Assembly (NCBI GenBank): GCA_018713115.1
Contig: DVFS01000046.1
Coordinates: 1 to 53,727, forward strand
Direction of reading: 5' to 3'
Length of the DNA stretch: 53,727 nucleotides
DNA from: Candidatus Galligastranaerophilus faecipullorum
GTDB lineage: Bacteria > Cyanobacteriota > Vampirovibrionia > Gastranaerophilales > Gastranaerophilaceae
Part shown: positions 1 through 53,727 of the stretch, in pieces
Layout of the letters: the number at the start of each line of letters is the position of its first letter
Position numbering within the stretch: the first letter of the stretch is position 1
Translations under genes and position numbers: made by a program
The notes under the pieces: model-generated
Database searches by the model: none
Told to the model about the DNA's origin: nothing
The model's input: only the letters and a program-made list of their open reading frames with translations

Positions 1-125
1 TTCATGCGCTTTGTAATTACGGGTGCTAATGCTACCATAATTACGGAGATAATTAAAACTGCGGTTAAAAGTTCAGCCAGAGTAAACGCGCTGCGTTTTT
101 TCAGCAGGATAAAAAACTGAGCCAT
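1..125 (-). CDS. Prepilin-like protein, N-terminal fragment (runs off the left edge)
   Basis: Only the first 41 codons are in the window. The start begins MAQFFILLKKRSAFTLAELL, which is a type IV prepilin/pseudopilin N-terminus. It has a basic leader (KKRSA), a cleavage-site region before FTLAELL with the conserved Glu five residues into the mature protein, and then a hydrophobic helix (TAVLIISVIMVALAPVI). A good ribosome site (AGGAGAG) lies about 6 nt upstream. The product would be processed by a prepilin peptidase and assembled in the inner membrane into a pilus or pseudopilus. The usual residue before the mature Phe is Gly and here it is Ala, which is tolerated in some pseudopilins. Twin palindromes overlap its predicted promoter. 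PilT is encoded about 8 kb away. Confidence 0.75.
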   Translation of the reverse strand, partial: MAQFFILLKKRSAFTLAELLTAVLIISVIMVALAPVITKRM

Positions 126-150
126 GTAAGACTCTCCTCTCGTATCTTAA

Positions 151-191
151 TTTATATCAATATCGATATAATTATATCAATATTGATATAA
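151..191. promoter_or_regulatory. Twin 20-bp palindromic operators over the prepilin-gene promoter
   Basis: Positions 172-191 read TTATATCAATATTGATATAA, a perfect 20-bp palindrome. Positions 152-171, immediately adjacent, carry the same sequence with one change (C for T at 164). The centres are 20 bp apart, about two helical turns, so two dimers could bind side by side. On the minus strand they contain TTGATA (180-175) and TATAAA (156-151) separated by 18 bp, a plausible promoter for the prepilin-like gene. The small HTH gene at 231 is the natural candidate for the binding protein. That assignment is inferred from position only. Confidence 0.7.
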
Positions 192-230
192 CAAGTCAAA
201 TAAGCGCGGATTTTATAGAAAACTAAATAT

Positions 231-479
231 ATGACAGAACAAAAAATAAGCGTCAGAGAAATTGTTAAAATGATGCTTTTAAGACGCAACGTTTCGCTGA
301 GTTCTCTGGCAAAAAGCCTGAATGATAAATACGGTTATAATATAAGCCAGTCGAATCTTTCAAGGAAACTCATCAATGAAACTGTTAAATGGAGCGAGTT
401 TCAGGATATTGCGGCAATTTTGGGCTATAAAGTCAGGCTGGATGAAAATAAGCACTGGAGCGGGCTTAAAACAGAGTGA
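231..479 (+). CDS. Small helix-turn-helix DNA-binding protein
   Basis: An 82-residue protein. Residues about 8-67 look like a five-helix XRE/Cro-type HTH domain: LLRRNVSLSSLAKSLN as the first helices, then YNISQSNLSRKLIN as the likely recognition helix, then WSEFQDIAAILGYKV. No other domain is present. It is divergent from the prepilin-like gene, with the twin palindromes between them, so an autoregulatory or pilin-repressor role is plausible. No Shine-Dalgarno sequence is evident before the ATG. Family placement is by pattern only and the exact subfamily is not recognised. Confidence 0.65.
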   Translation: MTEQKISVREIVKMMLLRRNVSLSSLAKSLNDKYGYNISQSNLSRKLINETVKWSEFQDIAAILGYKVRLDENKHWSGLKTE

Positions 480-551
480 TACCCCTGTGCTTGATTACTT
501 TGATTTGTTGTGCTAGGTTTTTATTGTTGAGTAATTATTTGCGGCGGAATT

Positions 552-1046
552 ATGATTAAACCCTGGAATGAATATTTTTTAGAAATAGCTAAAACCTGTG
601 CTTCGCGTTCAAATTGCTTAAGGGCGCATGTGGGCGCGGTCATTGTCGGCGAGGATAAAAAAATCAAGGCGACAGGGTATAACGGCACGCCCTCAAAGGT
701 TGTTTCCTGTGCGGAGTTAGGTTTTTGCTACAGGATAAAAAACAATATTCCCTCGGGCACACGCTATGAAACCTGCCGTTCCATTCACGCCGAACAAAAC
801 GCCATAATTCAAGCGGGTCAGGACAGATGTAAGGGTGCCACGATGTACATCTGGGGGCATAATTTTATATGCATTTTATGTAAGAGATTTATTGTTCAGG
901 CGGGAATCGAAAAAATTTATCTGCAAAAAGATGAAAACTCCCCGATTGAATTTGTGGATGCAAAAACAATACGCGAGGAGCTTTCAAATTCTTTTATGAT
1001 TACCGAAAAAGACTGTGCAGCCTGCACAAATGACCATATAGACTAG
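552..1046 (+). CDS. dCMP deaminase family protein (ComEB-like)
   Basis: A 164-residue zinc-dependent cytidine/deoxycytidylate deaminase. The N-terminus SRSNCLRAHVGAVIV is typical of dCMP deaminases. The catalytic HAEQNAI motif (His zinc ligand and proton-shuttling Glu) lies near residue 79. Downstream CILC supplies the two zinc cysteines, although the usual Pro before the first Cys is replaced. The family converts dCMP to dUMP for thymidylate synthesis; related proteins sit in competence operons as ComEB. The gene overlaps the convergent Hsp20 gene by 4 nt through a shared CTAG. Confidence 0.85.
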   Translation: MIKPWNEYFLEIAKTCASRSNCLRAHVGAVIVGEDKKIKATGYNGTPSKVVSCAELGFCYRIKNNIPSGTRYETCRSIHAEQNAIIQAGQDRCKGATMYIWGHNFICILCKRFIVQAGIEKIYLQKDENSPIEFVDAKTIREELSNSFMITEKDCAACTNDHID

Positions 1047-1510
1047 TCTTCGATTTTGAGTTTTTTAGCCTCTTCATCTTTTTGCGGCTCTTTCTTTTCA
1101 AGAGTGATTTTCAGAACGCCGTGTTTAAACTCGCTTTTGGCGTTTTCGGTGTTTATCGGGTGTTCAAAAGGTATGGTTCTTGAAAATTTGCCGTAGCGAA
1201 ATTCGCTTATATGGATGTTTTCCTTGTCATCGTGTTTTTCGTATTTTGATTGAGCGTGCAGTACGATTCCGTTTTCGTATAAATCTACGTCAATGTCTTC
1301 TTTTTTGACACCTGCAAGTTCTACTTTGATATTGTAATCTTTAGGTGTTTCCCTTACTTCAATTGCGGGGCGAAAAGTCATCTCTGTGGGCAGATGTCCT
1401 TTGTCCATAAACTCCAAATCGCCGAAAGTGTCTTTCAGGAATCTTGTTAAATCTTCGTGGATGTTGTTAAAAAAGTACGAAGGCTCTCTTTTTATAATGC
1501 TGAATTTCAT
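1043..1510 (-). CDS. Hsp20/alpha-crystallin family small heat-shock protein
   Basis: A 155-residue ATP-independent holdase. The alpha-crystallin domain spans about residues 45-140: FRPAIEVRETPKDYNIKVEL at its start, the middle strand FSRTIPFEHPIN, and the conserved GVLKITLEKK near the end. A short charged tail follows. The start has a strong site (AAGGAGGG, about 6 nt upstream). It is convergent with the deaminase gene and shares the stop tetranucleotide. No CIRCE element is visible upstream. Confidence 0.93.
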   Translation of the reverse strand: MKFSIIKREPSYFFNNIHEDLTRFLKDTFGDLEFMDKGHLPTEMTFRPAIEVRETPKDYNIKVELAGVKKEDIDVDLYENGIVLHAQSKYEKHDDKENIHISEFRYGKFSRTIPFEHPINTENAKSEFKHGVLKITLEKKEPQKDEEAKKLKIED

Positions 1511-1655
1511 ATTTTCCCTCCTTTTTAATATTTTGCATTTTCCCTTGCATAAAAGGATTTTTCATTGCCGAGGTGTGTAAAGTTTTGTTAACGCGGGTGC
1601 AATTTTTACGACGGGAAAGTTTTTATTTATATGTAGAAGAAAATAAGGAATAATT

Positions 1656-1922
1656 ATGACAACAATTGGCCCTGTAGGCGGTTATGATTATGAAATGTAC
1701 AAACAGCCGGTGAATTATACACCGGGTGTAAATCCCTTTGCCCCTCAGGCGGGCGGCTCGGGCGGTATTTCACGACGTGAAGGCGGCGAGTCTTATGAAG
1801 GACAAAACGATATTCTGGAGATAGGCGCCAATAAGGCACAAGGTTACCAAAACGGACTCGGGGGTACAAATAACCCTGTAGACCCTGTTACGGGAGAAAA
1901 GTGCAAAGTCTGGATAGGGTAG
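1656..1922 (+). CDS. Small Gly/Pro/Asn-rich protein of unknown function
   Basis: An 88-residue protein with no signal peptide, membrane segment or recognised domain. It is rich in Gly (for example GGSGGI and GGTNNP) and ends CKVWIG. The start has a reasonable site (AAGGAAT, about 5 nt upstream), and a strong bidirectional terminator follows, which supports a real single-gene transcript. Low complexity suggests a disordered, lineage-specific protein. No function is proposed. Confidence 0.55.
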   Translation: MTTIGPVGGYDYEMYKQPVNYTPGVNPFAPQAGGSGGISRREGGESYEGQNDILEIGANKAQGYQNGLGGTNNPVDPVTGEKCKVWIG

Positions 1923-1958
1923 CTGTATAAATATATATAATTATATAAAGAATATTTT

Positions 1959-1989
1959 AAAGCCCTCTTATACTTTAAGAGGGCTTTTT
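1959..1989. terminator. Bidirectional intrinsic terminator
   Basis: A 10-bp stem, AGCCCTCTTA (1961-1970) with TAAGAGGGCT (1976-1985), has a 5-nt loop and A/T runs on both sides. It lies between the convergent genes ending at 1922 and 1992, so it can stop transcription from both strands. Confidence 0.9.
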
Positions 1990-1991
1990 GT

Positions 1992-2720
1992 TTATCCGAA
2001 TGTTTTAAATGAGCCTTCAACGTTATTTTGAATTACCTTTTGGACACTGTCTATCTCTGTTTCAAGAGCTTTGTGCTCAGATTCAAGTTGTTTTAATCTC
2101 ATTTCAAGAGTTTTATCTTTATTTTGGAAAAGGCTTTGTTTTTCGTCATAATCAGCCTGAGCCGCTGCGTCATCGGTTTTATCCAGCACTTCTGAAATGA
2201 GAGTTTCATTTGTGTTTGCGTAGTTTACTTCCTGCCATTGCGCACTTGAGGCGTCTTCATCAGAAGAATATTTCATAAGCTGGATGAAATAAATTCCTTC
2301 CGTCAAGCTTCTTTGAAGGGCGTCAGTTCTTGATATTTCAGGGTCGACAAAGTACTGATCTTTTGTCAAACCGTCAGCAGAAAGACCGTTTTCATCAAAT
2401 GCGGGAAGTTCGGGAACAACCACCTTGCCTGAGGTTGTTACCAGTCTGCCGCCAAGGCCGGGGTTTTCTGCCAGTTCCGAGCGGACAATATCGTCGTAAG
2501 TGAGTTTGCGGTTGTAGTTGTATAAGTCCGTATCGGCTGCTGTTTTAGCGTTGAACAAAAGGGTTGTATTGTTCATTTTGTCATTGTACTCGGACGTCCA
2601 GGATTCTGTTTCCCGTGCAAGCACAAGACGTTCGTGAGTAATACGCTGAGCCTGATACTCATTGTTGCTCTTCTGTGCCGTTAAAATTAAAAATCTTGCC
2701 TGGCTGGCGGACATTCCCAT
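1992..2720 (-). CDS. Coiled-coil protein with N-terminal MGMSASQARFL motif, unknown function
   Basis: A 242-residue protein starting MGMSASQARFLILTAQ. I recall similar N-termini (M-G-x-(S/T)-A-x-Q-A-(R/K)-x-L) in uncharacterised proteins of gut and cyanobacteria-related lineages. The rest is charged and helical, with a C-terminal coiled coil of about 60 residues (YDEKQSLFQNKDKTLEMRL onward). I placed the start at the ATG at 2720 because GGAG sits 8 nt before it; a GTG three codons earlier abuts the same GGAG and is too close. No signal peptide is seen. Function unknown. Confidence 0.7.
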   Translation of the reverse strand: MGMSASQARFLILTAQKSNNEYQAQRITHERLVLARETESWTSEYNDKMNNTTLLFNAKTAADTDLYNYNRKLTYDDIVRSELAENPGLGGRLVTTSGKVVVPELPAFDENGLSADGLTKDQYFVDPEISRTDALQRSLTEGIYFIQLMKYSSDEDASSAQWQEVNYANTNETLISEVLDKTDDAAAQADYDEKQSLFQNKDKTLEMRLKQLESEHKALETEIDSVQKVIQNNVEGSFKTFG

Positions 2721-2859
2721 AAGGGTCACTCCTTACTTTATTGTTCCTTACTGTTGTTGTCGGCATAATTTGTATATACTTTAGTGTTTTTAGGGTATTT
2801 TTCAATAAATTGAAACAAAACTTAACAAAGGTAAAATATTAATAAAAAATAAATTTAAA

Positions 2860-2887
2860 TAGACAAGGCGTATTGATAATTTATAAT
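2860..2887 (+). promoter_or_regulatory. Probable sigma-70 promoter of grpE-dnaJ
   Basis: TAGACA (2860-2865), a 16-bp spacer and TATAAT (2882-2887) lie 35 nt before the grpE start. The strong ribosome site AAGGAGGT is at 2909-2916. No CIRCE inverted repeat was found, so HrcA control is not supported here. Confidence 0.6.
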
Positions 2888-2922
2888 GTTAATTAATTAG
2901 AGTTTTTCAAGGAGGTTAGGAA

Positions 2923-3513
2923 ATGTTCGCTCAGGACGAAAACGAAATTAATACCGAAGATATGCAGCAGGGTAATAATCCTTTTGAACAAAAAGAAGAA
3001 GAAACACCCGGCACATGCGAAGAAACTGAAACCGCACAGGAAAGTGAAGCGCAGGAAGACGAGTGTGAAAAACTCAGGGCGGAATTAAACGACCTTAACA
3101 ATAAATACCTTAGAATGGCGGCTGATTTTGATAATTACAGAAAACGTCAGATGCAGGAGAGAGAAAGTCTTTTGAAGTACGGCGCGGCAGATACCATGAC
3201 AAAGCTTCTGGCGGTTCTGGATACGTTCGAGCGTGCAAGAGAATCTTTAAAAGACGTAGAAGATGTAAACAGTGTAAAAGAAAGCTATGAGGTTGCATTT
3301 AAGCAGCTTATCGATACGCTTAAAAAAGCCGGATTAGAGACAATAGACGCGCTCGGGGCGGAATTTGACCCCAATTTGCACGAGGCGATAGCACAGACAC
3401 CTACAAATGAGCACCCTGATAATACCATTATTTCACAAATGCAGACGGGTTATAAGCTCGGGGACAGAGTCTTAAGACCCGCCCTTGTAAATGTGGCGCT
3501 GAATGAGGAATAG
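2923..3513 (+). CDS. grpE: GrpE, nucleotide exchange factor for DnaK
   Basis: A 196-residue co-chaperone that releases ADP from DnaK. An acidic N-terminal tail of about 45 residues precedes the long dimerising coiled coil ([20 protein letters not shown], then RKRQMQERE). The beta-wing domain follows ([25 protein letters not shown]). It ends 2 nt before dnaJ. The usual neighbours hrcA and dnaK are absent from this cluster. Confidence 0.97.
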
Positions 3514-3515
3514 CA

Positions 3516-4637
3516 ATGGACTACTATGAAACTCTGGGCGTAAGCAGAAACGCCACAAAAGATGAAATAAAAAGCGCTTTTCGCAAACTTGCAAGAAAAT
3601 ACCACCCCGATGTAAATAAAGAAGAGGGTGCGGAAGAAAAATTCAAAGAACTCGGCCGCGCTTATGAAACACTTATGGATGATCAAAAGCGCGAGTTGTA
3701 CGACCGCTACGGCGAGGACGGCCTTAAAAATGCGGGTTACAATACAAATGCATTTGATTTTGACTTCGGTGATCTCGGGGACATTTTTTCTTCATTCTTC
3801 GGCGGCGGCATGAGCGGTTTTTCATCGGGAAGGGCTAATCCTAACGCTCCTCAGAGGGGTGCCGATTTAAGACTTGATATCGAAATAGACTTTATGGAAG
3901 CGGTGTTTGGCACCGAAAAAGAAATAAAATTTGACCACCTTGAACAGTGTGACGCCTGCTCGGGCACGGGTCTTGATAAAGACGCAAAAGACACTGTCTG
4001 CCCGACCTGCCATGGCCAGGGAAGGGTGCAGCAGAGTACAAGAACTATTCTGGGGTCGTTTACTTCCGTTACCGTCTGCCCGACCTGCCACGGCAGCGGC
4101 AAAAATCCTAAAGCCGCATGTAAAAAGTGCAAAGGCCGCGGAAGCACGGCTAAAGAAAAAACGATTAAAATCAAAATCCCCCATGGTGTGGATACAGGTT
4201 CTAAAATTCGCCTTGCAAATGAAGGCGACGCAGGTATAAACGGCGGCAGGGCAGGGGATTTATATGTCGTAATTCATGCAAAAGAGTCAAAAGAGTTCAT
4301 AAGAAACGGTTTTGATATCCATACAAGACTTGATATATCAGTGCCCCAGGCGGTTCTGGGCGACAGTGTTACAATAAACACTGTCCACGGCGAAAGGCAG
4401 ATTAATATCCCGCAGGGTATTCAGAGCGGCGAGAAAATAATCCTTAAGGACTGCGGTGTTCCTCATCTGGGGTCTGATTCACAAAAAGGCGCCCACTATG
4501 TTACAATAATTGTAAATACTCCCAAAAAGTTATCCGACAGGGAGGAAAAACTCTACAGGGAACTTTTTGAACTGCAGGGTGCGTCAAAAAAAGAAGAAAG
4601 TCTGCTTGAGAGAGTAAAAGCAACGCTTAAAAAATAG
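3516..4637 (+). CDS. dnaJ: DnaJ (Hsp40) co-chaperone
   Basis: A 373-residue class I J-protein. The J domain (residues 1-70) carries HPD in KYHPDVNK. A Gly/Phe-rich linker ([12 protein letters not shown]) follows. The zinc centre has all four CxxCxGxG repeats: [24 protein letters not shown] and CKKCKGRG. The C-terminal substrate domains and dimer tail are complete. It stimulates DnaK ATPase and delivers clients. It is translated just behind grpE with GAGGAA as its site. Confidence 0.98.
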
Positions 4638-4645
4638 GAGAGATT

Positions 4646-6112
4646 ATGAAAACCATACGGGGCAGGAGATTTAAACTTATTTTAAGTTTATTTATGTTTA
4701 CACTTCTATCACAGAGCGCTTTTGCTTCAAAGCTGCCCATTGAAGTCTGGGAATATGTAAAAGAGCAGCTGCCCTCCTCAACCCAGCGTTTTGACTCCGT
4801 GGTTGTGGTTTCTCCCGATGTTATGTATATTCCGCTATACCCCGCGCAGACAAATGCGGTGAGCAATATTAAAATAGAATACACTTACCCGAAGGGCAAA
4901 ACACTTAAAGATAAGCCTGAGATTGTTGTTTTTAACAACAACTTTGTTCTTTTAAAATTGTTTAAAGATAAAAAAGGCGACTATACGCTCACAAGTTACG
5001 AAGATTTCCCCATGAAGGTGAAACTCGGTGTTATGCCGCAGGATATGCTTGTTCCGCCGGGACTTAAAATGCCCGAGAATTTAAAACTTGTCTTGGGTGA
5101 CCTTGTCATACCGTCAAAAACTGACGGAAATCTTGTTTATTTAAATAAAGACAAGAGCAAAAACAGTCCCGATGCCCTTATGAAGAATGAATTTATTCCT
5201 CTTGCCGAGCTTAAAAACAAGAAAACATATCTTACCACGGCGGATTCAAAATTTATGTTTGTTTATGATGATAATTCAAAATCTCCGCTTTATGAACTGA
5301 AATTAAGTTCCCTGCCCTCTAAAATAGTTGCCTCTAACTCGACAAAGTTTGCGCTCGTTGTTTATTTTGCGAATAAAAACCTTGAGATAATAGATCTTAA
5401 AAATGAAAGAATCCTGACCCAGATACCGCTTGATGACGTTGCAAAAGATGTCGATTTAGATGCAAATACCAATATGGCTTATGTAAGTTCACAAAATGCA
5501 AATACAATCTACTGTGTAGACTTAAACTCCGCAAGACTTGAGCGCGCCATACGCCTTGAGCAGTCTCCTTCGCGTCTTGCGGTTTCATCCGACGGAACAA
5601 GCATTGTTTTTGTGGACGGTGTATCAGGTGAGCTTTTTACCCTGCAGCTTGGTGAAAATACCCAGGTAAATCCTGTTGCAAAGACTAAAAATATTTCAAG
5701 AGTTTTGTGTGATTCAAACTTCATATATGCTATTTCAAGAACGCAGAATAAAATGTTTGTTTACGACAGAAATACACTTGCGCTTGTCGATGAAGAAAAC
5801 CTGAATGAAAAACCCGTGGATGCCATAATGTATCGCGGAAAAATATATATTCTCTGCGCCAAAGAAGGTGTGCTTGAAGTTTATGACAGTGAGCAGAAAA
5901 AAGTTATACTCTCGACACAACTTGATAGTGATGGATTTTATTCAAAAATAACTTTAATTCCCGACCAGCACAATGTTATTATAACGGGTGTTAATTCTAA
6001 AAAATTTCTGCTCTTTGACCTTGAGAAAATGACGCTGATTAAAAAACAGCCCGCGCTTATCGATGTTTCAAATATTGTAATTATGGATAAAACACCTGTT
6101 CAGGATTTGTAA
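4646..6112 (+). CDS. Secreted beta-propeller-like protein, unknown role
   Basis: A 488-residue protein. A Sec signal peptide covers about residues 1-28, with hydrophobic core LILSLFMFTLLSQSAFA and cleavage after AFA. The mature part contains repeated short blades of the YVTN/NHL type, such as NMAYVSSQNANTIYCVDLNS, followed by RAIRLEQSPSRLAVSSDGTS and later FIYAISRTQNKMFVYDRN, so a periplasmic or surface beta-propeller is likely. It starts 8 nt after dnaJ with a good site (AGGAGAG) and is probably co-transcribed with the chaperones. Ligand and function are unknown. Confidence 0.75.
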   Translation: MKTIRGRRFKLILSLFMFTLLSQSAFASKLPIEVWEYVKEQLPSSTQRFDSVVVVSPDVMYIPLYPAQTNAVSNIKIEYTYPKGKTLKDKPEIVVFNNNFVLLKLFKDKKGDYTLTSYEDFPMKVKLGVMPQDMLVPPGLKMPENLKLVLGDLVIPSKTDGNLVYLNKDKSKNSPDALMKNEFIPLAELKNKKTYLTTADSKFMFVYDDNSKSPLYELKLSSLPSKIVASNSTKFALVVYFANKNLEIIDLKNERILTQIPLDDVAKDVDLDANTNMAYVSSQNANTIYCVDLNSARLERAIRLEQSPSRLAVSSDGTSIVFVDGVSGELFTLQLGENTQVNPVAKTKNISRVLCDSNFIYAISRTQNKMFVYDRNTLALVDEENLNEKPVDAIMYRGKIYILCAKEGVLEVYDSEQKKVILSTQLDSDGFYSKITLIPDQHNVIITGVNSKKFLLFDLEKMTLIKKQPALIDVSNIVIMDKTPVQDL

Positions 6113-6113
6113 T

Positions 6114-6704
6114 ATGCAGACTTTAAGCGAATTTGACACAAATACCGAAAAAACCCTGCTTGAACTTGAGAAAACCAGAAAGGAATTCTGGAATGTAGAC
6201 AGGGATACTGCAAATTTTTTGAATATGCTTATTAAAATCCATAATTCAAAAAACGCGCTTGAAATCGGCACTTCAAACGGCTACAGCGCAATATGGCTGG
6301 CGGATGCACTTAAACACACGGGCGGGAAGCTTACAACAATAGAGTTCTGGGATAAAAGACAATCCGTTGCAATAGAAAATTTTAAAGCCTGTGGCGTTAG
6401 TGATATTATTCAGCCGGTTTTGGGTTCCGCGCTTGTTATTTTAGATGAAATGGGTGGCGAAATTAAACAGGGCGCAAGAGAGCCTTTTGATTTCATTTTC
6501 ATCGATGCGAATAAACCCGAATACATAGAATACTTTCATAAAATTGACCCTTTATTAAAACAAGGCGGGATAATTGCCGCGGATAATACAATTTCACATG
6601 CTAAAAAGGTGAAACCTTACTTGAGTGCGCTTCTTGAGCATCCGCGCTATCAAAACCAGATGCTTTATTTTGAAGCGGGGCTTTTTGTTTCTTATAAACT
6701 CTAG
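6114..6704 (+). CDS. SAM-dependent O-methyltransferase, caffeoyl-CoA/catechol type
   Basis: A 196-residue class I methyltransferase of the O-methyltransferase family 3 type. Motif I is ALEIGTSNGYSAIWLADAL (SAM binding). FDFIFIDANKPEYIEYF carries the metal-binding Asp with Asn, and GGIIAADNTISH is the third metal/SAM loop with D-N. Such enzymes methylate small catechol-like or other hydroxyl groups using Mg2+. The substrate cannot be told. It starts 1 nt after the propeller gene and shares its CTAG stop with the convergent gene. Confidence 0.9.
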   Translation: MQTLSEFDTNTEKTLLELEKTRKEFWNVDRDTANFLNMLIKIHNSKNALEIGTSNGYSAIWLADALKHTGGKLTTIEFWDKRQSVAIENFKACGVSDIIQPVLGSALVILDEMGGEIKQGAREPFDFIFIDANKPEYIEYFHKIDPLLKQGGIIAADNTISHAKKVKPYLSALLEHPRYQNQMLYFEAGLFVSYKL

Positions 6705-8014
6705 GTTTGCGATTCCTCCTGTACTTCGCTTATGGTAAGTGCGTTTGAAATGCTTATGCCGTCTCTTTGTGCGGGAGAGTTTGTAACTTTGCCGTTTACA
6801 TAAATTACACTTGAGCCGCCTCCGTCAAAGTTCATTGCATAAGTGCAGCCAAGTCCTTTCATTATGTAGGCAAGTTCTGTCAGTGTTACACCTACCGAGC
6901 TTTCTTCTCTGCCGTCAATTGTTATTATTATAAGTTCGTTGTTTTCGTTGTAACCTATGGCGGAGCGCGGGTTTCTGCCTGTTATTGAACCGAATTTCTG
7001 CGCGCTGACATCAACATAAATTTCTCCGTTTTTAACAAGATAGGGGCCTGCGCCTATTATATGGTCGGCGCCTTCAAAACTTTCGGGAAGTTTAATGTCA
7101 TATTTTATATTTTTTTCAAGTGCCAGTTTGTCAAGGATTCTAGCGGGCGCGCTTATTACATAGCCATCTTCGGGTATTGCGATTTGATTTGCACTCATAG
7201 CGGTTATTTTTCCGTTTTTAACTGCTGCAACCTTGCCGTATTTAGGCGCCGCAGGCGACATTTTGCCCCAGTGGGGAGTGTAGATTATAGTGTATGTGCT
7301 AAGCATTCTGGGCTGGTTTATATTATCTGCCTTAATGACTGATTTATTGGATTTTATTGTAATATCCATTACTACCTTGTCCATTACAAAGCGTGTCTGC
7401 TCTTTTTCTTCTATGATACCTATACCTACACGGTTATATATCGGGCCTGTCAGCACTTCTCCGTTTATTACAAGGGCGCCCAGGGGCACCCCTGTTTGCG
7501 GTTTAAAGTAGCCGGCATTAATTGCCGCAATGGAGTTATTTTTTTGGGCTATTGTTCTTATTTGGGCACGCGAATTAAGTTTTACACCTGCTGTTTGCGG
7601 TTTTATTGAAAGCAGATGATTTGCACTGCGGTCGATTTCAACTATATTTATTTTTATGGGCTTTGAATTTATGTAGCGGGTCATTTTAATGTGGGCTACT
7701 CCATATGCGGGGTATGATATATTTTGAGAGGGGTATTTTTTGTTTATTCTGTCAACAAATCTGTGCCTGTTTGCCGCTTCTTTTTGAAGCGGAGAAACGT
7801 AAGCAAGCTTTGATGTGTCTTGATTTTTTTCAATAAAAATCGGGTGGCTTAAGCTTAAAGCTTTAGAGCAGACACCCGATGTTACAGTTATGCATAGTGT
7901 TACTATTGTGGCCAAAATAATATGATAAACGGAGTTTGGCGGGACTTTTTGTTTTAGCTGTCCTGTATGTCCCGCTGACGAGGGAATATGACAGGTGATG
8001 TTTGCCGTATCCAT
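6701..8014 (-). CDS. Phosphodiester glycosidase family protein (NAGPA-like), membrane-anchored or exported
   Basis: A 437-residue protein. A hydrophobic segment at about residues 29-48 (YHIILATIVTLCITVTSGVC) suggests a signal anchor. The C-terminal half carries the hallmarks of the NAGPA/phosphodiester glycosidase domain: AAINAGYF, GRNPRSAIGYNENNELIIITIDGR in two overlapping pieces, LTELAYIMKGLGCTYAMNFD and DGGGSSVIYVNG. The family hydrolyses sugar phosphodiesters and often occurs with exopolysaccharide or wall-polymer genes. The exact substrate is unknown. The start is uncertain because the first 28 residues lack features and no clear ribosome site is seen. Confidence 0.85.
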   Translation of the reverse strand: MDTANITCHIPSSAGHTGQLKQKVPPNSVYHIILATIVTLCITVTSGVCSKALSLSHPIFIEKNQDTSKLAYVSPLQKEAANRHRFVDRINKKYPSQNISYPAYGVAHIKMTRYINSKPIKINIVEIDRSANHLLSIKPQTAGVKLNSRAQIRTIAQKNNSIAAINAGYFKPQTGVPLGALVINGEVLTGPIYNRVGIGIIEEKEQTRFVMDKVVMDITIKSNKSVIKADNINQPRMLSTYTIIYTPHWGKMSPAAPKYGKVAAVKNGKITAMSANQIAIPEDGYVISAPARILDKLALEKNIKYDIKLPESFEGADHIIGAGPYLVKNGEIYVDVSAQKFGSITGRNPRSAIGYNENNELIIITIDGREESSVGVTLTELAYIMKGLGCTYAMNFDGGGSSVIYVNGKVTNSPAQRDGISISNALTISEVQEESQT

Positions 8015-8231
8015 TTAATGCTCCGTCTGCGTCTATCTACTACTATTGTAACACAGATTTACAAACCCCGCAAGCCCTTTATTTATAGTACTTTTGACAC
8101 TTTATGCATATGTGAAAAAATGAAAAAATCCATACTTATGATTCTGTATAATTTTGCAATAAGTGTAAATTTTGCACGGTTTTAAAAATTATTTTAATTA
8201 ATAGTTTTGTAGTATTTGTAGGGTTATTTTC

Positions 8232-8260
8232 TTTACATTTTATTCTCAAATGTGTAATAT
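8232..8260 (+). promoter_or_regulatory. Probable pilT promoter
   Basis: TTTACA (8232-8237), a 17-bp spacer and TAATAT (8255-8260) precede the pilT start at 8287 and its GGAGA site (8276-8280). This lies in the 272-bp AT-rich gap between the divergent genes. Nothing else was recognised in that gap. Confidence 0.65.
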
Positions 8261-8286
8261 TGTTTAATATAAACTGGAGAAAGTCG

Positions 8287-9402
8287 ATGCTGATAGAAGA
8301 AATACTTGAGCTTACGGTTTCAAAAAAAGCGAGCGATCTGCATATTTCAGCTAATCTGCCGCCCGTGCTTCGTATAGACGGTGAACTTGTAAGAACTAAT
8401 TTGCCTGTTTTGACCGGAGAAGATGTTGAAACGGTTGTTTTTCCTATTTTAACAAATGAACAAAGAAGACACCTTGAACAAAACTGGGAGCTTGACTTTG
8501 GCTACGGCCTGCATGGCGTAGGCCGTTTCAGGGTGAATGTATACAGAGATAAGGGCAACTATGCGGCAGCGTTTCGTACCATAAACTCAGAACCGCCAAG
8601 CTGTGATGATTTGGGATTGCCCGAAATTGTCAAGAAAATTGCACAGAAGCCCAGAGGCCTTATACTTGTAACCGGTCCTACGGGGTCAGGTAAATCTACA
8701 ACTCTTGCCGCTATGGTTGATTATATCAATACAAATCGTACGGAGCATATTTTGACAATTGAAGACCCTATTGAATTTATTCATTCATCTAAAAAAAGCA
8801 TAGTCCACCAGAGGGAACTGGGGCAGGATACCCGCTCTACCGCAAATGCCCTTCGCTCGGCGCTACGTGAAGACCCGGATGTTATTCTGGTTGGCGAGAT
8901 GAGGGATCTTGAGACCATCGGTCTTGCGCTTACCGCAGCAGAAACGGGCCACCTTGTCATGGGCACATTGCACACCTCGTCTGCTTCCCAGACAATCGAC
9001 CGTATTATCGACGTTTTCCCGCAGGGTCAGCAGCAGCAGATTCGTCTGCAGCTTTCAAACAGCTTAATTGCGGTATTTTCGCAAACCCTTCTGCCCAAGC
9101 TTTCCGAAGACGGTGTTACCAAAAAAGGCCGCGTAATGGCTCAGGAGATAATGATTGTAAACAACGCCATTGCAAACCTTGTAAGGGAGCAAAAAACCGC
9201 ACAGATATACTCTGCTATCCAAACCGGTTCAGGTATTGGCATGCAGACGCTGGAGATGGCACTGAGGGATTTGTGCAAACAAAGGCTTATTACCAAAGAA
9301 GATGCCATAGCAAAAGCACAGCATGTAGAGGAACTCAAACGTATGCTCGGCTCGGGCGGAGGTGCCGCAATACAGAGTGCCAGAATGAGCCTCGGACAAT
9401 AA
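8287..9402 (+). CDS. pilT: PilT, type IV pilus retraction ATPase
   Basis: A 371-residue hexameric secretion ATPase that depolymerises type IV pili for twitching. The N-terminal PAS-like domain begins KKASDLHIS. Walker A is GPTGSGKSTT (near residue 127), the Asp box is LTIEDPIEF, and Walker B is GEMRDLETI. The His box AETGHLVMGTLHTSSA follows. The sequence up to the C-terminal domain is intact. I chose the ATG at 8287 over one nine codons upstream because GGAGA sits 6 nt before it. It is a single-gene unit with its own promoter and terminator. Confidence 0.96.
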   Translation: MLIEEILELTVSKKASDLHISANLPPVLRIDGELVRTNLPVLTGEDVETVVFPILTNEQRRHLEQNWELDFGYGLHGVGRFRVNVYRDKGNYAAAFRTINSEPPSCDDLGLPEIVKKIAQKPRGLILVTGPTGSGKSTTLAAMVDYINTNRTEHILTIEDPIEFIHSSKKSIVHQRELGQDTRSTANALRSALREDPDVILVGEMRDLETIGLALTAAETGHLVMGTLHTSSASQTIDRIIDVFPQGQQQQIRLQLSNSLIAVFSQTLLPKLSEDGVTKKGRVMAQEIMIVNNAIANLVREQKTAQIYSAIQTGSGIGMQTLEMALRDLCKQRLITKEDAIAKAQHVEELKRMLGSGGGAAIQSARMSLGQ

Positions 9403-9407
9403 AATTT

Positions 9408-9431
9408 AAAACGGGCATATGCCCGTTTTTT
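9408..9431 (+). terminator. Intrinsic terminator after pilT
   Basis: ACGGGCAT (9411-9418) pairs directly with ATGCCCGT (9419-9426) and is followed by a T run. It lies 8 nt past the pilT stop codon. An A run on the other side would also allow weak activity in reverse. Confidence 0.85.
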
Positions 9432-9453
9432 GTTAAGTATTTTAAAAAATTGT

Positions 9454-9481
9454 TTGCATGAAAACATGTTCTTGTTAGAAT
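9454..9481 (+). promoter_or_regulatory. Candidate promoter for rpmG-trnW-secE-nusG
   Basis: TTGCAT (9454-9459), a 16-bp spacer and TAGAAT (9476-9481). Initiation near 9488 would give a leader of about 90 nt carrying the hairpin at 9507-9537. It was chosen by eye in an AT-rich region. Confidence 0.4.
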
Positions 9482-9506
9482 GTTTTTATAAAGTTAATAA
9501 AATTAC

Positions 9507-9537
9507 TAATAGAATGTCCCAATCGGACATTCTATTA
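9507..9537. promoter_or_regulatory. Perfect 13-bp inverted repeat in the rpmG leader
   Basis: TAATAGAATGTCC (9507-9519) and GGACATTCTATTA (9525-9537) are perfect complements around a 5-nt spacer. There is no T run after it, so it is not a normal terminator. It is either a dyad operator or a stable 5' leader hairpin, 40 nt before the rpmG start codon. Confidence 0.75.
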
Positions 9538-9576
9538 ATTAGAAGATATATTACACCCCTACATAAAGGAGAAGAA

Positions 9577-9744
9577 ATGGGTATAAAAGGCAAAAACGAC
9601 AAGATGGTTGTACTGGCATGCGAAGAGTGCAAAGAACGAAACTATACAACCACAAAGAATAAAAAAACACTTAAAGAAAGAATGGAACTCAGCAAATACT
9701 GCCCGAGATGCCAAAGACACACAACTCATAAAGAAACCAAGTAA
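9577..9744 (+). CDS. rpmG: Ribosomal protein bL33
   Basis: A 55-residue zinc-ribbon form of L33 with [16 protein letters not shown] and [14 protein letters not shown], the two CxxC pairs intact. The start at 9577 follows the site AAAGGAGAAGAA. An upstream in-frame extension to 9430 exists but crosses the inverted repeat and is not L33. It heads the conserved order rpmG - tRNA-Trp - secE - nusG. Confidence 0.95.
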
Positions 9745-9771
9745 GTTTAAGTTGCGTCACAAGTTCAGTTG
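9742..9771 (+). repeat. Partial copy of the tRNA-Trp upstream/5' region
   Basis: This 30-nt stretch matches 9839-9868 at 27 of 30 positions (offset 97). The matching part covers the 11 nt before the tRNA, plus the first acceptor strand and the start of the D arm (TTAAGTTGCGTC, then AGTTCAGTTG). It begins at the rpmG stop codon. It is a decayed or partial duplicate and not a full tRNA. Confidence 0.8.
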
Positions 9772-9823
9772 CGAGCAAACCGTCGGGTTTGCGACAGTTC
9801 AAAATATGTTCTGCCAACTGAAC
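9763..9823 (+). other. Stem-loop between rpmG and tRNA-Trp, able to pair alternatively with the tRNA
   Basis: GTTCAGTTG (9763-9771) is the perfect complement of CAACTGAAC (9815-9823). Nested inside is a second hairpin, GCAAACC (9775-9781) with GGTTTGC (9786-9792). The same GTTCAGTTG occurs in the tRNA D arm at 9860-9868, so the strand at 9815-9823 could pair either upstream or with the tRNA. There is no following T run. Confidence 0.6.
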
Positions 9824-9850
9824 GGGTTGAAAACAGAATAAGTTTAAGTT

Positions 9851-9923
9851 GCGTCCTTAGTTCAGTTGGTAGAACGTCGGTCTCCAAAACCGGATGTCGA
9901 GGGTTCGAGTCCTTCAGGGCGCG
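9851..9923 (+). tRNA. trnW: tRNA-Trp (anticodon CCA)
   Basis: A complete 73-nt cloverleaf. The acceptor GCGTCCT pairs with AGGGCGC (one G-U), the D stem is GTTC/GAAC, and the anticodon stem is TCGGT/ACCGG with loop CTCCAAA, giving CCA. The variable loop is ATGTC and the T stem is GAGGG/CCTTC with loop TTCGAGT. The discriminator base is G. The CCA tail is not encoded. The position between rpmG and secE is the classical bacterial order. Confidence 0.97.
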
Positions 9924-9929
9924 ATTTTA

Positions 9930-10052
9930 AAAAACGGTTTCGGAAACTGCGCAAAAGCGCGTGTCTCGGGACTTCAAGTCCTTCAAAACCCGATTCAAAA
10001 ACGGTTTCGGAAACTGCGCAAAAGCGCGTGTCTCGGGACTTCAAGTCCTTCA
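9930..10052 (+). repeat. Perfect 56-bp direct repeat downstream of tRNA-Trp
   Basis: Positions 9930-9985 and 9997-10052 are identical over 56 bp with a 67-bp period. Each contains TGCGCAAAAGCGCG (a 4-5 bp stem with AAAA loop) and ends ACTTCAAGTCCTTCA, resembling the tRNA T arm. The second unit then continues as GGGCGCGATTTTAAA, so 10040-10067 matches the tRNA 3' end and its flank (9904-9931) at 27 of 28 positions. This looks like tandem duplication of a tRNA tail. Confidence 0.85.
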
Positions 10053-10100
10053 GGGCGCGATTTTAAACGATTAATTCGGTAAAAATAAGGTAAAAAAATA

Positions 10101-10334
10101 ATGGCAAACTCAGCTCAAAAAAAACAAACACCCGACAATAACACTTCTTTTAAAGAAAGTGTAACAACTTACTTTAAAGGTGTAAAGGCGGAATGGGGAA
10201 AAATTTCCTGGCCTCAAAAGAATCAAATAATTTTTGAGACAGGGGTTGTTTTGTTTGTCGTAATTGCTTTTACAATAATTGTCTACCTTATGGATATAAT
10301 CTTTAAAGGTATCTTAGGGCTTCTGCCCCACTAA
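10101..10334 (+). CDS. secE: SecE, preprotein translocase subunit
   Basis: A 77-residue protein. The amphipathic surface helix with the conserved block VKAEWGKISWPQKNQ is followed by one transmembrane helix (ETGVVLFVVIAFTIIVYLMDIIF). It stabilises SecY in the translocon. It is the short single-span form typical outside Enterobacteria. nusG follows 28 nt later. Confidence 0.95.
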   Translation: MANSAQKKQTPDNNTSFKESVTTYFKGVKAEWGKISWPQKNQIIFETGVVLFVVIAFTIIVYLMDIIFKGILGLLPH

Positions 10335-10362
10335 AAGTAAACAACTAACAATAGGATATATC

Positions 10363-10989
10363 ATGGATAAAAAAGAAGAAAAAAATCTGGAACAATTGGA
10401 AGAGCAGGCACAGGCTGATTTTCAGGCTGAAGATAAGAAAGAAGATATCAGGACTGAAAAAGCTCCCAAAAAGCGCTGGTATGTTGTTCATACTTACTCG
10501 GGACATGAAAACAAGGTAAAGGTAAATCTTGAAAAGCGTATTGAGTATATGAACATGTCTGAAAAAATCTTCCGCGTGGAAGTTCCCCAAAAGACAATTA
10601 CTCAGGTAAAGGGCGGTAAAAAGACGGAAAAAGAAGAAAAAATCTTCCCGGGTTACGTTCTTGTTGAAATGATAATGGATGATGACTCCTGGTATGTAGT
10701 TCGTCATACGGCAGGTGTTACCAAGTTTGTCGGTTCATCCAAAAAACCTATTCCTGCCAAAGATTCTGAAATTAAAAAGATTATTCACCGCGGTCAGGCT
10801 CAAGCTCCCAAAATTGAACTTGATGTCAAAGTCGGCGATAAAGTCAGAATCGTTTCAGGCCCCTTTGCAGAGTTTATCGGGGATATTACCGAAGTTTATC
10901 CCGACAAATCAAAACTCCGCGCAAATGTTTCGATATTCGGTCGTGAAACACCTGTTGAGCTGGAATACAAACAAATTCAAAAAGTATAA
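10363..10989 (+). CDS. nusG: NusG, transcription elongation and termination factor
   Basis: A 208-residue protein. An acidic, lysine-rich tail of about 35 residues precedes the NGN domain ([49 protein letters not shown]). The KOW domain is at the C-terminus ([17 protein letters not shown]). It binds the RNA polymerase clamp and links to Rho or ribosomal S10. It sits between secE and rplK, as in most bacteria. Confidence 0.97.
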
Positions 10990-11006
10990 TAACAAATGTG
11001 GAAGAT

Positions 11007-11046
11007 CAGCATAAGAGCTGTTCGCTATTACCACGAAAGGAGAAAA
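11007..11046 (+). promoter_or_regulatory. rplK leader element: small hairpin plus shared ribosome-site block
   Basis: A hairpin CAGC/GCTG (11007-11020) is followed by ACCACGAAAGGAGAAAA (11030-11046), which includes the ribosome site. The same 17-mer precedes rplA at 11517-11533, also after a hairpin (GGCAG/CTGCC, 11496-11510). The duplicated layout suggests a shared translational control element, possibly for L1 feedback. This is inference. Confidence 0.4.
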
Positions 11047-11048
11047 TA

Positions 11049-11486
11049 ATGGCACCAAAATCAAACAAAAAAGTTACCGGAAAAATCAAACTTCAAATTG
11101 AAGCCGGCAAAGCTAATCCTTCGCCTCCGGTAGGTCCTGCGCTCGGTCAAAAGGGCGTTAACATCATGGACTTCTGCAAACAGTTCAATGAAAAAACCGC
11201 ATCTCAGGCAGGTTTTATCATTCCTGTTGTAATCGATGTATATGAAGACAGAAGTTTCAGCTTTGTTACAAAATCACCTCCGGCTGCAGTGTTAATTAAA
11301 AAAGCACTTAATCTTCCTAAGGGCTCATCTGTTCCCAACAAAACAAAAGTCGGACAGATTACACGTGCGCAATTGGAAGAAATTGCAAAAACAAAAATGG
11401 AAGACTTAAATGCTACAACTCTTGAAGCAGCAGTTAAGATGATTGAAGGTACAGCTCGTGCAATGGGTGTTACCGTAGCCGAGTAA
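11049..11486 (+). CDS. rplK: Ribosomal protein uL11
   Basis: A 145-residue L11. The N-terminal domain has [20 protein letters not shown] and the C-terminal RNA-binding domain has [16 protein letters not shown] and [13 protein letters not shown]. It binds the GTPase-associated region of 23S rRNA. The start at 11049 follows AAAGGAG; an in-frame start upstream at 10998 gives a non-L11 extension and is rejected. Confidence 0.98.
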
Positions 11487-11534
11487 TTGATGGGAGGCAG
11501 ATAAACTGCCGCTAAAACCACGAAAGGAGAAAAA

Positions 11535-12260
11535 ATGGCAAAATTAACCAGGAAAAAACAAAAAATAAAAGAAATGCTTGAGGGATTTAATCAACCTGCA
11601 AGCGCAAAAGACGCAATCGAAATGCTTCAAAAAATCTCAAAAGAAGTTTCAAAATTTGATGAAACGGTTGAAGCTCATATGAGATTAGGTATCGACGTTA
11701 AACACGCAGATCAGCAAATCCGTTCCACCACGGTGCTTCCTGCGGGTCTTGGCAAAGAAGTAAGAGTGTGCGTTATTGCAAAAGCTGATAAAGCGGCTGC
11801 CGCTAAAGAAGCGGGTGCTGATGAAGCCGGTGCTGAAGAAATCATTGAAAAAATTGCAGGCGGCTGGTTTGAGTTTGATACTTTAATTGCAACACCCGAT
11901 ATGATGGCTCCCTTGGGTAAACTCGGCCGCGTTCTGGGTCCTAAAGGCTTAATGCCTAACCCCAAAACAGGTACTGTTACACCCGATGTAGCTAAAGCGG
12001 TTAAAGACGCTAAGGCAGGTAAAGTTGAGTTTCGCGCCGACAAACAGGGTATGGTTCACGTACCTATCGGAAAAGTTAAATTTTCAACCGAAGATTTGAT
12101 GAAAAACTTCTCAACTTTAACCGATGCTATTGTAAAAGCAAAACCCTCTGCCGCAAAGGGTACATATATTAAATCCATGTATTTAACAACTACTATGGGT
12201 CCTTCAATTAAGCTTGAACCCAAGGATGTTGTTGCAGAAATCAAGGAACATGTCAACTAA
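11535..12260 (+). CDS. rplA: Ribosomal protein uL1
   Basis: A 241-residue L1 with the two-domain fold. Diagnostic blocks are [36 protein letters not shown] and [11 protein letters not shown]. In other bacteria L1 also represses its own operon by binding the L11 leader mRNA. The next genes are not rplJ-rplL; instead a GtrA-type gene starts 11 nt before the rplA stop. Confidence 0.98.
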
Positions 12261-12744
12261 TTTGATAGCAAAATTCAAAAACAGCACGGCGGGGAGATTT
12301 ATCCTCTCCGTGCTTTCAAATATTTTTAACTACATACATCAGGAAGCGTTTTTCGGAATTTTTAGAAGAGTGGACAGGAAGTTTATGAAGTTTCTCTTTG
12401 TGGGAGCTCTTAATACTGCATTCGGCTACAGTGTTTATGCTCTTTTTGTAACACTGCATGCTTCGCACAATGCCGCACTTACAATTCAGTACATTCTGGG
12501 TGTTTTCTGGAATTTTAAGACTACGGGCACAATTGTATTTAAAAATCATGACAACAGCCTGATTTTGAGGTTTTTCCTGTCTTATATTTTTACATATTCA
12601 ATAAATCTCATTTGTTTAAACGCTCTTGTCCGCCTCGGTGCGGGTAAATATCTTTCACAGGGGATTATGGTTCTGCCCGTTGCGGTTCTGTCATTTTTGA
12701 TATTTAAAACATTTGTTTTTAAAACAAAACCGCAGGGGGAATGA
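12250..12744 (+). CDS. GtrA-like small membrane protein
   Basis: A 164-residue protein with four predicted membrane helices in its second half, starting [20 protein letters not shown], the typical GtrA opening. [11 protein letters not shown] is the conserved middle motif. The family helps move or supply lipid-linked sugars for surface glycans. I chose the ATG at 12250, inside the end of rplA, with AAGGA upstream; this implies translational coupling to L1. A fucosyltransferase follows 1 nt after its stop. Confidence 0.9.
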
Positions 12745-12745
12745 T

Positions 12746-13612
12746 ATGCTCATAATGAGATATAACGGCGGTCTTGGCAACCAGATGTTTCAATTTGCAG
12801 CGGCAGCTTCTCTTGCGCACAGACTGGGTGTGGATTTTGCCTTTGATATGGACTTTTTTAACCGGGGTTACTCGCGCCCTTACGGACTTGATGTTTTTAA
12901 TATTGAAAAAAAAGAGGCAAAAGGTTTTAAATATAAGGCTCTATGGGCTTTAAGGAAACATATTAAAAACAGTTTTTTTGGTTTGAATGTATACGGCGAA
13001 AAAGATTTTAACTACGAAAAAAGATTTGAAGAAATTACTGATAATACATATATTTATGGTTTTTTTCAAAGCCATAAGTATATAAATCCCGAAGTTGTAA
13101 AAAAATATTTTACTTTTAGAGCCGCACCTGATGAAAAAAACGCCCGTCTGATAAAAGATATGAAGGCGCAAGATTCCGTGTCTCTTCATATAAGGCGCGG
13201 CGATTATGTGCAAAAGAAGCGCTATGCGGGTGTGTATAACCATCTTGATTTAAATCATTACTCGCGCGCTCTTGAAATTATTGCAAAAAATCTTGAAACT
13301 CCCGTTGTATATGTGTTTTCGGATGATATTGACTGGGCAGGGGAAAATCTTACCTTCAAAAACTGCCCTTTGTGCCTTAAAAAGGGGGCAAGGTTTGAAT
13401 TTGTGTCACACAATACGGGTGAAAAGTCTTATGAGGACTTAAGGCTTATGTCAAATTGCAAACACAATATTATTGCAAACTCCAGTTTTTCATGGTGGGG
13501 CGCATATTTAAATGAAAATCCGCAAAAAATAGTTGCGGCTCCTAAAAAATGGTTTCAAAAAATCAAAAACAATCCGTATGATTTATACCCCCAAAACTGG
13601 GTAATAATTTAA
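12746..13612 (+). CDS. Glycosyltransferase family 11, probable alpha-1,2-fucosyltransferase
   Basis: A 288-residue enzyme. The N-terminal GGLGNQMFQFAAAASLA is the GT11 signature. HIRRGDYVQ is the GDP-fucose binding motif, and the C-terminal block NSSFSWWGAYLN is also conserved. The family adds fucose to galactose in surface glycans, which in gut bacteria can mimic host H-type antigens. The start at 12746 has AGGGGG upstream. It is probably co-transcribed with rplA and the GtrA-like gene. Confidence 0.92.
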   Translation: MLIMRYNGGLGNQMFQFAAAASLAHRLGVDFAFDMDFFNRGYSRPYGLDVFNIEKKEAKGFKYKALWALRKHIKNSFFGLNVYGEKDFNYEKRFEEITDNTYIYGFFQSHKYINPEVVKKYFTFRAAPDEKNARLIKDMKAQDSVSLHIRRGDYVQKKRYAGVYNHLDLNHYSRALEIIAKNLETPVVYVFSDDIDWAGENLTFKNCPLCLKKGARFEFVSHNTGEKSYEDLRLMSNCKHNIIANSSFSWWGAYLNENPQKIVAAPKKWFQKIKNNPYDLYPQNWVII

Positions 13613-14244
13613 AATTTTACCGCCTGCAGGTAGTTTGTACTTATCTGCTGGTTGTATTTTTTGCACTCGCGCATTGAAAGCACCACTTTTACGCTTTGGG
13701 GTGCGGGTTTGTCTTTTTTGGCTTTGCTTACATTTGCGCTTGTGTATGCGCCAAGCATTCCCTCAACGGTTTTAAAGGGGACATTTTTGATATCCGCCTT
13801 GAAATTCACATAGGGGATATTCTTTCCTTTGGCATAAATTGTTCCGCGTCCCGTGATTTCAAGGTTTTCAAATGTTATAACCGAATCTTTTGTAAAATCA
13901 AGCGCATCATTTATTTTGGCGTCTATTGCTCTTGTTGTAAAGTCCTCGGGTGTTATGATTTTTTTATCTTTTAAATCCAGTATTGTAATTTTTTGTCCTG
14001 TGGGCAGATACTGTGAGTTAAATTTTCTGTATCCTGCGATATTTAGCGAGCGCGTGAGCCTGTAGTCGCTTGAAACTGCCGAAAAATCTCCGAAGTCTTT
14101 TGATTTTTCAAGCAGTTCTTCTCTTGGCGGGCAGGTGAATTCGTTGTATTTTGTAAGGACAAAATCCAATCCGCCGAAGAAGAAAAATGCAATCAACAAT
14201 GCTATAAAAATTATTTTTCTGATAATACTTTTAAGACAGCCCAT
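13609..14244 (-). CDS. Membrane-anchored protein, possibly DUF2993/LmeA-like
   Basis: A 211-residue protein. An N-terminal membrane anchor (IIRKIIFIALLIAFFFFGGL) precedes a soluble region rich in beta strands, with blocks DSVITFENLEITGRGTIYAK and VNFKADIKNVPFKTVEG that resemble the lipid-binding DUF2993 fold known from Cyanobacteria and Actinobacteria. That assignment is tentative. It shares a TTAA stop overlap with the fucosyltransferase gene and is divergent from mutS. Confidence 0.6.
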   Translation of the reverse strand: MGCLKSIIRKIIFIALLIAFFFFGGLDFVLTKYNEFTCPPREELLEKSKDFGDFSAVSSDYRLTRSLNIAGYRKFNSQYLPTGQKITILDLKDKKIITPEDFTTRAIDAKINDALDFTKDSVITFENLEITGRGTIYAKGKNIPYVNFKADIKNVPFKTVEGMLGAYTSANVSKAKKDKPAPQSVKVVLSMRECKKYNQQISTNYLQAVKF

Positions 14245-14300
14245 AATATTTCATGCTCCGCAAGGTTTTATTTTTTATAATTTTATTCTATCATACAAAA

Positions 14301-16631
14301 ATGGATGATAAAAAAATAATTGATTTCAAGGAAGTTGATATCTCAAAGGCAGCTGGCAGCATACGCTCCTACCTTGAAATGAAAAAACAATATGCGGATT
14401 GTATTTTAATGTATCGCATAGGTGATTTTTACGAAACTTTTTTTGAGGATGCACTTTTGCTTTCAAAAATCTGCGATGTCGTTTTAACCAAAAGAAAATA
14501 CTCAAACATCGGAAATGTCGCCCTTGCAGGCATTCCCGCCGGAAGTTTTGAAATTTATTTGAAAAAACTGCTTGATAACAATGTTAAAGTTGCCCGCGCA
14601 GAGCAGTTTAAAGACGAAAACGACAGATGGATAAGAAAAGTTACAAGAGTGTACAGTGTGGCAACGGTTTATGAAACGGAGCTCCTTGAGCCTGATAAAA
14701 ATAACTATCTGGCTTCCGTTATGAAAAACGGCAAAAGATACGGTTTTTCATACTGCGATGTTTCGGAAGGTGCAATTTATATAAGCGAGGGGACAAAAGA
14801 TGAAGTATTTTTTGAACTTGTAAAAATTCTGCCAAATGAGCTTTTGCTGCACTCCTCTGATCTGCTCTTCGAGTTTCGCGATATTATTCGGGATTTTAAA
14901 AATACCCGTGTGTGTCCGGAGTATTTTATAGCTCCTGAGGGCGATACTTCCGAGGGTGATTTTAAAAATGCGAAAACCTGTGCAAACGCGATTTTAAATT
15001 ACCTTAAGGATAATCAGAAAGATTTTATGACAAAGCTTGACGGTTTTGTTAAATACAGCATGGGTGATTATGCTTCTCTTGATTTCAATACACGCCGTTC
15101 GCTTGAACTTACCCGCATGCAGGCTGATTTTAAGAAAAAAGGAAGCTTACTGTGGTTTCTTGACAACACAAAGACACCGATGGGCAAAAGGCTGCTTAAA
15201 AAATGGATGAATGCCCCTCTTTATAATGTTGATGAAATTATAAAAAGGCAGACGCTGATTGCACAATTTTGCGGCAATGAGAATCTTTTTAAAATTCTTG
15301 AGGATTTTCTGGAAGATTTTTGCGACATTTTGCGCTTCTGTGCCAAAATTTCAAACAGCACAATAACATGCAAAGAACTTGTACAGGTTGCAAAAGTTCT
15401 AAAAAAGGCGCAAAACGCACGTGTGATATTTGAGGAATGCAGGGGGCAGGCTTTCGGGCTTGATAATGATTCTCTTGATATTTTACTTGATTTTTCGGAC
15501 ATAATTGAGAGAACTTTTGATTTTAAGTGCGCTTGTGAAATACTGCCCGTAAAAGACGGAGTTAATGCACGCCTTGATAGCCTGAGGGCGGATTTAAAAG
15601 AACACTGCGGAAATCTCGACAGGCTTTTAAAAATTCAAAAAGAACACATCTGCGACAGGACTGTACTTAAAGACTTTCCGAATCTTGGTTATTGTTTTGA
15701 AATCCCCTCAAGGTTTGAGGGAACGCTTGATGGGAGCTGCCTTGTAATGCAGCGCCTTGCCAATTCTGTCAGGTATACTACTGCGGAATTATCAGATACA
15801 GGCGGGAAAATATTTTCACTTAGATTTCAGGCCGCGCAAACGGAAAAAGAAATATTTAAAAAGCTTAAAGAGTATTCTGCCGAACTCACTTTTAAAATAA
15901 GAGCCTTTGCGCGTGATGTTGCCATACTTGACGTTGTGTATTCAATATCAAAATGTGTTCGCGAGTATGATTTTTGCCGTGTGAGCTTTAACACGGATAA
16001 AATATTTGAAATTAAACAAGGTATACACCCGTGTGTCTACAAACTCAGAAACGATTATGTGCCAAATGACACATCTTTTGGCACACTGGTCATTTTAACC
16101 GGTGCCAATATGTCCGGTAAATCAACTTATTTAAAACAAAATGCCGTTATTGCCATAATTGCCCAGATGTGTGGTTTTACATGTGCAAAAGAAGCGAATA
16201 TTTCGCCCAGAGATAAGATATTTTTCCACGGTGCAATTTTTGATAATTTAAGAGAGAATGAATCTGCCTTTATGGCCGAGATAAAGAATCTTGCACGAAT
16301 TACGGCAAACTCGACATCTGACAGCCTTGTTTTACTTGATGAACCGGTAAAAAGCACAAATACTGCAGATGCCGGAGCTTTTTTACTCGCGTTTGCACAT
16401 TATTTTAATGAAAAAATAAAAGCAAAAACAATTATCTCGACACATTTGCTGCAAAGTGCGAAATATGCAGACAGGGAAGGTCTTTTTGATGTGTTTAAAC
16501 TTGATTTAAACACAAGAAAAATCAAAAAAGGCACGGAGGAATACTCAAGTGTTTATGATTCGGCAAGGGCGGCCGGTCTGGATGAAAGTATAATAAAACT
16601 TGCGGAAAAATACGCTTCGGGGCAATTATAA
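14301..16631 (+). CDS. mutS: Divergent MutS-family mismatch repair protein
   Basis: A 776-residue protein, shorter than usual MutS (about 850). The mismatch-binding domain is present with the diagnostic YRIGDFYETFFEDA near residue 40, including the Phe-x-Glu wedge. The ATPase has Walker A GANMSGKSTYLKQ. Walker B is LVLLDEPVKSTNTAD where the family normally has LDEIGRGTS(T), and ESAFM replaces the usual QSTFM. The later THL is retained. The start at 14301 has no Shine-Dalgarno but a TATCAT lies 6 nt upstream. No mutL is nearby. It could be the main MutS or a paralogue. Confidence 0.85.
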   Translation: MDDKKIIDFKEVDISKAAGSIRSYLEMKKQYADCILMYRIGDFYETFFEDALLLSKICDVVLTKRKYSNIGNVALAGIPAGSFEIYLKKLLDNNVKVARAEQFKDENDRWIRKVTRVYSVATVYETELLEPDKNNYLASVMKNGKRYGFSYCDVSEGAIYISEGTKDEVFFELVKILPNELLLHSSDLLFEFRDIIRDFKNTRVCPEYFIAPEGDTSEGDFKNAKTCANAILNYLKDNQKDFMTKLDGFVKYSMGDYASLDFNTRRSLELTRMQADFKKKGSLLWFLDNTKTPMGKRLLKKWMNAPLYNVDEIIKRQTLIAQFCGNENLFKILEDFLEDFCDILRFCAKISNSTITCKELVQVAKVLKKAQNARVIFEECRGQAFGLDNDSLDILLDFSDIIERTFDFKCACEILPVKDGVNARLDSLRADLKEHCGNLDRLLKIQKEHICDRTVLKDFPNLGYCFEIPSRFEGTLDGSCLVMQRLANSVRYTTAELSDTGGKIFSLRFQAAQTEKEIFKKLKEYSAELTFKIRAFARDVAILDVVYSISKCVREYDFCRVSFNTDKIFEIKQGIHPCVYKLRNDYVPNDTSFGTLVILTGANMSGKSTYLKQNAVIAIIAQMCGFTCAKEANISPRDKIFFHGAIFDNLRENESAFMAEIKNLARITANSTSDSLVLLDEPVKSTNTADAGAFLLAFAHYFNEKIKAKTIISTHLLQSAKYADREGLFDVFKLDLNTRKIKKGTEEYSSVYDSARAAGLDESIIKLAEKYASGQL

Positions 16632-16684
16632 AATACTTTTTTTGGCGGATAATAAAAAGTTTTAAATACTGCGATAATACATCT

Positions 16685-16804
16685 ATGAACCAAAGAAATT
16701 TTATTGCTTACATCTGGAATAATATGCATCCTGTTACCCACTTCTGGATTATTATAAGTTCGGTCGGAGTTGTTTGTCTGGGCGCGCTTTTTCATATGGG
16801 CTAG
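16685..16804 (+). CDS. Putative 39-residue single-span membrane miniprotein
   Basis: The product begins MNQRNFIAYIWNNMHPVTH and continues as one hydrophobic helix (FWIIISSVGVVCLGALF). Its stop shares CTAG with the convergent porin gene, the same arrangement as other gene pairs here. There is no Shine-Dalgarno sequence; GATAAT lies 6 nt before the ATG, fitting a leaderless transcript. Support is only by eye. Confidence 0.4.
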   Translation: MNQRNFIAYIWNNMHPVTHFWIIISSVGVVCLGALFHMG

Positions 16805-17985
16805 ATAAAGAACTGGGTAAGAAAGTAAATTGCATTTTTATTTGTATTTGTCTTCTCGTCATTTGAAAAGACATAGTTTAGTGCGAATTTTAACCTTTGT
16901 TTAAATACGAAATAATTTATGCCCACACTGTACTCGTGGTTTATGTTCTTTGATTCGTCAAGATTGCGGTCAAAGTAGTCATATCTTGCAAGCAGCTGAA
17001 GTTTAGGGGTGATGTTATACCCTGCCGTTGCAAAAAATCCCTGGCGTTTTCTCGGGTCAAAATAATCGCCGTTAGAGCCGTCTGCGTATGCGTATTCAAA
17101 GTTCATCAGAAACTTTTTGTATTCATAAGTTAAAGCTGCACTGTAAACGCCGTAGTTTTCTCCTCTGTGGCCCACATCGGCGCCTGCGTATAGTTTAAGG
17201 TTTTTAAAATAGCTCCCTTCCTGCTTGTAAAACGGTTTTACCCCTATCCTGCCTATAAATTCGGCGCCGTCTTTAAATCCTTGTGTAAATCTTGTGCTTG
17301 TGTAGCCCCCCATATTATACTCAAGGGCGCCCTTGTTTCCTATGAAAGATATGCCTGTTGATATAGCGTCGCCAAATTCTCTTGAAATCTGCGCTCTTTG
17401 TGCAAAAGGAAGTGCAAAAGAACTCATTGAACCTTCAAGGCCTATAGGGGAGCGTGATACACCTACTCTCATTTTGTGGTTTTTAGAAAAATTGCGCTCT
17501 ATATAAAGGTTTGAGAATTTACCGAAAAAGGCATTTCCAATGTCGTCGGTATTTCTTGTAAAGGCATATTCCGTAAAAAAGCGGTATTTTTTGCTGCCGA
17601 ATTTTGACTCCGCTACTGCATTTATATCAAAAGGAAAAGTGGTATTTAAGTTTCCTCTCTTCTCTTCAAAACTTGTAATGCCTTGAAAACGAAGCTCTCC
17701 CGAGATTTCGTTTATAAAGTTGTTGTCAAATTGAACGGATTTTTTCTTTGCAAAGGTTTTTTCGGTAAAAAGCCGGAAATCAAGATTGTCGTCATCATCA
17801 AATTCTACATCCGTTGTGGTATCGCCGTCTATGGTTTCATCCAGAGTTATTATTTTATCTTTTAAAACCTCCCCCTTTTTGACATCCGGAACAGCTTCCC
17901 CGTCTTCTTCTATTGCAAGATTTGAAGCGGGGAAAAGAAATAAACATAAAAGTACTAAGACAGTTTTTGATAAAAGGTTTTTCAT
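16801..17985 (-). CDS. Outer-membrane porin-like beta-barrel (OprO/OprP-type)
   Basis: A 394-residue protein. Signal peptide MKNLLSKTVLVLLCLFLFPA is cleaved near NLA/IEE. An acidic region of about 60 residues (DDDDNLDFRLF) comes next, then a series of amphipathic strands with aromatic ends. The last residues, YFLTQFFI, end in an aromatic/hydrophobic pattern of barrel proteins. Strand blocks such as KMRVGVSRSPIGLEGSM resemble the phosphate-selective porin O/P family. The start is the ATG at 17985; the TTG three codons upstream lacks support. Confidence 0.75.
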   Translation of the reverse strand: MKNLLSKTVLVLLCLFLFPASNLAIEEDGEAVPDVKKGEVLKDKIITLDETIDGDTTTDVEFDDDDNLDFRLFTEKTFAKKKSVQFDNNFINEISGELRFQGITSFEEKRGNLNTTFPFDINAVAESKFGSKKYRFFTEYAFTRNTDDIGNAFFGKFSNLYIERNFSKNHKMRVGVSRSPIGLEGSMSSFALPFAQRAQISREFGDAISTGISFIGNKGALEYNMGGYTSTRFTQGFKDGAEFIGRIGVKPFYKQEGSYFKNLKLYAGADVGHRGENYGVYSAALTYEYKKFLMNFEYAYADGSNGDYFDPRKRQGFFATAGYNITPKLQLLARYDYFDRNLDESKNINHEYSVGINYFVFKQRLKFALNYVFSNDEKTNTNKNAIYFLTQFFI

Positions 17986-18037
17986 AATATGCAAAAATGT
18001 GTCAGATATCTATTGTAACATAAAACTTAAAAATTTG

Positions 18038-18065
18038 TTGGTTTTTCAACTGTTTATGGTATACT
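18038..18065 (+). promoter_or_regulatory. Probable promoter of rimP-nusA-fmt
   Basis: An extended -10 element, TGGTATACT, places TATACT at 18060-18065, with a weak -35 (TTGGTT, 18038-18043) 16 bp upstream. Initiation near 18072 would give a leader of about 90 nt. Confidence 0.55.
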
Positions 18066-18114
18066 AAGTAGGTGTCCGCGATATACGGGCAATACGGATT
18101 ATAAGAAAATTCCG

Positions 18115-18143
18115 GAGCGGCTTTTAAAACCGTTCTTTTTTTT
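18115..18143 (+). terminator. Terminator-like attenuator in the rimP-nusA leader
   Basis: GAGCGG (18115-18120) pairs with CCGTTC (18130-18135) and is followed by eight T residues (18136-18143). No plus-strand gene lies upstream, so it sits inside the leader of rimP. Upstream CGGA (18095-18098) can pair with TCCG on either side (18075-18078 or 18111-18114), a possible switch. The stem is short, so strength is uncertain. Confidence 0.6.
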
Positions 18144-18162
18144 CAAAAAAACAGGGTAAAAA

Positions 18163-18684
18163 ATGCGCGAACATTTTAACAAAAGAGAAATATTAAACAG
18201 TTTAATTCCGGTTGTGGAAAACACCGCAATGCGCTATAACCTTATCCCGCTTGAAGTTTCTCTTGAAAAAGAAAACGCCCACTGGTTTTTAAGGATTTTT
18301 ATATACTGCCCTGACCATCCCGTATCACATCTTGACTGTGAGAATATAACACGCGGACTGGGGGATTTTCTGGATGAACTTATTCCTTTTAAATATTACC
18401 TTGAGGTTTCTTCCCCGGGTTTAAACCGCAAGCTGAAAAGCACCAGAGAGTATGTAATTTTCAGAGGAAAAGATGTAGTTTTAAAAGTTAAAAATCCTCT
18501 TGAAGGACTAAGTTCAAAAACATTCAGAGCAAAGCTTGTTAACTACGAGGAAAATGTCGGGCTTACAGTTTTACCAGAGCAGACACCAGAAGAGATTTGC
18601 ATAAGCCTTGATAATATTTTCAGTGTCAGACTTGATGAAGATATTAATATAAACAATCAAAATAAAGGAGAAAATAATGATTAA
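18163..18684 (+). CDS. rimP: RimP, 30S ribosome maturation factor
   Basis: A 173-residue protein. The N-terminal domain includes WFLRIFIYCPDHPVSHLDCE and ENITRGLGDFLDE. The signature YLEVSSPGLNRKLKS follows, then the C-terminal SH3-like domain. It assists 30S assembly. The stop overlaps the nusA start by 8 nt, the usual rimP-nusA coupling. Confidence 0.95.
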   Translation: MREHFNKREILNSLIPVVENTAMRYNLIPLEVSLEKENAHWFLRIFIYCPDHPVSHLDCENITRGLGDFLDELIPFKYYLEVSSPGLNRKLKSTREYVIFRGKDVVLKVKNPLEGLSSKTFRAKLVNYEENVGLTVLPEQTPEEICISLDNIFSVRLDEDININNQNKGENND

Positions 18685-19906
18685 AATAGGAACGGCTCTT
18701 TTTGAAGCGGCAGAACAACTCGAGCGCGAGAAAGGAATATCTAAAGATGTGCTTGTAAGTTCGCTTTGCGACGCGCTTGTTGCAGCGTACAAAAAGCATA
18801 TAAGAGATAAAGACGCTGAAAATGTGGAAGCGATTCTTGATGAAAGCACGGGTGAAATCGGCGTGTTCAGAACAAAAGTGGTTGTAGAAGAAGTTGAAAA
18901 CGAAGACCTTGAAATTTCTTTAGAGGACGCAAAAGAGATTGACGAAGAAGTCGAAATTGACGATGAAGTTAAAATCGAAGTAACTCCTGAAAACTTCGGC
19001 AGGATAGCCGCCCAGAGTGCAAAACAGGTTATAACCCAGAGAATAAGAGAAGCCGAGAGGAAGCTTGTTCTGGATGAGTTTTTATCTAAAAAAGGTACTC
19101 TTATAACAGGTATAATCCAAAGACGCGATGAAAGAAACGTTATTGTAAATATCGGAAAAACCGACGCTATTATGCCTTCGCGCGAACAAATTCCGGGTGA
19201 ATACTATAAACCCGGCAACAGAATAAGGGTATTTGTTCTGGATGTTAAAGAAACTTCGCGTCTGCCGCAGGTTATAGTATCTCAGGCGCACCCTGAAATT
19301 GTAAGGGAACTTTTTGAACTTGAAGTTCCCGAGATTGAAGACGGCATTGTTGAAATTAAGTCAATTGCACGTGAAGCGGGCTTTAGAACAAAGCTTGCAG
19401 TATGGTCAAATGACCCCTCGGTAGATTCCGTAGGCGCCTGCATTGGCCCGCGCGGTTCAAGGATTCAAACAATTGTGGGCGAACTTAAAAATGAAAAAAT
19501 CGATATCGTAAGATATTCGCAGGATCCTGTTGAATACATTGTAAATGCGCTTTCTCCCGCACGTATAATATCTGTTGATATTCTTGCGGATGATGAGAAC
19601 AGAAAAGAGGTATTTGTCATAGTTCCTGACGATCAACTTTCTCTTGCAATAGGAAGAGAAGGGCAGAATGTAAGACTTGCACACCGCCTGACGGGTTGGA
19701 AAATAGATATTAAATCCGAAACCCAGGCGCGCGCTATGGAAGATGAGCGTGAAAAGCAAATGCTTGAAGAAATGAAAGCGCAGGAAGAACAGCAGGAACA
19801 GGCTGTGGAGCAGGAAGTTGAGCAGGTTCTTGAAGAGGATGAAAAAGTTCTCGGCGAGGCTCAGGATGAGGTGCAAGAAGAACAAGCACAGGAAGAAGAT
19901 GCTTAG
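18677..19906 (+). CDS. nusA: NusA, transcription pausing/termination factor
   Basis: A 409-residue protein. The N-terminal RNA polymerase-binding domain is followed by S1 (KGTLITGIIQRRDERNVIV), KH1 (VGACIGPRGSRIQTIV) and KH2 (SLAIGREGQNVRLAHRLTGW). It ends in a highly acidic Glu/Gln-rich tail of about 60 residues with no extra repeat domains. The site AAAGGAG lies within rimP. The usual followers rbfA and infB are not here; fmt overlaps its end. Confidence 0.97.
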   Translation: MIKIGTALFEAAEQLEREKGISKDVLVSSLCDALVAAYKKHIRDKDAENVEAILDESTGEIGVFRTKVVVEEVENEDLEISLEDAKEIDEEVEIDDEVKIEVTPENFGRIAAQSAKQVITQRIREAERKLVLDEFLSKKGTLITGIIQRRDERNVIVNIGKTDAIMPSREQIPGEYYKPGNRIRVFVLDVKETSRLPQVIVSQAHPEIVRELFELEVPEIEDGIVEIKSIAREAGFRTKLAVWSNDPSVDSVGACIGPRGSRIQTIVGELKNEKIDIVRYSQDPVEYIVNALSPARIISVDILADDENRKEVFVIVPDDQLSLAIGREGQNVRLAHRLTGWKIDIKSETQARAMEDEREKQMLEEMKAQEEQQEQAVEQEVEQVLEEDEKVLGEAQDEVQEEQAQEEDA

Positions 19907-20774
19907 AGTTCTTGTTGTCGGTTATGACAAAATGCTCAACGCGCTGATTTCAGGCAGTGTGTATTCAGGACACAAGGTAGTCGGCGCACTAAGATGTGAC
20001 AGGGTAAATTATTCAAAATTTACCCTGTTTTTGAAAGATATTTTTGCACCGAGTCATGATTATTCTCTGCTCAAGGCTTTCGGGGTGTATGATATAAAGG
20101 CTCCTTCAATTAATTCGGAAGAATTTGTGAAGGAATTTAAAAAACTTGAGCCCGATGTGATTCTTGTGGGTTCATGGGCGGAGCGTATCAGAGCGGATAT
20201 TGCATCGCTTCCTAAACTCGGCTGCATAAATTGCCACCCGTCTTTGCTGCCGCGCCACAGGGGCGCAAACCCTTATTTTCAGGCGATATTTTCAGGTGAA
20301 GATTTAACGGGTGTTACATTTCACTATGTAAATGAAAAATTTGACTGCGGGGATATACTTTTGCAGGAGGCGGTTACGATTGATGATGATATGACCGCCG
20401 GAGATTTAAGAAACAGATGTTCAAAGTTTGCCCAGGGGCTTGCGGGAGAGCTTTTAAATAAACTCGAGCGCGGGGAAATCGTGCCGCAAAAACAGGATGA
20501 GAGCCGCGCAACTTATGAAAAACAGATTGAATTTAAAGATACAATTGTTGATTTAAGAAAATCAAAAAAAGATATTCATAATCATATAAGGGCGCTAAGA
20601 CCGTGGTATATGCCGATTTTCAGGTTAAACAACAGAAAAATAGACATAAAGGCGCACAGGTTCCTTGCTTTAAATGACAAATATGCCTCTGTTTCAATCG
20701 GCTCAAAAGTTTTTGAAAATAATAAAATAATAATTATACGGGCGCTTGACTGCCTTGTGGAGATTACGAAGTAA
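19899..20774 (+). CDS. fmt: Methionyl-tRNA formyltransferase (formyltransferase-fold)
   Basis: A 291-residue protein, slightly short for Fmt (about 310). The catalytic Asn and His are in INCHPSLLPRHRG (residues 111 and 113), and the catalytic Asp is in FDCGDILLQ (residue 149). The hydrolase-like C-terminal domain is reduced. It formylates initiator Met-tRNA using 10-formyl-THF. The N-terminus MLRVLVVGYDKML differs from the usual MGTPEF opening, so another formyltransferase-fold role is possible. It overlaps nusA by 8 nt, and its end overlaps metF. Confidence 0.8.
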   Translation: MLRVLVVGYDKMLNALISGSVYSGHKVVGALRCDRVNYSKFTLFLKDIFAPSHDYSLLKAFGVYDIKAPSINSEEFVKEFKKLEPDVILVGSWAERIRADIASLPKLGCINCHPSLLPRHRGANPYFQAIFSGEDLTGVTFHYVNEKFDCGDILLQEAVTIDDDMTAGDLRNRCSKFAQGLAGELLNKLERGEIVPQKQDESRATYEKQIEFKDTIVDLRKSKKDIHNHIRALRPWYMPIFRLNNRKIDIKAHRFLALNDKYASVSIGSKVFENNKIIIIRALDCLVEITK

Positions 20775-21630
20775 TGTTTTTTATGACCTCGCAAGAGCTG
20801 AGTGCTTTATTAAGAGTGTAAAAATGTATACCCTCTGCGCCGAATTCAAGCAGTTTTTGACATTGTCCGGAGGCAAAGTCAATACCTGCTTTTATTGTAT
20901 CTTCTTTTGAATCTTTATATTTTTCAAAGTATTCAACGGTTTTTGTTTCAATTTGCGTCCCTGAAAGCTCAACTATTCTGCTTAATTGCGAAAAGCTTGC
21001 GACAGGCAGTACCCCGGGGATTATGGGAATGTCTATGCCTTTTTTAATACATTTGTCAAAAAACTTATAATAATTCTCATTTTTAAAGAAAAGTTGTGTA
21101 AAGGCAACTTTTGCGCCAAGGTCGCATTTCTTTTTTAAAACGTCTATATCATCTTCAAGACTTTGGGCTTTAGGGTGTTTTTCAGGGTATGCGGCAACAG
21201 AGAATTCAAGTTCCGAGAAGTTTTTCAGGTATTCTATAAGTTCAAGCGCGCTTTTAAAATCTCTGTAGCATACATCAATATCCTGCGGTTCATCCCCTCT
21301 GAGTGCCAAAATATTTAAAATTCCGAGGCTCTCAATTTCTTCTATGTATTTTTTAATATATTCCCTGCTTGAGCATACACAGGTGAAATGCGGCATAACG
21401 GGCTGCTTGAGGCGGTTATTAAGTTCTTTTATAATTTCAAGCGAGGTATCTCTGTTTGAGCCGCCCGCACCGTAGGTTACAGATATTAAGGCGGGTTTCT
21501 GTTCCGCCAGTGTTTTTAGTTCGCAAAACAGATTTTCCATTTTTTTGTCCGGATTTTCTCCTTTTGGAGGAAAAACTTCAAAAGAAAATACAGGTGCGTT
21601 TTTGCCGTTATAAATTTCACTGAGCCGCAT
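20764..21630 (-). CDS. metF: 5,10-methylenetetrahydrofolate reductase
   Basis: A 288-residue FAD-dependent TIM barrel. The opening FSFEVFPPKGENPDKK carries the catalytic Glu. The folate/FAD blocks SVTYGAGGSNRDTSLEI, HFTCVCSSREYI and ILALRGDEP follow, then KVAFTQLFF. It makes 5-methyl-THF for methionine synthesis. It begins inside the end of lpxK (14-nt overlap), the last gene of the mla-lpxK operon, and overlaps fmt tail-to-tail by 11 nt. Confidence 0.96.
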   Translation of the reverse strand: MRLSEIYNGKNAPVFSFEVFPPKGENPDKKMENLFCELKTLAEQKPALISVTYGAGGSNRDTSLEIIKELNNRLKQPVMPHFTCVCSSREYIKKYIEEIESLGILNILALRGDEPQDIDVCYRDFKSALELIEYLKNFSELEFSVAAYPEKHPKAQSLEDDIDVLKKKCDLGAKVAFTQLFFKNENYYKFFDKCIKKGIDIPIIPGVLPVASFSQLSRIVELSGTQIETKTVEYFEKYKDSKEDTIKAGIDFASGQCQKLLEFGAEGIHFYTLNKALSSCEVIKNITS

Positions 21631-22723
21631 TTTTGATTCCTTTTTCTATTGCCCAAAACAACCCCCTGTCGCTAAAGTGTGCCTTTAGTTTGAGAGTTAT
21701 AAAATTAATTTTGTTTTCGCTTTTAATAAGATTCTTTATTTTTACTTCGTCTTTTTGCGTTGTAACTGCATATTTTGCGCCGTTATCAAGAGATTTTTTT
21801 GTTATTAAATTGATATCATTTTGATTGTATGCGTGGTGGTCGGCGAATGTTTTTTCAAATACTATATCAAAACTTTCGCGCAGATAATCATAAAACTGCT
21901 GCGGCTGGCCTATGGCGCAGAAGGCGGAAGCTTTTTCGCCTGCCGGGATTATTTCAAGGGAGTTTTTTATGTTATAAAAACTGCCGCATACAAAGCTGCA
22001 GGATGAAATTTTTTCCGTACAGGCTTTTTTTGAAATTTTATTTAACGCTTCCTGTGCGTTTTTATCATTTTTGTTTGACACAATGATATAATCTGCCTGC
22101 CTCATGCGGCTCGGGGGTTCTCTTAGGGGGCCGAGGGGCAGTACAAAACCGTTGCCGAACATTTTTTTTGAATCGACAACAAGCACACTGAAATCTTTTT
22201 TTATTTTTCTGTTTGAAAATCCGTCATCTAAAACCACAACTTCGCACCCGTAGTTTTTATGTGCGTATTCTGCCGCTTTTACCCTGTCTTTACAGACAAG
22301 CACAACGCAGTTTTTTGTATTTTTGGCAATTAAAAGCGGTTCATCGGCACATATGGTGCCGTCATCAAAGTAAGTTCCGTTTTTATCTTTTATAACATTT
22401 ACTTTGCTGTTATCAAATTTTGAGCCGTATCCGCGCGAGATTATTGCGGTTTTTTTGTTTAATTCGTTTGCGCTGTAGTTTGCAATTTCACACACTATGG
22501 GTGTTTTGCCTGCTCCGCCTGTTGTGAGGTTACCCACGCAGATGACATAAGGCTTTACTTTTTTTCCTTTTAAAATATTAAGAGTGTGGAGCAGGTTTTT
22601 TGCGGAAATTACGGCAAAATAAAACAGAGAGGGAATAAACGCCGCAAGCCAAAAGAAAACGCAGGACAATGTCGGTCTTTTCTGGTAATGATATTTATTT
22701 ATAAGAACTTTTAAATTTTCCAT
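21617..22723 (-). CDS. lpxK: LpxK, tetraacyldisaccharide 4'-kinase
   Basis: A 368-residue lipid A kinase. A membrane-embedded N-terminal helix (CVFFWLAAFIPSLFYFAVIS) precedes the P-loop ICVGNLTTGGAGKTP. ISRGYGS and VLDDGFSNRK are conserved LpxK motifs. It adds the 4'-phosphate to lipid A in the inner membrane, showing that the cell makes lipopolysaccharide. Its start is 2 nt after the mlaD stop. Confidence 0.96.
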   Translation of the reverse strand: MENLKVLINKYHYQKRPTLSCVFFWLAAFIPSLFYFAVISAKNLLHTLNILKGKKVKPYVICVGNLTTGGAGKTPIVCEIANYSANELNKKTAIISRGYGSKFDNSKVNVIKDKNGTYFDDGTICADEPLLIAKNTKNCVVLVCKDRVKAAEYAHKNYGCEVVVLDDGFSNRKIKKDFSVLVVDSKKMFGNGFVLPLGPLREPPSRMRQADYIIVSNKNDKNAQEALNKISKKACTEKISSCSFVCGSFYNIKNSLEIIPAGEKASAFCAIGQPQQFYDYLRESFDIVFEKTFADHHAYNQNDINLITKKSLDNGAKYAVTTQKDEVKIKNLIKSENKINFITLKLKAHFSDRGLFWAIEKGIKNAAQ

Positions 22724-22725
22724 AT

Positions 22726-24087
22726 TTAAAACATCAGTCTAAAGAGCAGAAAACGTTTGTTAAGTTTTTCCGAGAATTGCCTTAAATTCCTTGATATTAC
22801 GACAGTATCCGAGATAATGCAGTCCATATTTGCTTTTTGATTCGGATCAAGATTGTTCAGGTTATTAAGAGTTTTGTTTATGTTTGATGAAATTTTATTT
22901 ATATTTGAAACCGTGCCTGATATGTCTTTTTTGAGTTTGTCATCTTTTGTGAATTCGTTCATATAAGATGAAATATCTGCAAGGTTTCTTGAAATTTCAT
23001 TCAAGTTGGTAACAATTTCTTTTGTCTTTTTGTCCTCAAGCAGAGTATTTACGTTTTTGGACAGTTCGCCTACCGATTTTGCGGTTGTGGTTATGGATTC
23101 TTTTAAATCTTTATCCGTTGCGATTTCGTTTACACTGTCGGTTAAAACAATGAGTTTTGAAATGAGTTTATTTGACTGGCTCAAGACCTCTTCAAGCTCG
23201 TCTTTTGATGATTCTATCAGAAGCTGTGCCTTATCAAGCGTGGTTGAAGCGGCAAGAGTCAGTTCGTTTATGTTCTTAATGCTGTCTTTAAGCTCGCTTA
23301 CCATTTCATCGGAGAGGATTTCGGATATTTTTTCATTTGTTTCGTTAAGGGATTTTGAAGCTTTGTAGTTTATTTCCATAAAGTCGCTTATGCGCATAGG
23401 TTCTACCACGGTATATTTCAGGCTCTGATCGGGTGCGTAGAGTTTTTCGCCGTTGAGTTCATAGAAAATAAGTTCATTGTTTTCTATTTTAGCCCCCAGA
23501 CTGTCATTATCCAAAATCAACCCGGGCATAGTGATTGTATATTTTATTCTTAAAGTGTTTCTTGTGTGAATTTTATTTTTTAAATCAAAAGGAATCTGGC
23601 TTGTGGGTAAAACGGTGCATTCTTCAACATAGCCGATTTTATACATTTTATCGGACAGTTCCATAAAAATATTCTGCCCTTTTTTAATCATAGTTGTGCT
23701 TTTAAGGGTTTCTACAAAGACGGTCTGAATCTCGGGCGGGGTGATTTCAAGGAACTGCTCGCCTATAAGACCCGACTGTTGTATTGAAATTTTTGAAGCG
23801 GGAGGAATTTCTACATCCTTTTCGGTGATTACAAACCTTAATTTTATATAGCTGTCTTTTCCGTTTATAACGGGTGTGATTTCCTCTACCTGCCCTATTC
23901 TTAACCCCATCATCTGAACGCCCGAGCCTGCGCGCATGCCGTTTATATCTTTAAAGACGACATCTATTCTCTCGCCTGAGGATAAGCTTCTTCCCTTAAT
24001 CCACAAAACCGTGAATATAAGAATGAATATGGCGCTCAGTGTCAAGATTCCGACTTTTAGTGATGATGATGTTTTCTTAGGTTCCAT
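22726..24087 (-). CDS. mlaD: MlaD-like MCE-domain protein
   Basis: A 453-residue protein, much longer than Proteobacterial MlaD (about 180). One N-terminal membrane helix (LKVGILTLSAIFILIFTVLW) precedes the MCE domain (DVVFKDINGMRAGSGVQMMG, LRIGQVEEI, QQSGLIGEQFLEI). A long helical, coiled-coil region from about residue 240 to 450 follows, as in cyanobacterial and plant TGD2-type MCE proteins. It forms the periplasmic ring that moves phospholipids between membranes with MlaF and MlaE. Confidence 0.93.
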   Translation of the reverse strand: MEPKKTSSSLKVGILTLSAIFILIFTVLWIKGRSLSSGERIDVVFKDINGMRAGSGVQMMGLRIGQVEEITPVINGKDSYIKLRFVITEKDVEIPPASKISIQQSGLIGEQFLEITPPEIQTVFVETLKSTTMIKKGQNIFMELSDKMYKIGYVEECTVLPTSQIPFDLKNKIHTRNTLRIKYTITMPGLILDNDSLGAKIENNELIFYELNGEKLYAPDQSLKYTVVEPMRISDFMEINYKASKSLNETNEKISEILSDEMVSELKDSIKNINELTLAASTTLDKAQLLIESSKDELEEVLSQSNKLISKLIVLTDSVNEIATDKDLKESITTTAKSVGELSKNVNTLLEDKKTKEIVTNLNEISRNLADISSYMNEFTKDDKLKKDISGTVSNINKISSNINKTLNNLNNLDPNQKANMDCIISDTVVISRNLRQFSEKLNKRFLLFRLMF

Positions 24088-24127
24088 AATACTTTCCGAT
24101 TTATTTTATTATTATACATAAAAAATG

Positions 24128-24856
24128 TTACAGTGACTTAATTTGCATTGGCCCCTTTATGGAAGCGGTTACAAATTGGTGGGTGTAGGGGTTTTTGCCC
24201 TCTAAAAGCTCTTTTGTTGAGCCTTGATAGACAATTTCGCCTTCATACAGCATAATAGCCTTGTCTGTTGCGCGCTTTATGGTTGACAGCTGGTGCGTAA
24301 CCACAAGACAGCTTGCGTTGAGTTCTTTTTTTAGCTCTACAATGTAGTTTTCAATAAGTGTGGATGATACAGGGTCTAAGCCTGCCGTCGGCTCGTCGTA
24401 GAGGATGATTTTAGGGTTTGTTACAATTGCGCGTGCAAAGCCGACGCGTTTTTGCATGCCGCCTGAAAGTTCCGAGGGATATTTGTTTTCTATCCCCTGC
24501 AAGCCTACTATTTTAAGTTTTTGAGCCACGATTTCCCTAAGTTCGCTTTTTGTGTATTTCCCTCTGAACTCTTTTCTTTCCGTAAGCGGAAAAGCTATAT
24601 TTTCAAAAACCGTGAGGAAATCAAAAAGGGCGCTGTACTGAAAAGTCATGGCAATATCAGCGTCGGATGGTGTTGTGATTATCTCGCCCGAGTTGGGGTA
24701 TAAAAGTCCGCAGATAATCTTTAAAAGCGTACTCTTGCCGCTTCCCGAGAAACCCACGACACCCAGAGTTTCGCCGTCTTCAACTTTGAAATTTATGTTG
24801 TTCAAGACTTTTTTATCGTTAAATTCTTTTGTCAGGTTTTTGACTTCTATGCCCAT
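24128..24856 (-). CDS. mlaF: MlaF-like ABC transporter ATPase
   Basis: A 242-residue ATPase: Walker A GFSGSGKSTLLKI, Q-loop MTFQYSALFD, signature LSGGMQKRVGFARAI, Walker B IILYDEPTAGLDP, and the H-loop His in VVTHQLST. The LSGGMQKR form is typical of Mla/TGD3 ATPases. I chose the ATG at 24856, which follows TAGGAC; the longer form from 24958 would read into mlaE coding sequence. Confidence 0.95.
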   Translation of the reverse strand: MGIEVKNLTKEFNDKKVLNNINFKVEDGETLGVVGFSGSGKSTLLKIICGLLYPNSGEIITTPSDADIAMTFQYSALFDFLTVFENIAFPLTERKEFRGKYTKSELREIVAQKLKIVGLQGIENKYPSELSGGMQKRVGFARAIVTNPKIILYDEPTAGLDPVSSTLIENYIVELKKELNASCLVVTHQLSTIKRATDKAIMLYEGEIVYQGSTKELLEGKNPYTHQFVTASIKGPMQIKSL

Positions 24857-24863
24857 TTTTGTC

Positions 24864-25661
24864 CTACAGATAAAATACCGACGCAAAAATATAGTCCCAG
24901 ACTGCAATTGCGACAAACGACCATACGACCGCGCGAGTGGTTGAAGTGCCGACTTCAAGCGCGCCGCCGCGCGTGGAGTAGCCGCAGGAGCAGCTTATAA
25001 GTGCTATTGTACCTCCAAAAAAGGAAGATTTTAGCAGTGCGACAAAAATATCTTTTACAAAAAGACCGTGCCACATTGAGTTTATAAAGTTTAAATAGGT
25101 TATCTCCGCTGTCATATTTGAAATCACCGCTGCGCAAAAAAGCCCGCAGAATGTGGATACAATAACCACAAAAGGCATCATAATCACACCTGACAGGAAT
25201 CTCGGGACAATAAGATATTCAACAGGGTCAACATGCAGCACCCTCATGGCGCTTATTTGCTCCGTTACCGCCATGGAAGCGATTTCAGAAGCGTATGATG
25301 AACCTATCATGGAAATTATTGCAAAGCCTGACATGATGGCTGAGAGTTCGCGCACCATAACAAGAGCGCTAAGTGAGCCGACATAATTGCCTGCGCCCTG
25401 TTTTGCAAGTTCCGGTGCTATTTGCATGGCAATGATTATTGAAGTCATTGCAACGATTGTAAGTGTTATGGGAAGAGAATCTACAGAAAAGCGCGAGCAC
25501 TGCTCTATCAGTGCACTTCTGTCGACTTTTAGCACCGTCATTGTTTTAATAACACGCAAAAAATCCTTGCCTATGTTGCCAAGGGTGATTAAAAACTCTT
25601 TTATTTCAGACCAGAGCAGGTTTAAACCCTGATAGAACAATGTTTTTTTAACGTTAATCAT
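24864..25661 (-). CDS. mlaE: MlaE-like ABC transporter permease
   Basis: A 265-residue permease with about five membrane helices. The family motif GNYVGSLSALVMVRELSAIM is present, followed by IGSSYASEIASMAVTEQISA and VEYLIVPR, and the conserved end GYSTRGGALEVGTSTTRAVV. It is first in the operon mlaE-mlaF-mlaD-lpxK-metF. MlaB and MlaC homologues are not seen nearby, as in cyanobacteria. Confidence 0.96.
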   Translation of the reverse strand: MINVKKTLFYQGLNLLWSEIKEFLITLGNIGKDFLRVIKTMTVLKVDRSALIEQCSRFSVDSLPITLTIVAMTSIIIAMQIAPELAKQGAGNYVGSLSALVMVRELSAIMSGFAIISMIGSSYASEIASMAVTEQISAMRVLHVDPVEYLIVPRFLSGVIMMPFVVIVSTFCGLFCAAVISNMTAEITYLNFINSMWHGLFVKDIFVALLKSSFFGGTIALISCSCGYSTRGGALEVGTSTTRAVVWSFVAIAVWDYIFASVFYL

Positions 25662-25706
25662 TAACTTTATTATATTATTTAATATTTTATTTGCAAAACG
25701 GAGTGC

Positions 25707-25745
25707 AAAAAACCCGCTCTATGGTGTAGAGCGGGTTTTTTATAA
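25707..25745 (-). terminator. Intrinsic terminator after the 131-residue FxG protein gene
   Basis: AACCCGCTCTA (25711-25721) pairs with TAGAGCGGGTT, with A and T runs on both sides. It separates the gene ending at 25760 from the mlaE operon on the same strand. Confidence 0.9.
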
Positions 25746-25759
25746 ATAATATTAATAAA

Positions 25760-26155
25760 CTATTGGGCAAGTTTTTCAGCTGCTTTTTCAGCTGCTTGCT
25801 GCGCAACTTCAGCTCCTTCGCCTGCTGCTTGTTCAGCTCCTTCGCTGCCTTTTCCTTTAAATCTTTTTTGGATGGATTCAAGAATTTCATGTCCATTTTC
25901 GCGGACTTTAGCCCAGGCATCACTGTAGCCTGCTTTAACATATTTGACAACATCTTTGAATTTGTTTGCTTCTGCTTCAGGAGGGCCTACAAAAACTTTT
26001 TTGCCATGCAGACCTGCTGCAACTGTTCCTGCTATTGCTGCTGCACCTATAACGCCTGCTGCAATTGCGCCTTTGTTAATTTTTTTACCTTCCCCTTCTT
26101 CCGCACCGCGAAAAGCCTGTGCATTTGAGAAAGAATTGATACCGTTCACTTGCAT
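25760..26155 (-). CDS. FxG-motif small protein with membrane-active glycine-rich helix, unknown function
   Basis: A 131-residue protein starting MQVNGINSFSNAQAFRGAEE, an N-terminus shared in style with two other proteins in this window. Residues about 28-48 (GAIAAGVIGAAAIAGTVAAG) form a glycine-zipper-like hydrophobic helix. The C-terminus is Ala/Glu-rich (EQAAGEGAEVAQQAAEKAAE) and helical. It has its own terminator. I recall such F-x-G N-termini as common in Gastranaerophilales proteins. No function is known to me. Confidence 0.65.
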   Translation of the reverse strand: MQVNGINSFSNAQAFRGAEEGEGKKINKGAIAAGVIGAAAIAGTVAAGLHGKKVFVGPPEAEANKFKDVVKYVKAGYSDAWAKVRENGHEILESIQKRFKGKGSEGAEQAAGEGAEVAQQAAEKAAEKLAQ

Positions 26156-26305
26156 ATAAAATTCCCTTTCCGAATATTATTATCAACTTGCCTTCTGCAA
26201 CTATAATGCATATGATTTTTTTAAATTGCTATCATGGACATTACAGGAACATATTTTGTTACATAACTTTACAATGAACAACCTAACTGCGCTTATTATA
26301 ACATA

Positions 26306-26344
26306 AAAATTTCCCCCGAGGAAGTGCCCGGGGGAAATTTTGAA
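26306..26344 (-). terminator. Intrinsic terminator after the 264-residue FxG protein gene
   Basis: AAATTTCCCCCG pairs with CGGGGGAAATTT around a 10-nt loop, just beyond the stop codon at 26353 on the minus strand. The neighbouring gap 26156-26305 is AT-rich and showed nothing else clear. Confidence 0.9.
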
Positions 26345-26352
26345 TTATTTAA

Positions 26353-27147
26353 TTATAATGAATGAAAATATGCTATTTCTGACATATTGCTGCCGTATTT
26401 ATCTTTCAGGATTTCATCTTCCGCCTTTATTGGTACCGTATTTGCTACTGATGCTTTAGCTTTATTTTCGACATTAGTCGTACTTAAATCTTCGCTTTTT
26501 GTAAAAAAGGCTTTAATGCTTTTGGTATTGTTTTCCTGATATTCTTTGATTGCTTTCTGAAGGGCTTCTGTATCTATTTTGCCATCCTTGTTTATGATTT
26601 TGCCTGCCGCTTCGTCAATTAATTTTTGCAGTTCATCGCCGGATTTTTCAGGGTTTGCAAGTTTAACTTGTTGTTCAATTAATTCTTTTACTTTTGCGGT
26701 ATCTAATTTGGATGCGTCTTCTGTTATTTGTTTTGTTATATCATCCATCAAGCCGTTTGCCTTCAAGGCTTTTGACGCTTCGCGTCCTGTTTTTGTGAAT
26801 ATTGATTTAACACCTGTCGTGAAGTTGTTCCATAAGCCTTTGGCACCTTTTAAATTATCGGCTTGTTTTGCGGCGTCATCCGTCAGGTTTGCAAGATTTA
26901 ATTTCTTACCTTTTTTAACCGCATAAATTGCTGTGCCGATTGCGGCTATGCCTGCGCCGATGGCTAAAAGAGGGCTGCCGCTGTCTTCTTTTTCGGCTGT
27001 TGCGGTTGTGCTATACATTGCTGTCGGGTCATAGCCTTGAAAAGCGGTAGTTCCTGCGTTGGAGTATGCATTTGCGTAAGTGTTATTTACCGCGTAGGGA
27101 TTTGAATACGAATAATTGTTGTAACCTGTAATACCATTCAATGACAT
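26353..27147 (-). CDS. FxG-motif protein with one membrane helix and helical C-terminus, unknown function
   Basis: A 264-residue protein. A Tyr/Asn-rich start (MSLNGITGYNNYSYSNPY) leads to TTAFQGYDP near residue 35. A hydrophobic helix follows at about residues 59-78 (PLLAIGAGIAAIGTAIYAVK) and then a basic stop (KKGKK). The remainder is charged and helical. It has the same plan as the neighbour at 25760: motif, glycine-rich helix, helical tail. A good site (GAAGGAAGG) precedes it. Function unknown. Confidence 0.65.
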   Translation of the reverse strand: MSLNGITGYNNYSYSNPYAVNNTYANAYSNAGTTAFQGYDPTAMYSTTATAEKEDSGSPLLAIGAGIAAIGTAIYAVKKGKKLNLANLTDDAAKQADNLKGAKGLWNNFTTGVKSIFTKTGREASKALKANGLMDDITKQITEDASKLDTAKVKELIEQQVKLANPEKSGDELQKLIDEAAGKIINKDGKIDTEALQKAIKEYQENNTKSIKAFFTKSEDLSTTNVENKAKASVANTVPIKAEDEILKDKYGSNMSEIAYFHSL

Positions 27148-27191
27148 AATAAAACCTTCCTTCTATAAACCTAAACTTCCTATGTATAAAT

Positions 27192-27228
27192 AAAAAAATC
27201 CTGTCTTTAAAAATTGACAGGATTTTTC
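27192..27228 (-). terminator. Intrinsic terminator after serA
   Basis: AATCCTGTC (about 27197-27205) pairs with GACAGGATT, with a T run on the minus strand. It lies 20 nt past the serA stop codon. Confidence 0.88.
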
Positions 27229-27249
27229 AAATTGTTAAGTTTTGTTAAC

Positions 27250-28860
27250 TTATATATTGAGTTTAATATAGCATGGTTCGTCAATGCCGTTTATTTTGGC
27301 GATTTTATCCAGAGTATTTTGTTCTACCGTATCATCGGTGTTAATAATCATAATACTCTTTTCGTCACACCTTGCCTGACCTTTTTCGTATGATTTTTGT
27401 GCAACCTGCATGCGTGAAATATTCACGCCGTCATCGCCTAATACCGTTGCAACGGAAGCAATCATACCGGGTTTGTTTTCATGCGGTACAAGGAGCATGT
27501 GTTTTTCGGGCTTGATTGATGTATTGTAATCGTTAATTTTAACAATTCTTTTAATGTGTTTTGCAATCAAAGCGCCGGAAACGCTTGTGCAGCCGGTATC
27601 CGTGTTTAGAGTTACGGAGATTGAACCTATGTAGTCTGTTGACTGCTGGGATTTTTTGGTTGAAATTTCAATACCGCGCTTTTTAGCCAGAAGCGGTGCG
27701 TTGACATAATTTACACCTACAAGGTTGCTTGAGAGCACACCTTTTAAAATAGCCGTTTCAAGAGGCGAAGTGTCAAGGTTTGCAAGTGTTCCTTTGACTT
27801 CTATTTCAATGGATTTTAAATTTCCTTTGGATATCTGCGAAGCCATCTGTGCAATGTTTTCGGAAATTGACATATAGTCCTTAACAGGCTCCAGTTTTTG
27901 CGGTTTTAAAGACGGAATGTTGACTGCGCTTGTAGCATCACCGCCCGTGAGCACCGATACGACCTGCCGTGCAACATCAAGGGCGACATTGACCTGCGCC
28001 TCGTCCGTGCTTGCGCCGAGGTGCGGGGTAAGCACGACATTTTTGCCGAAACCCAAGAGAATATTATTTTGTATATTTTTTTCATCTTCATATACATCGA
28101 GCGCGCATGAGGCTACCTGACCGGATTCAAGTGCTTCTTTCAGCGCTGCTTCGTCAATTATTCCGCCGCGCGCGCAGTTAACTATTCTGACACCTTTTTT
28201 CATTCTGTTTATGGTGTTTTTATTGATAAGCGATGTTGTTTCTTTGGTTTTAGGTGTATGAACGGTTATAAAGTCGCATTCGCCCCAGAAATCATCAAGG
28301 TGCTCAATGTATTTTGCACCCATATTCTCGACCGCTTCGCGTGATGTATAAGGGTCAAATACAATGATTTTCATACCCAGCGCCAGTGCAACTTCCGCCA
28401 CATGGTGTCCGATTTTACCGAGTCCTATAATACCCAGGGTTTTGCCAAAAACCTCGACACCTGTGAATTTTGAGCGCTCCCATTTGCCTTCTTTAACGGA
28501 TTTTACGGCTTCAGGGATGTTGCGTGCCATAGAAAGCATCATCGCAACGGTGTGCTCCGCCGCTGCGTTTGTGTTGCCGTCAGGCGAGTTTACAACTATA
28601 ATGCCGTGCGATGTGGCGGCATCAAGGTCGATGTTGTCGACGCCAACGCCTGCGCGGCCGATTATTTTGAGGTTTTTACCCGCTTCAATGATTTTGGCGG
28701 TAACTTTTGTCTGGCTTCTGACCAGAAGCGCGTCATATTCGCCGATTATTTTGCATAGTTCATCTTCTTCCATTGTGGGAAGATTATCGACAGCCGCCGC
28801 TTTTTCAACAATTTTCACGGCTGCTTCGTTGATTTTATCAGTAATTAAAACTTTTGCCAT
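27250..28860 (-). CDS. serA: D-3-phosphoglycerate dehydrogenase
   Basis: A 536-residue long-form SerA. The substrate-binding part begins MAKVLITDKINEAAVKIVE. The NAD fold has GKTLGIIGLGKIGHHVAEVA. Catalytic residues are in NCARGGIIDEAAL and LTPHLGASTDEAQ. The intervening ASB domain follows, and then a C-terminal ACT domain (MLLVPHENKPGMIASVATVL) for serine feedback. It catalyses the first step of serine synthesis. It lies 12 nt after the class V aminotransferase gene, a functional pair. Confidence 0.97.
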   Translation of the reverse strand: MAKVLITDKINEAAVKIVEKAAAVDNLPTMEEDELCKIIGEYDALLVRSQTKVTAKIIEAGKNLKIIGRAGVGVDNIDLDAATSHGIIVVNSPDGNTNAAAEHTVAMMLSMARNIPEAVKSVKEGKWERSKFTGVEVFGKTLGIIGLGKIGHHVAEVALALGMKIIVFDPYTSREAVENMGAKYIEHLDDFWGECDFITVHTPKTKETTSLINKNTINRMKKGVRIVNCARGGIIDEAALKEALESGQVASCALDVYEDEKNIQNNILLGFGKNVVLTPHLGASTDEAQVNVALDVARQVVSVLTGGDATSAVNIPSLKPQKLEPVKDYMSISENIAQMASQISKGNLKSIEIEVKGTLANLDTSPLETAILKGVLSSNLVGVNYVNAPLLAKKRGIEISTKKSQQSTDYIGSISVTLNTDTGCTSVSGALIAKHIKRIVKINDYNTSIKPEKHMLLVPHENKPGMIASVATVLGDDGVNISRMQVAQKSYEKGQARCDEKSIMIINTDDTVEQNTLDKIAKINGIDEPCYIKLNI

Positions 28861-28872
28861 TTTGTCTGTTCC

Positions 28873-29973
28873 TTATTTTTTGAGTTTTTCTATGGTTGCC
28901 TTAAGGCTTGCAAGCGCCGTTAAAACGTCGCGTTCGGATACAAAGCCGAGTGTGCCCATTCTGAAGATTTTATCTTTAAGGTCGTTTTGTCCGTTGGCAA
29001 CAACGATGTTGTAATCTTCCTTGAGTGTTTTTCTGATATCGGGAACGCTCACGCCTTCGGGCGGAAGGACTGAGGTTATTGCCCAGCTTGCAATTGTTTC
29101 ATCCTCGACAAAAAGCTTAAGACCCATATCTTTAATACCTTTTCTTAAAAGCTGTGCGTTATGTTTGTGGCGTGCAAAAATATTATCAAGACCCTCTTCT
29201 TTCATCATTTCAAGGGCTTTATCAAGCGCTATGAAGAGATTTACCGCGGGAGTCCAGGGGGTGGTGTCTTTTTCAAGATTCTTTTTGTAATCGTCCCATC
29301 TGAAGTAGAAACCGGGGTATTTGCACTGTTTATGAAGTTCCCAGGCTCTGTCGTTTGCAACAAGGAATGCAAGTCCCGGGGGAATCATAAAGCCTTTTTG
29401 AGAGCCTGAAATAAGAACATCTATGCCCCATTCATCCATTTTGCAGTCAATTGCGCCTATGGATGTAATGCCGTCCACAACCGAAACGGCGCCGTGTTCG
29501 CGGATGATTTTTGCAAGTTCTTTGACAGGGTTTGTAACACCTGTTGAAGTTTCATTGTGAGTGAGTGTTACAACTTTTATCTCCTTGTTTGTGTCGGCGT
29601 CTAGAACTTTTTTGAGTTCAACGGGGTCAATAGCTTTACCGTAGGGAACTTCAAGTTTTTGTACAACCGCGCCGTGCGATTCGGCGATTTTTGCCCAGCG
29701 TGCGCCAAAGTTGCCGATGACAAGCGATAAAACCTTATCTCCCGCATTTACAAGGTTTGATATGGCAGATTCCATAGCACCCGTGCCTGAGGCGGTATAG
29801 ATATGTACGTCAAATTTTGTTTGAAAAACCCATTTTAAGTTTTCTTCAACTCTTCTTACAACTTTTGAAAACTCGCCGCTTCTGTGGCCGATGGGGTGTT
29901 TTGCCATAGCTAAAAGCACGCTCTCGGGAACCGGTGTAGGGCCCGGAATCATTAAAAAATCTTTGTCTTTCAT
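28873..29973 (-). CDS. Class V aminotransferase (serine-pyruvate / alanine-glyoxylate type), likely in serine synthesis
   Basis: A 366-residue PLP enzyme. The opening LMIPGPTPVPESVLLAM and HRSGEF are typical of the AGT/SPT branch. TASGTGAMESAISNL is the PLP phosphate loop. SVVDGITSIGAIDCKMDEWG leads to the Schiff-base Lys in SGSQKGFMIPPGL. Its pairing with serA suggests it serves as phosphoserine aminotransferase, or feeds serine/glycine exchange. The exact substrate cannot be fixed from sequence. Confidence 0.9.
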   Translation of the reverse strand: MKDKDFLMIPGPTPVPESVLLAMAKHPIGHRSGEFSKVVRRVEENLKWVFQTKFDVHIYTASGTGAMESAISNLVNAGDKVLSLVIGNFGARWAKIAESHGAVVQKLEVPYGKAIDPVELKKVLDADTNKEIKVVTLTHNETSTGVTNPVKELAKIIREHGAVSVVDGITSIGAIDCKMDEWGIDVLISGSQKGFMIPPGLAFLVANDRAWELHKQCKYPGFYFRWDDYKKNLEKDTTPWTPAVNLFIALDKALEMMKEEGLDNIFARHKHNAQLLRKGIKDMGLKLFVEDETIASWAITSVLPPEGVSVPDIRKTLKEDYNIVVANGQNDLKDKIFRMGTLGFVSERDVLTALASLKATIEKLKK

Positions 29974-29985
29974 TTTTTCTTCCTT

Positions 29986-30981
29986 CTATAAAGCTAAACT
30001 ACTGTCAACACTTTTTGGCAAATATGCCTGAGGGTAGCTGTACGATCGGGTAAACCCGGCGTCTTCGTACATTTTAACAGCATGAGAGTTGTCAAGGTCA
30101 ACACTTGCATTGATTTCACTCAACGTGACAAGCCCTGACTGGTTCAGTTTAACAACATCGCCGACTACTGATTTTAATAGCAGTTTAGACAGCCCCATGC
30201 CGCGGTGTTCCTTTAAAATTCCCACAAGCGGAATGTTGCCTATACTGTCGCCCGTCACATTTGACAGGCAAAAGCCGATAAGTTTGTTTTCATGTAATAA
30301 AACTTTTGAAGAGTGCGACAAAAATCTGCCGTATACTGACTTTGTTATTTTTTCTACAATATCCCTGCAGCCTTCAATAGAGCCGAATCTGACATCAAAG
30401 TTAATGTCGGAGGATTCATCAAAACTCTTTAAAATGACTCCTGCAAGCTCATCCGAGTATATGTCGCTGTAGGGGACGATTTTATACCCTATGGGGATAG
30501 AGTATAAATTAAGCTGTTCGATTTCTTTTATAAGTCTTTTATTGTTTATATCAAAGACCATCACACCTAAATCGATAAACTTGAAACCGAAGTTTGCGGC
30601 TCTGTCGCGATAATCCGTCTGCACACCGAGCATGGGATAGCTTACAAGCGCCTGTTTACGCCTTTGTGTGGTTTCAAGCATAAAGTTTTCCATAAGCGCG
30701 TCGCGTTTTTCGTCAATATTTTCGCTGCCCAGAATATGAATCAAGAAAAGTTCGATAACGTCTGAGGATGCGCAGGAATAAGCAAGAAAACCCGTCGGAA
30801 TGTCATCTTCCAGTAAAATAATGCAGTTTATGAGTTTTTTATTAAAGTATTCGATAAACTCGTCATAATTAAGAGGCTCTATTTCAAACTTATAGTCGGA
30901 GGCGCATTTTGACCTGAAGTTATTATACACTCCTGCAAAAATTTTAAAATAATTTTCACTTAACACACGGGTTTGATACAT
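29986..30981 (-). CDS. GNAT-family N-acetyltransferase, probable tandem GNAT
   Basis: A 331-residue protein. The C-terminal half has a clear acetyl-CoA loop (LKEHRGMGLSKLLLKSV) and the typical end NSHAVKMYEDAGFTRSYSY. The N-terminal half (residues 1-150) looks like a second, degenerate GNAT unit (IILLEDDIPTGFLAYSCASS and ANFGFKFIDLGVMVFDI). The substrate is unknown. It lies between ribBA and the aminotransferase with short gaps, so it is in the same operon. Confidence 0.8.
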   Translation of the reverse strand: MYQTRVLSENYFKIFAGVYNNFRSKCASDYKFEIEPLNYDEFIEYFNKKLINCIILLEDDIPTGFLAYSCASSDVIELFLIHILGSENIDEKRDALMENFMLETTQRRKQALVSYPMLGVQTDYRDRAANFGFKFIDLGVMVFDINNKRLIKEIEQLNLYSIPIGYKIVPYSDIYSDELAGVILKSFDESSDINFDVRFGSIEGCRDIVEKITKSVYGRFLSHSSKVLLHENKLIGFCLSNVTGDSIGNIPLVGILKEHRGMGLSKLLLKSVVGDVVKLNQSGLVTLSEINASVDLDNSHAVKMYEDAGFTRSYSYPQAYLPKSVDSSLAL

Positions 30982-30997
30982 TCCGAACTTTCCTTAA

Positions 30998-32239
30998 TTA
31001 ATTTGCTGCAATTATATCACACTGGCATTCCGATATCAAATGGTGCATTTTTTCTTTCTTTGTCATAATGTAGCGCTCGTTAAATTTATTGATATCAGGA
31101 GTTATTGCAATTCTTTCTTCTATTTCTATTCCGTAACCCTTGAGCGCTATTATTTTTGTAGGGTTGTTTGTTATGAGTTTTATTTTTTTATATCCCAGGT
31201 CATATAAAATCTGCGCGCCTGTGCCGTAGTTTCGCATATCGCTTTTAAAGCCGAGCGAAATGTTGGCTTCTATTGTATCCTGCCCTTTATCCTGAAGTGC
31301 ATAGGCTTTAAGCTTGTTGACAAGACCTATGCCGCGCCCTTCATGGTCTAAAATATACACAAGCGCGCCTTTTCCGTATTCGTTAATCATAGTTAAAGAT
31401 GAGTGCAGCTGCTGGTTGCAGTCGCATTTCAGGCTGTGAAAAACATCTCCCGTAAGGCAGCAGGAATGCATTCTGACAAGAGGAGTTTTATCCGAGCCGT
31501 CATCTTTTACAAGTGCCACATGCTCTTTTTGTGTAAGTTCATCTATATAGCCGTAAATTTCAAACTCGCCGAAAAGCGTGGGCAGTGTGGTTTTGATCTC
31601 ACGTTTTACAAACCTTTCTTCCTTGAGGCGGTACTCTATAAGCTGCGCTACGGTTATAAATTTTAATCCGTGTTTTTTTGCAAACTCTACAAGGTCGTCG
31701 CGGCGCGCCATTGTGCCGTCTTCTTTCATAATTTCACACATAACGGCGGCTCTTTTTAGTCCCGCAAGGCGGGCTAAATCCACACCGGCTTCGGTGTGCC
31801 CCGTGCGCTTAAGAACCCCGCCTTCTCTTGCGATAATCGGGAAAATGTGTCCGGGTCGCCTTAAATCCTCGGGCTTTGTATTTTCATCAAGTATAACCTG
31901 AATCGTCTTTGCTCTGTCGTATGCGCTGATACCTGTAGTGACGCCGTATTTGGGGTCGGCATCTACGCTTTGTGTAAAATTTGTGCCTTTAACGTCGGTA
32001 TTATGCTCAACCATAGGGCTTATACCTGTTTTTTCGGCACGCTCTTTATCCAGTGCAAGACAAATAAGCCCTCTGCACTCTTTTGCCATAAAGTTAATAA
32101 CCTCAGGGGTTACAAAAGAAGCCGGAAACAAAAGGTCGCCTTCGTTTTCTCTGTCCTCATCATCGGCAACAATAACACCTTTGCCGTTTTTAAAGTCTTC
32201 AATAGCTTCTTCTATGGTGTTAAAAATTATTTCACTCAT
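30998..32239 (-). CDS. ribBA: RibBA, bifunctional DHBP synthase / GTP cyclohydrolase II
   Basis: A 413-residue fusion. The N-terminal DHBP synthase has VIVADDEDRENEGDLLFPA and RTGHTEAGVDLARLAG. The C-terminal GTP cyclohydrolase II has the zinc cysteines in SCCLTGDVFHSLKCDCNQQL and the substrate loop DHEGRGIGL. It feeds both branches of riboflavin synthesis. A strong site (AGGGGG) precedes it, and it follows ribE. Confidence 0.98.
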   Translation of the reverse strand: MSEIIFNTIEEAIEDFKNGKGVIVADDEDRENEGDLLFPASFVTPEVINFMAKECRGLICLALDKERAEKTGISPMVEHNTDVKGTNFTQSVDADPKYGVTTGISAYDRAKTIQVILDENTKPEDLRRPGHIFPIIAREGGVLKRTGHTEAGVDLARLAGLKRAAVMCEIMKEDGTMARRDDLVEFAKKHGLKFITVAQLIEYRLKEERFVKREIKTTLPTLFGEFEIYGYIDELTQKEHVALVKDDGSDKTPLVRMHSCCLTGDVFHSLKCDCNQQLHSSLTMINEYGKGALVYILDHEGRGIGLVNKLKAYALQDKGQDTIEANISLGFKSDMRNYGTGAQILYDLGYKKIKLITNNPTKIIALKGYGIEIEERIAITPDINKFNERYIMTKKEKMHHLISECQCDIIAAN

Positions 32240-32264
32240 TAAATACCCCCTGGTGTTTGTGTTT

Positions 32265-32894
32265 TTAAAAGCCGTTTTCTTTTAAAAATTCTTCGCTTAA
32301 TCTGCTTATTTTATTATCTTTTGCTGACAAAAATTTTTCAATATATTTTGCAAATATGTCAATTTCAATGTTTACAAAATCACCGCTTTTTAAATATTTT
32401 AAGTTGGTACACTCAAATGTCTGCGGGATAACCCCGACGCAAAAAGAATTTTCTCTCAGGGTGCAAATTGTAAGACTTATTCCGTTTAGTGCAATTGAGC
32501 CTTTTTCTATTAAATATTTTGTATCGTATTCAAATTCAAAAATCCTTGCTCCGCCTTCTTCCCTGAAGCCTTTAAATTTTGCGCACCCGTCAATATGCCC
32601 CTGTACGATATGCCCGTCAAGCCTTGAATTTATAAGCATTGCACGCTCAAGATTAACCCTGTCGCCCTCTTTTAGAGAGTCAAGATTTGTGCGCGACAGA
32701 CTCTCGCGCATTGAAAAGACACTGAATGTGTTTTTTGTTTTATTTATTACTGACTGGCATGCGCCGTTTAGGGCAACGGATTCTTTGATTTTTAATTCAT
32801 CGCAAAATGCGGCGGATATTTCAAATACCTTTCCGCCGTCTTTTTTTGATATTGATTCAACCGTTCCGATTTCTTCAATAAGTCCTGTGAACAT
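32265..32894 (-). CDS. ribE: Riboflavin synthase, alpha subunit
   Basis: A 209-residue enzyme with two lumazine-binding repeats. MFTGLIEEIGTVESI opens the first; GHIVQGHIDGCAKF is the conserved link; ALNGISLTI and VNIEIDIFAKYIEKFL belong to the second. It joins two lumazines to make riboflavin. No FMN riboswitch is visible, since only 16 nt separate it from the upstream terminator. There is no Shine-Dalgarno; TAGAAT lies 6 nt before the ATG, suggesting a leaderless mRNA. Confidence 0.96.
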   Translation of the reverse strand: MFTGLIEEIGTVESISKKDGGKVFEISAAFCDELKIKESVALNGACQSVINKTKNTFSVFSMRESLSRTNLDSLKEGDRVNLERAMLINSRLDGHIVQGHIDGCAKFKGFREEGGARIFEFEYDTKYLIEKGSIALNGISLTICTLRENSFCVGVIPQTFECTNLKYLKSGDFVNIEIDIFAKYIEKFLSAKDNKISRLSEEFLKENGF

Positions 32895-32910
32895 AATACA
32901 ATTCTAACAT

Positions 32911-32947
32911 AAAAAATAAAAACACAGAGGGGTTGTACTCTGTGTTT
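32911..32947 (-). terminator. Intrinsic terminator before ribE
   Basis: CTCTGTGTTT (32938-32947) pairs with AAACACAGAG (32920-32929) and is followed on the minus strand by TTTATTTTTT. It ends the transcript of the small gene at 32976-33158 and abuts the ribE start region. Confidence 0.88.
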
Positions 32948-32975
32948 ATAAAAGGGTTGTTGTTATTTACTTCGG

Positions 32976-33158
32976 TTAGGCCAATACATCAAGTTTTTGC
33001 CCGTTGACGCTTAATTCGCGTCCGCCGCAGCAGTTGATGTTGAGTTTTTCACCTTTTTCAAATCTGTTCATTGCGCTCTGGTATTTGCCTGCAGCACCGA
33101 ATGAGACAGGTTTTGAGCATTGTGTTTTAGAGGCTATTGCCTGAATGGGTTTAATCAT
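32976..33158 (-). CDS. FxG-motif small protein, 60 residues, unknown function
   Basis: It starts MIKPIQAIASKTQCSKPVSF and continues GAAGK, so an SFGA motif lies near residue 20, as in the two other FxG proteins here. The tail ends LSVNGQKLDVLA. It has four cysteines (one in TQCSK, two in INCCGG plus context), with no signal peptide or membrane helix. I chose the ATG at 33158 (AGGGA upstream) over a GTG seven codons earlier. Its own terminator supports a real transcript. Confidence 0.6.
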   Translation of the reverse strand: MIKPIQAIASKTQCSKPVSFGAAGKYQSAMNRFEKGEKLNINCCGGRELSVNGQKLDVLA

Positions 33159-33312
33159 TATATCCCTGACCTTCCTCACGTCCCGAAAAGTTGTTAACTA
33201 CATCGGTTTGTGCCTTTAACGGATTATTATTCTATAATTGTAAAAAAGACATGTCAAGCCCTAAATGTAAATTTTTATATTATCTTTATATTTTTTTAAG
33301 AGATGTTTGTTT

Positions 33313-33318
33313 TATAAT
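33313..33318 (+). promoter_or_regulatory. -10 box seven nt before the der start
   Basis: TATAAT (33313-33318) is followed by TTGTTTT and then the ATG at 33326, with no Shine-Dalgarno. Transcription would start at or next to the start codon. The -35 region is only T-rich. Confidence 0.5.
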
Positions 33319-33325
33319 TTGTTTT

Positions 33326-34642
33326 ATGAATGAAAAAACAGTAGCAATAGTAGGGCGTCCAAATGTCGGCAAATCCACTCTTGTCAACCGTATTGTCGGG
33401 GCAAGAAAGTCAATTGTGGATGATATGCCCGGTGTTACGCGCGATCGGATATATTTTGACGCAAGCTGGCAGGGGCGGAACTTTACAATAATCGATACCG
33501 GCGGGATAATTACAAACGATGACGACGAGTTTGTAAATAATATTCTCTCGCAGGCAAAACTTGCCGTTGAAGAGGCTGATACGATAATATTTCTCGTAGA
33601 TGCCAAAGGGGGTTTAAGTCCTTATGATTATGATATTGCAAATATTTTAAGAAAATCAAAAAAAGAAGTAATTCTTGTTGCAAATAAAGTGGATTCAAAT
33701 GCCCAAAAAGACGATGTGAGTGAATTTTACGCTCTGGGTTTCGGCGAGCCGCGCTCTATAACGGCACTGCATGGCTGCGGGGGTGTGGGCGACCTTCTTG
33801 ATGAAATAGTAAAAGATATCGAGCCTCAAAAAAGTCTTGAGGATGAGCAGGAAACAATAAAAATTGCAATTGTCGGCAAGCCCAATGCGGGTAAAAGCTC
33901 GATTTTAAACAACCTTTTAAACGAACAGCGCGCCATTGTGAGTGATGTTTCAGGCACCACGCGCGACAGTATAAACTCAAAAATTACTTACGATAATCAG
34001 GAATATATTCTTGTTGATACTGCGGGAATCAGGAAAAAATCCAAAGTAGACTACGGAGTGGAAGCTTTTGCGGTAGACAGAGCCATACGCGCCATTCGCG
34101 AGGCTGATGTGGCGCTTCTTGTCGTAGATTCACAGGAAGGGCTTACCGATCAGGATAAAAAAATTGCCCAGATAGCGGAAGAAGCAGGCTGCGGCTTGAT
34201 TCTGGCTTTTAATAAATGGGATTTAAAAAAAGGTGTGCAGACACATACTTATGAAAGCGAAGTTGAAAAAGACGCGCCTTTTTTAAATTATGCAAAAAAA
34301 CTTTTTGTAAGTGCAAAAACGGGACAAAGGCTGCATTTGATTTTTGAAACCGCGCGCGAAGTGGCATTTGAACGCGCCAAAAGGATTTCCACGGGGCTTT
34401 TAAATAAGGTTATAAATGAAGCATTCGCGCTGAATCCGCCCGTATCCATAAAAGGAAAAATGCTGAGGGTCTATTATACAACACAGCCCAAAACAAAACC
34501 GCCCACGTTTGTTTTGTTTATAAATAACAAAGATCTGGTAAAAGACTCTTATAAAAGATATTTGCTTAAAAAACTGCGCGATTCTTTCGGATTTTTCGGA
34601 GTTCCGATAAGAATTTCATTCAGACAAAAAGGAGATAAATAA
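33326..34642 (+). CDS. der: Der (EngA), double-GTPase ribosome assembly factor
   Basis: A 438-residue protein. Two Era-like G domains: the first with VAIVGRPNVGKSTL, DTGGI and ANKVD, the second with IAIVGKPNAGKSSIL, DTAGI and FNKWD. The C-terminal KH-like domain ends the protein (RVYYTTQPKTKPPTFVLFIN, then GVPIRISFRQK). It matures the 50S subunit. The start at 33326 is set by the family N-terminus; an upstream extension to 33191 is not conserved. Confidence 0.97.
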   Translation: MNEKTVAIVGRPNVGKSTLVNRIVGARKSIVDDMPGVTRDRIYFDASWQGRNFTIIDTGGIITNDDDEFVNNILSQAKLAVEEADTIIFLVDAKGGLSPYDYDIANILRKSKKEVILVANKVDSNAQKDDVSEFYALGFGEPRSITALHGCGGVGDLLDEIVKDIEPQKSLEDEQETIKIAIVGKPNAGKSSILNNLLNEQRAIVSDVSGTTRDSINSKITYDNQEYILVDTAGIRKKSKVDYGVEAFAVDRAIRAIREADVALLVVDSQEGLTDQDKKIAQIAEEAGCGLILAFNKWDLKKGVQTHTYESEVEKDAPFLNYAKKLFVSAKTGQRLHLIFETAREVAFERAKRISTGLLNKVINEAFALNPPVSIKGKMLRVYYTTQPKTKPPTFVLFINNKDLVKDSYKRYLLKKLRDSFGFFGVPIRISFRQKGDK

Positions 34643-35295
34643 TGGAGTTTATATTAAATGCTTTTTTGACATTTTACTCAATGGAATCTTTAAAATTTCT
34701 TGCAGGATTCTGCATTCTGGCTTATTTAATCGGCTCAATTCCGACAGGCTATATAATTGTAAAACTTAAAACGGGACAGGATATAAGACAGGTAGGCTCA
34801 GGCTCAACGGGTGCAACTAATGTCAAAAGGGTGCTCGGTAAAAAATGGTTTTTTATCGTTATGCTGCTTGATGCCCTTAAGGGCGCACTTCCTGTTTTGA
34901 TTTCAAAATATTTTTTATCGGCAGGCATGCTGCTTGACCCGTATGGTATCTATGCTGTTGCCTGCGCCGTTTTTGTAATTGTCGGCCACTCAAAACCTGT
35001 GTTTTTGGGCTTTAAAGGCGGAAAGTCAGTAGCCTCGGGTGTCGGCACCATACTTGCGCTTTCCCCGCTTGCAGGCCTTATAATAGCGCTTATCTGGGGT
35101 GCTGTTACATACATAAGCCGCTATGTTTCTCTGGGGTCAATTGTTGCTCTTGTTTTATCGCCTTTTATAATGTATTTTCTCAATGCCCCCGCTGCATATG
35201 TCGCCTACTGTGCACTTGCTGCGGTGTATATTGTTTATCTTCACAGAGAAAACATAAAAAGACTTATAGACGGGAATGAAAACAAAGTAAGATAG
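34642..35295 (+). CDS. plsY: PlsY, acyl-phosphate glycerol-3-phosphate acyltransferase
   Basis: A 217-residue membrane enzyme with five or so helices. The catalytic loops are IGSIPTGYIIVKL with GSGSTGATNVKRVLGKK, GHSKPVFLGFKGGKSVASG and YLHRENIKRLIDGNENK. It makes lysophosphatidic acid, the first phospholipid step. GSGSTGATN, with Ser where many bacteria have Asn, is a form I recall from cyanobacteria. It overlaps der by 1 nt (TAATG). Confidence 0.96.
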   Translation: MEFILNAFLTFYSMESLKFLAGFCILAYLIGSIPTGYIIVKLKTGQDIRQVGSGSTGATNVKRVLGKKWFFIVMLLDALKGALPVLISKYFLSAGMLLDPYGIYAVACAVFVIVGHSKPVFLGFKGGKSVASGVGTILALSPLAGLIIALIWGAVTYISRYVSLGSIVALVLSPFIMYFLNAPAAYVAYCALAAVYIVYLHRENIKRLIDGNENKVR

Positions 35296-35355
35296 TTGCA
35301 AAAAAAATATCAGCATGTATTATAGATATTGTCAGAAAAATCCCAACATCCAAAT

Positions 35356-35397
35356 AGCAAAAATATTCCCTCATATCGGGTTTGTTTTGCTGTTTTT
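35356..35397 (+). terminator. Probable terminator between plsY and rpsE
   Basis: AGCAAAA (35356-35362) pairs with TTTTGCT (35385-35391), and an inner CCC pairs with GGG. Five T residues follow the G at 35392. It ends the der-plsY unit, so rpsE has its own promoter in the AT-rich stretch 35400-35440. The remaining part of this 160-bp gap showed nothing else. Confidence 0.65.
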
Positions 35398-35456
35398 AAA
35401 TTTTTAAGGGAAATAAATAAAGGTAATAATATAACGTAATTTGAAAGGTATAAAAC

Positions 35457-36131
35457 GTGGAAGAAAAAGAAACAGTTCAAAATGAAGCGGTAGAAGAAGT
35501 TGTAAGCGAAGTAACCGAAGAAGTTGCAGCTGCTGACGACGCTCAAGCCGCTGTTGAAGAAAAAGCAGCTGAAGTACAGGAAGAAGTTCAACAACTTAAA
35601 CCTCAAAGAAGAGGCCAGAGAAGAAGAAAAATCGAAACGGTTGAACCCGTAGAATCCGAATGGAAAGAACAGGTTGTACAAATCCGCCGTGTTACAAAAG
35701 TTGTAAAAGGCGGTAAGAAATTAAGTTTCAGAGCAATTGTTATTGTCGGAAACAAAAAAGGTCAGGTAGGTATGGGCGTGGCAAAAGCCGCAGAAGTTAT
35801 TATTGCTATTCAAAAAGCGGTTGCGGATGCCAGAAAAAACCTTATTACCGTACCTATTTTCAAAACAACAATCCCTCATATGGTAACAGGCCGCTCCGGC
35901 GCGGGTTCGGTTGTATTAAAACCCGCTTCTCAAGGTACCGGTGTTATCGCGGGCGGTGCGGTTCGTGCAGTGCTTGAATTATCGGGTATTGAAAACATCC
36001 TTTCAAAATCACTCGGTTCAAAGTCTCCGCTTAACGCTGCAAATGCTACGCTGGACGCTCTCAAGAGCTTAAGGTCATTCTCTGATGTTGCCCGCTCCAG
36101 AGGCATTGATATGAAGAAAATGTTAGGTTAA
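35457..36131 (+). CDS. rpsE: Ribosomal protein uS5 with a long acidic N-terminal extension
   Basis: A 224-residue protein from a GTG start (AAAGG 9 nt upstream). The S5 core spans about residues 65-224: [60 protein letters not shown] and [18 protein letters not shown]. The first 60 residues are Glu/Ala/Val-rich ([18 protein letters not shown]), then turn basic (RRGQRRRK). Usual S5 is about 165 residues. It leads a cut-down spc-type cluster; rplR is not upstream. Confidence 0.96.
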
Positions 36132-36147
36132 GGAAGGTATCTGAAAA

Positions 36148-36336
36148 ATGGCTAAAAAAGACGAAAAAATAAAAATACAATTGGTAAAAAGTACTATTGG
36201 CGCACCCGAAAAACATGTTAAAATTGTTCGTGCGCTCGGATTAACAAAAACAAATCAAATCGTTGAACACAGCCCGAGTGCTACAATTATGGGCATGGTT
36301 AACAAAATCCCTCACTTGGTACAGGTAGTAGAATAG
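36148..36336 (+). CDS. rpmD: Ribosomal protein uL30
   Basis: A 62-residue protein with the L30 pattern IKIQLVKSTIGAPEKHVKIV, then ALGLTKTNQIVEH and a C-terminal GMVNKIPHLVQVVE. It lies between rpsE and rplO in the universal order. Confidence 0.96.
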   Translation: MAKKDEKIKIQLVKSTIGAPEKHVKIVRALGLTKTNQIVEHSPSATIMGMVNKIPHLVQVVE

Positions 36337-36353
36337 AAAGTAAAGGTAAATAA

Positions 36354-36797
36354 ATGATAACATTAGAAGATTTAAAACCCGCCGAAGGTTCGGTAACTAA
36401 ATCTAAAAGAGTAGGCCGCGGACGTTCTTCAGGTCATGGTAAAACATCTTGCCGCGGACATAACGGCGAAGGTCAAAGATCCGGCAGAAGCTCAAAAAGA
36501 GGTTTTGAAGGCGGACAAATGCCCTCATACCGTCAAATGCCCAAATTAAAAGGCTTTAAAAACAGATTCGCTCTTAAAACGGCTGAAATTAACGTTGCCG
36601 ATTTAGAAGCAATCAATGTTGATACGGTAGATTTAAATTACTTAATCGAAAACAAAAAAGCTCACCCTTCTTGCGTAGTATTAAGAGTACTCGGCAACGG
36701 CGAACTTAAAAAAGCAGTTACGGTTAAAGCTACATACTTTACACCTTCTGCAAAAGAAAAAATTGAAAAAGCAGGCGGAAAGGTTGAATTAGTTTAA
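36354..36797 (+). CDS. rplO: Ribosomal protein uL15
   Basis: A 147-residue protein. The Gly/Arg-rich N-terminus (KRVGRGRSSGHGKTSCRG, GFEGGQMPSYRQMPK) and the C-terminal domain (LGNGELKKAVTVKATYFTPS, KIEKAGGKVELV) are complete. The stop overlaps the secY start by 1 nt. Confidence 0.97.
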   Translation: MITLEDLKPAEGSVTKSKRVGRGRSSGHGKTSCRGHNGEGQRSGRSSKRGFEGGQMPSYRQMPKLKGFKNRFALKTAEINVADLEAINVDTVDLNYLIENKKAHPSCVVLRVLGNGELKKAVTVKATYFTPSAKEKIEKAGGKVELV

Positions 36798-38137
36798 TGC
36801 AACAGCAAGCAAACAGCCAGCAGATGCTGGAGAGTTTAATGTCCAATCTCAGAGCAAGCGGTTTAAAGCAGAAGCTGATTTTCACTTTTGCAATAATCGC
36901 TCTGTTCAGATTCGGCGCTCAATTACCGATTTACGGTATTAATAACGAAGTATTTCAGGCAATGGCGGCAGGGAACAATATGATAGGTTTTCTTGACCTG
37001 TTCTCAGGCGGTGCTCTGGGTAAGGTTTCAATCTTTGCCCTCGGTATCGGGCCTTATATTACCGCATCTATTATTATGCAGCTTCTTGCGGTAATTATAC
37101 CCTATCTTGAAAAACTTCAAAAGGAAGAAGGAGAAGCGGGCAGACGTAAAATCCAGCAGCTTACAAGGCAGTTTACGGTTGTGCTCGCGCTGTTTCAATC
37201 GTTTGTGTTTGTAACGATTCTATCGAAGCTTCCAAACTCTATAATGCATACTGTACACCCCGTACTCTTTTTCCTCGGTTCAATGGCCGCACTTACGGCA
37301 GGTTCGGTGTTTGTAATGTGGCTTGCCGAACTCATTACGGAAAAAGGTGTAGGTAACGGCGGCTCGCTCATTATCTTTATAGGTATTATCTCGGGTATTC
37401 CGCTCTATGCCTCAAGAACGGCAACTCTCGTATCTCAGGACGGTGCTTTGCAGCTCGGTCTTGTGGGGCTGCTCGCAATCTTTGTTGCAACTATAATCTT
37501 TATCATAATATTTCAGGATGCGGTAAGAAAAGTCCCCATCGTAAGTGCAAGACGACAGGTGGGAAACAAAGTCTACGGCGGAGCCAATACGAATATTCCT
37601 TTTAAACTCAACCCCGGCGGTGTTATGCCCATTATCTTTGCGGTAGCAATACTTCTTTTCCCCGCGACCATTCTGAGTTTTGTGCAGCAGATGAAAATGC
37701 CCGAGGGTATTGTGAGAAATATTTTTGAACAGATGAGTTTGTTTTTAAGCCCGTCATCTCTCAGTTACTATGTAATATACTTCCTTTTGATTGTGGCTTT
37801 GACATTCTTTTATGCTTCAATTATTCCCAGCATGCAGCCTAAGGAAATTGCAAATAACCTTAAAAAATACGGTTCCGCAATCCCTGGTGTTAAACCGGGC
37901 AAGCCTACGGCAGATAAGCTGGATGAAATTTTAAGCAGGACAATTTTTATAGGTGCAATATCACTGGGTATCATTGCCCTTGTGCCTACCGTTGCAAGTA
38001 AGATTACAAACATAACCACAATGCAGGGTTTAGGTGCAACTTCTCTTATCATCATGGTCGGTGTTGCGCTTGATTTTATTAACCAGATTAAAACGCATAT
38101 GCTGGCAAAGAATTATGAAAGTTTTCTGCAGCAGTAA
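36797..38137 (+). CDS. secY: SecY, preprotein translocase channel
   Basis: A 446-residue protein with ten membrane helices. Landmarks are FRFGAQLPIYGIN in helix 1, LDLFSGGALGKVSIFALGIG in the plug region, GNGGSLIIFIGI and the C-terminal GVALDFINQIKTHMLAKNYE. It works with SecE, encoded about 26 kb upstream. Confidence 0.98.
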   Translation: MQQQANSQQMLESLMSNLRASGLKQKLIFTFAIIALFRFGAQLPIYGINNEVFQAMAAGNNMIGFLDLFSGGALGKVSIFALGIGPYITASIIMQLLAVIIPYLEKLQKEEGEAGRRKIQQLTRQFTVVLALFQSFVFVTILSKLPNSIMHTVHPVLFFLGSMAALTAGSVFVMWLAELITEKGVGNGGSLIIFIGIISGIPLYASRTATLVSQDGALQLGLVGLLAIFVATIIFIIIFQDAVRKVPIVSARRQVGNKVYGGANTNIPFKLNPGGVMPIIFAVAILLFPATILSFVQQMKMPEGIVRNIFEQMSLFLSPSSLSYYVIYFLLIVALTFFYASIIPSMQPKEIANNLKKYGSAIPGVKPGKPTADKLDEILSRTIFIGAISLGIIALVPTVASKITNITTMQGLGATSLIIMVGVALDFINQIKTHMLAKNYESFLQQ

Positions 38138-38148
38138 GGATAGATAAA

Positions 38149-38817
38149 ATGAAAAAAGTATTTATATTTTTAGGTCCTCCCGGGTGCGGCAAGGGCACAC
38201 AAACATCAAGACTTTCACAAAAGCTTGATATTCCGCACATCGATACGGGTTCTCTTTTAAGAAAAAATATTCAGGATAATACCCCCTTTGGTATAGAAGC
38301 TAAAAGCTATATAGACAAAGGTCAGCTTGTACCGATTGAAGTTGTGCAAAATGTTATAAAAGACAGAATTAAAAAGGACGACTGCAGGGACGGCTTTATT
38401 CTGGACGGCTTTCCCCGCTCGGTTGAACAGGCGGATGCGCTTAAGGATATTTTAAAAGAAGTTACAAACTTTAATTTAAAAGACCATGCTGTTGCAATAT
38501 ATTTTGATATTGCAAATGATGTTCTGGTGAAAAGACTCGTGAACAGACGCTCTTGCCCTAAATGCGGTATGATATATAATCTTTTGAGTTCGCCTCCCAA
38601 GCTTATGAACTACTGTGATATCTGCGATACACAATTGATTCAGAGAAAAGACGATAACGAAGAAACCGCCAAACTGCGTTTTGAGACATATGAAAAAGAA
38701 ACAAAACCGCTGCTTGAATACTTTGATAATGAAGGCATTCTGGAAGAAATTAATGCAGACGCTCCAATAGGCGATGTTTGGCAGAGTATTAAAGAAATCG
38801 TTTGCGAAGAGGACTAG
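38149..38817 (+). CDS. adk: Adenylate kinase
   Basis: A 222-residue enzyme. P-loop GPPGCGKGTQTSRL, NMP motif DGFPRSVEQADAL, and a lid with four zinc cysteines (CPKCGMIYN and CDICD). The lid form is typical of zinc-bearing Adk. It catalyses AMP + ATP to 2 ADP and sits in the usual secY-adk-map order. Confidence 0.98.
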   Translation: MKKVFIFLGPPGCGKGTQTSRLSQKLDIPHIDTGSLLRKNIQDNTPFGIEAKSYIDKGQLVPIEVVQNVIKDRIKKDDCRDGFILDGFPRSVEQADALKDILKEVTNFNLKDHAVAIYFDIANDVLVKRLVNRRSCPKCGMIYNLLSSPPKLMNYCDICDTQLIQRKDDNEETAKLRFETYEKETKPLLEYFDNEGILEEINADAPIGDVWQSIKEIVCEED

Positions 38818-38826
38818 GAAAATAAA

Positions 38827-39576
38827 TTGATTACCAAAAAATCACGTGAAGAATTGAAGTTAATGCGCCATGCGGGTTCTATCGTGGCTCTTGTTCATCA
38901 GGAAATGAAAAAGGCAGTGTGCGAGGGTATTTCGACTCTGGAGCTTGATATAATAGCGCAGAAAATTATAAAAGAAAACAGGGCTATACCGACATTTTTA
39001 GGTTATCACGGTTTTCCCGCTTCTATTTGCGCCTCGGTTAACGAACAGGTGGTGCATGGTATACCTTCAAAAGATGTGATTTTAAAGGCCGGAGATATTA
39101 TCTCAATTGATGTCGGCGCAACTTTTCACGGGCTTGTGGGTGACGGCGCCTGGACATATCCCGTGGGTGAAATAAGCGAAGATAAAAAAATGCTTCTTGA
39201 AACTACGGAAAAAGCCCTTATGGCAGGTGTTTCAAGAATGATGAACGGAAATCTGCTTGAAGAAGTATCTGCTGCGGTTGAAGATGTTGCACTCGCAAAG
39301 GGTCTCGGTATTGTTCGCCAGTACGGCGGGCATGGCGTGGGCCGCAACATGCATGAAGATCCGTTTGTTTTCAACTACAGGACGGGCAATAAAACAATAC
39401 TTAAAACAGGCATGACAATTGCAATTGAGCCCATGTTGAACCTCGGCAGGGATGATGTCTATGTACTTGATGACGACTGGACGGTTGTGACAGCGGACTC
39501 CAAAGCGTCTGCGCACTTTGAACATACTGTGCTTGTAGGTGAAGACGGACCCGAGATTTTAACGAGATTAAGTTAA
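38827..39576 (+). CDS. map: Methionine aminopeptidase
   Basis: A 249-residue type I enzyme from a TTG start (AGGAAA upstream). Metal ligands are two Asp in DVGATFHGLVGDGAWTYPVG, His in GGHGVGRNMHEDP, Glu in GMTIAIEPML and Glu in SAHFEHTVLV. The substrate His is in GYHGFPASICASVNEQVVHG in two adjoining pieces. It removes the initiator Met after deformylation. infA-rpmJ, the usual next genes, are absent; a minus-strand gene overlaps its end by 9 nt. Confidence 0.97.
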   Translation: MITKKSREELKLMRHAGSIVALVHQEMKKAVCEGISTLELDIIAQKIIKENRAIPTFLGYHGFPASICASVNEQVVHGIPSKDVILKAGDIISIDVGATFHGLVGDGAWTYPVGEISEDKKMLLETTEKALMAGVSRMMNGNLLEEVSAAVEDVALAKGLGIVRQYGGHGVGRNMHEDPFVFNYRTGNKTILKTGMTIAIEPMLNLGRDDVYVLDDDWTVVTADSKASAHFEHTVLVGEDGPEILTRLS

Positions 39577-40155
39577 ATATTTGGGCGGCAGCTTTTTTAC
39601 TATTTTTAAAATTTTATTGAGATATTTTTCCGTATTTTCAAAAGCCGCCTCGCAGCTTTTTGTATCTTCAAGAGAAATGTATTTTATGGAAAGATTTTCC
39701 GTGTCGAATATTTTTGAAGCGCAGTATAGATATACTATGCTCTGCAGGTCTTGGGCAGGGTTTTCGGGGATGTTTTTTGATTTCCAATCGTAGATTATAT
39801 ATTTTTCCCCGTCTTTAAAAATTGCATCAAAGCGGCCTGTCAGATAAAAAACGGGACTGCAGGCACCGCATTTTACAAGGAAGGTTTCTTCGGTTTTTAT
39901 AAATTTTTCTCTCTCTTTAAATATTTCAAGCGAAAAGGCTTTTTCAACAAGCTCTCTTTCTTTGCCGGACAGTGAATTTTTTATTTTATCAACATCAAAT
40001 CCGCGAAGATAGTATGAAATAAGCCCGTGTAACTTCTCGCCGGTTTTTGCACTGTTTGTTTTATTTATAAAATCAAGGCGTGCTATATATTTGTCAATGA
40101 AATCTTTTTCGCTTTTTTCAAGAATTTTTAGCGAGTTTGCACTGAATGTGTTCAT
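39568..40155 (-). CDS. RecB-family PD-(D/E)XK nuclease, stand-alone
   Basis: A 195-residue protein with the complete RecB/Cas4-type nuclease motif order: the conserved His in TGEKLHGLISYYL, GRFDAIF (Gly-x-x-Asp), YIIYDWKSKN (Asp-x-Lys) and QDLQSIVYLYCASKIF (motif QxxxY). In AddAB and RecBCD this domain is fused to a helicase C-terminus; here it is separate. The start at 40155 lies just after the helicase stop codon, with GGAGG 12 nt upstream. Longer starts overlap the helicase. It is last in the pnp-to-nuclease block. Confidence 0.88.
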   Translation of the reverse strand: MNTFSANSLKILEKSEKDFIDKYIARLDFINKTNSAKTGEKLHGLISYYLRGFDVDKIKNSLSGKERELVEKAFSLEIFKEREKFIKTEETFLVKCGACSPVFYLTGRFDAIFKDGEKYIIYDWKSKNIPENPAQDLQSIVYLYCASKIFDTENLSIKYISLEDTKSCEAAFENTEKYLNKILKIVKKLPPKYLT

Positions 40156-40159
40156 AAGC

Positions 40160-43100
40160 TTACGCATCCTCCGATGTGTCAAAAACGGCGCATGGTTTTT
40201 GTTCTTTTTCTTTTTTAAATATTCTGGCGGTTTTTGAGCAAGTCATATATAGTTTTATTTTGGCTCTTGTAATTCCCACATAAAGCAGCCTGTAGTTTTC
40301 TTCCAGAATTTCTTTTTTAAGCTGCTGTGCGGATTTTGGCGAAGTTTTAACGGACTGTATAAACTCCGAGTTTTTCTTTAATTTAATATCTTCAAACCTG
40401 AGTCCCAGATTATCGGATGACATCTCGGGAATAAAGACAAAATCAAACTCATCCCCTTTAGCTTTATGAAGTGTCATGATTCTGATTTCGCCGTTATTTG
40501 ACTCTTCCTTAGGCGTAAAAAATCTCACGCTTTTATTTATCCGCCCCGATATTTCATTCATTCTTAAAACCGTATCTTCAAACGTTTTTGCATTTTTATA
40601 TATATTATCCGCGATAGTGTATACCATAGAAACATTTGCAAACTCGAGTGTGTTTTTAAAATAAAAGTCGCCTATTTCAAGTACAAGCTCCATGGGGCTT
40701 GATGCGCGCTTAAGCAGAAAGTATTTTAAATCCCACCACAGGCGGTATTTTGAGCCGTCTTGAGACAGAAAATCATTTGATTGGATAAAATCCAAAATGC
40801 CTGACTCATCTGCATAGATTGGCATTTCAAGCAGTGTTTTGATACTGTTTTGGATATTTTTTTTATTTTTGAAATCGCATATAAAATTAAAAATTGCAAG
40901 GGTTGTTCTAAATACGGGGTTTTCATTAAGTGTTCCGGCAGAGCTTTTTGTTTTTATGGCGCAGCTTTCCATATATTGCGCCCACAGTCCTATTGCCCTG
41001 TTGCTTCTTAAAAGTATGCCTATTGATTTTTCGGGGTATTGTTTTTTGATTTTTTTAATTTCCTCAACCACAAAGGCTTTTTCAAGAGATTCTGTTTCAA
41101 AGAGTTTTAAACAGAGCGCGTCGTTATTGTCAGGGTTTTTGCCCTCAACCGGCTCCATTTTGATTTTTAAAAACGCGTCAGGTGCGGTTTTTAGACCGTT
41201 TTCAATTGTTTTGTTTGCAAAATCAATGATTTTTACCCCGCAGCGCTGGGATTTGTTCATTTCCACATTGCTGTTTTCGCTTATAAATTTTTTAAAGCCT
41301 TCAACATCGGAATTAGAAAATGTTGAAGTTATCGCCTGATTGACATCTCCGCATCTTATTATATTTCCCCATCTGCCCCCGAGGATTTTTATAAGCTCCT
41401 GTTGTACGGGGGAAGAGTCCTGCGCTTCATCTTCAATTATCACACGCGCAAGGTTTTGATAGTATGAGCGAACCTGAGAATTGTTTTTTAGTAATTTAAG
41501 TGCATAAACAAGAAGGTCGTCATAGTCAAGAAAATTATTTTCTTTCATTTCTTTTTGATAGCTTTCAAAAATTCTTTTAAAGCTCGGGCTTTTTATGTTT
41601 TTTATATCTGAATCTATGTCGCTTTTAAACTCGCTTAGAGCCCTTTCGTACAGTTCAACTTTATCGTGGTCAAGTCCTGTTTCAAGCACCGCCCTGCTCA
41701 GGATTTCGCGTCTTTTAATTTCATCTGTTATTTCAAAATCGTTATCAAGATTTACAAAAGTGTAGTTGTTGTTTTCTTTTAAAATCCTGAGTGCAAGCCC
41801 GTGAATAGTTGAAATTTGCGGCATTTCAAGCATATCGGGATATGCTTGTTTTATCCTTTCTTTAAAATTTCTTGCGGCTGATTCCATAAAAGTAAGTACA
41901 AAAATATTCTCGCTTTTAAGGTTTTTTATTATTTCCCCCTCAAGAAGCTTTAAGATAAGTGCAAGCATAATGGTTGTTTTCCCTGAGCCTGCCACGGCGC
42001 TTACCGCCATTTTTCCGCTTTTGTAGTCTAGAACGGCTTTTTGGTCGCTGCGGGGTATGATTTTTGCGGGCGGTTTGTGTGTTAAATGTGTTTCGTTTTT
42101 AAAAAATTTATCAACCGCACCGAAGTTTTCAAGACCCAGAGTGTCATATATGCTTGAATACACATAAACCTTCTCATCTGCACACAGATACAGCTTGTAG
42201 AGAATTCTTGCGGTTCTGTCGAGCGTGAGTTCAAGATTGTCCTCGGGTGTGAATGTTTTTTTATGCCAGTTTTTTTGAAAAACCCATGAGTTGTAAAGCA
42301 TTCCTATATCCTGTTTTATCCAGTCGGAGTTTGAGCAGTCAAGGAGGAATAAATGCTTTGTGCAAATTTCATTGTCTATAAGTTTTTGCGCAGTTGCAAT
42401 GATTATTGAATCCTCGGGTATTTCATCTTCGCTCAGGGGATTTTCCGAGATAATCGTGTTTTCGAGCTGTTCTATGAGTTTTATTTTTTCAAAATTGTTT
42501 GAGAATACTTCTTCAAAGTCGCCTATCTGCTTTGCAAGTTTATTGAGTTTTAAAATTGAACTCTGATTTTGTATGGTTTTTTCTATATATTTTGTGCAAA
42601 TTTCATAAAGCTGCACGCTTAAGGGTTTGTCTTTCAGGGTGTCCGTAAAGTCCAGAAATTCTTTTGTTTTCTCGCATTTAATTTCGTTTAAATATTCTTT
42701 GATATTTTTTTTGTATTCATAATTTGCGATTATGTATCCGTTTGTTATTTCAAGTGTTTCATCATTGCGAGGTTTTATAATTTCAAGGAGAATGTTTTTT
42801 AAGGCAAAGGGGCTTATGGGACAATCGGGCGAGTTAATCATTTTTAAAATTTCAACCGCTGCGGCAACTGTCGGATTCTGGTTCAGTTTTTCACTGCCCG
42901 AGAGAAAAAATACATTCTGTTTGATTTTTTTAAAACAATGACGCAGATACTCGTCTGTCACAGGTGTTACAAGCGCGATATCAGAGGGCTTGATTCCTGA
43001 TTTAATAAGTTTTTGAATTTTATTGACGGCGCCTGTTATCATCTCGTCGCGCCGTATAAAACTTTCGCTCTCCGTGCTGCCGGATGAAAAAGCTTTTTTA

Positions 43101-43933
43101 TTTTTAACCGTGTAAAATACTTCAAGGGCTGTTTTTTCATTGGGACAGCTTGCTCTTAAATCAACAGCTTTTTCTCCGAGGAATTCTTCAAAATTAATGT
43201 GCGCCGCGCTTAAATACCCGAGTCTTGAGGAACCGCAGGGGTCTTGGGCGATAATAAATTCTTTTATTTCTTTTTTTATGAATTTTAAATATTCAAATAC
43301 GGCAGGAGTTATCTCGTCCCCGTCATCTAAAATTACCGCACGGTATGGGTTTTTGGTATTTTTGTAAATATATTCAAAAAGGCTCACCTGTCTTAAGTAG
43401 TCAAATGCCCTTAACTCAAGTGTTTTGAGTTTGTATTGTTTAAGCGCCTGACGTACTTCATCTCTGTATGATTCGTTTAAAATTTCTTCCTTTTCCCTTA
43501 TTTCATTGTCTTCAAGCGCGTTTTGAACAATAAGGGAGTATCTTCTTAAAAGCTGGTGGAGAAGATTTATTTTGGAATTGTATCCCTTAAATTCCACGTT
43601 TTTTATACAGTTTTTAAAAATATACTGTGATACTTCAAGTCCGCACATGTTTGCAAAAACGGCAGGATGAGGAAAGTTTATGTTGTTTTCGATGAGCGGC
43701 CAGTTTTTTTCTATAAAACTTCTTGCAAGCCCGAAAAAACTGAATATATTCAGATTTCCGATATTCCCTTCGGGCGAGAGTTTTTTTATTTTTTCGGTGA
43801 AATTCTTCTTTTTCCTGCCGTTTTGAACAAGCACAAGGATTTCATCGGCACAGAACCCTCTGTCTTTAAGTTCAATGTATTTTTGAGCCAGAATGTCGGT
43901 TTTATTTGAATTTATTGTGGAAAAAATTATCAT
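40160..43933 (-). CDS. Tandem SF1 helicase: decayed N-terminal half fused to an active UvrD/AddA-type half
   Basis: A 1257-residue protein. The C-terminal half has all SF1A motifs: Q-like RSDQKAVLDY (628), I AVAGSGKTT (646), STIHGLALRIL (708), II VIIEDEAQDSSPVQ (831), III GDVNQAI (862), V IMTLHKAKGDEFDFVFIPE (1152), VI YRLLYVGITRAKIKLYM (1214). The N-terminal half repeats the same order in worn form: IIFSTINSNKTDIL at motif I without the lysine-rich P-loop, IFSFFGLARSFIE (63), LDDGDEITPAVFEYL at motif II (202), IIATAQKLIDNE with HLFLLD at motif V, and RILYKLYLCADEKVYVYSS at motif VI. RecC and AddB halves are decayed in this way. ATGA overlap with priA. Confidence 0.85.
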   Translation of the reverse strand: MIIFSTINSNKTDILAQKYIELKDRGFCADEILVLVQNGRKKKNFTEKIKKLSPEGNIGNLNIFSFFGLARSFIEKNWPLIENNINFPHPAVFANMCGLEVSQYIFKNCIKNVEFKGYNSKINLLHQLLRRYSLIVQNALEDNEIREKEEILNESYRDEVRQALKQYKLKTLELRAFDYLRQVSLFEYIYKNTKNPYRAVILDDGDEITPAVFEYLKFIKKEIKEFIIAQDPCGSSRLGYLSAAHINFEEFLGEKAVDLRASCPNEKTALEVFYTVKNKKAFSSGSTESESFIRRDEMITGAVNKIQKLIKSGIKPSDIALVTPVTDEYLRHCFKKIKQNVFFLSGSEKLNQNPTVAAAVEILKMINSPDCPISPFALKNILLEIIKPRNDETLEITNGYIIANYEYKKNIKEYLNEIKCEKTKEFLDFTDTLKDKPLSVQLYEICTKYIEKTIQNQSSILKLNKLAKQIGDFEEVFSNNFEKIKLIEQLENTIISENPLSEDEIPEDSIIIATAQKLIDNEICTKHLFLLDCSNSDWIKQDIGMLYNSWVFQKNWHKKTFTPEDNLELTLDRTARILYKLYLCADEKVYVYSSIYDTLGLENFGAVDKFFKNETHLTHKPPAKIIPRSDQKAVLDYKSGKMAVSAVAGSGKTTIMLALILKLLEGEIIKNLKSENIFVLTFMESAARNFKERIKQAYPDMLEMPQISTIHGLALRILKENNNYTFVNLDNDFEITDEIKRREILSRAVLETGLDHDKVELYERALSEFKSDIDSDIKNIKSPSFKRIFESYQKEMKENNFLDYDDLLVYALKLLKNNSQVRSYYQNLARVIIEDEAQDSSPVQQELIKILGGRWGNIIRCGDVNQAITSTFSNSDVEGFKKFISENSNVEMNKSQRCGVKIIDFANKTIENGLKTAPDAFLKIKMEPVEGKNPDNNDALCLKLFETESLEKAFVVEEIKKIKKQYPEKSIGILLRSNRAIGLWAQYMESCAIKTKSSAGTLNENPVFRTTLAIFNFICDFKNKKNIQNSIKTLLEMPIYADESGILDFIQSNDFLSQDGSKYRLWWDLKYFLLKRASSPMELVLEIGDFYFKNTLEFANVSMVYTIADNIYKNAKTFEDTVLRMNEISGRINKSVRFFTPKEESNNGEIRIMTLHKAKGDEFDFVFIPEMSSDNLGLRFEDIKLKKNSEFIQSVKTSPKSAQQLKKEILEENYRLLYVGITRAKIKLYMTCSKTARIFKKEKEQKPCAVFDTSEDA

Positions 43934-45948
43934 AAAATGTCGCTCGGGTCTACATCGGTTATCATTTTTATGTCGTTTGGCAGAATTATTTTTCTTAAAA
44001 ATCCCAGAACCGTATCGTGCCCTTTTTGTTCAAGTTTGTTTTTAATAAGTATATTATAGCGCCACTCTCCTCTTATCTTGCCTATAACGCAGGGGGTCGG
44101 GCCGAGAACTATTATTCTTTCATCAAGAGAGAGTTTTTTTATGTAGTTTTCAAGATGCGTTGTAATTTCAAGGCAGGCATGCTCGGCTTTAAATTCTTCT
44201 TTTGAGCTTATAATTATTCTTATTATCTTTGAATACGGCGGATAGTCGTACTCTTGTCTTAATTCTTTTTCTTTTTCAAAAAAGCTTATATAGTCCTGCT
44301 CTTTTGCTTTTTGCAAAAACAGGTTTTGAGGGTTGTATGTTTGAAAAATAACTTTTCCTTTGTGCCCTCCTCTGCCCGAGCGTCCCGCAACCTGGGTTAA
44401 AAGTGAAAAACCGCGCTCGGAGCTTCGATAATCAGGCAGATTAAAACTTAAATCCGCATTTATGACACCCACAAGCGTTACATTTGGGTTATCGAGACCT
44501 TTGGCTATCATTTGTGTGCCGATAAGGATGTTTATCCCGCCGTTTTGAAATTTTTGCAGAATTTCTATATGCTCGTTTTTTTTATTGAGGCTGTCGCTGT
44601 CAAGGCGCGCAACGCTCATCCCTTCAAATATTTTTTTTGCAATTTCTTCCACTCTTTGCGAGCCGGTGCCGAAGTTTTCAAGTTCTTCACTTCCGCAGTT
44701 TTCACATTTCGGGTGTTTGACTTCGTACCCGCAGTAGTGGCAGCGCCAGGAGTTTGTCTGTGAGTGATAAATCAGCGGTATTGCGCATTTTTTGCACTCC
44801 AGTACCTGTGCGCATTCCATACATTGTGTATAAGTTGAAAAACCGCGCCTGTTTATAAGGAAAATTACCTGTTCACCGCGCTCTATCGTTTCTTTTGTTC
44901 TGTTTATAAGGGTTCTTGAAAATATTCCCAGATTGCCGTCGATTCTTTCGCTTTTCATATCAACAATACTGACATCGGGCAGCTGTGCATTGTTGTATCT
45001 GTTTTTAAGCTCGAAAAGCGAATTTGTATTCTGTGCCTCCCAGAAGCTTTCAACATCGGGCGTTGCGCTTCCCGAGATTATTTTTGCACCGTGAAGCTTT
45101 GCAAGTTCTTTTGCCACATGTTTTGCACAGTATCTGGGATTTGGCATTGTTTGTTTGTAGCTTGTATCATGCTCTTCGTCAATTATTATGAGCCCGAGGT
45201 TTTTAATTGGTGCAAATACAGCCGAGCGTGCGCCGAAGAGTATTTTTATTTCATTCTGTCTTAGTTTTTGCCAGACGCTGTATTTTTCCGCTTCCGATAT
45301 CGATGAATGCCAGATTGCAACTTTATCGGCTCCGAAACGCTTTATGGTGCGCATGGTAAGCTGCGATACAAGTGCTATTTCGGGCGCCATAAAAAGAACG
45401 TTTTTACCCTCTTTTATAGTGTCTTCTATAAGCTTAAAATAAATTTCCGTTTTGCCCGAGCCTGTAATGCCGTACAACAGAGAGTTTGGCGCATTAACAT
45501 GCTTTATTTCCTCATAGACTTTTTGCTGTTCGGGGCTTAGTTTGTGCTCTTTGTTTTCTTCGTTTTTTTGAAGAGCGGCGTTTTCTTTTCTTGGTTTTCT
45601 GTAATTTTTAACGTTTTTTTCAAAAAATTTCTGTGGGAGTGCGGTTTTTAAAACCGTAGGAAGGTCGCAAAAATAATAGTTTGCAACCCATTCGAGCAGC
45701 TTTAGATATTCAAGCGTAAAAAGCGGCTCCGTATCAAGAATTTCATCTATGTATTTAGCCTTTATTCCCTCTTCAAGATAGTTTGAGAATCCCGCGATGT
45801 AGCCTTTTATTTTCCTTTTCGGGCCGAAAGGCACGCTCACGGGCTGGCCGATTTTTATATCGGAGCGCATACTGTCGGGTATTAAATAGCTGAAAGTTTT
45901 AGTCCCGAGTTTTGCAACATCTGTAAGAACAAGGGCGTATTTATACAT
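43930..45948 (-). CDS. priA: PriA, replication restart helicase
   Basis: A 672-residue SF2 helicase. The N-terminal DNA-binding domain (GQPVSVPFGPKRKIKGYIAG) is followed by Walker A YGITGSGKTEIYFKL, DEEH in LIIIDEEHDTSYKQ, and eight zinc cysteines between about residues 380 and 425 (CMECAQVLECKKC, CHYCGYEV, CENCGS). Later motifs are GTQMIAKGLDNPNVTLVGV and QVAGRSGRGGHKGKV. It reloads the replisome at stalled forks. It sits just upstream of the recombination-type helicase. Confidence 0.97.
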   Translation of the reverse strand: MYKYALVLTDVAKLGTKTFSYLIPDSMRSDIKIGQPVSVPFGPKRKIKGYIAGFSNYLEEGIKAKYIDEILDTEPLFTLEYLKLLEWVANYYFCDLPTVLKTALPQKFFEKNVKNYRKPRKENAALQKNEENKEHKLSPEQQKVYEEIKHVNAPNSLLYGITGSGKTEIYFKLIEDTIKEGKNVLFMAPEIALVSQLTMRTIKRFGADKVAIWHSSISEAEKYSVWQKLRQNEIKILFGARSAVFAPIKNLGLIIIDEEHDTSYKQTMPNPRYCAKHVAKELAKLHGAKIISGSATPDVESFWEAQNTNSLFELKNRYNNAQLPDVSIVDMKSERIDGNLGIFSRTLINRTKETIERGEQVIFLINRRGFSTYTQCMECAQVLECKKCAIPLIYHSQTNSWRCHYCGYEVKHPKCENCGSEELENFGTGSQRVEEIAKKIFEGMSVARLDSDSLNKKNEHIEILQKFQNGGINILIGTQMIAKGLDNPNVTLVGVINADLSFNLPDYRSSERGFSLLTQVAGRSGRGGHKGKVIFQTYNPQNLFLQKAKEQDYISFFEKEKELRQEYDYPPYSKIIRIIISSKEEFKAEHACLEITTHLENYIKKLSLDERIIVLGPTPCVIGKIRGEWRYNILIKNKLEQKGHDTVLGFLRKIILPNDIKMITDVDPSDIL

Positions 45949-45949
45949 T

Positions 45950-46318
45950 TTAGAGCAGTTTCTCCGGAATATTTTTCAGATTTAAGTCAATTGTGTCAAA
46001 AATTGTTTTCTGCACAAACGTTCCGCCCGTGAAGTCGCTGTTGGCGGGTAAGATTTTTATACTTGAAGTGTTTGCACCTTCTTTAGATATGGTTGCAATG
46101 TATTGTTTATTTGAATTGAGAAAAAGGATGTAGCCGCTTTTTGACTGCATTTCCGCCACTTCAAACTGCCCTGTTGAATTAAGTGCGCTGAGAGTCAGCA
46201 TATAAAGTTTGTCCGCACCCAGAGGATAATTTTTATAACAGCTTGAAAGCAGGGACTCATCCGCAAATGCGCTCTGTGATAAAAATATTGCACCAAGAAT
46301 TAAAATAAATTTTTTCAT
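45950..46318 (-). CDS. Small secreted protein, unknown function
   Basis: A 122-residue protein with a clear signal peptide (MKKFILILGAIFLSQSAFA, cleaved before DES). The mature domain is about 100 residues with short strands (GYILFLNSNKQYIATISKE) and one Cys in SSCYKNY. It overlaps the polA stop by 1 nt and ends 1 nt before priA, so it is translated inside a DNA replication operon although exported. No family recognised. Confidence 0.75.
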   Translation of the reverse strand: MKKFILILGAIFLSQSAFADESLLSSCYKNYPLGADKLYMLTLSALNSTGQFEVAEMQSKSGYILFLNSNKQYIATISKEGANTSSIKILPANSDFTGGTFVQKTIFDTIDLNLKNIPEKLL

Positions 46319-48987
46319 TATTCCCCCTCTCTCCAGGTTTTGGCATATTTTGTATCAACTCTCAGAGGCACCTTTAGCGGCTGATTAAGCTCCATTGCTT
46401 CAACGGTTAAGTTTTTAATCTCTTCAAGTTCTTCTTTTGGCACTTCAAGTACAAGTTCGTCGTGCACCTGAAGAATGATTTTTGATTTATAATCTTTAAG
46501 TTCATTATGCAATTTAACCATTGCCATTTTTATTAAATCGGCGCTTGTGCCCTGAAGAGGCGCATTTATTGCGGCCCTTTGCGCAAATTCACGTATTTTT
46601 GCGTTTCTGGAGTTAAGCTCGGCGCCAAGGTACCGCTTTCTGCCATACAGTGTTTCGACATAACCTTCCTGATGAGCCGCAATAAGTGTATTGTTGATGT
46701 AGGTGTTGATTTTCGGGTATGTGGCAAAATATTTGTCTATAAATTCCTGTGCCTCAAAAGGTGTAATACCGAGTGCGGATGATAAACCGTAGCGTGTTTG
46801 ACCGTATATCAAGCCAAAGTTTACGGCTTTTGCCTTTCTTCTCATTTCTTTTGTAACTTCATCTTTGCTTACTTCAAAGATTTTTGATGCCGTGATAAGG
46901 TGTATATCCTCATTGTTTTTAAATGCGTTAATAAGGACTTCATCACCCGAAAAATGCGCAAGCAGGCGAAGTTCGATTTGAGAGTAGTCTGCCGAAAAAA
47001 TTACCGAGTTTTCTCTGTCCTGCGGTACAAAAGCCGCTCTTATGCGGTTGGAGAATTCCGTCCTTACGGGAATGTTTTGAAGATTGGGGTCAGAGCTTGA
47101 AAGCCTGCCTGTCGTTGTCACAATTTGATTAAAATGAGTGTGGATTTTTCCGTCATCTTTTGTAAGTTTAGGCAGATTGTCAATGTATGTGGTTTTAAGC
47201 TTCATAAGCTGTCTGTGACCTAAGATGTCGCGCGCTATTTGATATTGTTCGGCAAGTTCGTCAAGAATTTTGGCAGAGGTGGAAAACCCTGTTTTGTTCT
47301 TTTTGCCGGGTTTGATTTTTAATACGTTAAAAAGCACTTCCGATACTTGTTTTGGCGAATTAATATTAAAGGTTGTGCCTGCCTGTGTGTAGATTTTTTC
47401 TTCAAAATCAAGGATTTTTTTATCTATTTCAACACTCAATGTTTTAAGATAACCTATATCAAGGCATACACCCGTATCTTCAATATCTTTAAGAACATAT
47501 GCCAGAGGCAGTTCGACTTCGCTTGTGAGTTTTTTTTCTTTTTCATTGAGCGAGTTTTTGTAAAATTCATGCAGTTTAAGAAGATTTCTTGTGAGCTTAT
47601 ATCCGTCATTTTCATCGGGCATGAAATTAAGGTAGTTTTGAATCTGCGAAACTAAATCATGTTTTCTTGAAGAGTCTTTTATGTAGCTTGAGAGCATAAC
47701 GTCTTCAATGACACCTTTCGGGTTGATATAGTTAAGTTCGCTTTTTATGTCATATATGACTTTTTTTATGTTTTCGTTATCAAGAACTTTTGAAACAAGC
47801 GGATCGTCTTTCCTTAAAAGTGCACAGCTGTTGTTGTGCGCCACAAAAAGAGAGTTTGGCATGGCGGGTAAAATAGCGGATAGTGCAATAACTTCACCTT
47901 CTTTGATATTTTCTAAAAATTTTCGCGCCTCGTCTTCCTGTGTTATTTTAATAACATCTTCTTCCCTGTTTTCTTCCGCAGCAGAGAAAAGTCCCAGCTG
48001 GATATTTGTATTGTCTTCTTGAATTTTTACAAAAGTTTCTTCCTTTGCATTGTTGTCATTACAGCTTGTTACAAAAGGGTTTAGAAGTTTATCGAGATTT
48101 TTAACAAAGCTGTAAAACTGCACCTTTTGAAAGAAGTCGCTCACCGCTTGTTTATCAGGTATTTCAAGGCATGTTTTTGAAAAGTCAAAGTCTATGTCTA
48201 CATCTTTTTTTATTGTTGCCAGAAACTGCGACAGATAAGCCATTTCTTTTTGTTCGGCAAGTTTTTCTTTTATTGCTTTTTTGGTTATGTTTTCAATATT
48301 TTCATATATGTTATCAAGGTCTTTATATTCTTCAAGCAGCCATACGGCGGTTTTTGCACCTATGCCTTTAACACCCGGGATGTTGTCCGAGGTATCGCCG
48401 CAAAGTGCCTTATAATCCACAACCTGCGCAGGTTCAACCCCGAGATTTTCTTTTACCTGTTCCCAATCGTAGCTGTTTAAAACACCTTTCTGCGGAATTA
48501 AAACTTTAATCTGCCCTTCTTTATCGACAAGCTGGAAGCTGTCTTTATCGCCCGTCAGAATGTATGTATCATGCCCCAGTTTTTTTGCACGGCTTGCTAT
48601 TGTTCCTATAATGTCATCGCCTTCAAATCCCTCTTTTGTACAAATGGGGATATTGAGCGCTCTGAGTCCTTCCATAATAAGCCCCAGCTGCGAGCGCAGG
48701 GTGTCGGGCATGGTTTGTCTGTTGGCTTTATAGTTTTCGTATTTTTCAAGCCTGAAAGTATGTCTTGAAACATCAAAGGCAACGGCTATGGAGTTTGGTT
48801 TAATATTTTTCCCGCCTTTAGAGGAAGATGAAAGCAGGTCAAAAATTGCTTTAAAAAACCCGTAAATTGCCCAGGTGGGCTGATGGTCGGTTGTCTGCAT
48901 ATTTGTTCTTTCAAGTGCAAAAAACATCCTGAAAGCAAGAGCATGACCGTCAATTAAAATAAGTGTTTTTTTATCCTTGCTCCTCAT
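46318..48987 (-). CDS. polA: DNA polymerase I
   Basis: An 889-residue protein. The 5'-3' exonuclease domain (residues 1-290) has LILIDGHALAFRMFFAL, the Asp pair in FEGDDIIGTIA and TGDKDSFQLVD, and GVKGIGAKTA. The middle 3'-5' domain lacks the metal-binding Asp-x-Glu (IALSAILPAMPNS replaces it), so proofreading is probably absent. The polymerase is complete: motif A FSADYSQIELRLLAHFSGD, motif B KAVNFGLIYG, motif C LQVHDELVLEVP. A GAGGA site precedes the start. Confidence 0.97.
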   Translation of the reverse strand: MRSKDKKTLILIDGHALAFRMFFALERTNMQTTDHQPTWAIYGFFKAIFDLLSSSSKGGKNIKPNSIAVAFDVSRHTFRLEKYENYKANRQTMPDTLRSQLGLIMEGLRALNIPICTKEGFEGDDIIGTIASRAKKLGHDTYILTGDKDSFQLVDKEGQIKVLIPQKGVLNSYDWEQVKENLGVEPAQVVDYKALCGDTSDNIPGVKGIGAKTAVWLLEEYKDLDNIYENIENITKKAIKEKLAEQKEMAYLSQFLATIKKDVDIDFDFSKTCLEIPDKQAVSDFFQKVQFYSFVKNLDKLLNPFVTSCNDNNAKEETFVKIQEDNTNIQLGLFSAAEENREEDVIKITQEDEARKFLENIKEGEVIALSAILPAMPNSLFVAHNNSCALLRKDDPLVSKVLDNENIKKVIYDIKSELNYINPKGVIEDVMLSSYIKDSSRKHDLVSQIQNYLNFMPDENDGYKLTRNLLKLHEFYKNSLNEKEKKLTSEVELPLAYVLKDIEDTGVCLDIGYLKTLSVEIDKKILDFEEKIYTQAGTTFNINSPKQVSEVLFNVLKIKPGKKNKTGFSTSAKILDELAEQYQIARDILGHRQLMKLKTTYIDNLPKLTKDDGKIHTHFNQIVTTTGRLSSSDPNLQNIPVRTEFSNRIRAAFVPQDRENSVIFSADYSQIELRLLAHFSGDEVLINAFKNNEDIHLITASKIFEVSKDEVTKEMRRKAKAVNFGLIYGQTRYGLSSALGITPFEAQEFIDKYFATYPKINTYINNTLIAAHQEGYVETLYGRKRYLGAELNSRNAKIREFAQRAAINAPLQGTSADLIKMAMVKLHNELKDYKSKIILQVHDELVLEVPKEELEEIKNLTVEAMELNQPLKVPLRVDTKYAKTWREGE

Positions 48988-49029
48988 TTATCCTCGCTTT
49001 TTATCCCGGCAGTTTAATTATATTTTACC

Positions 49030-50040
49030 CTAAAAATCATCCTTTGTGATAAGTTTTACGTTATTTAAAATTGTTATTTCGTAAGGATTCGGATCCTGTG
49101 CGGGCATGAGCGAATTTACCCATTCCATTGTAATCGGAAACCCGGGAAGAAGCGGCATTTCGAGCTTATCCCACGGGATGGGCTCGCCCGTTTCGGGATT
49201 ATTTTTAGGGAAATTCTGCTCCCATTGTTCATCGATTAGAGGTTTTTTGTCGTTTATTTCGTTTTCGATTTTGTCTTTGATTGTATCTTCTATATCACTT
49301 GAAGCTGTGCAATCCGTTGCGTTTGCACTGAATATTCTTAAATAACCTGCCACATTGGTATCAATCTTTGGCGTACAGGATTTTGAAAGGTCAAATTTTG
49401 TTTCGTTTGCGCATATAAGGTGGTAGTTTTTTGTGCCTACCGTCCTGAGAGTTGTTGCGCTGTCTGCTTTACAGCCAATGTCTGACCATATGTAATTATT
49501 GTTTTTATCTTTTGTACCCGCAAATATGAAATAGCCCCATGAGCCTTCTTTTGTTTTAATTTTAAATTCGCTGCCCTTTTTGTCTGTCATTATGTTATTG
49601 AGGGTAATGATGTCGCCAGATTTTTTGTCTTTTTCAACCTGCTGTGTTGTCTGCGCATAAGAATTTGCTTCAATTCTCACTCCGCCCACACCTGCAAAAC
49701 GCAAAAAGTATGTCGGGTTCATAAGCTTTGCGCTGATTTTAACTTTAAATATTCCGTTGCCCTCATCTTTGTATTCACTTGATACCAGCTGCGCGTCTTT
49801 TGTGGTGTCAAATTTTGATTTATACAGGTTAAAAAGTTCTTCACTTTCATCAACGAGCGAGTCTTTATATCTTGCGACGCTTGCAAGGGCTGTAGTTTCA
49901 ACGGCCCTTTGCAGTTTTACGCGATTTAGCGTAATGTATGCCATATCTATGCCAAACGCGCAGAAAGCAAGGAAAGCGACACAAAAAACCGCTACCATAA
50001 TCGATATATCAGCTCTTTTTTTCTCAGGGCGCAGGGGCAT
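49030..50040 (-). CDS. TadG-like Flp pilus-associated protein
   Basis: A 336-residue protein. Residues about 9-50 match the TadE/G N-terminal pattern: a basic start, the membrane helix ISIMVAVFCVAFLAFCAFGI, and then DMAYITLNRVKLQRAVETTA and LASVA. The remainder is extracytoplasmic. The start at 50040 follows GGAGGAGATA; a longer reading from 50106 includes the end of the preceding gene. It overlaps the TadE-like gene by 17 nt. The rest of the Tad machinery (tadA, rcpA) is not in the window. Confidence 0.75.
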   Translation of the reverse strand: MPLRPEKKRADISIMVAVFCVAFLAFCAFGIDMAYITLNRVKLQRAVETTALASVARYKDSLVDESEELFNLYKSKFDTTKDAQLVSSEYKDEGNGIFKVKISAKLMNPTYFLRFAGVGGVRIEANSYAQTTQQVEKDKKSGDIITLNNIMTDKKGSEFKIKTKEGSWGYFIFAGTKDKNNNYIWSDIGCKADSATTLRTVGTKNYHLICANETKFDLSKSCTPKIDTNVAGYLRIFSANATDCTASSDIEDTIKDKIENEINDKKPLIDEQWEQNFPKNNPETGEPIPWDKLEMPLLPGFPITMEWVNSLMPAQDPNPYEITILNNVKLITKDDF

Positions 50041-50719
50041 TATCTCCTCCTCCTTGTTCCTGCTCCTGTGCGGCAAGTTCCTGTTCTTCGCGTGTTTTTT
50101 CAACATAGTCTTCCCACATTTGTTCGTGATCTTTGTTCCATTTGTCTTTATAGTTGTTAAAGATATTATTTATACTGTCATTGAGTCCGTTTGAGCCTGT
50201 TTGTGAATATGTATTAAATTCATCCGTCAGAGTGTTATTTTGTATATCGTAGGAATTTGGCGCAAACAGAGCCTTATTTGTAAGTGCAATGCTTTTAAAA
50301 TAAAATTTTTCGGGAACCGCGTCAAAAAACAGATTTACAAGCTGAAAAGCGTACGTATAGTTATATGTTGCAATACTTACTATGAAATCATCCGCTTCAA
50401 GTGTATCTACCTTTAGAGTATCAGCATAAGGGACTCTTCTTGCAACAAGGATATTGTATGTATTTTGATAAATCTCGTTTTCTATGTCGGTTAAGTCGGC
50501 ATTTTTTTCTCTTTGGACTGATGAAACAATACCTACTGCCCGATTCAGGGCAGAGTTAAGTTCTATGCCGGTGTTTAAGCCATAGGCAATTTCTGTCAGC
50601 AAACCTATTATTCCTATTAAAAAAGGAAAAAACAAAACAAGTTCTACAAGATGCTGAGCTTTTGAGTGTTTATACCCAAAAGCTCTTCTTGATTCTTTTG
50701 AATTTTTATTCGTCATCAT
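50024..50719 (-). CDS. TadE-like pilus-associated membrane protein
   Basis: A 231-residue protein. The basic N-terminus precedes KAQHLVELVLFFPFLIGIIG, the TadE pattern with the Glu within the start of a membrane helix. The extracytoplasmic part follows, and the C-terminus is Glu/Gln-rich (TREEQELAAQEQEQGGG). It probably works with the next gene as a minor pseudopilin pair. It overlaps the lipoprotein gene by 14 nt. Family call is by N-terminal pattern. Confidence 0.7.
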   Translation of the reverse strand: MMTNKNSKESRRAFGYKHSKAQHLVELVLFFPFLIGIIGLLTEIAYGLNTGIELNSALNRAVGIVSSVQREKNADLTDIENEIYQNTYNILVARRVPYADTLKVDTLEADDFIVSIATYNYTYAFQLVNLFFDAVPEKFYFKSIALTNKALFAPNSYDIQNNTLTDEFNTYSQTGSNGLNDSINNIFNNYKDKWNKDHEQMWEDYVEKTREEQELAAQEQEQGGGDNAPAP

Positions 50720-51425
50720 CCTGCGGCGGGCCGCCCTTAACCATAAAGCTGTAAGTCAGGTCTTTGTAATCCACTTTTATCGGGTATATGCCGGGGTCTT
50801 TCATAAACATGTAGAAAAACCTGTTTTCCTGCGGTCTTACAACCGCGGCATTGTTGATTGTGTGTTTACTGATGCCTTCCACAACGGCGCTTATTTGTTT
50901 GTATGCCCCGTCACTTGTGCTGACATTTGAGGGCTCGGCAACAGGGCTTGTCTGATTCAGGCGCTGATAAGTATTTGCAATGGTTGCAATGCTGTTAAGC
51001 GTGCCTGACGCCTGTGACATTGCGGCAAGTGCGCCTGCTTGTGAACTTTGATATGCCCCGAGATAGTTTGATGATGAAATTAAATCTACCGGTATATCAT
51101 TTGCACTCATAACAAAGTCTTTTGTGTAAAAGACATAGTCGTTTGTATTTGAGTTGTTATTAATCTGGATGTACGCCGCAAGAATATCGGGTACGGGAGT
51201 TTTTGAAATCCCCACCCTCATTGAAATATTCTCTGTTTCGGAAATTTTGTTGTAGGTTGAGAAATAAAACATTTCGTCAGTTTGAATCATTGCAGTGTTT
51301 TTTGCATTATAATCTTCGCCCACATAAGAAAGAGTGGAGCACCCTCCGAGTGCCAGTGCGCTTAATAAAAGCGCACAAAGCATAAGGGAAGTTTTTTTAA
51401 ATTTATTGGCAATTAGCCTTTTCAT
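50706..51425 (-). CDS. Lipoprotein of unknown function
   Basis: A 239-residue protein. A type II signal peptide (LMLCALLLSALALGGCS) gives lipobox ALGGC with the lipidated Cys near residue 29; the following Ser suggests outer-membrane sorting if Lol rules hold. The mature part ends in an acidic tail (GGPPQDDDE). Genes of pili or secretion often include such a lipoprotein. It starts 23 nt inside the end of pnp and is followed by the TadE/TadG-like genes, so the three form a likely surface module. Confidence 0.8.
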   Translation of the reverse strand: MKRLIANKFKKTSLMLCALLLSALALGGCSTLSYVGEDYNAKNTAMIQTDEMFYFSTYNKISETENISMRVGISKTPVPDILAAYIQINNNSNTNDYVFYTKDFVMSANDIPVDLISSSNYLGAYQSSQAGALAAMSQASGTLNSIATIANTYQRLNQTSPVAEPSNVSTSDGAYKQISAVVEGISKHTINNAAVVRPQENRFFYMFMKDPGIYPIKVDYKDLTYSFMVKGGPPQDDDE

Positions 51426-53553
51426 CTTCGCTTACTCCTTTAATTGTAAGGTTGACTCTGCCTTTATCGTCTATTTTAATAACTTTAACAATTACTTCCT
51501 GACCGACGGTGAGGTGAGGTTCTATTGTTTCGATTCTTTCCTGGCAAACCTGTGAAATGTGCACCATACCGTCTTTTCCGGGTGCCAGTTCGACAAATGC
51601 GCCAATCGGGATGATTCTTACAACTTTGCCCTTGGCTATCATTCCGACCTCGGGTTTAAATGTCAGGTCTTTAATCATTTTAATTGCGATATCGGCGCCT
51701 TCTTTATCGTTTGAAGTAATTGTTACCGTGCCGTCATCCTGAATATCGATTTCGGCACCGGAAGCGTCGATAATGCTTCTTATCATTTTTCCGCCGGGTC
51801 CGATTACGGTTCCGATATCATCTGTCGGGATTGTCATCGAGTATAATCTGGGTGCAAAAGGTGACAGGTCTTCGCGCGGTGCGGTAATTGCTTCTTTCAT
51901 ACATTCCATAATATGCAGCCTGCCGTCTTTTGCCTGATACAGAGCGCGTCTTAAGGTTTCATTGGAAATGCCTTTGATTTTCATATCCATCTGAAGTGCC
52001 GTAATGCCTTCCGAGTTACCCGTAACTTTAAAGTCCATATCGCCGAGGAAGTCTTCTATGCCTTGGATATCCGTTAAAACGATATCCGTGTCGCCTTCTT
52101 TGATAAGACCCATTGCAACACCTGAAATCATACATTTAACGGGAACACCCGCGTCCATAAGAGCCATGGAGCTTGCACAGGTTGAACCCATTGATGTTGA
52201 ACCGTTAGATTCAAGTACATCTGATGTTACACGGATTGTGTAGGGGAAATCTTTTTCATCGGGAAGCGCGGGAACGTTAGCACGCTCGGCGAGGTTTCCG
52301 TGCCCCACTTCGCGTCTGCCGGGGCCTCTTAAGGGTTTTACTTCGCCTACCGAAAAGCCGGGGAAGATGTATTTGTGCATATATGATTTTTTAAGAAGCG
52401 GGTCAACGCCGTCAAGTTCCTGAGCCATATTAGGACCTGCAAGGGTAGCACAGGAGAGGATTTGCGTTTGTCCTCTTGTAAATACCGCAGAGCCGTGGGC
52501 GCGGGGGATTACACCGACTTCGCACCAGATGGGACGTACTTCCGTTACTTTTCTGCCGTCTGCGCGGACGCCTTCATCTTTAATCATTGCACGCATTATT
52601 TTCTTTTCTAATGCTTTAAACTCTTCCGCGACAAAGTCAATGCCTGTTTCTTCCATCATTTTTTTGATGGGGTGCTCATCATCAAGAGCTTCGATTTTTT
52701 CTTTTACGATATTTTTTGCTTCTTCAAGTTTATTCTGTCTGTATTCGCGGTCAAAGTTGTGATATGCGTCGACTATCATATCGTAAGTATTGTCTTTAAT
52801 GATTTGTGCAAGTTCGGACGTATCATAAGGGTTGACAAAGTTTTCTCTTTCAACGCCGCAGGCGCGTGCAAATTCAAGCTGTGCGTCGCATTGTTTTCTT
52901 ATTTCAACCTGTGCAAACTCAACCGCTGCCATAATATCATCCTCGGTTACAAATTTGCAGCCCGCCTCAACCATAATAACGCTGTCATGTGTACCTGCGA
53001 TAACGATATCCATGTCGGATTTTTCGCATTCCTGATGGGTCGGGTTGGCTATCATTCTGCCGTCAATTCTTCCTACGCGGATTGCGCCGACGGGGCCTTC
53101 AAAAGGCGCACCCGAGAGCATAAGAGCGGCTGATGCACCGAGAATTGATAAAACATCGGGCTGGTTTTTCTGGTCATAGCTGAATAATTGCGAAACGATT
53201 TGAACGTCATTTCTATATCCTTTGGGCCACAGGGGGCGAATGGGGCGGTCAATAAGCCTTGATACAAGGATTGCCTTTTCGCTTGAGCGGCCTTCGGTTC
53301 TTGTATATCCGCCCGGGATTCTGCCGATTGCGGACATTCTTTCTTCATAGTCAATTAACAAGGGGAAAAAGTCTATCCCTACGCGCGGTTCTTTACTTAC
53401 CGTCGCATGAATAAAAAGCATTGTATCTTCGCACCTTACGGTAACGGAAGAAGTTGCCTGTTTTGCATACTTTCCTGTTTCAACGGTTACAACCTTATCT
53501 CCGATTGTAACTTCCATCCTCTTAACTTCAGGTTTGTTTGATGTAATTGTCAT
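51403..53553 (-). CDS. pnp: Polynucleotide phosphorylase
   Basis: A 716-residue protein. First RNase PH domain (IDFFPLLIDYEERMSAIGRI, GGYTRTEGRSSEKAILVSRL), helical linker, and second RNase PH domain (RPIWCEVGVIPRAHGSAVFT, GRREVGHGNLAERA, TSDVLESNGSTSMGSTCASS). KH domain (IGTVIGPGGKMIRSI) and S1 domain (KGKVVRIIPIGAFVELAPG) end the chain. It degrades RNA with phosphate as part of the degradosome. It is first in the long minus-strand block. rpsO, the usual upstream partner, would lie beyond the window. Confidence 0.98.
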   Translation of the reverse strand: MTITSNKPEVKRMEVTIGDKVVTVETGKYAKQATSSVTVRCEDTMLFIHATVSKEPRVGIDFFPLLIDYEERMSAIGRIPGGYTRTEGRSSEKAILVSRLIDRPIRPLWPKGYRNDVQIVSQLFSYDQKNQPDVLSILGASAALMLSGAPFEGPVGAIRVGRIDGRMIANPTHQECEKSDMDIVIAGTHDSVIMVEAGCKFVTEDDIMAAVEFAQVEIRKQCDAQLEFARACGVERENFVNPYDTSELAQIIKDNTYDMIVDAYHNFDREYRQNKLEEAKNIVKEKIEALDDEHPIKKMMEETGIDFVAEEFKALEKKIMRAMIKDEGVRADGRKVTEVRPIWCEVGVIPRAHGSAVFTRGQTQILSCATLAGPNMAQELDGVDPLLKKSYMHKYIFPGFSVGEVKPLRGPGRREVGHGNLAERANVPALPDEKDFPYTIRVTSDVLESNGSTSMGSTCASSMALMDAGVPVKCMISGVAMGLIKEGDTDIVLTDIQGIEDFLGDMDFKVTGNSEGITALQMDMKIKGISNETLRRALYQAKDGRLHIMECMKEAITAPREDLSPFAPRLYSMTIPTDDIGTVIGPGGKMIRSIIDASGAEIDIQDDGTVTITSNDKEGADIAIKMIKDLTFKPEVGMIAKGKVVRIIPIGAFVELAPGKDGMVHISQVCQERIETIEPHLTVGQEVIVKVIKIDDKGRVNLTIKGVSEDEKANCQ

Positions 53554-53651
53554 TTTTCTTTCTTTCTATGTTTTACACTTCTGTATCTCAATAAGATTTT
53601 ATAATAAACACGCTGAAATGAAAAGAAAAACCGCAACGCTTGCAAACCTTT

Positions 53652-53709
53652 GTAAAGAAAAGAGGCGCATGGTTGTATAGATTAATGTTACCTACCTGGA
53701 GCGCGCCTC
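53652..53709 (-). terminator. Hairpin upstream of pnp, possible terminator or processing site
   Basis: On the minus strand GAGGCGC (53709-53703) pairs with GCGCCTC (53668-53662) across a 34-nt loop, followed by TTTTCTTT. It may end the gene to the right, or be the processing hairpin found in the pnp leader of other bacteria. The remaining gap 53554-53651 is AT-rich with no other clear element. Confidence 0.5.
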
Positions 53710-53727
53710 AAGAATTAAGATACGAAA

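Follow-up and report, generated by a model that had tools for sequence, protein, structure and literature searches.

The window analysed here is a stretch of 53,727 nucleotides from Candidatus Galligastranaerophilus faecipullorum, a member of the order Gastranaerophilales (family Gastranaerophilaceae, class Vampirovibrionia, phylum Cyanobacteriota). On its minus strand, a single frame of 1257 amino acids at 40160-43933 encodes a fused protein in which two SF1A helicases lie in one chain, a decayed one (the decoy) continuing directly into an intact one (the motor). A RecB-family nuclease has its own gene. The features of the locus are the following:

39568..40155 (-): separate RecB-family PD-(D/E)XK nuclease (PDDEXK_1); likely ATG at 40155, frame open from TTG at 40182
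39781..39837 (-): nuclease core GRFDA ... DWK (alignment)
40160..42097 (-): motor half, intact SF1A helicase, residues 613-1257 plus stop (Pfam UvrD-helicase, UvrD_C)
40259..40282 (-): motor motif VI YVGITRAK, residues 1218-1225 (alignment)
41417..41434 (-): motor motif II EDEAQD, residues 834-839 (invariant in 21 rows)
41972..41989 (-): motor P-loop GSGKTT, residues 649-654 (alignment)
42098..43933 (-): decoy half, decayed SF1A helicase, residues 1-612 (PF00580, profile-profile match to the cyanobacterial decoy, SF1A fold)
43313..43327 (-): decoy motif II DDGDE, residues 203-207 (DDxDE invariant in 21 rows)
43898..43921 (-): decoy relic P-loop STINSNKT, residues 5-12 (alignment)
43930..45948 (-): priA, a lineage-specific neighbour overlapping the fused gene by 4 nt

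The fused protein ends 32 residues past motif VI, no nuclease domain is present in its chain, and the inactivated helicase and the nuclease are not parts of one polypeptide. This supports the arrangement described in an earlier note on this DNA, namely a decayed and an active SF1 helicase fused to each other with a RecB-family nuclease as its own gene. The 4-nt gap reported between the nuclease and the stop of the fused gene holds if the nuclease starts at ATG 40155. Such a start is indicated by the conservation of the nuclease frame (39568-40182, minus strand; PDDEXK_1 match 2.2e-9), which begins at MNTFS. The GxxxH, E98, GRxD, IxDxK and QxxxY residues are invariant in 16 aligned rows; together with the PDDEXK_1 match, this bears out the nuclease motifs (His, GRFD, DWK and QxxxY) read previously.

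In the C-terminal half, Pfam detects UvrD-helicase (1.2e-51) and UvrD_C (6.2e-25), and the helicase motifs are invariant or nearly so across 21 aligned rows, so that the full UvrD/AddA motif set claimed for this half is real. The motor belongs to the same family as a cyanobacterial helicase of 734-822 amino acids (E 1.5e-75). Its best solved-structure match is PcrA (5.8e-63), and PcrA, Rep and UvrD are its nearest solved relatives. In a quick tree, a branch with SH-aLRT 100 separates the 30 rows of fused, clustered and cyanobacterial forms from UvrD, from AddA (sampled as 10 rows of this phylum) and from the type of UvrD-nuclease protein found on contig C63 of the same genome. Assignment of the fused protein to NCBIfam pcrA, rep, addA or recB was rejected, the matches being far under the family cut-offs.

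The N-terminal half alone matches PF00580 at 25.2 bits (E 1.6e-5; profile positions 26-247; cut-off 23). Profile-profile comparison aligns it with the C-terminal half over 337 columns (probability 92%, E 5.6e-7), and hhalign places it in the same family as a stand-alone cyanobacterial decoy (probability 99.9, E 6e-31, 610 columns). Searching decoy profiles against PDB sequences gave no convincing match. Fold searches with the model of this half retrieved Rep (2.9e-16) and AddB (6.4e-15), so that the SF1 helicase fold, whose absence would have spoken against the earlier note, is present. The model is weak in the middle (mean pLDDT 63.9, with long stretches between 242 and 502 below 50), and the fold assignment therefore stands on its core and on a better model of the cyanobacterial homologue (pLDDT 84.7). 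The latter superposes on AdnB over 596 residues at 4.4 A, on AddB over 594 at 5.3 A and on AdnA over 546 at 4.7 A. Taken together, the Pfam, profile-profile and fold matches indicate that the recurrence of the helicase order in this half is not accidental.

The nucleotide-binding site of the decoy had been described as lacking the P-loop lysine, which is an error: residues 5-12 (STINSNKT) keep Lys11 and Thr12, and it is both glycines that are changed. The motif II sequence LDDGDEITP was read correctly, and D203, D204, D206 and E207 are invariant in 21 rows. As the alignment reads, the motif VI arginine has no counterpart at the equivalent position. Most photosynthetic decoys retain an intact P-loop; it is altered or gone in 21/21 members of the window's family and in 6 of 7 clustered decoys, the seventh of which is without its start. 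Judged from these alignments, the ATP site of the decoy decays while the remainder is conserved.

The decoy half occurs in 185 of the 192 genomes of the order. A single frame of 1233-1342 amino acids carrying the motor was found in all 30 order loci read, with the decoy fused in every case, and both halves were aligned or detected in 21/21 and 10/10 loci. The nuclease adjoins the fused gene in 18/30 loci. In one member of the order (G006) it lies elsewhere in the genome, and in two genomes (G094 and G176) a PDDEXK_1 protein of similar size is found elsewhere. No nuclease of the trio branch (the trio being decoy, motor and nuclease) came to light in six genomes of the order that lack the fused gene. 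Counting against a phylum-wide system, decoy and nuclease were both absent from five genomes that belong to a different family of the class, and neither RecC nor AddB was found in the three of them searched for both.

Of 15 stretches read from other lineages of Cyanobacteriota, 6 have the decoy, motor and nuclease genes one after another in this order; a seventh shows decoy and motor before being interrupted by the contig end. In the stretches read from photosynthetic cyanobacteria (a label inferred from named matches), the three are unlinked genes, and their joint action there consequently stands on co-occurrence. Among 80 genomes, decoy and nuclease were both present in 61, the decoy only in 5, the nuclease only in 3 and neither in 11. 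The nuclease was found in 1/7 RecC-bearing vs 63/72 RecC-free genomes; the Fisher test applied to the co-occurrence counts ignores the relatedness of the genomes. Counterexamples are G196, G198, G203, G212 and G216, which have a decoy-like protein without the nuclease; three of them carry RecC. Full-length AddB was detected in at least 10/80 genomes of the order and in at least 14/80 outside it, the nuclease being present in 14/14 of the latter; these are lower bounds, as the G192 and G196 pairs, which on reading resemble AddAB, matched only weakly. Since AddAB coexists with the trio in a minority of genomes, the trio need not be the sole or main resection enzyme.

A standard AddAB or RecBCD set was also looked for in the window's own genome. 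The RecC family (PF04257) gave no match there, with the E. coli control positive, and AddB was not found in this assembly (92.84% complete). No AddA or other long helicase-nuclease was seen apart from the different UvrD-nuclease protein on contig C63. A plain AddAB or RecBCD was rejected on these grounds, and the C63 protein was rejected as a missing partner, having its own branch in both the motor and the nuclease trees. A separate UvrD/PcrA is encoded in the same genome, and a GajA-like gene lies on contig C24.

In basic composition the trio resembles AddAB: a RecB-family nuclease accompanies an SF1A motor that is intact and a second SF1 helicase that is inactivated. In AddAB, and in the AddAB-like pairs read in this phylum, a nuclease is fused to both subunits, whereas the trio has one separate nuclease, its decoy and motor are either fused or separate genes, and its motor and nuclease fall outside the sampled AddA and AddB. 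In RecBCD, too, a RecB-family nuclease and an active SF1A motor are paired with a decayed helicase, RecC; in the window's genome, however, there is no RecC family match, the nuclease is unfused and no second active motor gene is seen at the locus. The resemblance to AdnAB lies in paired SF1A helicases of which one is degenerate, and it may extend to the fold of the degenerate AdnA subunit, since the decoy model superposes on the two Adn proteins (546-596 residues, 4.4-4.7 A). AdnA and AdnB each have a nuclease, whereas here there is one nuclease as its own gene, and the helicases form one polypeptide rather than two. Unlike UvrD, PcrA and Rep, to which PcrA as best structural match relates it, the motor forms a separate clade and has the decoy in front, in a genome with its own UvrD.

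The locus thus probably encodes a DNA-end-processing helicase-nuclease built unlike RecBCD, AddAB and AdnAB, from a decoy, one motor and a stand-alone nuclease. The motor would load at a double-strand end and, by SF1A homology, would translocate 3' to 5'. The decoy, held beside it, would, like AddB and RecC, thread and scan the single strand, and might pause at a Chi-like sequence. The nuclease would dock on the complex and trim the unwound strands, leaving a 3' tail for RecA. It is judged slightly better than an even chance that the trio, alongside these three, makes up a fourth class of helicase-nuclease for processing breaks in bacteria, old in Cyanobacteriota, unlinked in photosynthetic members, clustered in other lineages, fused in the window's order, and that it fills the place of the absent RecBCD in most cyanobacteria. 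The trio is put forward as a phylum-wide candidate DNA-end processor for cyanobacteria without RecBCD. Three co-occurring genes, consecutive in some lineages and partly fused in this order, become candidates for end preparation before RecA, which turns the question of end processing into one of knock-out and pull-down. In the natural fusion the geometry of decoy and motor is set at 1:1, which could make it easier to study DNA reading by inactive helicases at the structural level.

The best placed of the alternatives, although unlikely, is a fork-restart or replication-repair module, in which PriA and PolA would work with the fused helicase to remodel forks that have stalled, flaps would be trimmed by the nuclease and the decoy would be no more than a structural partner. 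The 4-nt overlap with priA, polA in the same block and the solved relatives of the motor (PcrA, Rep, UvrD) are consistent with it. The priA and polA neighbourhood noted earlier is indeed present here, but it does not extend to most relatives, being seen in 5/20 same-family loci read vs 20/20 for the fused gene. The genome moreover already has a separate UvrD/PcrA, and the nuclease is of the RecB family and anticorrelated with RecC.

The proposal that this is an AddAB or RecBCD set with a detached nuclease is not supported. A rearranged AddAB, in which AddB and AddA were fused, one nuclease was lost and the other set free, would agree with the match of the decoy to AddB of the order (probability 88.5%, E 2.7e-6, 297 columns), the fit of the decoy model to the AddB fold over 594 residues and the AddB-like cysteines in 9/16 nucleases of the order. 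It is nevertheless considered quite improbable: none of the 10 AddA rows sampled groups with the motor (support 100); 34 trio nucleases lie apart from the 8 sampled AddB rows, the C63 type and others (SH-aLRT 94); profile comparison of cyanobacterial decoys with photosynthetic AddB gives nothing significant; and AddAB and the trio are found together in the same genomes. Given the placements of motor and nuclease, and with the nuclease its own frame in the unfused relatives read, it looks, as far as gene trees tell, as if the nuclease was separate from the start within the trio family and the decoy-motor fusion is the derived step. PDB 9iac, a cyanobacterial PD-(D/E)XK protein considered as a solved trio nuclease, aligns with the nuclease profile solely through its last 90 residues (19.5 bits) and was therefore not counted in this family.

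Processing of imported strands in natural transformation, instead of chromosomal breaks, is just as doubtful as a rearranged AddAB. Imported or linear DNA can be a substrate of helicase-nucleases, and nothing found here favours this directly; no competence gene stands beside the fused gene in annotated loci, and almost all members of this order, whose genomes are small, have the trio. An anti-phage defence system of the Gabija sort is highly improbable and was rejected: PADLOC GajB models do match the motor (best 1.9e-43), but they match UvrD-type helicases generally and the C63 protein better (2.1e-74), the neighbours of the fused gene are priA and the nuclease with no GajA beside it, the best 10 of 69 matches in phage records cover the motor half only and none of them 80% of the query, and the decoy is carried by nearly the whole order (185/192).

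The locus reads on the reverse strand as two frames, and its anatomy is firm:

40160-43933, reverse strand, fused helicase frame, 1257 aa
39568-40182, reverse strand, nuclease frame

The fused gene overlaps priA by 4 nt and polA lies further upstream; the earlier note had placed both genes ahead of the pair. The second half of the 1257-aa protein (residues 613-1257, the motor) matches Pfam UvrD-helicase at 1.2e-51, plus UvrD_C, and its P-loop, EDEAQD, GDxNQ, HKxKGDE and YVxxTRA motifs show little or no variation in the alignment of the window's family, which bears out the full set of UvrD-type motifs claimed for it. The first half (residues 1-612, the decoy) taken on its own reaches 25.2 bits against PF00580 (Pfam cut-off 23), and its claimed helicase relationship thus holds. 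Its motif II is DDGDE, as had been read, with D203, D204, D206 and E207 invariant in 21 rows. The supposed loss of the P-loop lysine was an error: STINSNKT at residues 5-12 keeps Lys11 and Thr12, and it is the two glycines that are missing. The next gene was correctly recognised as a RecB-family nuclease (Pfam PDDEXK_1, 2.2e-9). Between polA and priA (window 45950-46318, reverse strand) lies a protein of 122 aa whose start resembles a signal peptide; it takes the same position in the 5 loci, of 20 same-family loci read, that share this neighbourhood.

The decoy half is present in 185 of the 192 genomes of the order Gastranaerophilales. Loci were read from the 184 other genomes with a match (20 from the window's family, 10 from other families), and in all 30 the motor (E<1e-50) sits in a single frame 1233-1342 aa long; both halves aligned in 21/21 same-family rows, the window included, and were detected in 10/10 loci of other families. 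The nuclease, measured to the first start codon of its frame, lies at -92 to +12 nt from the fused-gene stop in 15 of 20 same-family and 3 of 10 other-family loci. Among the 12 loci without an adjacent nuclease, G006 has it on another contig; a PDDEXK_1 protein likewise lies on a separate contig in G094 (208 aa) and in G176 (210 aa). The pair is constant and the surrounding genes variable across the 20 same-family loci. The fused gene is absent from G069, G149, G151, G004, G019, G024 and G020. The first six of these were searched, and the nuclease belonging to this system was not found in them: four gave no nuclease match, G069 a different UvrD-nuclease protein (C63-type), and G004 a 167-aa frame grouping with other nucleases.

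Elsewhere in the Cyanobacteriota the three parts (the trio) are separate genes. The decoy profile gave weak matches in the phylum (best 5.7e-19) in separate frames, mostly of 640-780 aa; in ten stand-alone decoys read locally, the match spans most or the whole of the profile, and the profile-profile comparison of the order's half with the cyanobacterial decoy gave a probability of 99.9% (E 6e-31, 610 columns). The three stand-alone decoys tested matched no Pfam family at its cut-off. The ten have no neighbours in common, except one family adjoining 6/10. The motor profile found a trio-type helicase of 734-822 aa in 10 of 11 decoy-bearing genomes judged photosynthetic from named matches (exception G268), and its best match in 6 genomes without the decoy was a UvrD-type protein; the helicase tree placed nine of these ten and three of these six. 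The order and cyanobacterial motor profiles (A3, A8) match at E 1.5e-75, the nuclease profiles (A4, A7) at E 6e-18. With the order nuclease profile, 10 photosynthetic genomes yielded a stand-alone protein of 240-278 aa and G215 and G192 none, the G215 nuclease being recovered with the cyanobacterial profile. The best 80 matches of the named scan bear cyanobacterial titles, apparently throughout, including Microcystis, Nostoc, Fischerella, Crocosphaera, Prochloron and the endosymbiont of Epithemia turgida, which puts the window's genome in that phylum.

In a survey of 15 stretches from 14 genomes of lineages outside the order, decoy, motor and nuclease are consecutive in six (L188-L193; L191 is truncated by contig ends, the decoy start and nuclease end missing), in the same order as in the window's fused gene and nuclease. 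L196 holds decoy and motor, then the contig end; the remaining stretches, some on short contigs, have the decoy alone (six) or the nuclease alone (two). The simplest history would be an ancestral cluster, dispersed in photosynthetic cyanobacteria and with decoy and motor fused in the window's order, the lineages surveyed here being assumed to branch early. A quick tree of 53 helicases split 30 motor rows, comprising the fused forms, those of cyanobacteria and those in clusters, from UvrD, AddA and C63-type proteins (SH-aLRT 100), the program flagging uneven letter make-up and, for AddA, long branches. A quick tree of 47 nuclease rows set 34 trio nucleases apart from AddB, C63-type and other nucleases (support 94); both trees are midpoint-rooted as drawn.

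Catalytic residues of the nuclease are invariant in 16 rows. Nine of the 16 show the pattern of AddB-type Fe-S nucleases, an N-terminal Cys together with CxxCxxxxxC at the C-terminal end; the C-terminal set is absent from the window nuclease and six relatives. The decoy P-loop, scored by pattern within the first 110 residues, is intact in 87/90 photosynthetic rows (L125 and L203 being one and the same protein), in 6/10 decoys of the order's remaining families (with AxxxxGKT in a seventh), in 0/21 of the window's family and in 3/13 of the other lineages. Of these 13, L191 at least is missing its start, and L201 and L202 have uncertain starts. Among decoys preceding a motor it is gone in 6/7 (L188-L190, L192, L193, L196), the seventh being L191. 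The remainder of the decoy is conserved where the P-loop decays, which fits a helicase fold acting as a reader, as PMC4824097 proposes for AddB and RecC; the decoy may read DNA.

Our best inference, of moderate confidence, is that the trio is a DNA-end-processing helicase-nuclease, of the RecBCD/AddAB/AdnAB kind yet a member of none of the three. RecBCD, AddAB or AdnAB is encoded by 88% of genomes according to PMC6452273. Among the papers listed by literature searches, which took in few subscription papers or preprints, none presents a three-part system of this kind or a decoy-motor fusion in its title or displayed abstract, and the excerpts of PMC11063404 and PMC1193525 contain nothing on this system.

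Co-occurrence was counted in 80 of the 160 genomes added by the phylum search, all of them from outside the order: the decoy occurs in 66 and the nuclease in 64 (counting G225, a 26-residue fragment), both in 61 and neither in 11. G208 and G218 were scored decoy-less, yet on local reading the decoy adjoins the motor. RecC, reported in the literature only from marine genera, was found in 7/79 genomes outside the order (G271 left out, the window's genome searched instead); the nuclease is present in 1/7 RecC-bearing versus 63/72 RecC-free genomes, the single genome with both (G226) having 9% contamination. The Fisher values, 1e-7 and 1e-4, ignore relatedness.

Several findings point the other way. 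A full-length AddB (E<1e-160) is present in 14/80 genomes outside the order, all 14 with the nuclease, and in 10/80 order genomes, these counts being lower bounds because AddAB-like pairs in G192 and G196 matched only weakly. Decoy-like proteins without a nuclease match occur in G196, G198, G203, G212 and G216, three with RecC. Neither decoy nor trio nuclease was found in five same-class genomes of family f8 (G239, G249, G255, G322, G325).

AddA adjoins AddB in L283-L286 and L290-L292. Such AddB-AddA-like pairs coexist with the trio in a minority (L283, L284, L290-L292 in the order; L285, L286 photosynthetic), and the AddA-like frame of L290-L292, only 819-849 aa, possibly lacks its nuclease. 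S. elongatus encodes AddAB, as stated in PMC10269773, which fits this coexistence. The decoy-like proteins of family f11 (L199-L202; G203, G198, G216, G212) have 607-715 aa, with RecC in three of the four genomes and no motor or nuclease within the stretches read. RecC and photosynthetic-type AddB were not found in the three family f8 genomes tested; by these searches the f8 lineage has no recognised helicase-nuclease for resection.

The window's genome was checked for other recB, recC, addA or addB, as the earlier note had proposed. PDDEXK_1 occurs only in the contig C63 protein and the window nuclease, the order AddB profile hits only the C63 protein and the fused gene, weakly, and RecC was not found in this assembly (92.84% complete). 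The PDDEXK_1 proteins of G091, of the same genus and 99% complete, are of these two kinds as well. UvrD-type proteins of the window's genome are UvrD (C3), a 1012-aa UvrD-nuclease (C63), a Gabija-like helicase (C24), a UPF1-like protein (C53) and the fused gene. The C63 chain (L007:2957-5995, reverse strand) joins a UvrD-type helicase to a PDDEXK_1 nuclease with CxxCxxxxxC at the end and forms its own branch; similar chains, roughly 1000-1040 aa long, are found in many order genomes, including G069, G149 and G151 without the fused system. The Gabija-like C24 pair (L009:19-4891, forward strand; GajA 1.6e-87 and a short 368-aa GajB, 3.7e-48) sits directly behind a type IIG-like methyltransferase. 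Photosynthetic stretches L298-L302, fetched for a PDDEXK_1 match, encode 849-930-aa proteins with an RNase D-type exonuclease-like start, adjoining a 609-709-aa frame that is P-loop ATPase-like in four of five.
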